Shown here piece after piece: positions 1 through 47,879 of a stretch of 47,879 nt of DNA. The first letter of the stretch is position 1. Every line of letters starts with the position of its first letter. The translations under genes were made by a program, and so were the position numbers. The notes below the pieces were generated by a model that was not told where the DNA came from, made no database searches, and saw only the letters and a list, made by a program, of their open reading frames with translations. The DNA is from a virus, in the IMG/VR virus record IMGVR_UViG_3300017788_000040, positions 1 to 47,879 of that record. One strand, written 5' to 3'.

Positions 1-321
1 AGTAAGATCTTTCAATCTATCAAAGAAATCTTCATCAAGAGGATAAACTTTCTCTTCTCCTCTATCAATTCTATCACACATTTCCATCAAATACTCAAGA
101 AACTCTTTGGGATAGGTTTCATCCATATTGATACTACACCAAAACCATTCATAACACTCTTGGTAAGGATCATCAGTTGGAAGTAGGGCATAATCCTTAT
201 AGTTTCCACTGATGAGGTCTCTCCACATCTTAAAGTTATTCCACATCTCCCTCCAACCAGTTTGGAAACAGTGCCCGATATAATACTCAAACCAATTCAG
301 TGTAGTCGTGTTGTTCTTCAT
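1..321 (-). CDS. Hypothetical phage protein, C-terminus outside window
   Basis: An open frame runs from an ATG at 321 to the window edge without a stop, so 107 residues are visible and the C-terminus is missing. The protein begins MKNNTTTLNWFEYYIGHC and is rich in Trp, Tyr and acidic residues (WREMWNNFKMWRD, later YEWFWCSINMDE). No signal peptide, membrane segment or catalytic motif is visible. Its start overlaps the end of the upstream gene by 35 bases, as expected in this tightly packed early-gene run. I do not recognise the family. A shorter frame inside it (87-290) is a shadow. Confidence 0.7.
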   Translation of the reverse strand, partial: MKNNTTTLNWFEYYIGHCFQTGWREMWNNFKMWRDLISGNYKDYALLPTDDPYQECYEWFWCSINMDETYPKEFLEYLMEMCDRIDRGEEKVYPLDEDFFDRLKDLT

Positions 322-568
322 CTACTTCCTTTGTAAAATCCCACCTCCAGGTGCGGGAGAGAATATCAATATCTAGTCCAAACTTATATGCCCAGAACAA
401 GACACCAAGAAGACCATTGGATCCAGATGTGACCTGAAGATACGGCCATCCAGGATAATCATTCCAACTAACTGACACTTGAAGCAGTGACCAGTTCTTA
501 ACATTTAAAATCTGAACATTGTAATCGTGTCCAAAGTCCTCACGATGCTTAAGATTAATCAGTTTCAT
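287..568 (-). CDS. Small hypothetical protein
   Basis: 93 residues, starting MKLINLKHREDFGHDYN. It has an aromatic, beta-rich central part (SWNDYPGWPYLQVTSGSNGL), a short hydrophobic stretch near residues 53-63 (LLGVLFWAYKF) and an acidic tail. The hydrophobic stretch is too short and interrupted to call a membrane helix. The ATG at 568 overlaps the TGA of the gene upstream (ATGA), so translation is probably coupled. Function unknown; nothing in the sequence suggests an enzyme. Confidence 0.75.
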   Translation of the reverse strand: MKLINLKHREDFGHDYNVQILNVKNWSLLQVSVSWNDYPGWPYLQVTSGSNGLLGVLFWAYKFGLDIDILSRTWRWDFTKEVDEEQHDYTELV

Positions 569-771
569 TTCCGTGATACAAATTTAAGACCGTTGAGCAC
601 TTCTTGAAACTTTTCAGCACGACTTTGGTGTTCTGCCGCACTTTGCCCAAGCACATCCGTAATATCTCCCAGGATCACATCCACTGGAGCATCAGTATCA
701 AAGTATTCTTGGATTGCTTCGGCAAGATACCGTCGCCTGTTCCATTCCATACTATAGGGTTTGTAGTCCAT
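565..771 (-). CDS. Small hypothetical cyanophage protein
   Basis: 68 residues, beginning MDYKPYSMEWNRRRYLAEAI and predicted mostly helical. It has a charged amphipathic character and no cysteines or membrane segment. A good sigma70-like promoter sits just upstream (794-822), so this is probably the first gene of a short early operon that continues through the two genes downstream with overlapping start and stop codons. From memory it resembles small proteins that recur in T4-like cyanophages, but no function can be assigned. Confidence 0.75.
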   Translation of the reverse strand: MDYKPYSMEWNRRRYLAEAIQEYFDTDAPVDVILGDITDVLGQSAAEHQSRAEKFQEVLNGLKFVSRK

Positions 772-793
772 AATAATAGGTCTTTATGTGGGT

Positions 794-822
794 ATTATAC
801 AGTATCTAGTCCTGTTCGTCAA
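794..822 (-). promoter_or_regulatory. sigma70-like early promoter
   Basis: On the minus strand, TTGACG (817-822) is followed by a 17-base spacer and TATAAT (794-799). It is one mismatch from consensus in the -35 box and perfect in the -10 box. It points at the gene starting at 771 and lies inside the end of the preceding gene. Confidence 0.7.
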
Positions 823-1024
823 GCTCTGCTAGGTAATGTGTCCACCAATCAGGGTCTTTCTTATACTTCCAGTTGGGGACTTGTTTTCCGTGCTCAAAAT
901 ACCATTTCCAAATCGCTTCGTCAATTACTTCAGCAATCTCAATCCTCTTCGCTCTCTTCATCAGTGTCTCCATATGGGTTGTCCACATACCCTGTTCTGA
1001 CCCTGTATTTTTCTCCTGCGACAT
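806..1024 (-). CDS. Small hypothetical protein
   Basis: 72 residues from the ATG at 1024 (MSQEKNTGSEQGMWTTH). I chose this start because GAGGA lies about nine bases upstream; an in-frame ATG at 1039 would add five residues. The protein is charged and helical at first (KRAKRIEIAEVIDEAIWKWY), then Trp-rich (PDWWTHYLAELDEQD). It overlaps the 3' end of the next gene upstream by 86 bases in another frame, which is unusually long for this genome. Function unknown. Confidence 0.65.
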   Translation of the reverse strand: MSQEKNTGSEQGMWTTHMETLMKRAKRIEIAEVIDEAIWKWYFEHGKQVPNWKYKKDPDWWTHYLAELDEQD

Positions 1025-1127
1025 ATTTTTGTTCCTCATTAACAGCAGAAATCCATAATGAGAGTTTCATAATAATCCATATCACACCAAGAGGTAAAAA
1101 GCAAGCAATTAATACAAGAGGTTTCAT
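939..1127 (-). CDS. Small membrane-anchored hypothetical protein
   Basis: 62 residues from the ATG at 1127, which overlaps the upstream TGA (ATGA) and has GGGAG about eight bases upstream. Residues 1-24 (MKPLVLIACFLPLGVIWIIM) form a hydrophobic segment, either an N-terminal anchor or an uncleaved signal. The rest is polar and ends in a very acidic tail (DTDEESEED). An anchored early phage protein with an acidic cytoplasmic or periplasmic tail could act at the host membrane, but this is only a guess. Its last 86 bases are shared with the next gene in another frame. Confidence 0.65.
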   Translation of the reverse strand: MKPLVLIACFLPLGVIWIIMKLSLWISAVNEEQKYVAGEKYRVRTGYVDNPYGDTDEESEED

Positions 1128-1324
1128 TTTTCTTGCTCCCAACACTTCTCAAACTTATCTCTTAACTCATTAATTTTAACATTATATTGAAACTCCATAA
1201 TATGGTCCTTTATTTCCTTTTCATCATCAGTCAGTTCCATGCGATGCTTGAGTTTTATATCAATCAAACGCACCATATCCATATAATATTCGGTGCCTTT
1301 GTGTATAAACTCTTCGTAGGTCAA
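1124..1324 (-). CDS. Small hypothetical protein, probable TTG start
   Basis: About 66 residues. No ATG is suitably placed. A TTG at 1324 overlaps the upstream TGA as TTGA, giving a protein that begins (M)TYEEFIHKGTEYYMDMVRL; a second TTG at 1339 would add five residues. The sequence is highly charged and helical, with a probable coiled-coil stretch (LKHRMELTDDEKEIKDHIM). It ends with an ATGA overlap onto the membrane protein downstream. Function unknown. The unusual start codon and stop overlap suggest translational coupling. Confidence 0.65.
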   Translation of the reverse strand: MTYEEFIHKGTEYYMDMVRLIDIKLKHRMELTDDEKEIKDHIMEFQYNVKINELRDKFEKCWEQEK

Positions 1325-1638
1325 TCCCTCTGTCTCCAATCGGTTTGATCTTCATCACGCTTAAACCAATCGTGTAGATCATCTGGATTATCAAAACCAC
1401 GGCGGCCAAATCTTTCATGTCCCAATCCACCAATATCAAGTTGGTTCATGAAATCATCCATCGCATCCATATCAGGATTTTCTGCTTTCCTTCTTGCCTG
1501 ACGAAGTATAGTAGCAGCAGAACGATTTGCCTTCGCAAGTTTCTCTGCCCAAATCATTTCATTAAGTTCTACTGTTTCTCTTTTAACAATCTTTTCACAA
1601 ATTGCTTCAAGACGTAAGCGATATTGTGTAGAAAGCAT
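1321..1638 (-). CDS. Conserved cyanophage hypothetical protein
   Basis: 105 residues, MLSTQYRLRLEAICEKIV onward, with GGAG about eight bases before the ATG. The first 60 residues are helical and basic (EKLAKANRSAATILRQARRK). A Gly/Asp-rich hinge follows, then a C-terminus with DDLHDWFKRDEDQTDWRQRD. From memory this arrangement recurs in T4-like cyanophages of marine picocyanobacteria, but no function is known to me. A NATAAATA motif lies 21 bases upstream, so it may be transcribed late as well as by read-through. Confidence 0.8.
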   Translation of the reverse strand: MLSTQYRLRLEAICEKIVKRETVELNEMIWAEKLAKANRSAATILRQARRKAENPDMDAMDDFMNQLDIGGLGHERFGRRGFDNPDDLHDWFKRDEDQTDWRQRD

Positions 1639-1657
1639 ATCTTTCTCCAGATATCAT

Positions 1658-1894
1658 TTATTTATTTTTAGATTGTAACTCATCCATCAATTTTTTGGCA
1701 AGTTGATTTGAGCGTCTCCACATAAAATACTTTACAATTGGATTACGTGGATTGTTTTTCAACCACCAGATTTGTTTGGCAATCCTGTTTTTTGTAATGT
1801 CAAAAACATACACAAAAGCATCAGCAACATTTCTGTCGCTGATGATTACATAGGCAATAATAGCAAGTAAAGCAAACCAGGCGTAGTAAGTCAT
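1658..1894 (-). CDS. Small membrane protein
   Basis: 78 residues. An N-terminal transmembrane helix (residues 1-20, MTYYAWFALLAIIAYVIISD) is followed by a basic, Trp-rich cytoplasmic-type domain (KQIWWLKNNPRNPIVKYF, MWRRSNQLAKK). The positive charge after the helix predicts that the C-terminus stays in the cytoplasm. The ATG overlaps the upstream TGA as ATGA. Function unknown; a host-membrane effector or an anchor for phage processes are both possible. Confidence 0.75.
   Translation of the reverse strand: MTYYAWFALLAIIAYVIISDRNVADAFVYVFDITKNRIAKQIWWLKNNPRNPIVKYFMWRRSNQLAKKLMDELQSKNK
1659..1666 (-). promoter_or_regulatory. T4-type late promoter motif AATAAATA
   Basis: AATAAATA on the minus strand, 21 bases before the ATG at 1638. 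It overlaps the TAA stop of the preceding gene. It matches the NATAAATA late-promoter core of T4-like cyanophages. Confidence 0.45.
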
Positions 1895-2061
1895 CGTCTT
1901 ATAAATTTCAGATAATCCAGAACACGCTCACGAACTTCCATGAGTTCATTATAGCACTTCTGGTTATGAGCACACTGGCGAAGTTCGTGGTCTGGTTTAT
2001 GAACACTTTCAATAAACAAATCAAGTCCTCTGTTCCATTTGACATCAGGTGATTCATCCAT
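1891..2061 (-). CDS. 56-residue hypothetical protein
   Basis: A 56-codon frame from the ATG at 2061 to the TGA at 1891. It begins MDESPDVKWNRGLDLFIESV and continues with HELRQCAHNQKCYNELMEV and a basic end (FIRR). It has two cysteines eight residues apart in a helical context. Its stop overlaps the start of the membrane protein gene (ATGA), and this tight coupling supports it being a real gene. No function recognised. Confidence 0.65.
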   Translation of the reverse strand: MDESPDVKWNRGLDLFIESVHKPDHELRQCAHNQKCYNELMEVRERVLDYLKFIRR

Positions 2062-2084
2062 AATTTGTATTGCAGTTATACTAT

Positions 2085-2336
2085 TTAACCAAAAAATTGA
2101 TCGACAGTTGTACTTGCCTTCTTAGATACCTTGATTTGTTTTGCAATATAAGATTTGGCAGTCGTGTAATTATTGGCAATATGAACTTGACATCCATTGT
2201 GGATGATCACAAATTTCTTACCATAAGGAACAGCAGCCCACATTCCGTCCTTGGTTATATAACCTTCTGGGTCTCCTGGTTTGGGATCAAGAACACCAGG
2301 GCGAGGAATAAATGGTTTGAGAAACTTTTCAGTCAT
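2085..2336 (-). CDS. Small hypothetical protein
   Basis: 83 residues, MTEKFLKPFIPRPGVLDP onward. It has a Pro/Gly-rich first third, a beta-type middle (YGKKFVIIHNGCQVHIANNY) and a basic helical end with TAKSYIAKQIKVSKK. No membrane segment. Its ATG overlaps the TGA of the 47-residue gene upstream (ATGA), so the two form a pair behind one promoter at 2500-2528. Function unknown. Confidence 0.75.
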   Translation of the reverse strand: MTEKFLKPFIPRPGVLDPKPGDPEGYITKDGMWAAVPYGKKFVIIHNGCQVHIANNYTTAKSYIAKQIKVSKKASTTVDQFFG

Positions 2337-2476
2337 CCGAATACAGCAGTCACACCAATCACTTTAGCACTCGGATTACGTGCCAGAGCAGTACGCTTGG
2401 CATCATTGTAGTCTTTTGCCTCTACAATCTCATCAAAGACCTTGCCAGCGACATAGAGTTGGACTTTGCAGCGCAT
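2333..2476 (-). CDS. 47-residue conserved phage protein
   Basis: A 47-codon frame from the ATG at 2476, with AAGGAG eight to ten bases upstream. It begins MRCKVQLYVAGKVFDEIVEA and continues DYNDAKRTALARNP and GVTAVFG. The pattern is a small beta-alpha-beta unit with a DA(K/R) helix, like short proteins common in cyanophages. It is the first gene behind the promoter at 2500-2528 and is coupled by ATGA to the gene downstream. Function unknown. Confidence 0.75.
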   Translation of the reverse strand: MRCKVQLYVAGKVFDEIVEAKDYNDAKRTALARNPSAKVIGVTAVFG

Positions 2477-2499
2477 TGGATTTCTCCTTGTGTGTGAGT

Positions 2500-2528
2500 A
2501 GTATAGCAGAAAAATCAGCGTCTGACAA
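2500..2528 (-). promoter_or_regulatory. sigma70-like promoter with extended -10
   Basis: On the minus strand TTGTCA (2523-2528), a 17-base spacer ending in TGC, then TATACT (2500-2505). The TG one base before the -10 box makes it an extended -10 promoter. It sits at the very end of the helicase gene and drives the 47-residue gene at 2476. Confidence 0.65.
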
Positions 2529-3696
2529 CGCTGATGGCAGGTTGTCCCTGCTTGAACACGGTGTCTACCACCGCCTGAACGCTCCTGGCGGTGCTGATGC
2601 CCACCTTATCATAGACAGGCACACAGACCAGTCCAAACCTCTTCTGGGCGCCTCCTAGGCGGATCACACGCCCGATGCTCTGGGAGATACCGATGTAATC
2701 CATATTCCGCATAAACAGAACTGCCTCCAGACCCTGAACGTTGATGCCCTCGGACAGAATGCTGTGATGAAGAACTACAAACTTCTTGGCATCATCACGA
2801 CCCCAAGCGTTGAGAGTGTCGAAGAACACCTCACGGTTGACCTTCTGACCATCAATCACGGCACCAGTCTTGGCGGTGATATACATCCAAGAATAACCAC
2901 GCTCCTTGAGGTCAGAGCAGAAGTCAGACTGTGACACCAGATTGACGATCTGTTTGGTAGAACGAGCACAAATCAGAACCTTATCCAGACCATTGTCATC
3001 AATCGTTTCCAACAGATTAGCAGAGTCACGGTCAGCAATCATCTGCTTATCTTGAACCATCTCAAGTTGCTTGATAACAACTTTAGGCGGCAATATGTAG
3101 CCTTGATCCACCATTTCAGGAGCAGGAACATTGCAGATGACATTGCCATAAACAGCAGCATCATTCATCCCAGGTTTAGAAACAGTGATAGAATGCTTTG
3201 GAGTAGCAGTGAAGAAATAGCAGCGGTCAGCAGTGGCGGCAAAGTGCTCCGTAGCAGGGAAAAAGTTACGCTGGACGCTGTTGTGTGCCTCATCAAAGTA
3301 AATGGTATCAACGTGAATATCTGCCTGCTGAATACGTTGTAGAGAGTTGTAGGTGGTGAAAATTAGTTGATGCTTGTAAGCACGGCGAGACCAGTTATGA
3401 ATCTCACTGGGTTTCGTGGTGCTCTGGTGATGCGTCTCACCGCTGTGAACGTGAAGCACAGCAACGTTGGTGATAAACTCAAGATACTCAGCAGACAACT
3501 GCTCTGCCAGCAGGATGCGGGGTGCCACCACCACAATGGTCTTAGGAGCATCAGACTGAAATTCACGCTGAGCATCAGCAATACCCACAAGGGTCTTGCC
3601 CGAACCAGTGGGCATAATCACCTGCCCCTTGACATACTCAAGCAGAGCATCCAGAGCACGTTGCTGGTGAGGTCGGAGTTGAATCACAGGTCTCAT
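2515..3696 (-). CDS. Superfamily II DEAD/DEAH-box helicase
   Basis: 393 residues with the ordered SF2 motifs: a Q-motif-like N-terminus (IQLRPHQQRAL, residues 5-15), Walker A PTGSGKT (29-35), a DEAH box FDEAHN (134-139), motif III TATP (163-166) and motif VI QSIGRVIRLG near residue 340. This matches the UvsW-like or RecG/RAD25-type phage helicases. T4 UvsW is longer (587 residues), so this is a compact core enzyme without obvious accessory domains. It probably remodels branched DNA during phage recombination and replication, but that is inferred from the family. An extended -10 promoter follows a terminator directly upstream. Its base composition is visibly more GC-rich than the adjacent accessory block. 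Confidence 0.9.
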   Translation of the reverse strand: MRPVIQLRPHQQRALDALLEYVKGQVIMPTGSGKTLVGIADAQREFQSDAPKTIVVVAPRILLAEQLSAEYLEFITNVAVLHVHSGETHHQSTTKPSEIHNWSRRAYKHQLIFTTYNSLQRIQQADIHVDTIYFDEAHNSVQRNFFPATEHFAATADRCYFFTATPKHSITVSKPGMNDAAVYGNVICNVPAPEMVDQGYILPPKVVIKQLEMVQDKQMIADRDSANLLETIDDNGLDKVLICARSTKQIVNLVSQSDFCSDLKERGYSWMYITAKTGAVIDGQKVNREVFFDTLNAWGRDDAKKFVVLHHSILSEGINVQGLEAVLFMRNMDYIGISQSIGRVIRLGGAQKRFGLVCVPVYDKVGISTARSVQAVVDTVFKQGQPAISVVRR

Positions 3697-3709
3697 CGCG
3701 TATGGAACT

Positions 3710-3718
3710 ATTATAGCA
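3710..3718 (-). promoter_or_regulatory. Extended -10 promoter before helicase
   Basis: TGCTATAAT on the minus strand, 14 bases before the helicase ATG. There is no -35 match at the 17-base distance (CTCCTT). It lies immediately after the U-run of the terminator at 3720-3741, so one transcript ends and the next starts within about 20 bases. Confidence 0.55.
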
Positions 3719-3719
3719 T

Positions 3720-3741
3720 AAAAGCGCCCCCGAAGGAGCGC
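3720..3741 (-). terminator. Intrinsic terminator with UUCG tetraloop
   Basis: Minus-strand hairpin GCGCTCC-TTCG-GGGGCGC (3724-3741) followed by TTTT. The seven-pair GC-rich stem with a UUCG loop is very stable. It follows the ParB-like gene ending at 3768 and separates the accessory block from the helicase. Confidence 0.8.
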
Positions 3742-3767
3742 CTTGTGCCAGTCAGGTAAGTGGACTA

Positions 3768-5051
3768 TTACTGAAACTCGTTATAAACTTCAACGTTATT
3801 TGCTTGTGCCAACCACTTATAAACAGGAGCCTTGAGTTTTCCAGATCGATAAGCAGACACAACTCGCATACAATAATTAAGATGACGCTTTCGTTCTGCT
3901 TCCATCTGAACTCGCAATTCTTGAATATTGCTTTCATCTGGTTGAGTGCTCACACCTTGACCCTGCTCCAAGAAAGAATAGATTGTATATTCATTTTCAG
4001 GGAATTCAAGTTGTTTTTCAAGCAGCATTTGAAACTTACGTGAGTGGTCTGGTTTGCGTCCCCAACCAACTGTTATGAAGAGATCATTCTTTTTCATCGA
4101 AGAAATGTCACCACAAACATCAGGAATTTTGTAGGCATCATTCAAAACTTTTTGCGATTTGTTAATATCAAAAGGTTCAATAGAAACTTTGATACCTTCT
4201 TCGGCAAGAATTTCAGCAGAAAAATTGCGACGATCTTTCTTGCGAATTTCCTTATATCGAGTTTGAAGAACGACCATAACTGCTTCGAAATTCTTTTCAA
4301 TTTCGTTATGCTTGAATCCCAATTGAATCATATATTTGACATCATCGGGAGTACAATCATTCTTTTTTTCTTTGGTAGGATTGTTTGACATTGTACCATA
4401 TTGAAGCAATGCATATTCACTTTCACCAGAAATCACGGCACAAGGAAAATATTTCCAAGGCAATTCAAAACGGTTGTTTCCGTCACGAACAATGTACCTA
4501 TAAATTTTACCTTTGTATTCAATAGGTTCTTTCAGTTTGGACACCGCAGGTTGATAACAACGATAGTCATAACCTTCGGCGGCAACATTGTTAGTAATTT
4601 CATCAATTGTTGTTTGGAAAAGTGCCTGCCCCACACGAGTTTGGCATTCAATTCCAAGTTCCCGTGCAATAGAGTGGGACATTACTTCATCTTTATGAAG
4701 AATTGCCCAATTTTCAAAATTAATGTTGGGTGCCTTTGGAATACGTCCAAACTTTTCCAGTTCATTCAAGTCAAAAATATTATCATTAGGATTGATAGTA
4801 TCTTTGGTATTGATCAAACAATAAGTACCTGCAAGATCCATAGAATCTCGGCACATCATTTTCAGTAGCTCATCTGCTTCAAGACGTTGAATTGCAGCAC
4901 GAACAATCTCTTCTTCATTTTTTCCATCATAAAGTTCTGAAATACGATTTTGAACCAAAACCAAATCATAAACTTGTTGCAGTGTAAAAACTACACCAGG
5001 AACAAAATTATCACGAAGAGTCAGTAGAATGTGATCTTTAGTGGAAATCAT
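3768..5051 (-). CDS. Winged-helix/ParB-like protein of methyltransferase block
   Basis: 427 residues from the ATG at 5051 (a TTG two codons earlier is in frame). Residues 1-80 look like a winged helix (FTLQQVYDLV, EIVRAAIQRLEADELLK, then GTYCLI). Residues 185-207 (IYRYIVRDGNNRFELPWKYF) resemble the DGxxR core of ParB/sulfiredoxin-type domains, preceded by a long region on DNA-binding-like charged helices. The C-terminal half is charged and helical. It is preceded by a perfect consensus promoter and followed by a strong terminator, so it is a single-gene unit next to two methyltransferase genes. It could be a regulator, a nicking nuclease or a specificity partner. The family call is my weakest here; residues beyond DGNNR do not prove it. 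Confidence 0.6.
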   Translation of the reverse strand: MISTKDHILLTLRDNFVPGVVFTLQQVYDLVLVQNRISELYDGKNEEEIVRAAIQRLEADELLKMMCRDSMDLAGTYCLINTKDTINPNDNIFDLNELEKFGRIPKAPNINFENWAILHKDEVMSHSIARELGIECQTRVGQALFQTTIDEITNNVAAEGYDYRCYQPAVSKLKEPIEYKGKIYRYIVRDGNNRFELPWKYFPCAVISGESEYALLQYGTMSNNPTKEKKNDCTPDDVKYMIQLGFKHNEIEKNFEAVMVVLQTRYKEIRKKDRRNFSAEILAEEGIKVSIEPFDINKSQKVLNDAYKIPDVCGDISSMKKNDLFITVGWGRKPDHSRKFQMLLEKQLEFPENEYTIYSFLEQGQGVSTQPDESNIQELRVQMEAERKRHLNYCMRVVSAYRSGKLKAPVYKWLAQANNVEVYNEFQ

Positions 5052-5073
5052 AATCAAATGTGTTTGTAGGCAT

Positions 5074-5102
5074 ATTATAGATTAAATTTCAAACCCTGTC
5101 AA
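5074..5102 (-). promoter_or_regulatory. Perfect consensus sigma70 promoter
   Basis: TTGACA (5097-5102), exactly 17 bases, TATAAT (5074-5079) on the minus strand. Both boxes match the bacterial consensus with no mismatch. The start codon at 5051 is only 23 bases downstream of the -10 box and no strong ribosome-binding site is visible. Confidence 0.85.
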
Positions 5103-5115
5103 CCCCCCTGTGCCA

Positions 5116-5523
5116 CTAGAAGAACCGTTCCACCCCCACAGGTTCTCCAAAGGAATAATCGTATGTAAGGGCATCATGACACACATAATGTGGATGGTCA
5201 AGGGAAACACCTAATCTTTCACACATTTCTTTATGATTATCTTCCATTAACTCAACGGCATAGAGCATATTGTTTAAAATGTGCTCTTCAGAGTGATACT
5301 TCAGTAAGTCATTTTTCAAGGCAATAATAAAGTTTCCAGAACCAGCAGAGTTATCTAGAAACTTTGAGTTTGAATTCTTCCTCTTCTCAAGATCGATCAT
5401 TTTAACCATTTCTTCACACATTTCCATAGGTGTGAATACTTCTTGAGTTTCGGCAATTCTTTCATCCGAACGCTCAATATTAGATCCAGTTTTTTTATTA
5501 TGTTGATTCTTATCAGTGACCAT
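5116..5523 (-). CDS. N6-adenine methyltransferase fragment, motif I half
   Basis: 135 residues from the ATG at 5523 (a TTG at 5529 is also in frame). It has EVFTP (about residue 28), typical of the start of HsdM/Eco57I-type enzymes, then the SAM-binding motif I FLDNSAGSGNF (about 55-65), an acidic motif II (YAVELMEDN) and a motif III-like CHDAL. It stops before motif IV: there is no NPPY/DPPY, and the protein ends VGVERFF. It therefore has the cofactor half of a methyltransferase without the catalytic motif. The gene overlaps the end of the NPPY-containing gene by 11 bases and is surely cotranscribed with it. It may complement its partner, act as a regulator, or be a decaying remnant. Confidence 0.75.
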   Translation of the reverse strand: MVTDKNQHNKKTGSNIERSDERIAETQEVFTPMEMCEEMVKMIDLEKRKNSNSKFLDNSAGSGNFIIALKNDLLKYHSEEHILNNMLYAVELMEDNHKEMCERLGVSLDHPHYVCHDALTYDYSFGEPVGVERFF

Positions 5524-6871
5524 TACCAAACCTCAATGTATATGCAGTAATAAATTTGCCCTTCCCAAGATGAGGAATACCATTAGTGGTTTCAGTAGCA
5601 ATCTTTCGCAGAGTTCCATCACCATTTTGCCCCATTGAAATAATACGTTTTAGGATTTTTTCCTTTGTATTATTTTCATCAGGACGAACACGAATGTAGT
5701 TGTGGCTAGAAGATTTTTCATAATCAGTCCACTTCTTACCATCCCTATTCTTTTCACCTGGAAGAAATACTTTGCCAGATGCACCCCCACCATCCCCACC
5801 AACAAAAATGTCAGCGTCATAACGATGCTCATATTTAAGAAATTCAATATGAGGATGTTCTGTATATTCTGGATCTAGTTCTCTTTGTTTTTCACCAATT
5901 TTCCATTCTTGAATACAGGCATCAATACTTGCGGCAAAATCATTATCGGCACAATCTTTACTCCATACCAACTCAAGATCTCGATTGATTTTATTGTAAT
6001 TAGCAGAACCTTGTTTTACTGATTTTGGTAGAACAAGAATAATCTGCCCATTCTTTGCACGAACTCGATCTGCAGCATCATTCAAAAAATACAGTGCCAA
6101 TTTACCACCTTTACCATATGGTGGATTACCAATAACGGCATCAAAGTCCATATCTTTATACTCTTTTTCTGTTATGTATGTTATGCCATTGGGAATATTT
6201 GCCATTCCCGAAGGGTTCATATCGTAGTTACCGTCTGTGTAGATATTTTTATATCCTTTTTTAGATAAAGTAATCGAAAAATGCCCAAAAGCATCTTGAG
6301 GAATATAAATCATAGCATCTTTTGATAAGTTTTTCAACTTATCAATAATTTCTACCACAAGATGCAATTTAGGAGCCCGAACTGCTTCTGGATTTTTTTC
6401 TTTAATTAGTTTTTTATGAGATTCTGGAGTAAACCCAAAAACTTTTTCTTGTTCATGAAATCTCGAATTAACCTCAATAAGTTCTGTTTTTAAGAATGAA
6501 ATAAACTCAGAATAAGTTTTTATCCACAAAGGTGCTTCTACTACTTCCTGAGATCCACCAAGAGTTGATTTACGACAACCAGCAGCATATAAATGTGGGC
6601 GAAAATAATGATCGGTTAAATCTCGATGACAATCGACGTAATCATCGACAATAACTTCCTCTGGCAAATGCGAATAATCATTATCTTTAAATCTACCAAA
6701 ACCACGTTCTGCCTTTGTCATTCCAACAAAAGCACAAACAGGACGCTCACTAAGTTCGATCAAACGTTTAATCGATTCCTGTTGATGGAAATAAATTCTT
6801 GTATATTTTTTATCAACAACATCAGGATAAAAAGGATCAACTTCCTTGATGCATTCCATTAAAGCGTTCAT
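5513..6871 (-). CDS. Probable DNA adenine N6-methyltransferase, NPPY motif
   Basis: 452 residues. The catalytic motif IV NPPYGKGG is at 249-256, followed by a typical strand and helix (RVRAKNGQIILVLPKSV). Upstream, residues 186-213 (MIYIPQDAFGHFSITLSKKG) sit where motif I should be but lack the G-x-G signature, so SAM binding may be weak or supplied by the partner gene. The C-terminal 190 residues could be a target-recognition region. The N-terminal 150 residues are unassigned. It probably methylates adenine in phage DNA against host restriction, with specificity unknown. It is the first gene behind a sigma70 promoter at 6910-6938 and is followed by an overlapping gene with an intact motif I. 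Confidence 0.8.
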   Translation of the reverse strand: MNALMECIKEVDPFYPDVVDKKYTRIYFHQQESIKRLIELSERPVCAFVGMTKAERGFGRFKDNDYSHLPEEVIVDDYVDCHRDLTDHYFRPHLYAAGCRKSTLGGSQEVVEAPLWIKTYSEFISFLKTELIEVNSRFHEQEKVFGFTPESHKKLIKEKNPEAVRAPKLHLVVEIIDKLKNLSKDAMIYIPQDAFGHFSITLSKKGYKNIYTDGNYDMNPSGMANIPNGITYITEKEYKDMDFDAVIGNPPYGKGGKLALYFLNDAADRVRAKNGQIILVLPKSVKQGSANYNKINRDLELVWSKDCADNDFAASIDACIQEWKIGEKQRELDPEYTEHPHIEFLKYEHRYDADIFVGGDGGGASGKVFLPGEKNRDGKKWTDYEKSSSHNYIRVRPDENNTKEKILKRIISMGQNGDGTLRKIATETTNGIPHLGKGKFITAYTLRFGNGH

Positions 6872-6909
6872 AATGTACTTAGAATGGTCTCTTCAACCTC
6901 AACAAAGGT

Positions 6910-6938
6910 ATTTTATATGTCTTAAGATGATTTGTCAA
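6910..6938 (-). promoter_or_regulatory. sigma70-like promoter of methyltransferase genes
   Basis: TTGACA (6933-6938), 17-base spacer, TAAAAT (6910-6915) on the minus strand; one mismatch in total. The -35 box lies inside the last codons of the zinc-cluster gene upstream. Confidence 0.75.
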
Positions 6939-7215
6939 GTTCTTCTACGATTTTATGAAACTTTTCTTCCCAAGAATCTGCATCCATATCCCATTTTTTT
7001 ACTGGGCATGAATCAAAGATATTTCGCGCTTTTGCTGGAACATAGCATCCGCATAATTTACATTGATTTTCAAATTCATCATAGTGATCACAACTTTTAC
7101 AGATTGATACTCTTTCTTTATAAAGATCTTCAGAAACTGAAAGGACATGTCCATGTGTGCGAGCATAATTAATCAAATTCCAACAAAATTTAGCAAGGTC
7201 TTTTATCTCAGACAT
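6922..7215 (-). CDS. Small cysteine-cluster (zinc-ribbon-like) protein
   Basis: 97 residues. Six cysteines are arranged C39-x2-C42 ... C52-x2-C55-x-C57 ... C70 (CKSCDHY, CKLCGCYVP, FDSCPVKKW). This is a zinc-ribbon-like pattern seen in small conserved proteins of T4-like cyanophages and other phages, whose function I do not know. A helical N-terminus (DLAKFCWNLINYA) and an acidic helical C-terminus flank the cluster. A late-type AATAAATA motif lies 23 bases upstream, suggesting late expression with the structural genes. Metal binding is inferred from cysteine spacing only. Confidence 0.8.
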   Translation of the reverse strand: MSEIKDLAKFCWNLINYARTHGHVLSVSEDLYKERVSICKSCDHYDEFENQCKLCGCYVPAKARNIFDSCPVKKWDMDADSWEEKFHKIVEELDKSS

Positions 7216-7237
7216 TTTAAAAAAAATCAGTTAAAAA

Positions 7238-7245
7238 TATTTATT
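7238..7245 (-). promoter_or_regulatory. T4-type late promoter motif AATAAATA
   Basis: AATAAATA on the minus strand, 23 bases before the ATG at 7215. Its first two bases are the last two of the TAA stop of the gene upstream. Confidence 0.55.
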
Positions 7246-8386
7246 ATGGATTATAAGATCCCTTAACTGTTGTTGAATTAATTGATCCTGTAACAGAATA
7301 GTTAGATCCAAAAATTGCTCTTCCTGATGATCCACCACTTCCAGAATTAGATGTATCATTTCCAGGTGATCCCCAATTTCCGCCAGAAGCACCATCTAAT
7401 CCACTACCTCCAGAAGTAGCACCACATCCTCCACCACCAGTACCTCCAGTACCAGAGGATCCACTTAAAGATCCTGATTGATAATTATATCCTCTACCTG
7501 GTCCACCATTTCCACCAGTCCCACCAGTCCCACCTGATGTTGAATAGCTATAGCTACAGTTTCTATAGTGTGTCCACTGACTAGTAACCCACCAACAATT
7601 ACCCCACCAATTACATTCTTGTCTTCTGTTACATCCACCACCAGTCCAGCATCCATTGTCAGTCCATCCTCCTGGACATCCAGGGCAACCTCCACATTGT
7701 TCATATGTTTGTCCACCACTACACAATCCATTCGACCCATTTGACCCGTTCGATCCTCTTTCTCCTCCCCCTCCACCAGCATAAATGTTTGCGGAAGATC
7801 TGACATTTACAATGATATTATTTCCACTGCTAGAAATAACAGACAAAGCATCTCCACCTCCTTCACCAGATGGATTTGGAGCTCCAGAAGTTCCACCACC
7901 TCTTCCACCGCAACCATAAATGTATCCATAAACATCGATAGTTAAATTATAAGCAGTAGCATTAAATGTTGCTCCAGGAGAACTTACACTATTAGACCCA
8001 CAATATCCATTAATAAAAATAAATTTTGATGTATTATTTGTTAAATTGCTGTTCCATGATTGGGCATCAATATCAAAATTATCATCCGTTCCAGTTTGAG
8101 TTAGATAATAAAACTTTATTGAATTTCTAAATTGAGAAGTTTTCCAATTTGATGATACAGTAATTGAAGAGTTTTCAGTTGAATTAGGAACAATTGGATT
8201 TGTATCACTATTTGATGTAATTCTTCTCAATTGAGAAGCTTTTATTGATTCATTATCTGCAGCAAAAGTTTCGCTATCACTTGAGGACTGTTTCCTACGT
8301 TGAGCTCTAAAATTTGAACGCAAAGAACTGAAAGAAATAGAACCAGAAGTATAGTATGGACCTGCTTTTGATACTGCTACAGACAT
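7244..8386 (-). CDS. Gly-rich tail-fibre adhesin-like protein
   Basis: 380 residues. The N-terminal 120 residues are a non-repetitive beta-type domain (ISFSSLRSNFRAQRRK) likely to dock on a fibre. From about 155 the chain is glycine-rich (CGGRGGGTSG, YAGGGGGERGSNGSNG, GTGGTGGNGGPGRG), like the polyglycine motifs of gp38-type adhesins in T2/S16-like phages. Residues 222-277 are a dense Cys/Trp insert with nine cysteines and eight tryptophans. It sits in the fibre cluster next to the halogenase and has its own late motif. I infer a receptor-binding tip; a structural role elsewhere in the tail is possible. Confidence 0.7.
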   Translation of the reverse strand: MSVAVSKAGPYYTSGSISFSSLRSNFRAQRRKQSSSDSETFAADNESIKASQLRRITSNSDTNPIVPNSTENSSITVSSNWKTSQFRNSIKFYYLTQTGTDDNFDIDAQSWNSNLTNNTSKFIFINGYCGSNSVSSPGATFNATAYNLTIDVYGYIYGCGGRGGGTSGAPNPSGEGGGDALSVISSSGNNIIVNVRSSANIYAGGGGGERGSNGSNGSNGLCSGGQTYEQCGGCPGCPGGWTDNGCWTGGGCNRRQECNWWGNCWWVTSQWTHYRNCSYSYSTSGGTGGTGGNGGPGRGYNYQSGSLSGSSGTGGTGGGGCGATSGGSGLDGASGGNWGSPGNDTSNSGSGGSSGRAIFGSNYSVTGSINSTTVKGSYNP

Positions 8387-8403
8387 TATACAAGGTTTTT
8401 TCT

Positions 8404-9861
8404 TTATTTATTGCGTTGAGATAGTAAATCTTTATGTGGAACTTGAATCCTGTATCCCTTTGCCTTTTGAATTGCCATAAAATCTAGACGACTACTTTCT
8501 AAAACAGAATCCCCATTCGGTATCCATTTTAAAAATTCCAAAATTCCTTCTTTTGTAAACATTTTAAGACCGTGAGCAACTTGAATATAACTATCAATAT
8601 TCCAAAATAGTTTACTTTTATCAATACTGTCTTCTTCTAAAAATTCTTGTTTACACTTTTGCTCAAATGCCTTTACCCATTCCGTTTTATTTTCTTTCAT
8701 ATATCTCCAGAACTCAGAATCCTCTCGATTAGTGGCATAATGTAAACATACAAATTCTGAAACTTCTTCATACAATATTTTAATTCTTCTATTACATTCT
8801 TTTCTATTATATTCTAAATTTTTTAAGGTTGAATTATAATCAATAAAATCTTTGACCTGCTGTATAATAATATGAATGCCTGTTGACTCTAATGGTTCAA
8901 TAAATCCACTGGATAGACCAATTGCCAAACAATTCCCAATCCAATAATCAGTATAATACCCTGGATTATATTTAATAATTCTATCTGTATCTAGACCTAC
9001 GTTATATTTTTTTCTCAACCAGATATCATATTTTTCTCGTGCTTCATGATCAGAAGTGAATTTTGATGAGTATATATAACCAGTTCCGTATCTATTTCCT
9101 ATTGGTATTTGCCAAATCCACCCATTTTCTGTTGCTTCTGCTACTGTATATGATGGAACTTCTTCAAAATTATATGGAATTTGTTGAGGAATTGCTCTAT
9201 CAAGTGGTAACCATTTTGACATATCATTCCATTCTGGATTCAGTTCATTTAATAAAATAGAATTAAATCCTGAAGCATCAATAAAATAATCTGCCTTTAC
9301 TTCTCCACTGTTTTTAAATACAATACTCTGAATATTTTTCCCATCAGAATTTACTTTTTTAGCAATATCATCAATAAAAGTAACCTCATCTTTTATTTGA
9401 TTATAAATGTAATTTGAAAATTCTTGAGTATCTAAGTGTAAGGCAAAGAGAAAAGCATCAAAAAAATGTCCAGGTAATGTTGTTGTTGGTTGATGATGAA
9501 GAGATCCTCCATCAAAACAATCATTTAAAATCGAATAAATCGAACTTGGATATTTTTTCTTTGAGTTAATATCTAATTCTGGAAATCCATGAAAATATTC
9601 CGTCTCTTTAATCCAATCTTTAAAACTAATACCTAATTTAATAGTAGTGCTAGTTTCATCTAAAAGTTTTGGTAGAGGAACTTTTAAGTATTCTTTTAGA
9701 AAATAATTTACAATAGGAGTTGTGCTTTCACCAACTCCTATATTTTTTTTATTAAAATCATAATAAACGGAAACATCAACTTCTCCCTGCCACCTTCTTT
9801 TTATCATTGTTGCCGCAATTAATCCTGCGGTTCCAGAACCGAGAATAACAAATTTTTTCAT
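8404..9861 (-). CDS. Flavin-dependent tryptophan-halogenase-like enzyme
   Basis: 485 residues, close to the usual length of the family. The N-terminus has the FAD-binding GSGTAG (8-13). GVGESTTP (42-49) follows. The catalytic lysine is K75 in STTIKLGISF, equivalent to PrnA Lys79. The halogenase signature WIWQIP is at 248-253, and the active-site glutamate is E325 in EPLESTGI, equivalent to PrnA Glu346. All key residues are present, so the enzyme should be active with reduced FAD. Related cyanophage halogenases are known, one of which (VirX1 from Syn10) iodinates a range of aromatic substrates in vitro. Here the gene lies between an adhesin-like gene and fibre genes, with no flavin reductase in the window. 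The natural substrate is unknown; a host metabolite or a virion protein are both possible. Confidence 0.92.
   Translation of the reverse strand: MKKFVILGSGTAGLIAATMIKRRWQGEVDVSVYYDFNKKNIGVGESTTPIVNYFLKEYLKVPLPKLLDETSTTIKLGISFKDWIKETEYFHGFPELDINSKKKYPSSIYSILNDCFDGGSLHHQPTTTLPGHFFDAFLFALHLDTQEFSNYIYNQIKDEVTFIDDIAKKVNSDGKNIQSIVFKNSGEVKADYFIDASGFNSILLNELNPEWNDMSKWLPLDRAIPQQIPYNFEEVPSYTVAEATENGWIWQIPIGNRYGTGYIYSSKFTSDHEAREKYDIWLRKKYNVGLDTDRIIKYNPGYYTDYWIGNCLAIGLSSGFIEPLESTGIHIIIQQVKDFIDYNSTLKNLEYNRKECNRRIKILYEEVSEFVCLHYATNREDSEFWRYMKENKTEWVKAFEQKCKQEFLEEDSIDKSKLFWNIDSYIQVAHGLKMFTKEGILEFLKWIPNGDSVLESSRLDFMAIQKAKGYRIQVPHKDLLSQRNK
8405..8412 (-). promoter_or_regulatory. T4-type late promoter motif AATAAATA
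   Basis: AATAAATA on the minus strand, 18 bases before the ATG at 8386, overlapping the TAA stop of the halogenase gene. Confidence 0.55.
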
Positions 9862-9873
9862 AAAATTTAAAAA

Positions 9874-11865
9874 TTAATGGAAATCAGTCCAACCTACACC
9901 CGTATAACCTTGGAATTTGTATGTTGTAGTGTTAAAAATAATCGCACCTGGTTGAGTTGTTAAACCAGTTCTTTGTGTCGTTGTATTTAGAGGAACAATC
10001 ATAAAGGCAGCTAAGTTTGCACCAACTCCTTTACCTGCTTGAGAAAAATCAACAGCAGATAAAGGAACTGTTGTTCCAACCCCTACACTTGAAGAGTTAT
10101 TTAATATAAAGAATATATTATTACCTTTAAATTGTGAATTATGATGTTCAATTATACCATCAACAACACGAAGTGCTGGTGATTCACTTATAAAATAATT
10201 TGTTGAACTTAGAGCCTCTGTATTTGTGGTTCCGATTCCAACTTTTCCATAAAAATTAGAATCTCCAGCAACAATTAAAGCTTTTGAACTAGCAGTTTCT
10301 GTCGCAATTCCCAAATTTCCAATTATTGCTGATTTTCCACGTGCATCTAAGGCAACCACTGGGTCTGCTGTCCCAATTCCAATAGAAACACCAATAGTTA
10401 GATTATCTTCTACATTTACATCTCTAAAAGTTGAGATACCAGTAACAGCGTTAAGATTGACTCCATTAACTATAGGTGGAAGAGTAATATTATTGAGTGC
10501 TACAATGTTGTCTGCGGTTACTGATCCACTAACAACCATTGTTCCTCCAACTGAAACTGATCCTGTAACAGTAGTACTGCCATCAACATGAAGTTCAGTA
10601 GTTGGATTTGTCACACCAATACCCAACTTACCATCATAAGTGAGGGACATTAATTCGGAATTTGTTTGACCATAAATCCAATCAAATCTTCCTGTTCCTA
10701 CACCTGCTGATCCAGCGTGTAGGTACATATTAATATTTCCAGTATCATTATTAATGATATCAAAAGTTTTATTTGGATTTCCAAATCTTAATAAACTAGT
10801 ACTTTTACCAACTCCTACAGATTGACCAATGCTAATTCTCGATTCTCCACTATTAGAAATAACTTCTAAAAGAGATCCTGAAGATTTTATAATTTGAAGT
10901 TCTGACGTTGGAAGCGCCGTTCCTACTCCAATTCTTCCATTTTCCAAAGCAGAAAAAGCAGTTCCGCTAGTTCCAACATGTAAAAGTTTAGAAATAGTCG
11001 TAATTCCAATTGTAGGAACTTCAATGCTGTTAGCAATCAATTTAGTAGCAGTAACAATTCCAGCTACAATATCTGGAGAACCAGATAATGAAGTTGCTGT
11101 AGTTGCTGTCCCTGTTACATTTCCAATAAATCCGCCAGTGGCAGTTACAACTCCAGTGACTGAAGCACCAGTAATAGAAATTCCTGTGCCAGAAATTCTA
11201 GCGGCAGAAATATTTCCAGATGTTATACTTCCTGTTACAAAAGATCCAGAAGTGAGAATTCCACTTATACTAATATTAGAAGGAAGTCTAGAATTGTCAA
11301 GTGTGCCAGTAGTTACATAACTAGCATTTACGGCAGTTATTCCAATTCCCCATCCATAAAATTGATTTGCAGTTATAATTCCAGAAACAATAACATCACC
11401 AACTGAACTAATTCCTACACCACGAGAAAAATTAGATGCGTTATTATTTCCACCAATTTGTAAGGTAAATCTTGGGTCATTTGTTCCGACTCCAACATTT
11501 CCAGAAGCATATATGCTTGTATATCCCAGTCCAACATCAGTATCAACCCATTGAGATGTTGGCATTCCCTGTAGGAATCTCGCATCTCCATAATAAGTAA
11601 CAATACCCGAAGGTGTTGATGCTGTAATGATACCAGAGGTAAAGGAAGTTACTCCAATTTTCAAACCATCAGTGATTGTAGCAACACCAATAAAAGCATC
11701 TCTTATTGTAGCAAGACCTACAATTTTTACTGAACCTCTTACATCTAAAAACTCGGTGGGAACTGATGTTCCAATTCCAACCAATCCATTAGAACTTACA
11801 ATGAAATTATCTTCATCAACCTGAACACCATTTCTAAAATTAAATGACTTCCTAAAATTTGCCAT
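9874..11865 (-). CDS. Long tail-fibre-like structural protein with GIGT repeats
   Basis: 663 residues, almost entirely beta-type repeats. Recurrent units read like VGIGTxxPxxxLxVxG (for example VGIGTSVPTEFLDVRG near the start) with many ITASG/GIVTAT strands, typical of trimeric beta-helical fibres of marine T4-like phages. There are no cysteines or catalytic motifs. The C-terminus (TTTYKFQGYTGVGWTDFH) is a short cap common on such fibres. It follows the 1785-residue fibre gene and has a GATAAATA late motif 17 bases upstream. Assignment as tail fibre rests on repeat type and position. Confidence 0.8.
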   Translation of the reverse strand: MANFRKSFNFRNGVQVDEDNFIVSSNGLVGIGTSVPTEFLDVRGSVKIVGLATIRDAFIGVATITDGLKIGVTSFTSGIITASTPSGIVTYYGDARFLQGMPTSQWVDTDVGLGYTSIYASGNVGVGTNDPRFTLQIGGNNNASNFSRGVGISSVGDVIVSGIITANQFYGWGIGITAVNASYVTTGTLDNSRLPSNISISGILTSGSFVTGSITSGNISAARISGTGISITGASVTGVVTATGGFIGNVTGTATTATSLSGSPDIVAGIVTATKLIANSIEVPTIGITTISKLLHVGTSGTAFSALENGRIGVGTALPTSELQIIKSSGSLLEVISNSGESRISIGQSVGVGKSTSLLRFGNPNKTFDIINNDTGNINMYLHAGSAGVGTGRFDWIYGQTNSELMSLTYDGKLGIGVTNPTTELHVDGSTTVTGSVSVGGTMVVSGSVTADNIVALNNITLPPIVNGVNLNAVTGISTFRDVNVEDNLTIGVSIGIGTADPVVALDARGKSAIIGNLGIATETASSKALIVAGDSNFYGKVGIGTTNTEALSSTNYFISESPALRVVDGIIEHHNSQFKGNNIFFILNNSSSVGVGTTVPLSAVDFSQAGKGVGANLAAFMIVPLNTTTQRTGLTTQPGAIIFNTTTYKFQGYTGVGWTDFH

Positions 11866-11881
11866 CTTATATGGTTTTTAG

Positions 11882-14800
11882 TTATTTATCAGTATTTTTC
11901 TCAAGGGCATCTACCTTAGAAGATAATTCTTTAACTGCTTCAATAAGTAATGGTACAATTTTATGGTAATCAACTGCGAGATATCCATTATCTCGTGTGA
12001 TAACTGCCTCAGGAAGAACTTCTAAAACTTCTTGTGCAATTACACCAATATCATTTCCTTCTTTACCAGATATTTGATTCCAAGTATAAGTATTACCACT
12101 AATTGAAAGAACCTTAGAAAGTGGGGTACCAATAACAGTAATATTATCCTTTAATCTTCGGTCAGAACTATAGAAAGCAGTAATATCTCCAGTAACTGTT
12201 AATTCTCCAGTTATAGCAGTATTTCCACTAATATTTAAAGCATCAGAAATTGTTGTTGTTCCACCAGTAGAATCAATTGTCAGATTACCACTTGTTGTAC
12301 TGAAAGTATTACCATCAAGTCTAATATTGTCAACATCAAGTCTACCAGTAATATTTACAACATCACTGGCATCATTTCCAAGAGTTGTGTTTCCGTTTAC
12401 GGTTAAACTAGAAGATAGTAAAGTAGAACCAGTTACATTTAATGTTCCAGTTATTCCAGTATTACCTCCAATTGTAGCACTACCAGTTAATCCAAGATTT
12501 CCTCCAATATTAGCGTTCTTTTCAATTCCGATTCCACCATCAAGAATTAAAGATCCAGTATCTTTAGATGTTGATTGTGTTGTATTAAGAAATTCGGCAT
12601 GACCTGTTACACGTAAATTATCATTAAGATTCAATGTGTCATTGAATTTAGTTTCACTATTAAACGTGACTGGACCATCAAATTGAGAGAGAACGGTTCT
12701 AGAATTTCCACCTTCTACTTTAATTCTTTCTTTAACAACTATTTCATCGAAAACAACACTCAGAATACCAGTTTCTTGTCCAGTAACTGTAGGAATAGGT
12801 GTATCAAAAGATCTTTCTTGACCTGTTGCCGAACTTACTTTTTTATTACCAATATAAAATTCACCGTCATTATTCATTCCAGTATAAACAATGACACCTG
12901 CCGATTTTTCTTGAGATTGTGAAAGAAATACTTCTCTTTCATTTAAAGAACGAACTTGAACTTGTGGTAATCCAGTGGAATAATTCCCAGGACCATAACC
13001 AAGATACTCAAATGTGTGTCCAGAAGCACGAGCAATAGAAGGTCTTCTAACTTCAACTGGAATTGGCTTTATCTTTTTAATAAAAGAACCAGTTTTATGT
13101 TGTGATATTAATGTACCCAAAACACCACGAATCACAGTGATTTCATTATTGTTTGTTCCAGTTAAAGTACTGGTAACAATTCGCATGATTTCACCACCAA
13201 CTTCAAGATATGTTCCAAGTGGAAATCTCGATAATGTTCCAATCCCAGAAGATGTTAACGATACCTGGAATGAAGTTGAAGATGCCGAAATATCCTCACC
13301 TAAAACTAAGCAATCATTATCATAGAAAGTAAAACTTCTTATTTCAAGATTTTCTTTTGATGAATCTGAAATAGAATCATTTGAAGAAATTCCATGTTTT
13401 AACAAATAAAATGGGGTTCCACCAACGGAAGATGAACTACGAATAGTGAGAGAAGTAACACTCAATCTTTCTTTGACTGTGTAATCTCCCAAATTATTAT
13501 TATTTTGATCAATAATTCTAAATTTATTTCCACTATAAAGTTCATGTCCATTAGAACATGTAATTGTTGTAATTCCTGTTACCGAATCATATGTTGTTGA
13601 AGATGAAACTTTAACAGAAGGTCCTAAAGGTAACACATAAGATCCAGAGACAATAATTGGATCCCCACCAGTATGGGCAACAGAAATTTGATTCTTAGCA
13701 GGAACTGAAGTTATTCTATAATATCCATCTGCTGTAGTTCCAATACCAGTAATTTGAACTACGTCACCAATATTTGTAGAAATACCGGAAGTTGTAACTG
13801 TTAATCCAGCTCCAACTCCAGATCCAATTGTAGAAGTATCAAAATCTAATTCTTCACCATTAGTGTATCCAGATCCACCATTGATAATGTTAACAGATTG
13901 AATTGAACCACCAGAAATAACAACTTTAGATGTAGCACCATCCCAGGTTGTAGTTTCATTATTGAATAATTTTACATTATAAAATGTTCCATTATTATAT
14001 CCATTACCACCACTAAAACTATTATATGTGGCAATACCAGAGAATTTATGCTCACGGTCAAATGTAATTGTTGAACTTGTTGAAGAGGTTGAGACACCAG
14101 TTATTGATAATCCGACACCAAAAGTTTTTAATGTTTTATCTAAAGATTCTCTTGTGGTACTTTTTTTAAGATCACTAGTAACAACTTCACCCACAGGAGA
14201 TCTTTTCGCAAAAGAAACTGCGGATCTTTGACTATCATTATGATTATCTTTGTCTAATTGTGGATAAAGATCTTCGATTTGTTGACTATATTTGTATGAA
14301 GTAAATTCTGTTGGTAATGATCTATCGGCATCTGTGATGTATAAATGATAAATTCCATCTTGAACACCATAAATGTAAGGCGTGATGGTTTCTTTTCTGT
14401 AAATATAAAGATTTTTTCTTAGATCATTTCTTTCAAATCTAGGAAGAGATGAAGATCTTATATGAGTATTGTTTGTAAATGTACCTAAGTTATGGACAAC
14501 GCCATTTACATCTGTTGAGGAATATCTAAATGTATTCGCATTAACGATTTGAGAAACTTCAAAAGTTCCATTGAAACCAATATTATTAGCACCACTTGAA
14601 TTAGTTGTACTAGTAACATTCTTAATGTTAACATGATCACCAACTTGAAGATTATGGGGAAGATCAGCAATAGAAGTAACTACATTTGAAGCGACAGTAC
14701 ATGTTGAAATAAATCTTGGGTTTCTATTGTACTCAATATCACTTCCTGTAATTGAAGATAAAGCAAAATCAGTATTTGCTCTCACACTAGTCGTACTAGA

Positions 14801-17239
14801 TTCTTGTAATATAAATCCTTCAGTTGGATCTTTTGCACTAATAACTTCTTTTGGTACGACATAACGAACTTTAAATATTTTTTCATCTAAACTTCTCGAA
14901 TCTTCTGTTCTTAAGACATAAGAATCATTAGTTCTTTGTCCAATTCCAGATACTCCCTGAGATTGTAAAACTCTATAAATTTCATTATCAGTATTCGTAT
15001 AAACGAACCAATTTGAGTAGTTTGTATCCCATTGTAATGGATGACCAATGTTTCCGGGAAGTTTATCAGAAACTCTACTTTCTATACGAAGTTGAGATCC
15101 ACCATAAATTGTAATTGGTAAATTATTTTCAGAATTTGCCTTTGTAGAAGATATTTTAATTTCAATATTTGATGTTCTAATAGCATAATAAACTGTATGC
15201 GGTGAAATATTCTCTGGCAAATCTCCAGAGTCACTTATAATTCTAATCGTTTCTCCAGTTTGGATATTATGAGACCCTAAGGTTAATGTATTCGATGCTG
15301 GTCCAGAAACTACTTTATAAGTTTTTTCTGAAGTATTTGTTCCAGATGCTACTGTTGTTCCTGTTCCCAGGATATTATCAAGCATTTTAACAGTTGCTGT
15401 ACTTGTTCCTGCCCCAGCAACAACATATAATTTTTCATCAAATTTTGATCCTATTCTATATCCTTGAGTAATTGCTGGTGGTGGAGCATCGGCGTTATTA
15501 TATCCATAAAGATATAAATGACTTGAAATTCCAATTTGAGTTGTTAGGCCAACATCAATAGAAATCCAATCAATTTTTTCTTCATCACTTACAATTGCTC
15601 TCGGAGATATAATGTTTGTTATGTATCCGTGATTGTCTTTATCAAAAGATTCTTTTCTAAATCCTTCAGCATGAAGTGAATGTTGCCCAAAGTTAGAGTT
15701 TGAGTTTGTAATTGAAGCATCTCCACCACTTCTAACATCAAAATGATATGTAAATCCAATAGCAAATACAGAAACAATTTGGATAAAGGCATCATTCGAC
15801 ATCTTAATGTGACTGATTTCCCATCCACTTCTGTAAATTGCTCCAGAATCTAAATGATATACAGTATCTGGATTTGTGGAAGATGATTGAGTAGCAAGTG
15901 TTGCTCCTGTTTGTTTTGTTATTCCGATAGAATCATAAACTCTAGAAGATGGGTTATACTTTGCAAATGCTCTATCATCTTTTTGTAGAGACACAGCTGT
16001 AAACTGTGCCACAACCATTGAACGGAAACCAGATGCTTTACTTCCATCTGCATGCATTCCCTGCATTCCCCAAACAGAACGCAATGAGATATTAAAAATA
16101 TATGGAGATGCTCCAGATACAGTATCGGTTTCGATTGTAACAGTTGCTGAAGATACGCTAGGTGATGCTGGTAGATTTGCTCTAACAAAAGGAATTACAT
16201 ATGTAAACTGAGTAGCACTTAAAACGGATTGAACATTTGTAGATACATTATAGTCTTCTTCGGCAACTCCTTTAATCTTGATTGGTGTATTTGAAGTTAA
16301 ATTGTGTTCTGTAGATGTTGTAACTGTAATAACAGAACTCGGAGTAAACCCATCACCAGAAATAATATTTGAAATACTAATTGGATCTGAAGCAAAAGCA
16401 CCAACAATTTCCCATTCTGGACGTTGTTTCGCAAATCCAAGTGGAGAATCTGGATATTTTTGATCAATATCTCTACCAGATGCTAAATTAAAAGCATTTG
16501 ATAATTTACTATAATACATATCAAGATCGGTAAGATCATACCCAGAAGGATAATTTACACCGTCAGCATACTCAAAACAAGTTAATTTATGGTGAGAAAA
16601 AGTTGGTTTCGATCTATTATTTGAAGAAAAATCTTCTGGATCTGTATAAACTAAATCTACCTCATCACCATCAAAGATAGAAAATTGCCAAAAATAACAA
16701 GCACCAGTAACTCTAAATATTGCCGATCCTTTTACTTCAACATCTGTTGGATTTGGAATATATTTTGGTCGAATTTTTGTTTTTCTAAGGTCAAGACCAA
16801 CAATAGAAGTTCCTCTAGGTACAACAACTCCACCATGAATACTATTAAACTTATAAAGAATATTATCAGTTTGGGTTAAATCAAATATTGATTCTAAAGT
16901 CAAAGAAAGAGTTTCTTGAGCTGCGGTTTCTGCACCAGAGGGAGATACAGCTTTTGCCGTTCCTGATACGTTTTTAATCGCAAATCCTGGTCTGTTATCA
17001 ATTATATGATTACCAGGCATTAACAAAATTGTTGTTTTTTCAACTAAATCATTATTACTACCTCTCAAATAAGAAAATCTAGCTGATTCAAGAAGAGCTC
17101 TTTGAATAGTTTTAAAAGGTTGAGTTAAGGAATTTCCCTGATTAGTGATATCATCAGATGAATTGATATCATTTGGGTTAACGTAGAGTATTCTTCCTTC
17201 AGTACTCTTAATAAAATTCTCTAACTTGTTGAGAGGCAT
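11882..17239 (-). CDS. 1785-residue tail fibre with S74 chaperone domain
   Basis: The longest gene in the window. The N-terminal part (ILYVNPNDINSSDDITNQG, then QPFKTIQRALLESARFSYLRG) begins a parallel beta-helix-like domain. A long beta-rich shaft follows, then a region of short repeats (SKDTGSLILDGGIGIEKN, TGITGTLNVTGS) shared with the 1217-residue protein. The last 94 residues are a Peptidase_S74 intramolecular chaperone: SDRRLKDNIT carries the Ser1692/Lys1697 dyad, with GVIAQEVLEVLPEAV further on. In this family the trimeric chaperone folds the fibre and then cuts itself off just before the serine, so the mature protein should be about 1691 residues. It is probably a distal or side fibre. 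Confidence 0.88.
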   Translation of the reverse strand: MPLNKLENFIKSTEGRILYVNPNDINSSDDITNQGNSLTQPFKTIQRALLESARFSYLRGSNNDLVEKTTILLMPGNHIIDNRPGFAIKNVSGTAKAVSPSGAETAAQETLSLTLESIFDLTQTDNILYKFNSIHGGVVVPRGTSIVGLDLRKTKIRPKYIPNPTDVEVKGSAIFRVTGACYFWQFSIFDGDEVDLVYTDPEDFSSNNRSKPTFSHHKLTCFEYADGVNYPSGYDLTDLDMYYSKLSNAFNLASGRDIDQKYPDSPLGFAKQRPEWEIVGAFASDPISISNIISGDGFTPSSVITVTTSTEHNLTSNTPIKIKGVAEEDYNVSTNVQSVLSATQFTYVIPFVRANLPASPSVSSATVTIETDTVSGASPYIFNISLRSVWGMQGMHADGSKASGFRSMVVAQFTAVSLQKDDRAFAKYNPSSRVYDSIGITKQTGATLATQSSSTNPDTVYHLDSGAIYRSGWEISHIKMSNDAFIQIVSVFAIGFTYHFDVRSGGDASITNSNSNFGQHSLHAEGFRKESFDKDNHGYITNIISPRAIVSDEEKIDWISIDVGLTTQIGISSHLYLYGYNNADAPPPAITQGYRIGSKFDEKLYVVAGAGTSTATVKMLDNILGTGTTVASGTNTSEKTYKVVSGPASNTLTLGSHNIQTGETIRIISDSGDLPENISPHTVYYAIRTSNIEIKISSTKANSENNLPITIYGGSQLRIESRVSDKLPGNIGHPLQWDTNYSNWFVYTNTDNEIYRVLQSQGVSGIGQRTNDSYVLRTEDSRSLDEKIFKVRYVVPKEVISAKDPTEGFILQESSTTSVRANTDFALSSITGSDIEYNRNPRFISTCTVASNVVTSIADLPHNLQVGDHVNIKNVTSTTNSSGANNIGFNGTFEVSQIVNANTFRYSSTDVNGVVHNLGTFTNNTHIRSSSLPRFERNDLRKNLYIYRKETITPYIYGVQDGIYHLYITDADRSLPTEFTSYKYSQQIEDLYPQLDKDNHNDSQRSAVSFAKRSPVGEVVTSDLKKSTTRESLDKTLKTFGVGLSITGVSTSSTSSTITFDREHKFSGIATYNSFSGGNGYNNGTFYNVKLFNNETTTWDGATSKVVISGGSIQSVNIINGGSGYTNGEELDFDTSTIGSGVGAGLTVTTSGISTNIGDVVQITGIGTTADGYYRITSVPAKNQISVAHTGGDPIIVSGSYVLPLGPSVKVSSSTTYDSVTGITTITCSNGHELYSGNKFRIIDQNNNNLGDYTVKERLSVTSLTIRSSSSVGGTPFYLLKHGISSNDSISDSSKENLEIRSFTFYDNDCLVLGEDISASSTSFQVSLTSSGIGTLSRFPLGTYLEVGGEIMRIVTSTLTGTNNNEITVIRGVLGTLISQHKTGSFIKKIKPIPVEVRRPSIARASGHTFEYLGYGPGNYSTGLPQVQVRSLNEREVFLSQSQEKSAGVIVYTGMNNDGEFYIGNKKVSSATGQERSFDTPIPTVTGQETGILSVVFDEIVVKERIKVEGGNSRTVLSQFDGPVTFNSETKFNDTLNLNDNLRVTGHAEFLNTTQSTSKDTGSLILDGGIGIEKNANIGGNLGLTGSATIGGNTGITGTLNVTGSTLLSSSLTVNGNTTLGNDASDVVNITGRLDVDNIRLDGNTFSTTSGNLTIDSTGGTTTISDALNISGNTAITGELTVTGDITAFYSSDRRLKDNITVIGTPLSKVLSISGNTYTWNQISGKEGNDIGVIAQEVLEVLPEAVITRDNGYLAVDYHKIVPLLIEAVKELSSKVDALEKNTDK
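11883..11890 (-). promoter_or_regulatory. T4-type late promoter motif GATAAATA
   Basis: GATAAATA on the minus strand, 17 bases before the ATG at 11865, overlapping the TAA stop of the long fibre gene. Confidence 0.55.
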
Positions 17240-17271
17240 CGGATTATAACAACCAAAATATTTCTATGTTT

Positions 17272-17279
17272 TATTTATC
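17272..17279 (-). promoter_or_regulatory. T4-type late promoter motif GATAAATA
   Basis: GATAAATA on the minus strand, 32 bases before the ATG of the 1785-residue fibre gene. The TAA within the motif is the stop codon of the gene ending at 17275. Confidence 0.6.
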
Positions 17280-17580
17280 CCATTAAATCCTCCTCATTAT
17301 ATTCATATTCCACATCATCTGGCATATCTTCAGGGTTCTCTAACTCAACTGGAAAGAAGCAAGGATGCACTTCCTCGTCAATTAAGTAGAATGAGTTTCT
17401 ATACAAATCTTCTGGTTCATATGTGCGGTTCTGGTCTGCTAATCTACATAAGTCCTGATCGTATAAGTGCCCGTCTGGTAGTTCATCAAACGTGAAAGGA
17501 ACGTGATTGATGAAATACATCTTCACGATCATTCTGCCGTTATCATACCAGCAGTATGCGTGATCAATACGATAAGACAT
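17275..17580 (-). CDS. Acidic hypothetical protein
   Basis: 101 residues from the ATG at 17580 (MSYRIDHAYCWYDNGRMIV). A longer in-frame extension would run into the tRNA-Leu gene, so the internal ATG is preferred. The protein is aromatic and beta-type at first, then strongly acidic (ELENPEDMPDDVEYEYNEED). An acidic, compact early protein of this kind could be a DNA mimic or an inhibitor, but nothing proves it. It shares a sigma70 promoter at 17695-17723 with tRNA-Leu, so the two are probably cotranscribed. Family not recognised. Confidence 0.7.
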   Translation of the reverse strand: MSYRIDHAYCWYDNGRMIVKMYFINHVPFTFDELPDGHLYDQDLCRLADQNRTYEPEDLYRNSFYLIDEEVHPCFFPVELENPEDMPDDVEYEYNEEDLMG

Positions 17581-17612
17581 AGGGTTTTCCCATATCTTAT
17601 ATTTATTTTCAG

Positions 17613-17685
17613 TAGCGATGGTGGGATTCGAACCCACCCTTGAACGATTTTAAGTCGTTTGCCTCTTCCGCTGGGCTACATCGCC
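17613..17685 (-). tRNA. tRNA-Leu (UAA), short variable loop
   Basis: A 73-base cloverleaf. Acceptor GGCGATG/CATCGCT (one G-U pair at the end), a three-pair D stem, anticodon stem AACGA/TCGTT with loop CTTAAAA (anticodon UAA), variable loop CAAGG of five bases, and T arm GTGGG-TTCGAAT-CCCAC. Discriminator A; the CCA end is not encoded. Bacterial tRNA-Leu is normally class II with a long variable arm of ten or more bases, which is absent here. It reads UUA, a codon favoured in this AT-rich genome. Confidence 0.88.
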
Positions 17686-17694
17686 AATGAAACC

Positions 17695-17723
17695 ATTATA
17701 ACTCTTAGAGTTTGAATGGTCAA
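17695..17723 (-). promoter_or_regulatory. sigma70-like promoter of tRNA-Leu
   Basis: TTGACC (17718-17723), 17-base spacer, TATAAT (17695-17700) on the minus strand. The -35 box lies one base from the 3' end of the preceding tRNA gene, so this promoter is fitted exactly between two tRNAs. Confidence 0.7.
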
Positions 17724-17724
17724 G

Positions 17725-17797
17725 TGCTCCTTGAGGGGATCGAACCCACCTCACATCGATTATGAGTCGATTGCTTTCACCAGATAGCTAAAGGAGC
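17725..17797 (-). tRNA. tRNA with CAU anticodon (Met, or Ile2)
   Basis: 73 bases: acceptor GCTCCTT/AAGGAGC (seven perfect pairs), anticodon stem ATCGA/TCGAT with loop CTCATAA (anticodon CAU), T loop TTCGATC with one mismatch in the T stem, discriminator A, no encoded CCA. CAU can be elongator Met or, if modified to lysidine by host TilS, Ile reading AUA. Because a separate tRNA-Ile(UAU) lies two bases away, Met is more likely. Confidence 0.88.
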
Positions 17798-17799
17798 GA

Positions 17800-17871
17800 T
17801 GGGAATACTGGGAGTTGAACCCAGACTAAGCCCTTATAAGGAGCCCGCTCTAACCATTAAGCTATACTCCC
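17800..17871 (-). tRNA. tRNA-Ile (UAU)
   Basis: 72 bases: acceptor GGGAGTA/TATTCCC, D arm with GGTTAGAGC, anticodon stem GGCTC/GGGCT with loop CTTATAA (anticodon UAU), T arm CTGGG-TTCAACT-CCCAG, discriminator A, no encoded CCA. Most bacteria read AUA with a lysidine-modified CAU tRNA; a direct UAU tRNA is uncommon in hosts. It would help translate AUA codons in AT-rich phage mRNAs. Confidence 0.88.
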
Positions 17872-17873
17872 AC

Positions 17874-17892
17874 AAAACCCTGAATTCAGGGT
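17874..17892 (-). terminator. Weak hairpin between antitoxin-like gene and tRNAs
   Basis: Minus-strand ACCCTG-AATT-CAGGGT followed by TTTT. The 14-base core CCCTGAATTCAGGG is a perfect palindrome and contains the TGA stop of the antitoxin-like gene. It could be a leaky terminator or a processing signal just before the 5' end of tRNA-Ile. Confidence 0.4.
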
Positions 17893-18059
17893 GCTTCGTT
17901 GTTTAGTTCGGTGTGTATTCGTATAATCTCCTCGTCTGCGGGCATCATCACTGCTGTCTGCCCGTCTTCGTTGACGATACCTAAACTCTCTCCATTTTCA
18001 ACACGTTCCATCAGTTCATCAAACCTCTCTTGAAACTCTTCCACAGTGAAAACTTCCAT
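17886..18059 (-). CDS. Phd/YefM-type antitoxin-like protein
   Basis: 57 residues from the ATG at 18059: MEVFTVEEFQERFDELMERV, then ENGESLGIVNEDGQTAVMMP. This is the compact Phd/YefM N-terminal fold (a strand, a helix with the F-x-x-x-hydrophobic pattern, then a two-stranded hairpin that ends in VMMP), which binds DNA and represses. No toxin gene (Doc, RelE or YoeB type) is adjacent, so it is an orphan; from memory, orphan Phd-like proteins occur in other cyanophages. It could neutralise a host toxin or act as a regulator. It lies between a small early gene and the tRNA cluster behind the promoter at 18304-18332. Confidence 0.75.
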   Translation of the reverse strand: MEVFTVEEFQERFDELMERVENGESLGIVNEDGQTAVMMPADEEIIRIHTELNNEAP

Positions 18060-18070
18060 TGTCCTGTTAT

Positions 18071-18277
18071 TTAGTTTTGCTCACCACGAATGGCAAGGTC
18101 AGCATACTCGATTTGCTCAGGGTCCAGTTGTGCAGTCACAACTTCCAGAACGTTCATAAACTCTTGGACGGTATCACATTCTACACGACGCTCACTGCCT
18201 TGATCGCTCAGCAGCAGGAAGGTGCGAGTGCATACGTCAATCACAATACCCTGTACGGTTTCTTGTGCGGTGCTCAT
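18071..18277 (-). CDS. Small hypothetical early protein
   Basis: 68 residues, MSTAQETVQGIVIDVCTRTF onward. It has a beta-type start (GIVIDVCTRTFLLLSDQG) that looks like a small barrel, then a helix (TVQEFMNVLEVVTAQLDPEQ). It is the first gene behind a perfect consensus promoter (18304-18332) and is followed 11 bases later by the Phd-like gene. The sequence gives no specific function. Confidence 0.75.
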   Translation of the reverse strand: MSTAQETVQGIVIDVCTRTFLLLSDQGSERRVECDTVQEFMNVLEVVTAQLDPEQIEYADLAIRGEQN

Positions 18278-18303
18278 TAGGTGGTTCCGTTGATTACCCC
18301 CAT

Positions 18304-18332
18304 ATTATAAGGGGTCTTGGCACTGGTGTCAA
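18304..18332 (-). promoter_or_regulatory. Perfect consensus sigma70 promoter
   Basis: TTGACA (18327-18332), 17-base spacer, TATAAT (18304-18309) on the minus strand with no mismatch. It drives the small gene at 18277, the Phd-like gene and probably the first two tRNAs. Confidence 0.85.
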
Positions 18333-18337
18333 GGGGA

Positions 18338-18805
18338 TTAAACAAAATTAATATTGACAACAATTCTAGCAGGTTGATCAGTGCATGTTGTGCCAGTATG
18401 TTTGATATTACTATCAAATATTACTATTCTATTTTTAACACTCTTAACAGTTTTCCCAGTATCAAATAAAGTGTATCCATCATTTGTATTTAAATACAAA
18501 ATAGCAGTAGTTATATCAGAGTAATCCGTATGCCATGCATCAATATGCTCTATTATTTTTTCTGTTTTTGGATTTAAATTTGCTTTTATTCTAACTAAAG
18601 ACTTTACATTTAATTTTTCTCTTAAAAATCTTACATATCTAAAATATCCAGATGGTTCATCATTTTGATAAAAGCAATGAGTGAATTGGCAATATTGACT
18701 TTCACTAACAACCTTTCCAAAAAACCAAGGAAATTCACAATCAGATATTAAATTAAAAATTTGATTAAATTCACTATCAGATAAAAAATCATCAATAATT
18801 TTCAT
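18338..18805 (-). CDS. 2OG-Fe(II) oxygenase (prolyl-hydroxylase-like)
   Basis: 155 residues. The iron ligands are H92-x-D94 (AWHTDYSD) and H136 (KHTGTT), with R147 (ARIVVN) as the likely 2-oxoglutarate anchor, in the usual double-stranded beta-helix spacing. The protein is short but covers the core fold. Such oxygenases are common in T4-like cyanophages, with unproven substrates. Its nearest neighbours are tail genes, including two collagen-like fibres, so proline or lysine hydroxylation of fibre proteins is a reasonable guess. It overlaps no other gene and follows an assembly-chaperone-like gene by five bases. Confidence 0.85.
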   Translation of the reverse strand: MKIIDDFLSDSEFNQIFNLISDCEFPWFFGKVVSESQYCQFTHCFYQNDEPSGYFRYVRFLREKLNVKSLVRIKANLNPKTEKIIEHIDAWHTDYSDITTAILYLNTNDGYTLFDTGKTVKSVKNRIVIFDSNIKHTGTTCTDQPARIVVNINFV

Positions 18806-18810
18806 AAAAA

Positions 18811-19293
18811 TTAACTAGGAGGAACTGGCCACTGATCATGAGATTCATCATTCATTTCTTTGGCAGTTACTGTGATCGATTGAGGTAAATCTCTTAATTG
18901 TTGACGATAATTTTTCCAAGATTCTTTTTCAGATTCTGATAATGGAGAATCAGGCATTTGAGTCCAGTCGCTATCATAAAGTAAACAATTTCTTATTTTT
19001 CTAAAAATTCTATCCCAATTTGTAGTTCTTTCAATTTCTTCTTGTTTTTCAATTTCTTCAATTTCTAGACCTTCCTTATGACGCATAAAGATATCATATC
19101 CTTCTTGATAGATTCCCAAACTTTCTATTTTTTCATTTAGTGAATTATCACTATACTCAATTTCTCCCCAAGTGTCATACCACTGAAGGGCATGAACATT
19201 TTCTGGGCACCAAGACCAATCTGTGGTTATTCCAGAATAAGTATGTCCATCAACGATAATTGCTTTGTCGGAAGGGACAATAGTAAGTCTCAT
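18811..19293 (-). CDS. Tail assembly chaperone-like protein (APC domain)
   Basis: 160 residues. The C-terminal part carries the pattern of the phage tail-assembly chaperone (APC) domain: RNCLLYDSDWTQMPDSPLS, then WKNYRQQLRDLPQSI. The first 60 residues are beta-type (IIVDGHTYSGITTDWSW), and a charged helix lies between (EIEEIEKQEEIERT). Proteins with this domain are encoded next to tail-fibre genes and help fibre assembly or attachment. It overlaps the gene upstream by four bases (ATGA). The position before two fibre genes supports the role. Confidence 0.75.
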   Translation of the reverse strand: MRLTIVPSDKAIIVDGHTYSGITTDWSWCPENVHALQWYDTWGEIEYSDNSLNEKIESLGIYQEGYDIFMRHKEGLEIEEIEKQEEIERTTNWDRIFRKIRNCLLYDSDWTQMPDSPLSESEKESWKNYRQQLRDLPQSITVTAKEMNDESHDQWPVPPS

Positions 19294-19634
19294 TCTTCTT
19301 TAGGTTCATCTAACATATTTATTGGTATATTTAGTGGTGATACCTGTGCTGGGATCACAGTTTGCTGTAAGGCATTATAATAAATTTCTTGATTTTGTTG
19401 ATTTGCCCTAACAACTTCATTTCTGAAAGATTCTACAGCTGCTCCCGTCTGGTTTGATTTCTGAGCAATTTCAACAGCCATAATTGGCATCCAAGTTACG
19501 GCACAACCCCATTCATCTACGGGTTCTCCAGTATTTGGATTTGTTCCTCTCATTTGTGTAAACCAAGCACACTTAATACCTACACAATCTTTTTTAATAA
19601 GAGGACAAAAATTACCAGGTTTAATTTTAGCCAT
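19290..19634 (-). CDS. Conserved phage protein with N-terminal cysteine cluster
   Basis: 114 residues. The first 45 residues hold four cysteines (FCPLIKKDCVGIKCAWF and later WGCAVTW), a possible metal site. Residues 47-75 form a helix (MPIMAVEIAQKSNQTGAAVE). The C-terminus is Gln/Pro-rich. From memory, similar small proteins lie between tail genes in marine phages. It is coupled to the chaperone-like gene by an ATGA overlap. Function unknown; metal binding is inferred from cysteine content only. Confidence 0.75.
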   Translation of the reverse strand: MAKIKPGNFCPLIKKDCVGIKCAWFTQMRGTNPNTGEPVDEWGCAVTWMPIMAVEIAQKSNQTGAAVESFRNEVVRANQQNQEIYYNALQQTVIPAQVSPLNIPINMLDEPKEE

Positions 19635-19658
19635 AATTTATATGTGAAATATAGTTAT

Positions 19659-19667
19659 ATTATAACA
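19659..19667 (-). promoter_or_regulatory. Possible extended -10 promoter
   Basis: TGTTATAAT on the minus strand, 25 bases before the ATG at 19634. No -35 match. It could start the run 19634 to 18338 independently of the fibre genes. Confidence 0.4.
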
Positions 19668-19676
19668 TCAAAATTA

Positions 19677-20330
19677 CTAAAGATGTCTTCTTAAAATTGA
19701 ATGGCGAACTCCATCTATCATAAACTTCGAAGTTTCATAATCATTCATATCAAAATAATTTAATGATTCTGACAATGATGAATATAAACTTCTCATCCAT
19801 GGATCATTTATCATGGAAGTGCTCCAAAATACGATACATAATCTTTCACCAGAAGTTATAGTATTTACTTTATGAAGTATACCAGTATTATAAGTAATTG
19901 CTTCACCAGGATTTAATTTTATTTTTCTCTCTTCATTATTAATACTTAAACAAAGTTCTCCACCCTCATACATTTCTTTTTCTGAAAGAAATAATGTTGT
20001 ACTATAATGTCCATTAAATCCATCATCATGATGTAAGTGATAATAATCACCGACGTTCATTTTTGTTATTGTCGATATTCCCGTACTTTTAGCAACAGTA
20101 AAATTTAAAAATTTATTATCATTATCTAAAGAACTCATTACAATTGAATGAATTTTTTGAATCAAAGAATAATTAGAAAGTCTTTTTAATTTTTTAATTT
20201 TATGAGACCCATTTGTAACTGTTGAAAGACCATCAATCCAATCTTTTTCAGAAGAAATGGATAAAAGATTAAGAATTAGTTCAATATCTTTGTCAGATAA
20301 CAATTTTCTAATATAAAAAGAATCATTCAT
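19677..20330 (-). CDS. 2OG-Fe(II) oxygenase, PKHD/prolyl 4-hydroxylase type
   Basis: 217 residues. The metal site is in HLHHDDGFNG (residues 98-107, H101/D103 or H100/D102) with the distal H153 (GILHKVNTI) and R163 (SGERLCIVFW) for 2-oxoglutarate. GGELCLSI and NPGEAITYNTG match the PKHD-type pattern, where GG-x-L and P-x-x-A-hydrophobic precede the distal histidine. The length is normal for the family. It lies directly downstream of a collagen-like fibre gene (16-base gap) and is probably cotranscribed with it, which makes the fibre a candidate substrate. That link is inference. Confidence 0.88.
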   Translation of the reverse strand: MNDSFYIRKLLSDKDIELILNLLSISSEKDWIDGLSTVTNGSHKIKKLKRLSNYSLIQKIHSIVMSSLDNDNKFLNFTVAKSTGISTITKMNVGDYYHLHHDDGFNGHYSTTLFLSEKEMYEGGELCLSINNEERKIKLNPGEAITYNTGILHKVNTITSGERLCIVFWSTSMINDPWMRSLYSSLSESLNYFDMNDYETSKFMIDGVRHSILRRHL

Positions 20331-20346
20331 ACTATAATTTTCAAAA

Positions 20347-21450
20347 TCAATCTTTACTACAAATTATAACATCAATATATTGAACATCAAAGTCTAATGC
20401 TGATCCACTAAATGATGCTGTGTTAGCGTGTGTGTGGGATCCACCACCACCTGTAGAGGTAGTTGGCGCCGATTGACCCCCATAATCATATCCATAGGCG
20501 CCAGTGGGGACTTCGTATGGTCCGCCTTGGCCATTCCAGGTGGGGTCACCATGATAGTGAGATGGCATTTCATTTATAGTTAATGTAAATGCAGCATTAG
20601 ACATTGTAACACTACCAGAAGGAGTTCTTGATGTAAATACACTCGTAAATGCTGTTGAACCTCCGATACCTCCACCAGTCCCAGACACAACTCTTAGTGC
20701 TTTGTTATTTTGAGTTGTAACCTTTGTCCATCCTGTAGGTGCGTTTGCTTGATAAAGTAAAAATACCGATCCAGAAGGAATTACAGCAGATGCAGAACCC
20801 GTTGCTCCTTGAGTGCCTTGAATACTAGATCCAGTTAATCCCTGTGATCCTTGAGCACCTGATCCACCAGATCCTCCAGAAAGACCTTGAGTGCCTTGAA
20901 TACTAGATCCAGTTAATCCCTGTGATCCTTGAGCACCTGATCCACCAGATCCTCCAGAAAGACCTTGTGTTCCTTGAGTTCCTTGTGTTCCTTGGGTTCC
21001 TTGAGTAGCAGTACCAGTGGTTCCTTGGGTTCCTTGGGTTCCTTGAGTTCCTTGAGTTCCTTGAGTTCCTTGTGTACCTTGAGTTCCCTGTGTACCTTGA
21101 GTTCCTTGTGTACCTTGAGTTCCTTGTGTACCTTGAGTTCCTTGAGTGCCCTGAACACCTTGGACTCCTTGATTACTTAATCCTTGGGTTCCCTGAATTC
21201 CCTGAATTCCTTGTGGTCCCCCCAGTCCTTGAAGACCAGCAACAAAAGAATCTATCCACCTAACACCATCACCAGTAGAAACTAAAACGGAACTGGCAGT
21301 TCCTACGTTATTATACTTATCAATAAGTTCTCCAGAAAATTTTAAACTACCATCTATTTCTACAGTTGTTCCAATACCTACTTTGGCACCACCTGTGGTA
21401 GTATATGTTAATTTTTTAGCAACTTGAGATAACTCGAATGGGATTGCCAT
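20347..21450 (-). CDS. Collagen-like tail fibre with collar-type tip
   Basis: 367 residues in three parts. Residues 1-70 are a beta-type anchor containing VGIGTTVEIDGSLKFSG. Residues 75-212 are collagen-like Gly-x-y triplets, mostly GTQ, interrupted by GTTGTA and by two identical 26-residue units. The last 150 residues are a tip domain: GSVFLLYQANAPTGWTKVT, RTPSGSVTMSN, EMPSHYHGD and GSHTHANT, the pattern of phage tail-collar/gp12-type domains with His residues that bind metal in trimers. The tip is paralogous to that of the next fibre gene. An AATAAATA motif lies 22 bases upstream. Confidence 0.85.
   Translation of the reverse strand: MAIPFELSQVAKKLTYTTTGGAKVGIGTTVEIDGSLKFSGELIDKYNNVGTASSVLVSTGDGVRWIDSFVAGLQGLGGPQGIQGIQGTQGLSNQGVQGVQGTQGTQGTQGTQGTQGTQGTQGTQGTQGTQGTQGTQGTQGTQGTTGTATQGTQGTQGTQGTQGLSGGSGGSGAQGSQGLTGSSIQGTQGLSGGSGGSGAQGSQGLTGSSIQGTQGATGSASAVIPSGSVFLLYQANAPTGWTKVTTQNNKALRVVSGTGGGIGGSTAFTSVFTSRTPSGSVTMSNAAFTLTINEMPSHYHGDPTWNGQGGPYEVPTGAYGYDYGGQSAPTTSTGGGGSHTHANTASFSGSALDFDVQYIDVIICSKD
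20807..20962 (-). repeat. Perfect tandem duplication, 78 bases x 2
   Basis: Two 78-base copies (20807-20884 and 20885-20962) that are identical base for base. Each encodes a 26-residue unit containing LSGGSGGSGAQGSQ and LTGSSIQGTQ in the collagen-like fibre. Identity at silent sites means the duplication is recent or kept uniform by recombination. Confidence 0.9.
20963..21228 (-). repeat. Collagen-like GTQ triplet array
   Basis: Nine-base repeats of the type ggttccttg on the plus strand encode Gly-Thr-Gln on the minus strand. Synonymous variation (ccttgagtt, ccttgtgta, ccttgggtt) shows partial homogenisation. Confidence 0.9.
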
Positions 21451-21471
21451 TTTATTAAGACATCCTCAAAA

Positions 21472-21479
21472 TATTTATT
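21472..21479 (-). promoter_or_regulatory. T4-type late promoter motif AATAAATA
   Basis: AATAAATA on the minus strand, 21 bases before the ATG at 21450, in a true intergenic gap of 62 bases between the two collagen-like fibre genes. It is the only late motif here that does not touch an upstream stop codon. Confidence 0.6.
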
Positions 21480-21512
21480 TTGATAAGGGAAGTGGTAAAT
21501 ATTTTCATTTTA

Positions 21513-23966
21513 TTAGTTTTTAGAGGCAAAAATTACATCAACATATTGAACATTAAAATCTAAAGTTGATCCAGAGAATGAAGCAGATCCACTCCAAGTT
21601 GGAGGGTTAAATCCGTGTTGGTGAGAGCCATTTCCACCAGTGTTATTAGTATTCCAACCAATAACGAATGGATTGTTATCATAGTCATTTCCTTGACGGG
21701 ATCCAGCATATCCATTACCCAATCCTGAGTTACCATTATTTTCAGCAAAATAGAAGTTAGCAAATGAGTGAAAGTGAGATGGCATTTGAGATTCGGAAAG
21801 AGTTGTAGAATTAATAGAACCACCAGATATTGATCCACTAACACTGATAGAACCTGATGGAGTTCTTGAAGAGAATGCTGATGAAAATGATACAGAACCG
21901 CCAGATCCAACTCCACCACTAACAACTCTTAGTGCTTTATCATTATGAGCTGTTATCTTTGTCCATCCAGTAGGTGCTGATGTTTGCTGGAAAAGCATCA
22001 CAGTCCCAGAGGGAAACTCTAAATTACCAGTTGCTCCCGTAGTTCCTTGAGGACCAGTAGATCCAGCAGTTCCTTGCAATCCAGTTCCACCGACAGTTCC
22101 GCTGAGACCTTGCCTTCCTTGTGTGCCTTGTGTGCCTTGTGTTCCTTGAGGACCTATACCACCAACAGTTCCACTGAGACCTTGTGTTCCTTGAGGACCT
22201 TGAATTCCTTGTCTACCTTGAGATCCTTGTACGCCTAAACCCTGCGTACCTTGCGCCCCATCTCTTCCTTGTACACCTTGTGTTCCTTGAGCACCTTGAG
22301 ATCCCTGAACACTTATTCCCTGCGTACCTTGAGGTCCTTGTGTACCTTGTGTACCTTGGGTGCCTTGCCTTCCTTGTGTGCCTTGTGTACCTTGAGTCCC
22401 TTGCGTTCCTTGAGGTCCTGTAGTTCCTTGAGGTCCTGTAGTTCCTTGTGTTCCTTGTGTACCTTGGGTGCCTTGCCTTCCTTGTGTGCCTTGTGTGCCT
22501 TGTGTACCTTGAGTCCCTTGCGTTCCTTGAGAACCTTGGGCACCAAAAGTCCCGCTAAGACCTTGCGTCCCCTGGGGTCCCTGTGTCCCCTGCGTTCCCT
22601 GGGGACCTTGCGTTCCTTGAGTTCCCTGTGTACCTTGAGTCCCTTTATCTCCTGTTCGTATAAAAGAAATACATAATTCTTGATTATTAGAAAAAGAGCT
22701 AACACTACCAAGAACATGTGAACAAGATACTTCAAAATAACCAGATTGTTCTGTTATAGAAGAAATTGTAAATATTACAAAATTAGCAGCATTTAATCTA
22801 TCAGATACTGTAAAATGACCTTTAATTGTAGAAGTAGAATCATCAATTGTTCTCAAAAAAGCTTGAATATCTGTTCCATTAGCATCAATATCATCAATGT
22901 TTAGAAGAGTTGCTGATGGTATTGATAAATTATTGAATCCTAATTTTCCAGGACCAGAATCACCAAATGTTGATGTCGTAAATGTATAGAAAAATATTAC
23001 TCCACCATAATTTCCATTAACACCTTGAGTTCCCTGTCTACCTTGAGTTCCCTGTGTACCTTGAGTTCCTTGAACACCTTGAGTTCCTTGAACACCTTGA
23101 GTTCCCTGAACACCTTGAGTTCCCTGAACACCTTGAGTTCCCTGAACACCTTGAGCTCCAGCATTTTTATATGTGATTACGTCAACAATTTCTCCAGCAT
23201 CTAAAGATTCATTAATAATAAGAGTAGTTCCACCAACTAAAGAATATTCACTAGGTGTCAAATGAACCCCATTTAAGTAAACATCAACGTTTTGACCTTG
23301 TTCATAAGTAAGTGTAAATGTTGTTTGATTTTGTGTGGCAATAAAATTATAGACATTTCTTTTAAATCCCAGAGCATCAGAAGAAGTTGTCCAACTAACG
23401 CCAGCACCGGTCGAAATTAATATTGATCCAGCAACTCCAACTAAATTATTGGAATCATATAGTGCGGATGTTAATTTTAATGATCCTTCAATATGAAGAT
23501 TCGCATTTGGATTTGTTGTTCCAATACCAAGTGAGTTACTAGAGTTATTAAAAATAAATAAACTATCGGTTGAAAATTCATTCGCATTGTTGAATATGAT
23601 TTGACCTGGAGATCCTGGGGCAAAAACAGTAATAGTTGAAATATCCCCGCTTGCTGTTGCTGATATTGCTGCTCCAACAAAGTTTAATTTAGAAACACTA
23701 TTTGCTGTTCCAACCAAAAATGACTCATCAAATACACTAATACCATCAACTAAATTTGCTGGCGCAATTTCTTGCCAATATCGATCACTATCTTTTGAAT
23801 TTTCTACAGTGATTAAATTATAATATTTTGGAGAAAGTGGTACTGGTCTTTCCCCAGGATAACCTAAATGTGGTTCAGCTTCATCTAAAGAAAGATATCT
23901 ATATCTGTCAGTCGAGATTGCAGATTGTGGTATTCTTTTGGCTCTATTAGTTAAATATCTTGCCAT
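21513..23966 (-). CDS. Large collagen-like tail fibre
   Basis: 817 residues. Residues 1-265 are a beta-type anchor (LGIGTTNPNANLHIEGS at about 146-162). Residues 269-320 are Gly-x-y repeats (GVQGTQ type). Residues 322-440 are a globular insert containing IDDIDANGTDIQAFLRTIDD and FEVSCSHVLGSV. Residues 442-648 are a long Gly-x-y array with GTQ, GPQ, GRQ and GAQ triplets and a few breaks. The rest is a tip domain (GTVMLFQQTSAPTGWTKIT, QMPSHFHS, GSHQHGF) homologous to that of the 367-residue fibre. It overlaps the upstream gene by one base. The few prolines in the array (GPQ) are in the x position of the triplets. Confidence 0.85.
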   Translation of the reverse strand: MARYLTNRAKRIPQSAISTDRYRYLSLDEAEPHLGYPGERPVPLSPKYYNLITVENSKDSDRYWQEIAPANLVDGISVFDESFLVGTANSVSKLNFVGAAISATASGDISTITVFAPGSPGQIIFNNANEFSTDSLFIFNNSSNSLGIGTTNPNANLHIEGSLKLTSALYDSNNLVGVAGSILISTGAGVSWTTSSDALGFKRNVYNFIATQNQTTFTLTYEQGQNVDVYLNGVHLTPSEYSLVGGTTLIINESLDAGEIVDVITYKNAGAQGVQGTQGVQGTQGVQGTQGVQGTQGVQGTQGTQGTQGRQGTQGVNGNYGGVIFFYTFTTSTFGDSGPGKLGFNNLSIPSATLLNIDDIDANGTDIQAFLRTIDDSTSTIKGHFTVSDRLNAANFVIFTISSITEQSGYFEVSCSHVLGSVSSFSNNQELCISFIRTGDKGTQGTQGTQGTQGPQGTQGTQGPQGTQGLSGTFGAQGSQGTQGTQGTQGTQGTQGRQGTQGTQGTQGTTGPQGTTGPQGTQGTQGTQGTQGRQGTQGTQGTQGPQGTQGISVQGSQGAQGTQGVQGRDGAQGTQGLGVQGSQGRQGIQGPQGTQGLSGTVGGIGPQGTQGTQGTQGRQGLSGTVGGTGLQGTAGSTGPQGTTGATGNLEFPSGTVMLFQQTSAPTGWTKITAHNDKALRVVSGGVGSGGSVSFSSAFSSRTPSGSISVSGSISGGSINSTTLSESQMPSHFHSFANFYFAENNGNSGLGNGYAGSRQGNDYDNNPFVIGWNTNNTGGNGSHQHGFNPPTWSGSASFSGSTLDFNVQYVDVIFASKN
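22023..22643 (-). repeat. Collagen-like triplet array, distal
   Basis: About 69 Gly-x-y triplets encoded on the minus strand, with blocks that repeat almost exactly (for example the GTQGRQGTQGTQGTQGTTGP type). The plus strand contains long spurious open frames caused only by this repeat. Confidence 0.9.
23007..23162 (-). repeat. Collagen-like triplet array, proximal
   Basis: About 17 Gly-x-y triplets, mainly alternating GVQ and GTQ, giving an 18-base repeat on the DNA. Confidence 0.9.
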
Positions 23967-24634
23967 TAGACTATAGAATTTTCCAGAATACTACAAATAA
24001 ATTCCATTTGAAGCGGTGCTACTTGCCCTCCACTAACATAAGTATGAGCAATACCAGCAACTACACCAGAATTTGTAACAAATGTTTTTGATGTACCAAC
24101 GGATCCAGTTATGCTTGTAATAACAAATGATTGTTGAGGTGAAGGAAAAATTGTTGTAGTAATCCCACTATTTGCTGGACAAGTAAAAGCCAATCCACTC
24201 ATGGTTACTTGGTCATTAACATCAAATCCATGTGGAGTTGATGTTACTATTGTAGTAATTCCAGTAATATTATCATATGTACAACTTGATATAGAAACTG
24301 TACCAGATTGATTTCCCGCTATGATAATAGAATCTGATACTGTTGCTGTTCTTTCTAAAACTAATCTTCCATCAATGATAATTATAGCATCATTTGGTGG
24401 AACCTCTGCTCCTTTAACTACTCTTATATTTCTAGTATTTCCAGCAGTTTTTGATGCTAAGCTTTTTCTTCTATGAGTAAATGTAACTGATGGATATGTA
24501 TTTACTCCAACATTAGAAACTTGAGCATAAAGCAAAATAGCAGAGACACCAACTGGAGTTGTGTAGATAGTCTGTTCTCCTGGAGCTACTGGAACAGCAA
24601 TTGTAAGAAATTTATTTAGTGGTGCTACTGCCAT
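23966..24634 (-). CDS. Virion structural protein, small
   Basis: 222 residues, beta-type throughout, starting MAVAPLNKFLTIAVPVAPGEQ. The motif VSAILLYAQVSNVGVNTYPS looks like a capping beta-sandwich, and residues 118-150 (CTYDNITGITTIVTSTPHGF) repeat a unit also seen in the 1785-residue fibre (TSTPHGF/ATxHxL type). It lies between two large tail proteins, touching the collagen fibre gene and leaving one base to the other. Similar proteins occur in the tail gene clusters of cyanophages. The exact position in the virion is unknown. Confidence 0.75.
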   Translation of the reverse strand: MAVAPLNKFLTIAVPVAPGEQTIYTTPVGVSAILLYAQVSNVGVNTYPSVTFTHRRKSLASKTAGNTRNIRVVKGAEVPPNDAIIIIDGRLVLERTATVSDSIIIAGNQSGTVSISSCTYDNITGITTIVTSTPHGFDVNDQVTMSGLAFTCPANSGITTTIFPSPQQSFVITSITGSVGTSKTFVTNSGVVAGIAHTYVSGGQVAPLQMEFICSILENSIV

Positions 24635-24635
24635 A

Positions 24636-27600
24636 TTATCTCAATGCAAGTATTAATGGTGTGACTTCTGCTTGAATTGCTCTGCTAAAATCTCTTCCTC
24701 TAATCGTAGATGTAGTTTGATCTACTTGAATCCCTGCTCCAATATCAAAATTACCTTTTTGATCGGTGCTAGTAAATGGAATTTGGGCTCCATCTTTAGC
24801 TACAATTTCATTTGCTTTAATTGGGACGGCACCTTGGAAAGGTGTCGAGATATTTATATCTACACCAGTACCAATATATTCAAATGAGTGACCACTGGTT
24901 AAAATTCTACTTATTCTTCTAAGTTCAATAGAATCATCTTGGAACAATTCATATGGGATAAATTCATTAAATACCACTGTTGAAATACCTACAGTATTTC
25001 CAGAAGTTCTAGAAACAGGAAGACGGGGAATAGATGCTGGATCAATAGCGGTTGTAATAATCGCAAAAAATGTATCTATTGAGTTTTTAACATCAGTACA
25101 AGAATCTGGATTAGTATTTGAAGGAGAACCAGATGCTGGAGATGGATCAGCAATTATCGTTAAATCTCTAAATTGTGTATAAACATTAATACCAGTGTAT
25201 CCTTGTTTTGTCACTATCACATTGTTAATAATTTGTTTAGCAACATCTCTAGCATAATTATATGTTCTGATAGATTCTGCTTCTTCTCCTGCCAAGTATG
25301 CGTTATCTACATAAATTTTAGCAGCATCATAAGTTGCATCATTTCCACCAAATTGTAAATTATATGCTATAGATTTTAAAACTAAGTTTACGTCACTCAC
25401 ACATTCTTGACTTCCACCTGGTACTGAGAATGGTGTTCCAAGAGTTACATTATAATAATAAAGCATTCTATCAACTGCTTCTGTAGCAATAAAATCTAGG
25501 TTTTCCATAATCAAACGAACAGCATCTGCGTATCTATGATTTGGTGGTGTTGGTGCGGTTGCTTCAAAGACTGTATAATAAATTGGAGACATAACTGCTG
25601 TAGCTAATCCAGTATTGCCCTCAATATCAACAACAATATTTTGTGTTGGTAAATAATTTCTACCCGTACTTACAACATCAATCGCAGTAATTTGACCAGC
25701 ATCATTTACAGTTGCGGAAGCTTGAGCAATGATGCCTTGAGGTCCTTTTGGTTGCAAAGTACCATCAAAATCTCTGATAACAACACTTGGTGGGGCATTT
25801 GCGCTGAATCCAGAACCACCGTTCAAAACGGTAATAGAATCCAATTCTGTTAATGGGTAAGTAATTGTTCCAACACCAACAGCATCTGGATAATTACTAA
25901 GGTTTATTTTAAACCATACAGATTGACCATCATAAGGTCTTCTTGGACTATTATCGAGATCGGAAACAGAAGTAAATCTAATAGTATCCGTTTCTGCTGC
26001 AGTATCAGTAATTACTCTTGCGGTAAATTCTGTTCTTCCAAGACCAACAGCATATAATCCATAATTTCCAAAAGATGAGTTAGAATTGGTTAAATCACAA
26101 GATCCGCCAGTATCACAATAGATTGCAATATCACAATTAATTGTGAAAATAGAAACTAACTGTGCGTATCCACTATTTGTAATTGATACACCAATTCCAT
26201 TCTCATTGTATTGAGTGAAAGAATCACAAACCATACATTTGAGATCATTTCCGATTGTTGCCGCTGTAGCATGATCTCCATTAATTTTCATACCAATACT
26301 CTTGGTCATAAAATTGGTACAGTTTCTAATATATGGAGATCTCCATCTACCAGTTGGTCCTTCTGTTGCTGGTCCAGGTCCTAAGTAGCCTGTTATGGCA
26401 CTATGAGCAATTCCAATACTTACATCCGAAGGTGTTGGTGGAAATGCTACAGCGGCAGCTCCAGTGTGTGCAATCGAAATATTTGATCCAGCAAAATTTA
26501 AATTTTCAATTAGACATCCTCTTCTTACATGAAAAACATCTTTGTTTATATTATTTGGAATAATTGTTACAAGTCTTAAATCTTGACCAGAAACAGTTAC
26601 ATCTGTGCGAAGTCCAATTGGATTGTTTTCATAGTAAATACCTGGACGTATATAAATTGTATCTCCATCCTGTGCTATTGATGCTGCCGCGCCAACTGTT
26701 GCTTTAGCATCACCTTCTAATAAACCGCTATTAGAATCATTGCCATCTTTAGTAACATAAATTATATTTTGTGTTTGTACTCCAGGTGGTCTCCAAGAAA
26801 CTCCTGTTCCTACGGAAGAGAGTCGATAATCAGTTTTACCTGCGGCAACACTTCCATTGATATCAATTAAAGTCGAATCTAATTCAAGAGATCCAATAAG
26901 TTTTGTATTTTGACCTACATTTAAATTCTTTTCAATTCCAACACCACCTTCAACAACTAATGCTCCAGTATCTTTATCAGTAGAATTTGTAGAACTATAA
27001 AGTTTTACGTTACCATAAACATCTAAAATACTACTTAAAGTTGTTGCTGCCCCAACATACAAAGTGCTACTAAGTGTAGTGGCAGATCCGACTGTCAATG
27101 TGCTGCTAAGTGTAGTAGCAGATCCGACTGTCAATGTGCTACTAAGTGTAGTAGCAGCACCAACTAAGAGACCTAATCCAATCGTTGTTTGACCGCCTAG
27201 ATTTAAGTTTTTTTCAATTCCAACACCACCCTGAATAATTAATGATCCTGTATCTTTATTTGTTGATTGTGTTGTACTATTAAATGTTACATCACCATCA
27301 ACATCTAAGCTACTATTAAGTGTTGTGGCTCCATCAACGTCTAAAATATTATTAAGTGTTGTGGCACCATCAACATCTAAGCTACTATTGAGTGTTGTGG
27401 CACCATCAACATCTAAAGTATTATTAAGTGTTGTGGCATCATCAACATCCAAAGTATAATTAAAAAGAACATTAGAACTAACTTCCAATTCCCCCAATAC
27501 ATTAATTTTTCCAGCTACATCTAGTGCTGTTTGTGGATCATTATTATTAATTCCAACATTTGAATTTCTGTAAATATTACCAGTTGAGGTTGTTCCCCAG

Positions 27601-28289
27601 TAATCATAAATGCGAACATCAGCAATATTAGCACTTAAAAGACTTTGAAATGCCTGAACATTATCTGTCGAAACACCTGTTGTGTTAACACCAGCACGGA
27701 AATTTAATCCACGATATGAAGATGGACCAACTAACACTCCATCATTATAAACAAATATACCCTCAGTAAAAGATGGTTCAAATTCTGTCCATTTAATTCC
27801 TTGAGCATCTTTAGTTAAAAATCCACCAACTGGTCCAGGACTATTTGAAGCATCGTAAATATCTTGATTAATTTTTACACTACCACCAACATCTAATTTT
27901 TGTTCTGGTTGAGTGCTTCCCAGTCCAACATTTCCACTAATCGTAGCATTTCCAACAACATCCAATCTTTGAATCGGTGTTGCTGATCCAATACCAATAT
28001 TGCCACTGGATGTTGTTAGAATTGTGCCACCAACACCCACATCTAACTTTTTTCTTACCGTAAGAATGCCAACTTCTAATCCAGTTACAATATTAACATC
28101 ATTACTAAATGTTGTTATCCCAGAAAAAAGTGAATTACCAGAAACCTCTAAATCACCAATTTCGAGAACTCCATTTGCCCGATAATCATAATACAAAGTT
28201 CCATAGATATGGACATTTTGAAAAAAGTCTTCACCTGAAGAAAAAGTATATTGATCTGGTCTAATACTAAACTGTGGAGATTCTGTCAT
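24636..28289 (-). CDS. 1217-residue structural protein with beta-helix and repeats
   Basis: Residues 1-260 have GIGSATPIQRLDVVGNATIS-type fibre repeats. Residues 280-335 are five copies of a ten-residue unit LDVDGATTLN. Residues 376-422 are four copies of VGxATTLSSTL. Two modules with KDTGSLIIQGGVGIEKN (344 and 440) also occur in the 1785-residue fibre. From 508 a pectate-lyase-type parallel beta-helix begins (IIYVTKDGNDSNSG, DGDTIYIRPGIYYENN, TVSGQDLRLVTI). The C-terminal 250 residues are a mixed domain. It is likely a baseplate-attached fibre or tailspike; no catalytic residues for a lyase are evident. It overlaps the upstream gene by one base. Confidence 0.78.
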   Translation of the reverse strand: MTESPQFSIRPDQYTFSSGEDFFQNVHIYGTLYYDYRANGVLEIGDLEVSGNSLFSGITTFSNDVNIVTGLEVGILTVRKKLDVGVGGTILTTSSGNIGIGSATPIQRLDVVGNATISGNVGLGSTQPEQKLDVGGSVKINQDIYDASNSPGPVGGFLTKDAQGIKWTEFEPSFTEGIFVYNDGVLVGPSSYRGLNFRAGVNTTGVSTDNVQAFQSLLSANIADVRIYDYWGTTSTGNIYRNSNVGINNNDPQTALDVAGKINVLGELEVSSNVLFNYTLDVDDATTLNNTLDVDGATTLNSSLDVDGATTLNNILDVDGATTLNSSLDVDGDVTFNSTTQSTNKDTGSLIIQGGVGIEKNLNLGGQTTIGLGLLVGAATTLSSTLTVGSATTLSSTLTVGSATTLSSTLYVGAATTLSSILDVYGNVKLYSSTNSTDKDTGALVVEGGVGIEKNLNVGQNTKLIGSLELDSTLIDINGSVAAGKTDYRLSSVGTGVSWRPPGVQTQNIIYVTKDGNDSNSGLLEGDAKATVGAAASIAQDGDTIYIRPGIYYENNPIGLRTDVTVSGQDLRLVTIIPNNINKDVFHVRRGCLIENLNFAGSNISIAHTGAAAVAFPPTPSDVSIGIAHSAITGYLGPGPATEGPTGRWRSPYIRNCTNFMTKSIGMKINGDHATAATIGNDLKCMVCDSFTQYNENGIGVSITNSGYAQLVSIFTINCDIAIYCDTGGSCDLTNSNSSFGNYGLYAVGLGRTEFTARVITDTAAETDTIRFTSVSDLDNSPRRPYDGQSVWFKINLSNYPDAVGVGTITYPLTELDSITVLNGGSGFSANAPPSVVIRDFDGTLQPKGPQGIIAQASATVNDAGQITAIDVVSTGRNYLPTQNIVVDIEGNTGLATAVMSPIYYTVFEATAPTPPNHRYADAVRLIMENLDFIATEAVDRMLYYYNVTLGTPFSVPGGSQECVSDVNLVLKSIAYNLQFGGNDATYDAAKIYVDNAYLAGEEAESIRTYNYARDVAKQIINNVIVTKQGYTGINVYTQFRDLTIIADPSPASGSPSNTNPDSCTDVKNSIDTFFAIITTAIDPASIPRLPVSRTSGNTVGISTVVFNEFIPYELFQDDSIELRRISRILTSGHSFEYIGTGVDINISTPFQGAVPIKANEIVAKDGAQIPFTSTDQKGNFDIGAGIQVDQTTSTIRGRDFSRAIQAEVTPLILALR
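27024..27164 (-). repeat. Tandem VGxATTLSSTL repeats
   Basis: Four units, 33-36 bases each, in the 1217-residue protein; the two inner units are nearly identical at DNA level. Confidence 0.8.
27285..27452 (-). repeat. Tandem LDVDGATTLN repeats
   Basis: Five to six units of a 33-base repeat (LDVDGATTLNN/S type) in the 1217-residue protein. They differ by a few bases and encode one beta-helix rung each. Confidence 0.8.
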
Positions 28290-28840
28290 TATCCTCTCCC
28301 TGCTTCTAAAACAGCTTTTAAAATATCAAATGGTTTACTAAAAATAGTAGCGTTTGACATAGCAACTAAAGTACTATTCTGCATGAGAAGTGATGCTAAA
28401 TCACCTTCTTTGGCATAAGGGGCATCAACATTATCACCTAATAATCTAATATTTTTTGTTGCTCCTTCTTCTTGATACCCCAATCTAATATTTGGAGCTT
28501 GTATAATAACTTCTTTTGATCCTTCAATAACTATTGTTCTACCCTTAAGAGTTATGTAACCACTTTCAGCAACGTATTCTATATTTCCTTTGTGAGCAGT
28601 AAACAAACATGCTACATCGCCAGAAGAAACCTTATCTCCACATTCAAACTGAAATTTTCCATCCGTATTAAACCGAGCTAATCCACTTCCTTCATGAAAA
28701 CTTTGATTATATTTTAGACCATCAGAATTTATTGAAACTAATTGATATGCTGTTTTTCCAGCATATCCCACAACTTCATTTCCAGTTTCAACATATAATT
28801 TTGGTCCAAAGGACTCTAGATATCTTGGATACTCGCTCAT
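28289..28840 (-). CDS. Tail/baseplate structural protein
   Basis: 183 residues from the ATG at 28840, which overlaps the upstream TGA (ATGA); an in-frame extension of four residues is less likely. Beta-type, starting MSEYPRYLESFGPKLYVETG. The region IEYVAESGYITLKGRTIVIE followed by VIIQAPNIRLGY resembles the regular strands of a small beta-helix, like spike or gp5 C-terminal beta-prism strands. It lies in the hub gene cluster and could be a tip spike component. The role is inferred from position only. Confidence 0.7.
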   Translation of the reverse strand: MSEYPRYLESFGPKLYVETGNEVVGYAGKTAYQLVSINSDGLKYNQSFHEGSGLARFNTDGKFQFECGDKVSSGDVACLFTAHKGNIEYVAESGYITLKGRTIVIEGSKEVIIQAPNIRLGYQEEGATKNIRLLGDNVDAPYAKEGDLASLLMQNSTLVAMSNATIFSKPFDILKAVLEAGRG

Positions 28841-31134
28841 GGTGTAATACAATCAATTTGTTGAGCAATTTGTTGAGCAATTTCTGTTTTTTCGGCACGT
28901 GTTGGTTTTACTGTTGTCATAATTGGTCTTAATACCGCACCATATCCAGTCTCTGTCTTTATATTTAGTTTTGGTAGATCAGAATATCTAACTAGTTTTG
29001 TAACAGTAACACTAGAAACTTTACCGTTTTCTATTGTTATTTCTAAATCATCTTTTTTCGGTTCTGATTCTAATGTATCATCATCTTGATAATTTGTTCC
29101 AGAATTTTCAACTAAAACTTCTTTGATATAAACATCATCATTTTTCAAATTATCTTGAATACCGGTACGTTCAGGTAAGTTTATTGGATAATTTTCACCT
29201 TCACTATCAATTACAACAGATTTAATTTGTCCATATGTTGGAGAATTTATATTGGTATCAATAATTGCTCTTCCATAAGCTCCATATCCCTGATCACAAT
29301 TATCCTCAAAAGATACAAAAGGAGCTTCTGTATACTCTTGTCCAGGATCTACAAGATCTACACCAATAATACTCGCGGTTCTTTTGATGTCCCCACCAAT
29401 ATTTTGAGTATCAAATTCATTCATAAATTTGCCAAGAATAACTTGTCCTGCTGCACCTACACCATCACCACCGAAGAACTTCACTTTTGGTCCGCCACAT
29501 TCAAAGACATTACCAGAATTACAATTAGACCCTCCAATACCTTGATCACCAACATCACTCAATTTAGATCCAAATATATTCCATTTTCCATATTGCCTTT
29601 CAAAGTCATTAATAAGATTTTCTGTCCCTTGAGATAACGCATTTCCAGAAGAAATTTTTCCGATTAAATCATCCTGTTCATTTTCATCTTTATCTTTTAA
29701 TAAACCCTTATCAATTTTATATTTTCGACTTGGTGGACATTCCTCTTTTTCTCCACATTTAAGAAAACTCAAAATTTTCCTAATTGTTTTAACTGCTCCA
29801 ACTAAAAAGTTTTTGACATTAAAAACAACCTCTAGAATCTTTTGAATGGGTCCGAGTAATGGAGTAACAGCAGAATCAATCAAATTAATTATTTTTGTTG
29901 TTAATGCTCCAATATATTGTTGGACAGCGCAGGTAGGAACATTTAAAACATTTCTAACCATTCCCATAAGTAAATCTTCAACCACACTTGTTAATGCTTG
30001 TGTAATTTTTGATGTTAAACAAGCAAGGGCTTTGTTAAGTGCCTTTACTGGATTTAAAAGATCTTTTTCTATTCCAACAAGTTTTAACATTGCTTGACCA
30101 GGTAAAGAAATAGTATTAAAAATTCGCTGTGTTAACGAAGCAAGACCCTGACTAATCCATTTGTTTATTGCTTTTGTTAATCCAGATACCAATTTTCCAA
30201 TAAAAATACTAGCAGCATCTCCAATCAGTTTAACTGTTATCTTTAAATCCTCACCAAAATTAGCAATCGCACCACCAATTTTGGTAATTTTATCAAAAAA
30301 GTTAGTGAGATATGCTTCAAGTTTTGCGAAAAAATTATCTTTACATGGATCAGCAAGAATAATTGTTTTACCTGTTGTATCAGATAATGCTGGACAAGTA
30401 GCAGTTATTTTTCCATCCTTAATATTTTTTTGTCTTTGCTTTTCTCTTAAAGATTTTAATAATTGATCAGGTGTTTGCTTATTAAATGGTATTTGAACAG
30501 TTGAGTTAAGTTCAGCACAAAGATCTGGATAAGTATCACAAACAATTTTTTTAATTTCTGGATCCAATACACCAAGTTCCTGCATTTCCTTGGCATGATT
30601 CACAAAAGATTCTGATGGGGATTTTAAAATTTTAGGTTCTGTAGAATTTCCATCTGTACCTAAAGTTTCTCCGGGAGCTAAAAGATTAATCCAGTTGTTT
30701 AATACATCATTACTAATTCCCTGAAATCGTTCAGAAGTTTTTCCTGTAGATATATTAGTTACAATATAAGATTCCCCATTCTCATCAACATCAATTTGTA
30801 AGGTAACTCCCCCACTATTAATCTTAAAGGATTGTCCAGCAACTATTTTTTTTTCTTCTTCGTTTATATACCTAAGTTCTTCTGCTGCTGAGGGTACTAC
30901 TGGTGCTGAGGGTACTACTGGTATAGATATAGGTGCTGAAACCTGTCTTTGTATTGTTTGTGTTTCTTGTACCGCTGATACTGCCGCTGGTGTTGGTTTT
31001 TTTGCTTCTGCCAGTATAGCCTGTAAAAGCACAGGATTTTCAACTAGTTCTGCTCCACCACCACTAGTCACTTCATACCATTGATTGTTTACTCTAGTAT
31101 ATCTTATACCCTGTAATATTATCAAATCTCTCAT
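28837..31134 (-). CDS. Large tail/baseplate structural protein
   Basis: 765 residues. The N-terminus (MRDLIILQGIRYTRVNNQWY) is followed by a Pro/Val/Ala-rich linker (VSAPISIPVVPSAPVVPS). Residues 270-480 are long amphipathic helices with no charge runs (KITKIGGAIANFGEDLKI, GKLVSGLTKAINKWISQ). The C-terminal 300 residues are beta-type with repeated DxGxxYxxAP and GENYPINL units. It overlaps the gene downstream by ATGA. An AATAAATA motif and GGGAGG ribosome-binding site are upstream. I do not recognise the family; the position between the gp5-like protein and fibres suggests a hub-to-fibre connector. Confidence 0.7.
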   Translation of the reverse strand: MRDLIILQGIRYTRVNNQWYEVTSGGGAELVENPVLLQAILAEAKKPTPAAVSAVQETQTIQRQVSAPISIPVVPSAPVVPSAAEELRYINEEEKKIVAGQSFKINSGGVTLQIDVDENGESYIVTNISTGKTSERFQGISNDVLNNWINLLAPGETLGTDGNSTEPKILKSPSESFVNHAKEMQELGVLDPEIKKIVCDTYPDLCAELNSTVQIPFNKQTPDQLLKSLREKQRQKNIKDGKITATCPALSDTTGKTIILADPCKDNFFAKLEAYLTNFFDKITKIGGAIANFGEDLKITVKLIGDAASIFIGKLVSGLTKAINKWISQGLASLTQRIFNTISLPGQAMLKLVGIEKDLLNPVKALNKALACLTSKITQALTSVVEDLLMGMVRNVLNVPTCAVQQYIGALTTKIINLIDSAVTPLLGPIQKILEVVFNVKNFLVGAVKTIRKILSFLKCGEKEECPPSRKYKIDKGLLKDKDENEQDDLIGKISSGNALSQGTENLINDFERQYGKWNIFGSKLSDVGDQGIGGSNCNSGNVFECGGPKVKFFGGDGVGAAGQVILGKFMNEFDTQNIGGDIKRTASIIGVDLVDPGQEYTEAPFVSFEDNCDQGYGAYGRAIIDTNINSPTYGQIKSVVIDSEGENYPINLPERTGIQDNLKNDDVYIKEVLVENSGTNYQDDDTLESEPKKDDLEITIENGKVSSVTVTKLVRYSDLPKLNIKTETGYGAVLRPIMTTVKPTRAEKTEIAQQIAQQIDCITP

Positions 31135-31155
31135 ATATTTACCTCCCTATTGTGA

Positions 31156-31163
31156 TATTTATT
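31156..31163 (-). promoter_or_regulatory. T4-type late promoter motif AATAAATA
   Basis: AATAAATA on the minus strand, 21 bases before the ATG at 31134, starting at the last base of the TGA stop of the gp5-like gene. Confidence 0.6.
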
Positions 31164-32002
31164 CATCCAAACCGACCATCTCTGAATATTCCACCTGGAC
31201 GTCCGTCTTTAAATGGAGAGAATACTCGATTATTTTTACGAGCGAGATCAATTTGTTCTTGAGAAGGAACCACATTTGTTCTTACTGCTCCATTTCTTCC
31301 AGCTGGTGGAGTTGAAATTGTTTTATCCAAATCACTTAAATTTGTCACAGGATTTTCAGGAGATCCTAAAGGAGCACTTGTATCAATTTGAGGAGGTAAT
31401 GGTTTCGGCACACCACCAATATTTTGTCCAGGTACAATACCTGTCGTTTTTTTTATTTTTTCTACAACAGATTTTGTAGACCTTTTACTATCCGATTGTA
31501 TATTTTTTTCATTTCCTTTTGCAGGTTGTTGTTTCACCGTTTTTCCCGAAACAACATTATCATTTTGATTAAATTCTTGACTTCCAAGTCCACCAGGTTT
31601 TAGATCTTTAGTAAAACCACTCTTTACTTCAAATCTTCCAGATCCATACCTAATGCCAGAAGTTCTACCAAGAACATTTGTAATCATGGGAACTTGTCTT
31701 TTTTCACCATCCAAAAATTTTCCTAAAACAACATCCCCAGCTGATATTTTTGGAGTTCTTGATCTCCCACCAGCACCAGAACCATCACATGTTCCAAGAG
31801 CACATATGGCATGTGTAATTTCTTCATCCTTTACTGTAGTATCATTTGGATGAAATCCCATTATGGCAACTCTATATCTCCACCCCCATCCACTCAATCC
31901 AGTTAACTGTTCTTTCTGAGAATCAAAAGACAATACTATACCAATCCATTCATTGGTTCCTAATCCATAAAAATTAAAACTAGAAGAAGAAAGAGAGTCC
32001 AT
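31163..32002 (-). CDS. gp5-like baseplate hub protein, OB fold without lysozyme
   Basis: 279 residues. The first 120 residues match the gp5/VgrG OB-fold pattern: EWIGIVLSFD (about 17-26), GWGWRYRVAIMGFHPND, ITHAICALGT, SAGDVVLGKFLDGEKRQVPMI. The rest is low-complexity and polar (GGVPKPLPPQIDTSAPLG) and ends FRDGRFG. T4 gp5 (575 residues) has a lysozyme domain after the OB fold and a beta-helix spike; neither is present here. It lies directly after the gp27-like gene, as expected for a hub pair, sharing one base with its stop. Peptidoglycan degradation must come from another tail protein. Confidence 0.8.
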   Translation of the reverse strand: MDSLSSSSFNFYGLGTNEWIGIVLSFDSQKEQLTGLSGWGWRYRVAIMGFHPNDTTVKDEEITHAICALGTCDGSGAGGRSRTPKISAGDVVLGKFLDGEKRQVPMITNVLGRTSGIRYGSGRFEVKSGFTKDLKPGGLGSQEFNQNDNVVSGKTVKQQPAKGNEKNIQSDSKRSTKSVVEKIKKTTGIVPGQNIGGVPKPLPPQIDTSAPLGSPENPVTNLSDLDKTISTPPAGRNGAVRTNVVPSQEQIDLARKNNRVFSPFKDGRPGGIFRDGRFG

Positions 32003-33327
32003 TAATTACTTTTAGTAAAGTGTAATCCATACGAATCACGAATCAAATTCATTGAAGTGACAGCTTTATATGGTTCAAAATGATGACAAAGACTTTTTAT
32101 TATATATTCTCCACTCTGGCGTTCATCAATTCCTTGTTCTTTATTCGATGATGTGCTTTCTATGTTTAATTTTATTTTATTTCCAGCATCTAAATCTAGA
32201 TTACATGGGACAGTAACTGAATGCGACTGTGAAAATAATATGTTATATCTTGTTACTCCAGCAGCATAGTATAATTCTGGGCTATTATTAATTCCAAGAT
32301 TTGCTTCATTTGCTCCAACATCTAAAATTGCGGTTTGTACTCGATGATATTTTTTTCCTCTTTTAAAATCTGATGCTAATATTCCAGGTAATTTTGGTTT
32401 TTTGGCAAGAGAAGAAAACTTAGGATCATTGACTACAGAAATATCAATCTCAGTGAATTGTAAATTTGATGGATTGAAGAAAATATTTTTAGTAGCATAC
32501 ATTCCAGATCTAATTTGAGATAAAAGACTTTGATCTTTGTTAGTAGTTAAAGACAGAATTTTAAAATTATTAGAAGAATCTTTTAAAGAGAACGAAGATT
32601 GTACGTTACCACGATATTCATACGGAATAGGATACATCTGTTGTTTTATTAATCTATCCGCAGAAATATATTTAAATCCTGTTTTTGTTTCATAGCAAAA
32701 ATATCCTGGGTTTGAAACACTCGCAGGAACTGTTTGTTTCGCTAACATTATTAACAAATCAAATGGTCTTTTTCTCATCCCAGAAAAAGAATATGAATTT
32801 GCTGAAGGGTCTATAGAAATTTTTTTAGGATCAATCGTAAGTGTTTCTCTTAATATTTTTTGAACTGAATCTGTTATTTTTCCTTTATAATTTTTTGTAA
32901 CTCTTGTAGTTTCATTTAACCAAGCAATTCTAGAAACAAATTTTAAAATAATTGTTTCACTAGTTGAATTTTTATCTAAAATAGTCACATCCGTAACATA
33001 AAGTCTCTTAAATGAATCTGTTGAAAAATCTAATGATTTAACTTGTTGTCCAACTCCGGCTTTTATTTTTGCGATAATAATACAACCAACACTTAAAGGA
33101 AGAAAACTATATAAAGATCCTGTCCTTTGTTGAGTATCCTCAGCAGATTTAGCAGCGTCTGTTGTACTTACAATAACTACATTTCCTGTGATATATGGCG
33201 AAAGTATATTTTCATAATAATTAAAACTTATAACTCTAAATTTACCACTATAAATGTCTACAGCATTTGAACCGTCCTGCGAAATTATTTTAAATTCTTC
33301 ATACTTAACTTCTTGTGCTTCTAACAT
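32002..33327 (-). CDS. gp27-like baseplate hub subunit
   Basis: 441 residues. The start (YEEFKIISQDGSNAVDIYSG) and the pattern FNYYENILSPYITGNVVIVS are typical of the first tube-like domain of gp27/gpD-type hub proteins. SFSGMRKRPFDLLIMLAKQT matches the mid-domain where related hub proteins have a P-x-x-L-hydrophobic helix. The C-terminus has a beta domain (VPCNLDLDAGNKIKLNI, GEYIIKSLCHHFEP) that corresponds to the last tube domain. In T4, a gp27 trimer connects the tail tube to the gp5 spike. Overlaps both neighbours by one base, so expression is tightly coupled. Confidence 0.8.
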   Translation of the reverse strand: MLEAQEVKYEEFKIISQDGSNAVDIYSGKFRVISFNYYENILSPYITGNVVIVSTTDAAKSAEDTQQRTGSLYSFLPLSVGCIIIAKIKAGVGQQVKSLDFSTDSFKRLYVTDVTILDKNSTSETIILKFVSRIAWLNETTRVTKNYKGKITDSVQKILRETLTIDPKKISIDPSANSYSFSGMRKRPFDLLIMLAKQTVPASVSNPGYFCYETKTGFKYISADRLIKQQMYPIPYEYRGNVQSSFSLKDSSNNFKILSLTTNKDQSLLSQIRSGMYATKNIFFNPSNLQFTEIDISVVNDPKFSSLAKKPKLPGILASDFKRGKKYHRVQTAILDVGANEANLGINNSPELYYAAGVTRYNILFSQSHSVTVPCNLDLDAGNKIKLNIESTSSNKEQGIDERQSGEYIIKSLCHHFEPYKAVTSMNLIRDSYGLHFTKSN

Positions 33328-34991
33328 TATGGTATCCCCTGTAGTAGATTTGACTTGCCTCTATTATTCCAGTCAAAAATTGAAGACAATGGTTGTGGTT
33401 GATTAGATTGAGGAGTTCCATTTCCATATCCAGAACCACCAGGTCCTATTACAGGTTGAATAAGAATTCTCGATTCTAATTCACCAAGTGGCACTGATAT
33501 TGGACGAGCGCCATTTGATCTTTCTACTGGAGAAATTCTAGGATTAGAAGTTCCGGGTCTTTCAAGAATTTTAAGTAAATCAGAAGCACTAGAAGCAACC
33601 GGATCTTTTTGCTGAATTTGACGTTTTACTAGTTCTTTTTCATTTCTAGGACCAGAATTTAAATGTGCTAAGAAATACTTTTTACCATTTTTATCTTGAA
33701 TAACAACCACATTTCCATATCCAGCAAAACGATCATCTGTACCCATCTTAACATATCCAACATATTTCAATCCACCAGTTAATGAAATTGGTTGGTTTGG
33801 TTCTCCAGAGTAATCTTCTCCCGCATGATAACTTTGAGTAGATTCTCTCCATCCAATAGGTGATTCAAAACGTAGTCTTCTAGTCATTGATACACCACTA
33901 ACTAGAATATTATTTTTAACGTTTGCTGGTATTGCCTCTCCACCTTTTGAATAACTTTCAATATGAATATGAGGTCCAGTGCTTTGACCGGTAGATCCTA
34001 AAGTTCCTATAACCTCAGTTTTATCAACATCAATTGGAGTAGAATATGGATCAAATGGAGTTCTCTCTCCAGGGGGACCAGGGGGCAAATCGTCATTATT
34101 TGGTTTTAAAATACCATCAAATTTTTTTAGTCCTTTTAAGACTTTAACTATCTCTTCAAATTTGTTTATATTATTATCATATACTTTAATACTTTCAGAA
34201 TTTTCATTAGATGATTTTGCGAATAACTTTATAGGATTAGTTTTATCATTTCCAACAGAAGACCTTTTGGGTTGTTGATTTGCTTGAGATTGTGAATTAA
34301 CAGAACCTCCTGTTTTTCTTTTTTGTATTTTTAAATTATTACTGGAATCAGCAATAGGTTGAGAAGATACTGGAGATGATTGTAGAGGTGAAATTTCTGA
34401 AGGAGTTGTTGCTGGATACATCGATCCAGGAACTACAGGAGTAAAAGGTATATTTGGAACTGTCACCTCATCACTATTTCCCATTTCACGATCGAGATTT
34501 TTTAATTCTTTTTCAGATTGATCTATATTTTTTTTAGAACTTTCTGGATTGAAAATAGAAGAAATACTATTATAAACAGATCCTATTCCAGTTGCTATTG
34601 CCCCAAATGCAGCAATTGTACCAGTCACAACTGGTCCAACAGTTTTTAAAAATGAAGAAATATTATCAATAATTTGGGGTAGTTTTTCTATAATAAATCC
34701 AAGAAGTAAGTATCCAAAGAAATTTAAAATACGATCTTTAATACTACTTACCATTCCAGTGAGATTTTTTAAAATTTTTGTCCCGATTCCTAATTTCGAT
34801 TCAGTTTTTGTTTCTATCTTTTTTTCTTTCTCAATTCTTTTTTTCTCTTCAACCTGCTTACTAATTAATAAACTTTTTTTAGCATCAATTCTTCGAATTT
34901 TACTATTAGAATCAGTTAAAAAACTTTTAATATTAGTAACATTTAACTTTAATTTTTCTATTTGAGAAGGAGTTGTTTTTAGATCTTCCAT
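33327..34991 (-). CDS. Tail hub protein with circularly permuted M23 peptidase
   Basis: 554 residues. Residues 40-70 are a charged coiled coil; 85-140 are two hydrophobic segments (FFGYLLLGFIIEKL, VTGTIAAFGAIATGIG). A polar linker with poly-Pro (PPGPPGER) follows. Then come all motifs of a LytM/M23 zinc endopeptidase, in permuted order: VIGTLGSTGQSTGPHIHIE (327-345, with the HxH pair H341/H343), HAGED (389-393, the HxxxD ligands), GYGNVVVIQ, and FLAHLN (440-445, the active-site H443). In canonical enzymes HxxxD and HL come before HxH. The protein shares its N-terminal design with the gene upstream. It is the likely tail-tip peptidoglycan hydrolase. Confidence 0.82.
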   Translation of the reverse strand: MEDLKTTPSQIEKLKLNVTNIKSFLTDSNSKIRRIDAKKSLLISKQVEEKKRIEKEKKIETKTESKLGIGTKILKNLTGMVSSIKDRILNFFGYLLLGFIIEKLPQIIDNISSFLKTVGPVVTGTIAAFGAIATGIGSVYNSISSIFNPESSKKNIDQSEKELKNLDREMGNSDEVTVPNIPFTPVVPGSMYPATTPSEISPLQSSPVSSQPIADSSNNLKIQKRKTGGSVNSQSQANQQPKRSSVGNDKTNPIKLFAKSSNENSESIKVYDNNINKFEEIVKVLKGLKKFDGILKPNNDDLPPGPPGERTPFDPYSTPIDVDKTEVIGTLGSTGQSTGPHIHIESYSKGGEAIPANVKNNILVSGVSMTRRLRFESPIGWRESTQSYHAGEDYSGEPNQPISLTGGLKYVGYVKMGTDDRFAGYGNVVVIQDKNGKKYFLAHLNSGPRNEKELVKRQIQQKDPVASSASDLLKILERPGTSNPRISPVERSNGARPISVPLGELESRILIQPVIGPGGSGYGNGTPQSNQPQPLSSIFDWNNRGKSNLLQGIP

Positions 34992-34994
34992 TTA

Positions 34995-36899
34995 TCAACC
35001 TCCATATATTCCCAATTCCATCATCGCATACCCAATATAAAAATTAGATGGATCTTCAGCATCAACAATTGGTAATGAACTACCACCATCAGCAGATTCA
35101 TTACTCATAGTTGAAGAAACCTGTTGAGCACCAGATCCCCCCATTTGAATGGGAGGTAAAACAGATATTGTTGATGAAGACCTTGGTGATTTAGTTAAAG
35201 TTTTTGTCACCATTCTTGGTTGTCTAAGATTGACATTAATTTCACCAACAAAGTCCATTGGTTCATTAGATTTAGATAATGGTTTCATTAAATTATTAAT
35301 ATTCATTCTTGGCATTGAAGTTGGGAGTGATTTACCTCCACCAGTACCATAAATGCTTTCATACAATTCGGGATTAGTTTCTTTAAGTTTAATTTTTTTA
35401 ACAAAATCATCATAATCTTTCAAAACAGTTTCAAATTTTTCATTTGCCGATTTAAATATTTCATTATTTTGCTCCTGTTTTTTAAGAGCATCTATCATCT
35501 TTTGATAAAGTTGTCCTCCACTATAAATCATATCGTCAATAAAAGGTCCATATCTTTTACTTTCTTCTTTTGGAATAATTTTTTCACCAGGAGTTCCTAA
35601 AAGTGGAACAATATCTTTATTAACATTTGGACCAGGTATCGTCCCACCATTATTGAATTCTAATTCTGGTTGTTTCCCCTCTTCTGAAGCATCTTTTCCA
35701 GGTCCAACAATAGCATCATAAAGACTGCCACCAACAAAATCACCTAAAATTCCACCAAGAATTGTTCCAGCTGGTCCAAGCAATGTTCCAAGAGCACCAC
35801 CTAAACCAGCTCCAACTGCCTTTGCAGCAGCACGTCCTATTGGTTCACCTAAAGCAAGAGAAACAGCAAAATCAATTAAGGCACCAAAAATGGGTATTCT
35901 TTTAAATACTGGTCTAAGAAAACCCATAATACCTTTAGCACCTGGACCCATGCCAATTGCCTTAAGCATATTTCTTCCTAGTTGTCCCCCAGCAACATCA
36001 ACTCTTTGTAGTGTTTTACCAATTGGCGATTTTGTTCTTTTAACTACATCAACTCCTTCATGTATTAGTCCTCCAGAACCAGGTTTAGCTCTGGTAACTC
36101 TTTCCATTTCAACTGATATTCCTCTTCTTCCTCCTTGATTATTTCTAAAAAGTCCTCCACCTTTTTTTCCATTTTCACTTAAAAGATTGCCATCGGCAGA
36201 TTTACCTCGATTAAAACCACTAACAAATTTTCCAACAGCTTTAAGAGCACGATATAGTTTTACTATTTTACGAACAACTCTATAAACTAATACTCCACCT
36301 AAGATCATAAGCAAAGTATTTGAATGCTTCTCTAAGAAATCAAAAAATCCTTGTATTTTTTTAATATTAACTGGATTGCTTAACCATTTTACAGCCTGAT
36401 TTATTACAAAACCAGTAACCAATGATCCAAAAAACTGAATCAATCTATCGAATATATTTTTTATTGGTGAAGTAATTTTATCAACCTGCTTTCCTATTAC
36501 TTGACCAAGTTTATTTGTAGATTCAATGCCCTCTTCTGCTTTTTCTCTTTTTCTTTTATCGGAAGAAATTCTTATCTTCTTTGTGTTTTCTTCTTCTTTT
36601 GCTATTCTATATGAAAAATCTAAAGAAAGTTGCTTTTGAATTTCTACGAGAGTATTGTTAATTTCTTCTAAAGCATTAGAAACAGGTTCTTTAGGTTGGA
36701 TTGGTGAGGATAAAACCCTTCCAGCTGGTCCTATTCCTGCGTTTTTCCCTAAAGATCCAATCGGTAATTTAATTGTCGATACTCTTAATTTAGCAGTTGT
36801 TGTAGCACCACGAATTACGGCAGAAGAAATATTCTGCTTACTCAACTTAGGTTGAGATTTTAATGATGGTGCTCTATAGATTTGACTGCTAAATTCCAC
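34995..36899 (-). CDS. Probable tail tape-measure protein (gp29 position)
   Basis: 634 residues, GTG start at 36899 overlapping the upstream gene by 11 bases. A coiled-coil region (residues 75-140, EEINNTLVEIQKQLSLDF) is followed by hydrophobic segments (FFGSLVTGFVINQAVKWL at 156-173; NTLLMILGGVLVYRVVRKI at 194-212) and a Gly/Ala-rich hydrophobic region (about 325-395, AAAKAVGAGLGGALGTLLG). This composition is usual for tape-measure proteins, and T4 gp29 is of similar length (590). It follows the gp26-like/58-residue pair that looks like a tail-assembly chaperone system, the standard position for a tape measure. The downstream M23 protein has a similar N-terminal segment, so either could serve this role. 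Confidence 0.65.
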   Translation of the reverse strand: MEFSSQIYRAPSLKSQPKLSKQNISSAVIRGATTTAKLRVSTIKLPIGSLGKNAGIGPAGRVLSSPIQPKEPVSNALEEINNTLVEIQKQLSLDFSYRIAKEEENTKKIRISSDKRKREKAEEGIESTNKLGQVIGKQVDKITSPIKNIFDRLIQFFGSLVTGFVINQAVKWLSNPVNIKKIQGFFDFLEKHSNTLLMILGGVLVYRVVRKIVKLYRALKAVGKFVSGFNRGKSADGNLLSENGKKGGGLFRNNQGGRRGISVEMERVTRAKPGSGGLIHEGVDVVKRTKSPIGKTLQRVDVAGGQLGRNMLKAIGMGPGAKGIMGFLRPVFKRIPIFGALIDFAVSLALGEPIGRAAAKAVGAGLGGALGTLLGPAGTILGGILGDFVGGSLYDAIVGPGKDASEEGKQPELEFNNGGTIPGPNVNKDIVPLLGTPGEKIIPKEESKRYGPFIDDMIYSGGQLYQKMIDALKKQEQNNEIFKSANEKFETVLKDYDDFVKKIKLKETNPELYESIYGTGGGKSLPTSMPRMNINNLMKPLSKSNEPMDFVGEINVNLRQPRMVTKTLTKSPRSSSTISVLPPIQMGGSGAQQVSSTMSNESADGGSSLPIVDAEDPSNFYIGYAMMELGIYGG

Positions 36900-37065
36900 T
36901 CTGTTGTTGTTTTAGATTTTCTTCCTCAATGTACTGTTGGAGAAGAGTTACATAAATTTCCCTCTCCCACGGTATCATATTCTCAAGCTCTGTCAAACTA
37001 TATTTATGGTGCTGAATGAGAGCAAAGTTTGTTTTATAATAATTTTCTAAACTCTCATGAGCCAT
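36889..37065 (-). CDS. 58-residue chaperone-like protein, likely frameshift product
   Basis: 58 codons from the ATG at 37065, two bases after the gp26-like stop. It begins MAHESLENYYKTNFALIQHH and has LTELENMIPWEREIYVTLL and a charged tail (EEENLKQQQ). The helical pattern with NM-x-P-W-x-R-x-x-Y is typical of the second part of tail assembly chaperones (the T part of lambda G-T). There is no ribosome-binding site before the ATG; the sequence there is T-rich. The frame is open upstream through the slippery heptamer at 37074-37080, so it can be translated as a -1 extension of the gp26-like protein. It may fill the place of T4 gp51. Confidence 0.75.
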   Translation of the reverse strand: MAHESLENYYKTNFALIQHHKYSLTELENMIPWEREIYVTLLQQYIEEENLKQQQSGI

Positions 37066-37067
37066 AG

Positions 37068-37790
37068 CTAACTGAAAAAAGATGCTAACCCTTCTAAAAC
37101 AACTTCACTTTCAACATTTGTTTCTGGATTTATAACTTTAACAGTATGAGAAAGTTTTGGCATTGTATTGAAAAATTCTTCAATTTGTTTGAACTGTTTT
37201 GTATTCATCTGCTCTACAAATTCTTGTAATTCTTTTTTAGTACAATCAGAAGAAGACCAAGATTCTTCTTCATTAAATACTTGACCGATACAAGAAACAA
37301 TTACATCTAAAGATTTATCAACTTCACTACCCGTATTATTATACTCAAAGTTGTTTTCAATAAATTCAGATAATGAAGGATATTTCATTTGAATCGATAG
37401 ACTATCATCTAATTTAATTATACTTGAATGATTTGGATTTTTTTGAACCTTTATGGATTCCAAATCAATTTCAATCTTAACTTTTGTAGTATTATCATCT
37501 GGACAAGTTATATTAACTTCTACAGTTTCACCAACAGATCTAGCACGGATATTTAAAAATAGGTATTCAATATCAAATGTAGATAATTCGTTAATTTTTA
37601 TTCCCTTTGTAAGGATACATTCTGTAATTACGGTTTTAATAGCGTTAGAAATCTGCTTCATATCTTCAGATTCAAGCGCCATGATGAGAATTTTTTCTTC
37701 TCTAACTAGAAAAGGTCTATACTTAATTTTCTTTCCAGTAGAGGGCAATTCCAACTCATATGTTGGTGCGGATATTTTTGGTAAAGGCAT
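37068..37790 (-). CDS. gp26-like baseplate hub protein / assembly chaperone
   Basis: 240 residues, MPLPKISAPTYELELPSTGK onward, matching the T4 baseplate (gp26, PF12322) family in length and pattern: KKIKYRPFLVREEKILIMA, then KTVITECI and FDIEYLFLNIRARSVGE, and a C-terminal region with ELQEFVEQMNTKQFKQIEEF. In T4, gp26 is a hub/assembly factor; relatives in other phages act as tail assembly chaperones. The position upstream of the tape-measure-like gene and the slippery site at its end support the chaperone view. An AATAAATA late motif lies 28 bases upstream. Confidence 0.85.
   Translation of the reverse strand: MPLPKISAPTYELELPSTGKKIKYRPFLVREEKILIMALESEDMKQISNAIKTVITECILTKGIKINELSTFDIEYLFLNIRARSVGETVEVNITCPDDNTTKVKIEIDLESIKVQKNPNHSSIIKLDDSLSIQMKYPSLSEFIENNFEYNNTGSEVDKSLDVIVSCIGQVFNEEESWSSSDCTKKELQEFVEQMNTKQFKQIEEFFNTMPKLSHTVKVINPETNVESEVVLEGLASFFS
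37074..37080 (-). other. Candidate -1 frameshift site TTTTTTC
   Basis: On the minus strand the gp26-like gene ends GCA TCT TTT TTC AGT TAG. The heptamer T-TTT-TTC fits X-XXY-YYZ in the zero frame. A -1 slip gives CAG TTA GCT ATG GCT and continues into the 58-residue frame without a stop, producing a fusion of about 300 residues. Confidence 0.6.
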
Positions 37791-37817
37791 AATAACCTAT
37801 AGAACTTCAGTTACGAT

Positions 37818-37825
37818 TATTTATT
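37818..37825 (-). promoter_or_regulatory. T4-type late promoter motif AATAAATA
   Basis: AATAAATA on the minus strand, 28 bases before the ATG at 37790, overlapping the TAA stop of the gp54-like gene. Confidence 0.6.
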
Positions 37826-38708
37826 ATCTTTCTCTTGGTCCTTTCACCGATGAAGTTGCTGATTCTCTTGCTCTGTTAATATTAGAATTTCCTTCAGAAA
37901 CTCCTTGGAAATAAGATTCATAATAAGACTCATTTGATCCACTCCACCACTTAGGAACTTCCACAGGTTCTCCAAGAGGTCCGATTGGTGGAACAGAAGG
38001 TGTTTCTGGTTGAGGTTGAACAGGAGTTTCACCAGATCCTGTTGTTGAAGATCCAGTTGAATTTCCTCTTCCTTGAACAATAATATACCTATCATAAGCA
38101 AAAGTAACAGTTACTTTTAAAAGATCTGCTGCTCCGTAAGAAACTGGAATAGCACCCATAGATTTGGGAAAAACATTATAAAATTGATACGTTAACATTG
38201 AAGATCCTTGTTTTGTAGTATCTTTTTCAAATTTTGTAATATAAAGAGTATCTGTCTTATATCCAGTATCTCCCAAAGGATAATTAAATCTTCTAAAGTA
38301 GTTTGGATTTGTTTGACCAAACTTTTGATTATTATTACCAGAAATATAATCCATCCATCCTTCAAAAACTTTAATCATTTGATAATTTTTATCAACATAA
38401 AAAGTAAAATCAGTATCTACATATAACCGTGTATGAGCATATTGCTCATTTATTCCATGAAAATTATCTTTAACTTCGGCAGTGGCAAAAGAACTTGTTG
38501 GTAGTGTTGCATCAGAACACATCAATCCTGCCTGTTCACTGATCCATCTTCCAGGAACACCATAATTTTTTTCAATATATCCAAGCACTGGTTTTTTAAT
38601 TCCTGCGATATAGACTTGATAATAATTACTAAAAGATGGTTTAGAAATGTCCCTCGATTTGAGGACATTCATTTTAGGTTCTTGAACAAGATTTTTTGGC
38701 GATGCCAT
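37824..38708 (-). CDS. gp54-like baseplate tail-tube initiator
   Basis: 294 residues. The pattern SFATAEVKDNFHGINEQYAH (about 73-92), LYVDTDFTFYVDKNYQMIKVF and TLYITKFEKDTTKQG follows the tail-tube/gp54 fold, in which a tube-like beta barrel starts the tail tube on the baseplate; T4 gp54 is 320 residues. SMLTYQFYNVFPKSMGAIPV is a typical tube-protein stretch. The C-terminal 80 residues are a polar, Pro-rich tail (ETPVQPQPETPSVPPIG). It is transcribed divergently from gp4 within an 11-base inverted repeat. A tail-tube paralogue role (gp19) is unlikely because the tail is longer than in gp19. Confidence 0.75.
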   Translation of the reverse strand: MASPKNLVQEPKMNVLKSRDISKPSFSNYYQVYIAGIKKPVLGYIEKNYGVPGRWISEQAGLMCSDATLPTSSFATAEVKDNFHGINEQYAHTRLYVDTDFTFYVDKNYQMIKVFEGWMDYISGNNNQKFGQTNPNYFRRFNYPLGDTGYKTDTLYITKFEKDTTKQGSSMLTYQFYNVFPKSMGAIPVSYGAADLLKVTVTFAYDRYIIVQGRGNSTGSSTTGSGETPVQPQPETPSVPPIGPLGEPVEVPKWWSGSNESYYESYFQGVSEGNSNINRARESATSSVKGPRER

Positions 38709-38751
38709 CTAAATATCTTTTATGGAGTCTTAATCATTAAATATTTAGATG
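38706..38751. promoter_or_regulatory. Divergent control region with inverted repeat
   Basis: CATCTAAATAT (38706-38716) and ATATTTAGATG (38741-38751) are a perfect 11-base inverted repeat. Each arm contains the start codon of one divergent gene (gp54-like to the left, gp4 to the right), so both genes begin ATATTTAG-ATG. The 24 bases between hold no clear NATAAATA or sigma70 promoter. Confidence 0.55.
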
Positions 38752-39186
38752 TCATATAAAGGAAAATATCAACCATCATATCCAAGCAAATATAAAGGAG
38801 ATCCAACAAATATCATTTATAGATCTCTTTGGGAGAGAAAATTTATGGTATATTGTGATCTAAATGAAAATATTTTAGAGTGGGGGAGTGAAGAAATCGC
38901 TCTACCATATCGTTCCCCAATCGACAACAAAATACATAGATATTTTCCAGATTTTTATATCAAAGTAAGAGAACAAACAGGTCAAATTAAAAAATATATT
39001 ATTGAAATAAAACCAAAGAAACAAACTATAGAACCAAAAATTCAAAAAAGAAAAACGAAAGGATATATCTATGAAGTTTATGAATATGCTAAAAATCAGG
39101 CAAAATGGAAAGCAGCTAAAGAGTTTTGCCAGGATCGTATGTGGGAATTTAAAGTTTTAACCGAAGAAGAACTTGGTATTAAGTAA
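38749..39186 (+). CDS. gp4-like head completion nuclease
   Basis: 145 residues on the plus strand. PD-(D/E)XK-type residues are visible: E29 (SLWERKFMVYCD), D68 (YFPDFYIK) and E86-x-K88 (YIIEIKPKKQ). This is the T4 gp4 (head completion, formerly 50) pattern, related to TnsA-type endonucleases. Gp4 closes the DNA-filled head before the tail joins. A basic stretch (KRKTKGYIYEVY) follows. The stop overlaps the start of the next gene (TAATG). It is the first of four plus-strand genes. Confidence 0.85.
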   Translation: MSYKGKYQPSYPSKYKGDPTNIIYRSLWERKFMVYCDLNENILEWGSEEIALPYRSPIDNKIHRYFPDFYIKVREQTGQIKKYIIEIKPKKQTIEPKIQKRKTKGYIYEVYEYAKNQAKWKAAKEFCQDRMWEFKVLTEEELGIK

Positions 39187-39590
39187 TGCCTAGAAAAACT
39201 CTAAAAGAAAGAAAAAATAAAGAACAACCAACAGAAAATAAAGTCAACCGTATTCGTTCTGTAATGGATAATCTCATTGGAACAGAAGATCCAGACGATA
39301 TAATGTTAGAATTAATAGATGTTTTAAACGAAAGTGGAAAAATTCCAGAAGCAGGAAAATACTATGTATTTGTTTATAATCCCAAAACATTAAATGCAAC
39401 ATATGATCAGAATCCATTAGTTGCGGTAACAGATGTTTTTTCTTGGGGATTTCGCGGTCTTAATTTTCATTGGGGAGAGATACGTCAGTATACATGGTCT
39501 GAAGTTGCTGGGCAATTATATGAAATATATCAAGAGGAACTGCCAGATGCTAGAGAACTTCCTTTCCAAAATATCCGTCTAAATAGTTAA
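39186..39590 (+). CDS. Conserved T4-like cyanophage protein, unknown
   Basis: 134 residues. A Lys/Arg-rich N-terminal 25 residues (PRKTLKERKNKEQ) precede a compact domain (DDIMLELIDVLNESGKIPEAG, YYVFVYNPKTLNATYD, VFSWGFRGLNFHWGEIRQY). The WGxRGxNxHW core is striking and likely functional, but I do not know the family. Position between gp4 and gp48 suggests a head-tail or baseplate completion role; an assembly factor is possible because of its small size and basic N-terminus. Start overlaps the gp4 stop. Confidence 0.75.
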   Translation: MPRKTLKERKNKEQPTENKVNRIRSVMDNLIGTEDPDDIMLELIDVLNESGKIPEAGKYYVFVYNPKTLNATYDQNPLVAVTDVFSWGFRGLNFHWGEIRQYTWSEVAGQLYEIYQEELPDARELPFQNIRLNS

Positions 39591-39603
39591 AAAATAGCCA
39601 AAA

Positions 39604-40542
39604 ATGGCAGCGAAAAAACCACAACCACGTTTGAGATATCCAAAAAACACTATTGACGGAAGTCAAGATTTTATTCAATTTAGTATATTTAATTATAAAA
39701 GATCTTCTAAAGATATTAAAATTTTAAAGGGCGAAGAACCTTCAAACGTAGATCAGAGCGATCCAACTCTTAGTAAATATAATTCATTTTCTGAAGAAAT
39801 AATATCAAATACAACTTTAATTGGAGAGGCGGCAAAGGGGGAATTCAAAGGATCAATAATTCTCCCAATTCCTTCTCAATTATCGGACACAAATGCCACA
39901 AATTTTGGAGAGAGTAATTTAAATTCTTTTTATGCTGCAGCTATATCAAAAACTCTTCGTATAACTGACTCGCTATCCGCTACAGAATTTGTAAAAAATG
40001 TTGGTTCTATGGCAGTAAGTGCTGCAAAAGTAGCTTCTGATCCAAGAGTTGCTGGAATAATAAAATTATTTACAGCACAGCAAGCAGTTAGTGCCCTCGG
40101 AGCAAATATTTCCTTAGAGCAATTAATTACAAGAACAACTGGATCAACAATTAATCCCAATATGGAATTATTATTTAATGGTCCTACTCTAAGACAATTT
40201 AAGTTTCAATTTAAATTTACACCAAGAAATAACCCAGAAGCTGAAGATATTAAAGAAATTATAAAAACTTTTAAAAAACATATGGCACCTAGTGGAAAAG
40301 ATACTAATTTCTTAAAAACACCAGATATTTTTGAACTTTCATATATTGGTAAAGCGTCCGATTATTTGAATAGATTTAAACTTTGTGCTCTTACAAATAT
40401 GAGTGTTAATTATACTGGTGAAGGAAATTATGCCACTTATAGCGATGGTGCTCCAGTTTCTATGATTATGGATTTAGCATTCCAAGAACTATCACCAGTT
40501 TATGCCGAAGATTACAAGAATGTTGGAGGAGTAGGTTACTAA
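39604..40542 (+). CDS. gp48-like baseplate tail-tube cap
   Basis: 312 residues. It begins MAAKKPQPRLRYPKNTIDGS and has FKGSIILPIPSQLSDTNATN, MELLFNGPTLRQFKFQFKFT and IIKTFKKHMAPSG, the pattern of the T4 gp48 tail-cap family, whose F(N)GPxxRxFxFxF element belongs to the tube fold. In T4, gp48 caps the baseplate and together with gp54 nucleates the tail tube; here the two genes are on opposite strands either side of gp4. No ribosome-binding site as strong as those of the fibre genes is visible. Confidence 0.85.
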   Translation: MAAKKPQPRLRYPKNTIDGSQDFIQFSIFNYKRSSKDIKILKGEEPSNVDQSDPTLSKYNSFSEEIISNTTLIGEAAKGEFKGSIILPIPSQLSDTNATNFGESNLNSFYAAAISKTLRITDSLSATEFVKNVGSMAVSAAKVASDPRVAGIIKLFTAQQAVSALGANISLEQLITRTTGSTINPNMELLFNGPTLRQFKFQFKFTPRNNPEAEDIKEIIKTFKKHMAPSGKDTNFLKTPDIFELSYIGKASDYLNRFKLCALTNMSVNYTGEGNYATYSDGAPVSMIMDLAFQELSPVYAEDYKNVGGVGY

Positions 40543-40543
40543 A

Positions 40544-41191
40544 ATGGGATACTTTAGAGAACTTCCAAATTTACTTTACCCATCATATCTAAACGATAAA
40601 AAATCATCTTTGGACTATACCGAAGTTAAAAATCTTTTCCGCAGAGTTAAACTAAGAGATGATCTTCAAAATATTTTGACTCTATTTAATAAGTATCAAA
40701 TCCCAGAAGGATCTCGTCCAGAACTCGTTGCTGAAGAATTTTATGGTGATCCTGAACTTGATTGGGTTGTTATCTTAACATCTGGTGTTATTAATGTTAG
40801 AGATGAATGGCCACTTTCAGATCGAGATCTTTATAATTTTGCCTATGAAAAATATGGGTCTGATTTAAATAATATTCGTCTATATGAAACAAAACAAATT
40901 AAAGATTCTCAAGGAAGATTGATATTACCAGCTGGTAAAGTTGTTGATGCTAACTTTACAATTCCAAATCCAAATAATCCACTTACAACATTAAATCCTG
41001 TTACTGGAATTAGTAATTATGAATATGAAGTTCGAAAAAATAATGAGAAAAGAAATATTTACTTATTAAAACCAAAATATTTACAAAAATTTTTAAATGA
41101 TATGAGAAAAATATTTACATATCAAAAATCATCTCAATACATAAACGAAAAATATATTAAAACTGAAAATTTAAATATCACGATGCCATAA
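40544..41191 (+). CDS. gp53-like baseplate wedge protein
   Basis: 215 residues. MGYFRELPNLLYPSYL at the start, FRRVKLRDDLQNILTLFNKY, and the LysM-like wedge pattern ELVAEEFYGDPELDWVVILT with INVRDEWPL match T4 gp53, the wedge subunit that joins the wedges round the hub. The spacing FYxDPxxDWxxL is diagnostic. The gene starts one base after gp48 stops and its last 21 bases overlap the convergent Mom-like gene on the other strand. Length is close to T4 gp53 (196). Confidence 0.9.
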   Translation: MGYFRELPNLLYPSYLNDKKSSLDYTEVKNLFRRVKLRDDLQNILTLFNKYQIPEGSRPELVAEEFYGDPELDWVVILTSGVINVRDEWPLSDRDLYNFAYEKYGSDLNNIRLYETKQIKDSQGRLILPAGKVVDANFTIPNPNNPLTTLNPVTGISNYEYEVRKNNEKRNIYLLKPKYLQKFLNDMRKIFTYQKSSQYINEKYIKTENLNITMP

Positions 41192-41770
41192 AAGTTCTAG
41201 ACTCTTATCAAATATCATTACATATCGGTGCTTGCGGGAGCGTTCTTTCCACTCTCCTGAAGCACCTTTAACTTTACCTCTAGAGTGTTTAGTTCCGTCT
41301 GCATAGTAGAAATCTTTCTTTGGGTCTGAAAGTCCGCAATATTTAAAATTACAAGCGCGATAGATTGTACCATTGTGGAAATCACTATCAGCGTAAGAGA
41401 TGATTGCTTTAACTTCAGTATCCTTCCGTAACTGTCTAATCGCTCTTGAAACAAACCAAGAAGTGATATTATGTTCGTTGTGTTGGGTTTCAGGGTGTAT
41501 GCAAAGTCGTGAAAGTTCAAAGAGTCCTTCTTGCTCATTTCGTTCTAGTCCAAATGCTCCTTGTGCGATTTCAGGTACAGGAAGTCCAGTGAAGACACAA
41601 ACTCCCTGAATACCACCAATATTCAACGGGCAAAAATCGTTTCCCTTATAAAGACCGTAGTTATATCCACTCTTAAAAGTCTTGGAAAAGTCCTTAAGAT
41701 AATGAAACCGCAGAAGTAACTCTGCGGCTTCGGATTTACTTACACGGTTAATGTAGTAATCTGTTTTCAA
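41171..41770 (-). CDS. Mom-like GNAT-fold DNA modification protein
   Basis: 199 residues. The start is a TTG at 41770 that overlaps the gp32 stop (TTGA); no early ATG exists. FELSRLCIHPETQHNEHNIT, SWFVSRAIRQLRKD, AIISYADSDFHNGTIYRACN and FKYCGLSD follow the phage Mu Mom family pattern, a GNAT-type enzyme that adds a carbamoylmethyl group to adenine. Proteins of this type occur in many phages. It probably hypermodifies DNA against host restriction, alongside the methyltransferase genes at 5116-6871. It is convergent with gp53 and overlaps it by 21 bases, and probably depends on gp32 translation. Confidence 0.75.
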   Translation of the reverse strand: MKTDYYINRVSKSEAAELLLRFHYLKDFSKTFKSGYNYGLYKGNDFCPLNIGGIQGVCVFTGLPVPEIAQGAFGLERNEQEGLFELSRLCIHPETQHNEHNITSWFVSRAIRQLRKDTEVKAIISYADSDFHNGTIYRACNFKYCGLSDPKKDFYYADGTKHSRGKVKGASGEWKERSRKHRYVMIFDKSLELLWHRDI

Positions 41771-42690
41771 TCTTCGGCAAGACGGGCGAAGTAGGACAGA
41801 GCATCATCATCGTCATCCTCCACAGGTGCCGCAACACGACGGGTGGGTTGAAGATTGTTGAGTTCGGTACGGAGATCCTCATCCAGTTCCTTCACAGAAC
41901 CACGAGTGTTGTCCTCATCAAACTCTTCAGGATCCTGGTAGCGAGGAGTGCCTTTACTGCCCAGCACATAGTCAAGACGCTTTTTCAGATCATCATAAGA
42001 TTTGAACTGATCGGCAGCAACAAGTTCAGCAAGCGAATACTGCTTCTTCCACACTGCTTCCATTGCGTCATCATCGTCCAGAATAGGAGCAGCGGCAGCA
42101 AACTCACTGGAATCATAGTTACGATAACCAGCAACGTTCTTTGCCTTCAGTTTGAAGTTGGCACCTTGCCAGAAGTCAAATGGATCGATTGCTTCTTCAT
42201 CCTCAAACTCAGGTTGCATTGCGGCAGTCAGTTTATCAAAGATCTTCTTACCATACTTAAACAGGAACACTCTACCTTCGTTGGCAGGATTGGCAGGATC
42301 CTTCACCACGTAGATGTTGGACACATAAGTCAGTTTACGCTTCTGCTTACGTGCCAGTTCCTTACCAGCATCAGTACCGTTGTTCCACAGTTCGGAGTTT
42401 AGTTCAGATACAGGATCTTTTTGACCCAGAGTGGTGAGACTGTTCTCGATATACCAACCACCAGGACCTTGGAAGGCATGGGAATAGAGTTTCACAAACG
42501 GCAGGTCTTCACCGTTGGGAGCAGGGAGGAAACGGATCACGGCATAACCATTACCGCTTTTATCTACATCCAGTTTCCACAGACGGTCATCACTAGAACC
42601 GCTGCTAGTATTCATTTTTTCTACTTCTTTGACCAATTTGGCAGTAAGATTGCCCAGCTTGGACTGCTTTTTAAGGTCGGAAAACGACAT
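41767..42690 (-). CDS. gp32-like single-stranded DNA-binding protein
   Basis: 307 residues, as long as T4 gp32 (301). It has a basic N-terminal arm (SDLKKQSKLGNLTAKLVKEV) for cooperative binding, an OB core (DKSGNGYAVIRFLPAPNGED, SHAFQGPGGWYIENSL, KLTYVSNIYVVKDPANP) and an acidic C-terminal tail (EDDDDDALSYFARLAED) that recruits gp59 and polymerase. It has no cysteine, so the zinc site of T4 gp32 (His64, Cys77, Cys87, Cys90) is absent. A sigma70 promoter lies 45 bases upstream, inside the DUF1825 gene. GAGGTAA precedes the ATG. Confidence 0.93.
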   Translation of the reverse strand: MSFSDLKKQSKLGNLTAKLVKEVEKMNTSSGSSDDRLWKLDVDKSGNGYAVIRFLPAPNGEDLPFVKLYSHAFQGPGGWYIENSLTTLGQKDPVSELNSELWNNGTDAGKELARKQKRKLTYVSNIYVVKDPANPANEGRVFLFKYGKKIFDKLTAAMQPEFEDEEAIDPFDFWQGANFKLKAKNVAGYRNYDSSEFAAAAPILDDDDAMEAVWKKQYSLAELVAADQFKSYDDLKKRLDYVLGSKGTPRYQDPEEFDEDNTRGSVKELDEDLRTELNNLQPTRRVAAPVEDDDDDALSYFARLAED

Positions 42691-42734
42691 TTAGATTACC
42701 TCGGATTAATTGGATTCGGGGGATTTACTTAGAT

Positions 42735-42763
42735 AGTATAGCGAAGATTGAATCACCTGTCAA
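42735..42763 (-). promoter_or_regulatory. sigma70-like promoter of gp32
   Basis: TTGACA (42758-42763), 17-base spacer, TATACT (42735-42740) on the minus strand; one mismatch. It overlaps the last codons of the DUF1825 gene. Confidence 0.75.
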
Positions 42764-43085
42764 TGAATTGTTTGAGTGATTCAATGGTCTTGTTCATACT
42801 ACTGAATAAAACTTGCATATCAGTCTCTGGTGGGAAACCCATCAGGGCAACTGACTTGCGTAGGTTCTCTTTCATTTCAACCGCTTCTGGGTCGTTTGAA
42901 AGGGACATCCTAGTATACATCACTCTTTGCTTTTCTAGCAAGAGCTCAAGTTTCTCAATGTGTTCCAGTTTGGTCTCACGGGGCATCATACCGAAAGTCA
43001 GGATACTTCCATAGACTTCCTCTTGTAACTTGTTAATTTCTTTCAGTTCATCTTGAATAATATCGGAGTCGAAAAAATTACTCAT
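42753..43085 (-). CDS. DUF1825 family protein
   Basis: 110 residues: MSNFFDSDIIQDELKEINKL, then LLLEKQRVMYTRMSLSNDPEA and MQVLFSSMNKTIESLKQF. This matches DUF1825, a helical family found mainly in cyanobacteria, whose members share FFDS, a long helix, a R(F/M)xLS(D/N)DP element and a Mnxt(l/i)e ending. The phage copy is therefore probably of host origin. It sits between gp59 and gp32, where T4 has no such gene, and overlaps the gp59 stop by eight bases. Function unknown; position suggests a link with replication. Confidence 0.85.
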   Translation of the reverse strand: MSNFFDSDIIQDELKEINKLQEEVYGSILTFGMMPRETKLEHIEKLELLLEKQRVMYTRMSLSNDPEAVEMKENLRKSVALMGFPPETDMQVLFSSMNKTIESLKQFIDR

Positions 43086-43674
43086 CTATAATGTCCCGTA
43101 AAAGTTTTTTGTAAGAGAACACATCAATATTTAGAAACGGATTATATTTTTTTATTTTTAAAGATACGGTTTCCCATACTGGGTCCAGAAGTTGCTTATC
43201 AAAGGTCTTCCCGAACAGGAATATTCTATCATAGATCACTAGGGTTTCCAAGCTAATCTTCCCGCCCAGGAACTTTTTTAAAATAGGTGGATGACCTTTG
43301 GAACAGTTCAAGGCATCCTCTAATTTTGTCTCCGAGAACAATTCGTTGCTTTGTTCTTTGAACAAGTAAGTCAAACTCTGTTGTCGTCGCATCCAGTCTG
43401 TGTAATTTCTTTCTCCAGAACTTATAATTTCTCCAATCCATAGATTCTGTGGGTTGTCTGCTGCTACAAAGTTGGATACTAAAAAGTCTAAAACCTCTTT
43501 ATCACTATATTTACGACTCGTCTTTTCAAACCAATATTTGTCTTTACGTTTGTTAAATGAAGTTAAACTGGCACGAGTCTTCGCACCGTACTTAAAAAAG
43601 TCGTATTTTGGGTTTGTAAAATGATTTTTAAGTGACAGATAATGTTGATAAGTTTCAAAGGGTGTCACGATCAT
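43078..43674 (-). CDS. gp59-like helicase loader
   Basis: 198 residues against 217 in T4. MIVTPFETYQHYLSLKNHFT, then YDFFKYGAKTRASLTSFNKR and KYWFEKTSRKYSDKEVLDFL match the gp59 N-terminal domain; the C-terminus has KLEDALNCSKGHPPILKKFL and a helical end. Gp59 loads the gp41 helicase onto gp32-covered DNA at recombination intermediates. It is in the classic gp33-gp59-gp32 order here, with the DUF1825 gene inserted before gp32. It overlaps the gp33 stop by four bases. Confidence 0.9.
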   Translation of the reverse strand: MIVTPFETYQHYLSLKNHFTNPKYDFFKYGAKTRASLTSFNKRKDKYWFEKTSRKYSDKEVLDFLVSNFVAADNPQNLWIGEIISSGERNYTDWMRRQQSLTYLFKEQSNELFSETKLEDALNCSKGHPPILKKFLGGKISLETLVIYDRIFLFGKTFDKQLLDPVWETVSLKIKKYNPFLNIDVFSYKKLLRDIIDE

Positions 43675-43931
43675 AAAGGCAATCTTGCTCGGGAAGTTTT
43701 TTTCATAAAATTAAGACGAGTTGCGTCCCACTTAATCCTTTCCTTTAGAGGTTTTGAAATGAGTTTTGTGACTGATTCTACTTCAAGACTATTGATTTCA
43801 CAATAGTGAACAATAGCATCAATGTAGTTAAGATTTTCTTCTGCGACGATTTTTTCAACTTCAAGGGCAAACTTGGAGGGAGTTAAAAACTTATTTTCGA
43901 TTGCCTGTTCTAATTCTTTATTTGGTTCCAT
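43671..43931 (-). CDS. gp33-like late transcription co-activator
   Basis: 86 residues from the ATG at 43931; longer in-frame starts would run deep into the nuclease gene, so this one with a 14-base overlap is preferred. MEPNKELEQAIENKFLTPSK, FALEVEKIVAEENLNYIDAI and ISKPLKERIKWDATRLNFM match the gp33 family. In T4, gp33 bridges RNA polymerase to the sliding clamp for late promoters recognised with gp55. NATAAATA motifs before the structural genes in this window are the expected targets. T4 gp33 is longer (112). Confidence 0.85.
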   Translation of the reverse strand: MEPNKELEQAIENKFLTPSKFALEVEKIVAEENLNYIDAIVHYCEINSLEVESVTKLISKPLKERIKWDATRLNFMKKTSRARLPL

Positions 43932-44598
43932 AGAGCTCCAGTTTATCTCTAACAAACTTTCTAATGTATTGGGTGAGAAGTTTGATGTATTTTGATTTGT
44001 CTCTTTCTTCATAAACGACGCATTCTCCATTTTCACAAGCCATAATGATTACAAGTTTTTTGACTGAAATACCAGTCAGTTCGTATAGCATACATCCATA
44101 CGCCATACATTGAACAAAATAATGTTCTATCCACTCACGTGGTTTTGGTTTTTTAGAAGTCTTAAAGTCAATTATTGCTAACTCGCCGTCATATTCAGCG
44201 ATACAGTCAACAGTCCCAGCAACGCCTAGTTGCTTACTATATAGGGACCCTTCAAGGGCGTAGATATTATTTATGCGATTGAGTTCTGTTTTTGAGATCT
44301 TAAACAGAAAGTCTGAAAGAGGTTGAACTGGGGGTAGATCACGATTATAAAGATAGTTCTCTACAAGTGTGTGCATATCAGTTCCACGACTGGTTGCCGC
44401 TTTTGTGATTTTCTCTGCTTCTTCTTCTCCGACTTTTTTGCGCCAGTTAATAAAGATCTCCTTATTAAAATGACTGGTCACCGAAGTGATGGAGACCAGT
44501 CGGAGAAGTTCTTCTTCATCAGGAACTGAATAGTATCTTACACCATCAATTGTCTCACGCTCCAACTTTGGGAGTTCAATATCAATATGTTTAAACAT
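43918..44598 (-). CDS. PD-(D/E)XK nuclease (Cas4/RecB-like)
   Basis: 226 residues from the ATG at 44598, which overlaps the PhoH stop (ATGA). The nuclease core is GVAGTVDCIAEYD (D131) followed by ELAIIDFKTSKK (D144-x-K146), with an upstream GTDMHTLVE that often carries the extra His ligand, and Q-x-x-x-Y after it (FVQCMAYGCML), all typical of the RecB/Cas4-like exonuclease family. It may process ends in phage recombination or degrade host DNA. The gene is in a tight run PhoH - nuclease - gp33 - gp59. Confidence 0.85.
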   Translation of the reverse strand: MFKHIDIELPKLERETIDGVRYYSVPDEEELLRLVSITSVTSHFNKEIFINWRKKVGEEEAEKITKAATSRGTDMHTLVENYLYNRDLPPVQPLSDFLFKISKTELNRINNIYALEGSLYSKQLGVAGTVDCIAEYDGELAIIDFKTSKKPKPREWIEHYFVQCMAYGCMLYELTGISVKKLVIIMACENGECVVYEERDKSKYIKLLTQYIRKFVRDKLELYGTK

Positions 44599-45356
44599 CA
44601 AAAACCTGCTTCCATTTTAGCCATAATGTATTCTTTAACAAGACCAGAACGAACAATATCATTAACACCGAATTCAATCAGATCAAAAGATGGCATTGCT
44701 CTTAAAATTTTCATAAAATCAATAATACCATTTCTTTCATTTGTTTTCTGCAAATCAGACTGTGTGGCATCACCACAGAAACAAATTTTAGTATTTTCAC
44801 CAACACGTGTAATTATACTATCTAATTCATGAAAATTCAAGTTTTGAAACTCATCTACAATAATGATAGCGTTATCAAGCGTCGTTCCACGAAGGAATGA
44901 AGTAGACCAGAACTTAATAGTTTCTTGTGATTTGAGATTTCCGTAAAGCATCTCAAATTCAGAATCAGAAGGCATCTGGAACATATACTTTACCATATTC
45001 TTATAAGGAATCTGGTAAATATCTGCTTTATCATCATGAGTTCCAGGTAAAAAACCAATTTCTCTTGTGGCAACTAGTGAACGTACAAGATAAATTTTTT
45101 CATAAGGAGTTGTTTCATCCAAAACATCAGAGAGAGCATTATACAATGTAATAAAAGTTTTACCAGTACCAGCACACCCATAGGCAACAATATGTTGACC
45201 CTTTAAATAAGATTCAAATAATTGTTTTTGATTATCTGTGAGAGGATCAATATCAACTAAGTAATCAGAACTTAGTGGTTTTCTCCTTTTCATTTGTTTT
45301 GCGGTGAGACCAACGCCAATAGGTTGATCAGATCCTCCTCTTTTTCTTCTTGCCAT
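44598..45356 (-). CDS. phoH: PhoH-like ATPase
   Basis: 252 residues. Walker A GCAGTGKT (60-67), Walker B IIIVDEFQN (164-172), and TRVGENTKICFCGDATQSD match the PhoH family (a superfamily 1-like P-loop fold). The N-terminus is very basic (MARRKRGGS). PhoH is nearly universal in marine T4-like cyanophages. The link to phosphate starvation is historical; RNA-related helicase activity is more likely. It is the first of a coupled series of genes ending at gp32. Six bases separate it from the gene upstream. Confidence 0.92.
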   Translation of the reverse strand: MARRKRGGSDQPIGVGLTAKQMKRRKPLSSDYLVDIDPLTDNQKQLFESYLKGQHIVAYGCAGTGKTFITLYNALSDVLDETTPYEKIYLVRSLVATREIGFLPGTHDDKADIYQIPYKNMVKYMFQMPSDSEFEMLYGNLKSQETIKFWSTSFLRGTTLDNAIIIVDEFQNLNFHELDSIITRVGENTKICFCGDATQSDLQKTNERNGIIDFMKILRAMPSFDLIEFGVNDIVRSGLVKEYIMAKMEAGF

Positions 45357-45362
45357 AGTTAA

Positions 45363-45605
45363 TTAGATTTTTTTTACAGTTGAACCAGGTGCCTTTGCTG
45401 CTTTTCCAAGCACATCATTCCATCCAGGATGTTTATTGGCAAGTTTATCTTTCCACTCACCAACTTCTCCTGGAGTAGCACATCCTTCAGACCAATCCCT
45501 TTTCCATTCGGGATTGTCTTTATACCATTGAGTAATATCATGAACACTCATTTCTACTACTCTTTTTTCTCCTGTTTCTACATGAATAATTGGATAAATT
45601 GCCAT
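45363..45605 (-). CDS. Conserved small cyanophage protein (FmdB-like start)
   Basis: 80 residues: MAIYPIIHVETGEKRVVEMS, then DITQWYKDNPEWKRDWSEG, WKDKLANKHPGWNDVLGKAA and a basic end (APGSTVKKI). The MxIYPI start and overall length resemble FmdB-type zinc-ribbon regulators, but the zinc-binding cysteine pairs are missing (only one cysteine). Proteins very like it, from memory, sit next to PhoH in many cyanophages. Function unknown; it may be a PhoH partner. Confidence 0.8.
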   Translation of the reverse strand: MAIYPIIHVETGEKRVVEMSVHDITQWYKDNPEWKRDWSEGCATPGEVGEWKDKLANKHPGWNDVLGKAAKAPGSTVKKI

Positions 45606-45631
45606 AAAGTTACAAAATCAAGATAATTTAT

Positions 45632-46267
45632 TTAGAACCACTCAAGAGCGTCTGATACCGTTGGAAATTGTTCGATAAACACTTTTTTACAAGCAAGAGC
45701 AATATCCATATGTTCTTTTTGAGTTCCGTTGGCAGAACGCAGGTTGATATAGTGTATCCAGGAGCGACAAGATCCACTCATATAGATGCGTGTAGGCGTT
45801 GCCAAGGGCAATACAAACCTGGCACACTCTTTGGCAACCCCGTGATCTAAAAGCTCCTTATAGAGGCGCATAGAATGTGCGAAATGATCTTGAATTTTTC
45901 CTTGAAGAGTCAGTCTTTCATATTCTGGAATATCATCAATTGAATTTTGGCGATTTTTAGTATCTTGACGACGAAGTTCTGGGACAGGAATATATTCAGA
46001 AATCAGTGAAGTATCGGCATAACGCTGTGAAAACTCTTGATATGTAAATGAACGATGACGGAGAATTTGAGCGGCAATACCACGAGTCGTCTCAATCTCA
46101 AGGGTCATGAATGCCTGCTCAAAAACAGACCAATGATTATGCTTAATACAATAAGCAAGCAACTTGGCATAGTTTTCGTTGTCTTGATTTGTGGGGTTGC
46201 TAACTCTAGCAACATACGCCATTGTTTTTTCTGCATCTGGTGTCACACTGATGAGTTTTACGGTCAT
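45632..46267 (-). CDS. thyX: ThyX, flavin-dependent thymidylate synthase
   Basis: 211 residues. The ThyX motif RHR-x7-S is at 70-80 (RHRSFTYQEFS), followed by QRYAD. ARFVLPLATPTRIYMSG and SGSCRSWIHYINLR supply the other conserved FAD/dUMP contacts. ThyX makes dTMP from dUMP with methylene-tetrahydrofolate and FAD; the phage thus raises dTTP for an AT-rich genome, as is common in cyanophages. Length is typical. The start overlaps the stop of the 55-residue gene upstream (ATGA). Confidence 0.95.
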   Translation of the reverse strand: MTVKLISVTPDAEKTMAYVARVSNPTNQDNENYAKLLAYCIKHNHWSVFEQAFMTLEIETTRGIAAQILRHRSFTYQEFSQRYADTSLISEYIPVPELRRQDTKNRQNSIDDIPEYERLTLQGKIQDHFAHSMRLYKELLDHGVAKECARFVLPLATPTRIYMSGSCRSWIHYINLRSANGTQKEHMDIALACKKVFIEQFPTVSDALEWF

Positions 46268-46431
46268 TTTTTTCCAAATCCTTTTGATGTTTTTGCTTCT
46301 AGTTCCGCAAGTTCTTGTTTCACAACTCGCAATTGAGATTTCATCTCCTTTAATTGTTCTTCACTATACAAGTGATCTTGCTTAACTAACCTCTCAAGTA
46401 GTTTCACTAATTCTTTTGTCCTATTAGACAT
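46264..46431 (-). CDS. 55-residue coiled-coil-like protein
   Basis: From the ATG at 46431: MSNRTKELVKLLERLVKQDH, then EEQLKEMKSQLRVVKQELAE and TSKGFGKK. Helical throughout with heptad leucines, so a small coiled coil is likely. Its TGA overlaps the ThyX ATG. From memory, small proteins ending in SKGFGK precede ThyX in other cyanophages. Function unknown. Confidence 0.75.
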   Translation of the reverse strand: MSNRTKELVKLLERLVKQDHLYSEEQLKEMKSQLRVVKQELAELEAKTSKGFGKK

Positions 46432-46432
46432 T

Positions 46433-46966
46433 TTATTCCACCAAATAAAGTTTATATGCGAGAGTCACTCTCAAATCTAAAAAATCTCTTGAAAGTGTTT
46501 GGGCAAAATGAGGAACATTACCATCAAAGTAAACAGCTTTTAATGGTTTTGGGTAAACAGATATTATATTACCATTTGAATAAAATATAGTTGCTCCACC
46601 CCATTCAATATTCCAATTCGGATTACAATAAATTAAAAAAGTTCTTGAATTTGGGTTTTCATCATCAGTATGATGATAACCTTGTTGCCCAAATGTTTGC
46701 CCGTTTAAATAAATTTTGGAGTAATAGACATCTTCATTCCATCTTTTTTTAATATAAATTTTAATTTTTTCAAAAAGAAAAGATGAAAAATAATCAATAT
46801 TTTCAAGATTTATATGCCAAAATTTTTTGTCTCCAGATTTACTGAGACCAGATAATTTCCACCCTATAGAATCTGGATTATAAGTGAAATTATTAATTTT
46901 ATATAATAATTCTGAAAATTCTTCTATATTTAAAAAATTTTCAATTGGAAAAACTTTATCAGACAT
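46433..46966 (-). CDS. 2OG-Fe(II) oxygenase (third copy)
   Basis: 177 residues. Iron ligands H99-x-D101 (GYHHTDDEN) and H153 (NVPHFAQTL), with R166 (LDLRVTLAYKL) binding 2-oxoglutarate. IEWGGATIFYSNGNIISVYP and KAVYFDGN are the standard strands before the distal histidine. It is unlike the two tail-cluster copies in sequence and sits next to ThyX and early-type small genes, so its substrate may be different (a nucleotide, host protein or metabolite). One base separates it from the 55-residue gene. Confidence 0.85.
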   Translation of the reverse strand: MSDKVFPIENFLNIEEFSELLYKINNFTYNPDSIGWKLSGLSKSGDKKFWHINLENIDYFSSFLFEKIKIYIKKRWNEDVYYSKIYLNGQTFGQQGYHHTDDENPNSRTFLIYCNPNWNIEWGGATIFYSNGNIISVYPKPLKAVYFDGNVPHFAQTLSRDFLDLRVTLAYKLYLVE

Positions 46967-46968
46967 TA

Positions 46969-47142
46969 TTAATCAGGGTATCCATCGTCATCATCAAAAA
47001 TTTCATCATAATCTAAAATGGGTCTCTTTTTTATTGGTTCTACGTAGTTATAAGCAGAAGTATCAGAATACACTTCTGCTTTCAGAGAATCAACCAACAG
47101 TTCTAGATTACGAACGATGAGTTTAAGTTTGTCTTTGTCCAT
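46969..47142 (-). CDS. 57-residue acidic protein
   Basis: From the ATG at 47142: MDKDKLKLIVRNLELLVDSL, then EPIKKRPILDYDEIF and a Asp-rich end (DDDDGYPD). A helix with an acidic tail, similar to other small early phage proteins. It is the first gene after the terminator-promoter element at 47164-47198 and lies two bases before the third oxygenase gene. Function unknown. Confidence 0.7.
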   Translation of the reverse strand: MDKDKLKLIVRNLELLVDSLKAEVYSDTSAYNYVEPIKKRPILDYDEIFDDDDGYPD

Positions 47143-47163
47143 AAGATACTATTCTCTCAAGAT

Positions 47164-47192
47164 ATTTTACCATAAAAAAAGGAGGGTATCAA
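47164..47192 (-). promoter_or_regulatory. Promoter with -35 box inside terminator loop
   Basis: TTGATA (47187-47192), 17-base spacer, TAAAAT (47164-47169) on the minus strand, with TG one base before the -10 box (extended -10). The -35 hexamer is exactly the six-base loop of the terminator hairpin at 47174-47198. Confidence 0.6.
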
Positions 47193-47198
47193 CCCTCC
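47174..47198 (-). terminator. Intrinsic terminator
   Basis: Minus-strand GGAGGG-TTGATA-CCCTCC followed by TTTTTTT. It ends the transcript of the 58-residue gene at 47207. Confidence 0.9.
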
Positions 47199-47206
47199 AA
47201 TGAACG

Positions 47207-47383
47207 TTATGGTTTACTCAACATCTCTCGGCATATCCTTTTACAATGTTGTTGATTCTCGTCACACTCAATTAAACAATTAAAATAGTCATTCATTAAT
47301 TCATTTTGTTCTGTAAATTCATCAATAGTTTTTTCCAGTTTAACCCAACCCGCAAGTTGATTGTAAGAAATTAAGTTGTGCAT
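47207..47383 (-). CDS. Small cysteine-containing hypothetical protein
   Basis: 58 residues from the ATG at 47383, chosen because GGAGG lies five bases upstream; an earlier ATG would add six residues but overlaps the ribosome site. MHNLISYNQLAGWVKLEKTI, then DEFTEQNELMNDYFNCLIEC and QQHCKRICREM. Helical, with four cysteines in the second half spaced C-x3-C and C-x3-C (NCLIEC, HCKRIC), suggesting a helical hairpin held by disulfides or a metal. Conserved in cyanophages from memory; function unknown. Confidence 0.8.
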   Translation of the reverse strand: MHNLISYNQLAGWVKLEKTIDEFTEQNELMNDYFNCLIECDENQQHCKRICREMLSKP

Positions 47384-47432
47384 TATGTCCTCCACGCACA
47401 AAGAACAACATGATAAAGAAGTTTTCTTTCAT
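47340..47432 (-). CDS. Possible 30-residue leader ORF
   Basis: A 30-codon frame from the ATG at 47432 (MKENFFIMLFFVRGG...) with AGAGGTG upstream. It overlaps the start of the 58-residue gene in another frame and contains that gene's ribosome site. The N-terminus is hydrophobic. Its own ribosome site lies in an inverted repeat (47435-47471). Could be a regulatory leader or chance. Confidence 0.3.
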   Translation of the reverse strand: MKENFFIMLFFVRGGHNAQLNFLQSTCGLG

Positions 47433-47434
47433 CT

Positions 47435-47471
47435 AAATCACCTCTTAATTCTACTACTATGTAGGTGATTT
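47435..47471 (-). repeat. Inverted repeat covering a ribosome-binding site
   Basis: AAATCACCT and AGGTGATTT (nine perfect pairs, 19-base loop) just before the possible 30-residue ORF. If paired in the RNA, it hides the AGGTG. Confidence 0.5.
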
Positions 47472-47518
47472 GTGTTGGTTTCTTAACAATAATTTATGCC
47501 TACGAGTTTATACTTATT

Positions 47519-47541
47519 AAAAAAGGGGGTTGCCCCCCCTT
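47519..47541 (-). terminator. Strong intrinsic terminator
   Basis: Minus-strand AAGGGGG-GGCAA-CCCCCTT followed by TTTT. It ends the tiny-gene operon 47546-47879. Confidence 0.88.
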
Positions 47542-47545
47542 GCGA

Positions 47546-47635
47546 TTAATACTTATACAACCATTGAATATAGGTTGAAAGTAGAATTGTGCTTAAGGCA
47601 AGTCCAGCAGTTAAAGATAAGACGGTTTGTGCCAT
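47546..47635 (-). CDS. 29-residue single-helix membrane protein
   Basis: From the ATG at 47635 with AGGAG seven bases upstream. MAQTVLSLTAGLALSTILLS then TYIQWLYKY: one hydrophobic helix of about 18 residues with an aromatic end. The start overlaps the stop of the preceding gene as TAATG, and a strong terminator follows 5 bases later, so this is a designed gene end rather than a chance frame. It has the size of photosystem or cytochrome b6f small subunits (PetL, PsbN type), but I cannot match it to one. Confidence 0.65.
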   Translation of the reverse strand: MAQTVLSLTAGLALSTILLSTYIQWLYKY

Positions 47636-47733
47636 TACTTTGCTCCTACTAGTTGTGCTAGTTGTGCTAGACGCCTTCGCTCCTCTTTTTGCTTTTGTTC
47701 CTTAATCAATTGCAGGAAGTTAAGTTTTTTCAT
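47635..47733 (-). CDS. 32-residue basic helical protein
   Basis: From the ATG at 47733 with GGGAGG ten bases upstream. MKKLNFLQLIKEQKQKEERR, then RLAQLAQLVGAK: a highly charged amphipathic helix. It overlaps the upstream stop (ATGA) and the downstream start (TAATG), so three genes in a row are coupled. Function unknown. Confidence 0.65.
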   Translation of the reverse strand: MKKLNFLQLIKEQKQKEERRRLAQLAQLVGAK

Positions 47734-47879
47734 TGCTTTTCCTCCCAGTTCCAGTTATTACATGGACGATAAGAAAGACCACGATACTTATTTGGTGGAT
47801 GAGATGGTGCGTGTGTTTGTGAATACCACTTACGATATTCTAGTTTCGGAATGTGAGTATTATACTTCACACCACGATA
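47730..47879 (-). CDS. DUF4278-like protein, N-terminus outside window
   Basis: 49 residues and the stop are visible; the gene starts beyond the right edge. Two YRG units occur: YRGVKYNTHIPKLEY and KYRGLSYRPCNNW, 31 residues apart. Short cyanobacterial DUF4278 proteins share this YRG-x-x-Y element, from memory. It ends NWNWEEKQ and overlaps the next gene by ATGA. If the assignment is right it is another host-type small protein in this phage. Confidence 0.65.
   Translation of the reverse strand, partial: YRGVKYNTHIPKLEYRKWYSQTHAPSHPPNKYRGLSYRPCNNWNWEEKQ

Follow-up and report, generated by a model that had tools for sequence, protein, structure and literature searches.

Here, we describe a viral protein that is very probably a tail-associated peptidoglycan endopeptidase with a truly circularly permuted M23 (LytM-like) zinc-peptidase domain, sitting in an interchangeable gene slot and probably opening the host wall. 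It is encoded by a 554-aa open reading frame (ORF) at positions 33327..34991, on the minus strand, of the window, that is, the whole 47,879-nucleotide stretch of DNA that was analysed (IMG/VR record IMGVR_UViG_3300017788_000040). Among cell-wall peptidases, the M23 family ranks with the most widespread. The window domain shares with the M23/LytM-lysostaphin enzymes (PF01551; 3SLU, 6MUK, LytM 2B0P, Zoocin A 5KVP and lysostaphin 4QP5) both halves of the domain, the five active-site positions and the flanking glycine-rich motifs, but its halves are reversed, its termini would fall within the loop that follows the AHL strand and a joiner of about 40 residues links the old termini. In a full-text search of the open-access literature, no report of a permuted M23, LytM or lysostaphin came up, in keeping with the statement in the preliminary description that no such enzyme was known. 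The only match there to a ‘circularly permuted endopeptidase’ concerned NlpC/P60 and not M23 (PMC12667903, which lists Xu et al. 2011, doi 10.1371/journal.pone.0022013, as its reference 35). The permuted NlpC/P60 endopeptidases are likewise a natural circular permutation in a peptidoglycan-peptidase superfamily, but they are cysteine peptidases with a papain-like fold, unrelated to M23.

The window protein has four histidines in total (341, 343, 389 and 443), and together with D393 these are exactly the five active-site positions of M23. All the zinc and catalytic motifs claimed in the preliminary description are present at the places it gave: HxH (H341/H343), HxxxD (H389/D393) and HL (H443). 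The canonical linear order is HxxxD, HL, HxH, whereas here HxH comes first, followed by HxxxD and HL, and the domain is therefore classed as a circularly permuted M23 variant rather than an ordinary member. With only four histidines, the protein has no canonical HxxxD upstream of residue 341 and, as had been noted before, no second HxH after residue 443; it contains one complete set of M23 elements and no leftover first N-terminal half or last C-terminal half. The C-terminal half is placed first (residues 322-350, 33942..34028, like all features below on the minus strand; it contains GSTGQSTGPHIHIE) and includes H341-I-H343 (33963..33971), which aligns to the canonical HLH. The joiner between the old C-terminus and the old N-terminus, placed from an 18-sequence alignment and a structural model, covers residues 346-387 (33831..33956), with 43 residues between E345 and H389. 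The N-terminal half comes second (residues 388-457, 33621..33830), with the predicted zinc-ligand motif H389-A-G-E-D393 (33813..33827) and, in AHL, H443 (33663..33665). By homology, H341 and H443 would be the catalytic histidines (LytM H291 and H260), and H343 (LytM H293), H389 and D393 would bind the zinc.

Profile comparisons recover both halves in swapped order. Pfam M23 matches the window protein with an E value of 8.9e-10 and 39.1 bits (cutoff 28.7), summed over two complementary stretches, profile positions 63-91 at residues 322-350 and then 2-65 at residues 388-457. The same two pieces, again swapped, were found by phmmer against the PDB in 3SLU, 6MUK and TagE. A profile of the permuted family found swapped halves in 3SLU (best, 1.4e-13) and Zoocin A, and its best one-half matches were LytM, ShyA and lysostaphin; no collinear match to any solved M23 chain was among the PDB matches listed for this profile. 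A collinear alignment to a doubled profile is the textbook signature of circular permutation and its standard test. With hhalign, we aligned the permuted family to a canonical profile built from nine ordinary M23 domains, in a single and a doubled version. The single version gave two hits in swapped order (scores 82.9 and 77.9) and the doubled version one collinear hit over 136 columns (score 157.8, E 8.8e-25), which exceeds each single-profile piece. A chance match is excluded by this difference. The reversed block order pointed out in the preliminary description is thus borne out by the swapped Pfam pieces and by the profile-profile comparison with full-length M23 that it had proposed.

Residues 309-468, modelled by AlphaFold2 with 17 relatives (18 sequences), form one compact predicted domain that includes the joiner (mean pLDDT 92, pTM 0.87), with pLDDT >90 nearly throughout and about 86-98 along the joiner. 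In the permuted chain, start and end would both fall in the loop behind the ‘AHL’ strand, with the C-terminal half (IG..G.TG.STGPHIHIE) first, the joiner next and the HxGxD...AHL half last. A Foldseek search of viral models returned four hits with E <1e-3, aligned over 152-156 columns. S-TIM5 and P60 were among them, and both proved to have the permuted order when their sequences were checked, P60 in degenerate form. Against the PDB, Foldseek returned only noise for both models and retrieved no M23 structure, which is compatible with a sequential aligner missing a permutation and is not in itself positive support. The doubled-profile test, the confident single-domain model and the conservation of the order and of the five residues across independent contigs together support the reading of the M23 domain as a true circular permutant.

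This conservation is extensive. DNA patterns for the permuted order had matches in 27 and 19 viral contigs, and further contigs came from a profile search; in all, the permuted family is represented by 94 loci on about 60 IMG/VR contigs, which stem from many samples. The permuted order and all five residues are kept in its 27 distinct cores (22 clusters at ~90% identity), and in none of them does an extra HxxxD precede the domain or an extra HxH follow it. None of the five residues varies in the 18-sequence alignment, where identity to the window protein is 33-59%, and the joiner motif IPxxV..NI.V.GkP.. is conserved within the cyanophage family. The window protein itself has a 100% identical copy in IMG/VR contig 3300013126_000379. 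Full-length tblastn of the window protein against phages gave no match at 1e-3, and phage relatives were found with domain-only and relative-based queries. Inspection of motif order in other cyanophages, another check that had been suggested at the outset, found the permuted order again in the cultured Aurunvirus cyanophages S-TIM5, S-TIM54 and S-TIM66 as well as in the viral contigs. Acinetobacter and Moraxella phage tail/tape-measure proteins also have the permuted order, with HxH changed to HxD (HLD), and P60 gp33 has lost the HxGxD histidine and carries HLD in place of HxH. Given these lost or changed ligands, activity should not be assumed for every member.

Several side observations concern these relatives. 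HxD versions of permuted M23-like domains (L052, L053 and L179, the last being P60 gp33) occur in siphophage tail/tape-measure proteins and in a T7-like cyanophage virion protein. The large virion protein of S-TIM5 and S-TIM66 has, at residues ~385-475 and directly upstream of the permuted domain, an M23-like stretch that is devoid of active-site motifs (in S-TIM5, Pfam M23 45-79 at residues 430-464); this is a possible trace of a tandem duplication from which the permutation arises. The S-TIM5 protein also contains a Phage_lysozyme2 domain. In PDB 9K2V chain E, a phage ‘Internal protein’, residues 648-731 match the N-terminal half of M23 only.

The ORF lies in a T4-like cyanophage tail module, on the minus strand with its neighbours. 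In transcription order these are a gp26-like baseplate hub protein (37068..37790; phrog_150, E 4e-79), a 634-aa tail-module protein (34995..36899), the M23 ORF, a phrog_350 (T4-GC_15) tail protein (32002..33327; PHROG E 2e-74), which matches 260 phage records, nearly all of Synechococcus or Prochlorococcus phages, and two gp5-like hub proteins of 279 and 765 aa (31163-32002 and 28837-31134). Both of the latter match phrog_1922, a single 932-aa profile that the two ORFs cover consecutively (residues 16-183 and 197-652), as a split hub gene. The ORF at 33327-34991 has no gp27 or gp5 (OB/lysozyme) homology, and the gp5/gp27 roles are assigned by profile matches to the neighbouring phrog_1922 and phrog_350 ORFs. 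The earlier label ‘tail hub protein’ was hence too specific for a gene that lies within the hub module. Its top PHROG match is phrog_7767, a metallo-endopeptidase; the remaining matches, to endolysin, tail-lysin and tape-measure families, are weak. The 634-aa protein and the M23 protein are distant paralogues in their N-terminal regions (hmmsearch E 2e-12). At residues ~331-397 the 634-aa protein also has a glycine-rich hydrophobic, possibly membrane-active segment, GAGLGGALGTLLGPAGTILGGILGDFVGG, which recurs in one long permuted-M23 protein (L034) as if the two genes were fused there.

The same gene slot, flanked by the genes for gp26 and the T4-GC_15 tail protein, holds different wall hydrolases in other cyanophages. 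Slot contents in cultured cyanophages are GH24 plus canonical M23, canonical M23, VanY or Phage_lysozyme2, and some permuted relatives additionally carry Phage_lysozyme2 or a DPBB lytic transglycosylase. M23 in normal order was found in the slot of B23, S-MbCM7, Sf-CH8, S-B05, ACG-2014f, DSL-LC02 and S-SRM01. These proteins resemble the window protein in gene position and, in Sf-CH8, ACG-2014f and S-SRM01, in a homologous N-terminal scaffold, but their M23 motifs run in the normal order and in Sf-CH8 and ACG-2014f a GH24 lysozyme domain precedes M23. The scaffold (residues 1-200, 34392..34991), with a charged coil and a hydrophobic segment, is common to other cyanophage slot proteins: the N-terminal profile of the permuted family matches Sf-CH8 (5e-20), ACG-2014f (2e-13) and S-SRM01 (4e-13) among the canonical-M23 proteins, and S-T4 (8e-24) and P-SSM2 GC14 (1e-19) among those with no recognised M23. 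S-SRM01 also shares the ‘GYTGRVSPSGVDGTHVHIQ’ loop type with the permuted family. The S-T4 slot protein has a THFHID that Pfam does not recognise as M23, and no M23-type HxH motif was found within 60-109 kb of S-PM2, a stretch that lies outside its slot region. Because it holds such varied wall hydrolases, the slot is an interchangeable tail murein-hydrolase position in the baseplate/hub module of T4-like cyanophages, and this is the main argument for an enzymatic function. Most likely, the zinc endopeptidase would cleave cross-linking peptides once the tail reaches the wall, and the host cell wall would probably be opened locally during tail penetration; we infer the geometry of the zinc site, the enzymatic activity, the presence in the virion and the use at entry.

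One alternative is that the permuted domain is M23-like in fold and catalytically dead, with a role in structure or in wall binding. Degenerate M23 domains occur widely among cell-division proteins, and the relatives in P60, Acinetobacter and Moraxella phages show that permuted domains degenerate as well. However, the five residues are invariant in the cyanophage slot family despite identities of 33-59%, and the active-site histidines are the only histidines that the window protein has, and we consider a dead domain unlikely here. The order of the blocks could also have been produced by an assembly or recombination artefact that swapped two parts of an ordinary M23 gene. Nothing was found in favour of this explanation, and it was rejected as next to impossible, given that the order is kept across about 60 contigs from many samples and in three cultured genomes, with a conserved joiner.

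Two half-domains left by a tandem duplication might instead pair between subunits, as a domain-swapped oligomer, and not within one chain. Tail proteins are frequently oligomeric, natural tandem M23 proteins exist (L127), and the M23-like stretch of S-TIM5 lies just upstream of its permuted domain. Still, AlphaFold2 confidently builds the two halves into a single compact, monomeric domain, both the length and the sequence of the joiner are conserved, and the window protein retains no remnant of a first N-terminal or a last C-terminal half, which makes pairing between subunits highly improbable. The preliminary description had itself raised half-domains from a duplicated ancestor beside a circular permutation. 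As an evolutionary route this may hold, but it is no better description of the present domain, since there is one complete set of elements and nothing extra. The preferred reading, a circularly permuted M23 domain within a single chain, matters for detection too: profile searches that depend on motif order, like sequential structure aligners, break permuted enzymes into pieces or overlook them. The window protein is an example, for which Foldseek retrieves no M23 from the PDB and Pfam reports only two fragments. Permuted and canonical M23 domains on homologous N-terminal scaffolds in the same slot also provide a natural experiment on how a permutation happens and what it changes.

The permuted order is also found in bacteria. 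A genome-wide scan with the DNA pattern gave 70 hits, most of them chance patterns in unrelated frames; two were ordinary M23-bearing loci (L124 and L127) and three were real permuted M23s, which belong to three Saccharibacteria/Patescibacteria genomes and lie behind an EnvC/PcsB-like coiled coil. Pfam finds both halves, swapped, in these three proteins, and ordinary M23s elsewhere in the same genomes. Twelve more permuted proteins turned up in a sample of 145 Patescibacteria genomes, no two of them in the same genome. No publication on permuted M23 in Saccharibacteria/Patescibacteria was found in the full-text search of the open-access literature. A tree of 106 columns groups the 22 cyanophage slot sequences in a single clade (99/98). 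The AU test rejects all permuted sequences as one clade (p 0.011) and does not reject the phage permuted sequences alone as one clade (p 0.30). Together with the different joiners, these tests suggest that the permutation arose two or more times at the same loop, with the Patescibacterial one being an event separate from that in phages; as the alignment is short and has long branches, we treat this as a lead only. More broadly, we consider it conceivable, at somewhat less than an even chance, that M23 has been permuted at the same surface loop at least twice, once among tailed phages (in tail, tape-measure and ejected proteins) and once among Patescibacteria (in EnvC-like proteins), as an unrecognised recurrent topology selected for changing the entry point of the tether with respect to the active-site groove. 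The Patescibacterial cases suggest that permutation also affects wall remodelling or attack by ultra-small bacteria. These proteins resemble the EnvC/PcsB type in having a coiled coil followed by M23 elements, but their M23 is permuted and the chain usually stops soon after its last motif, in most cases 1-4 residues past GHM/AHL. The first zinc histidine is apparently absent in 2 of the 12 further proteins.
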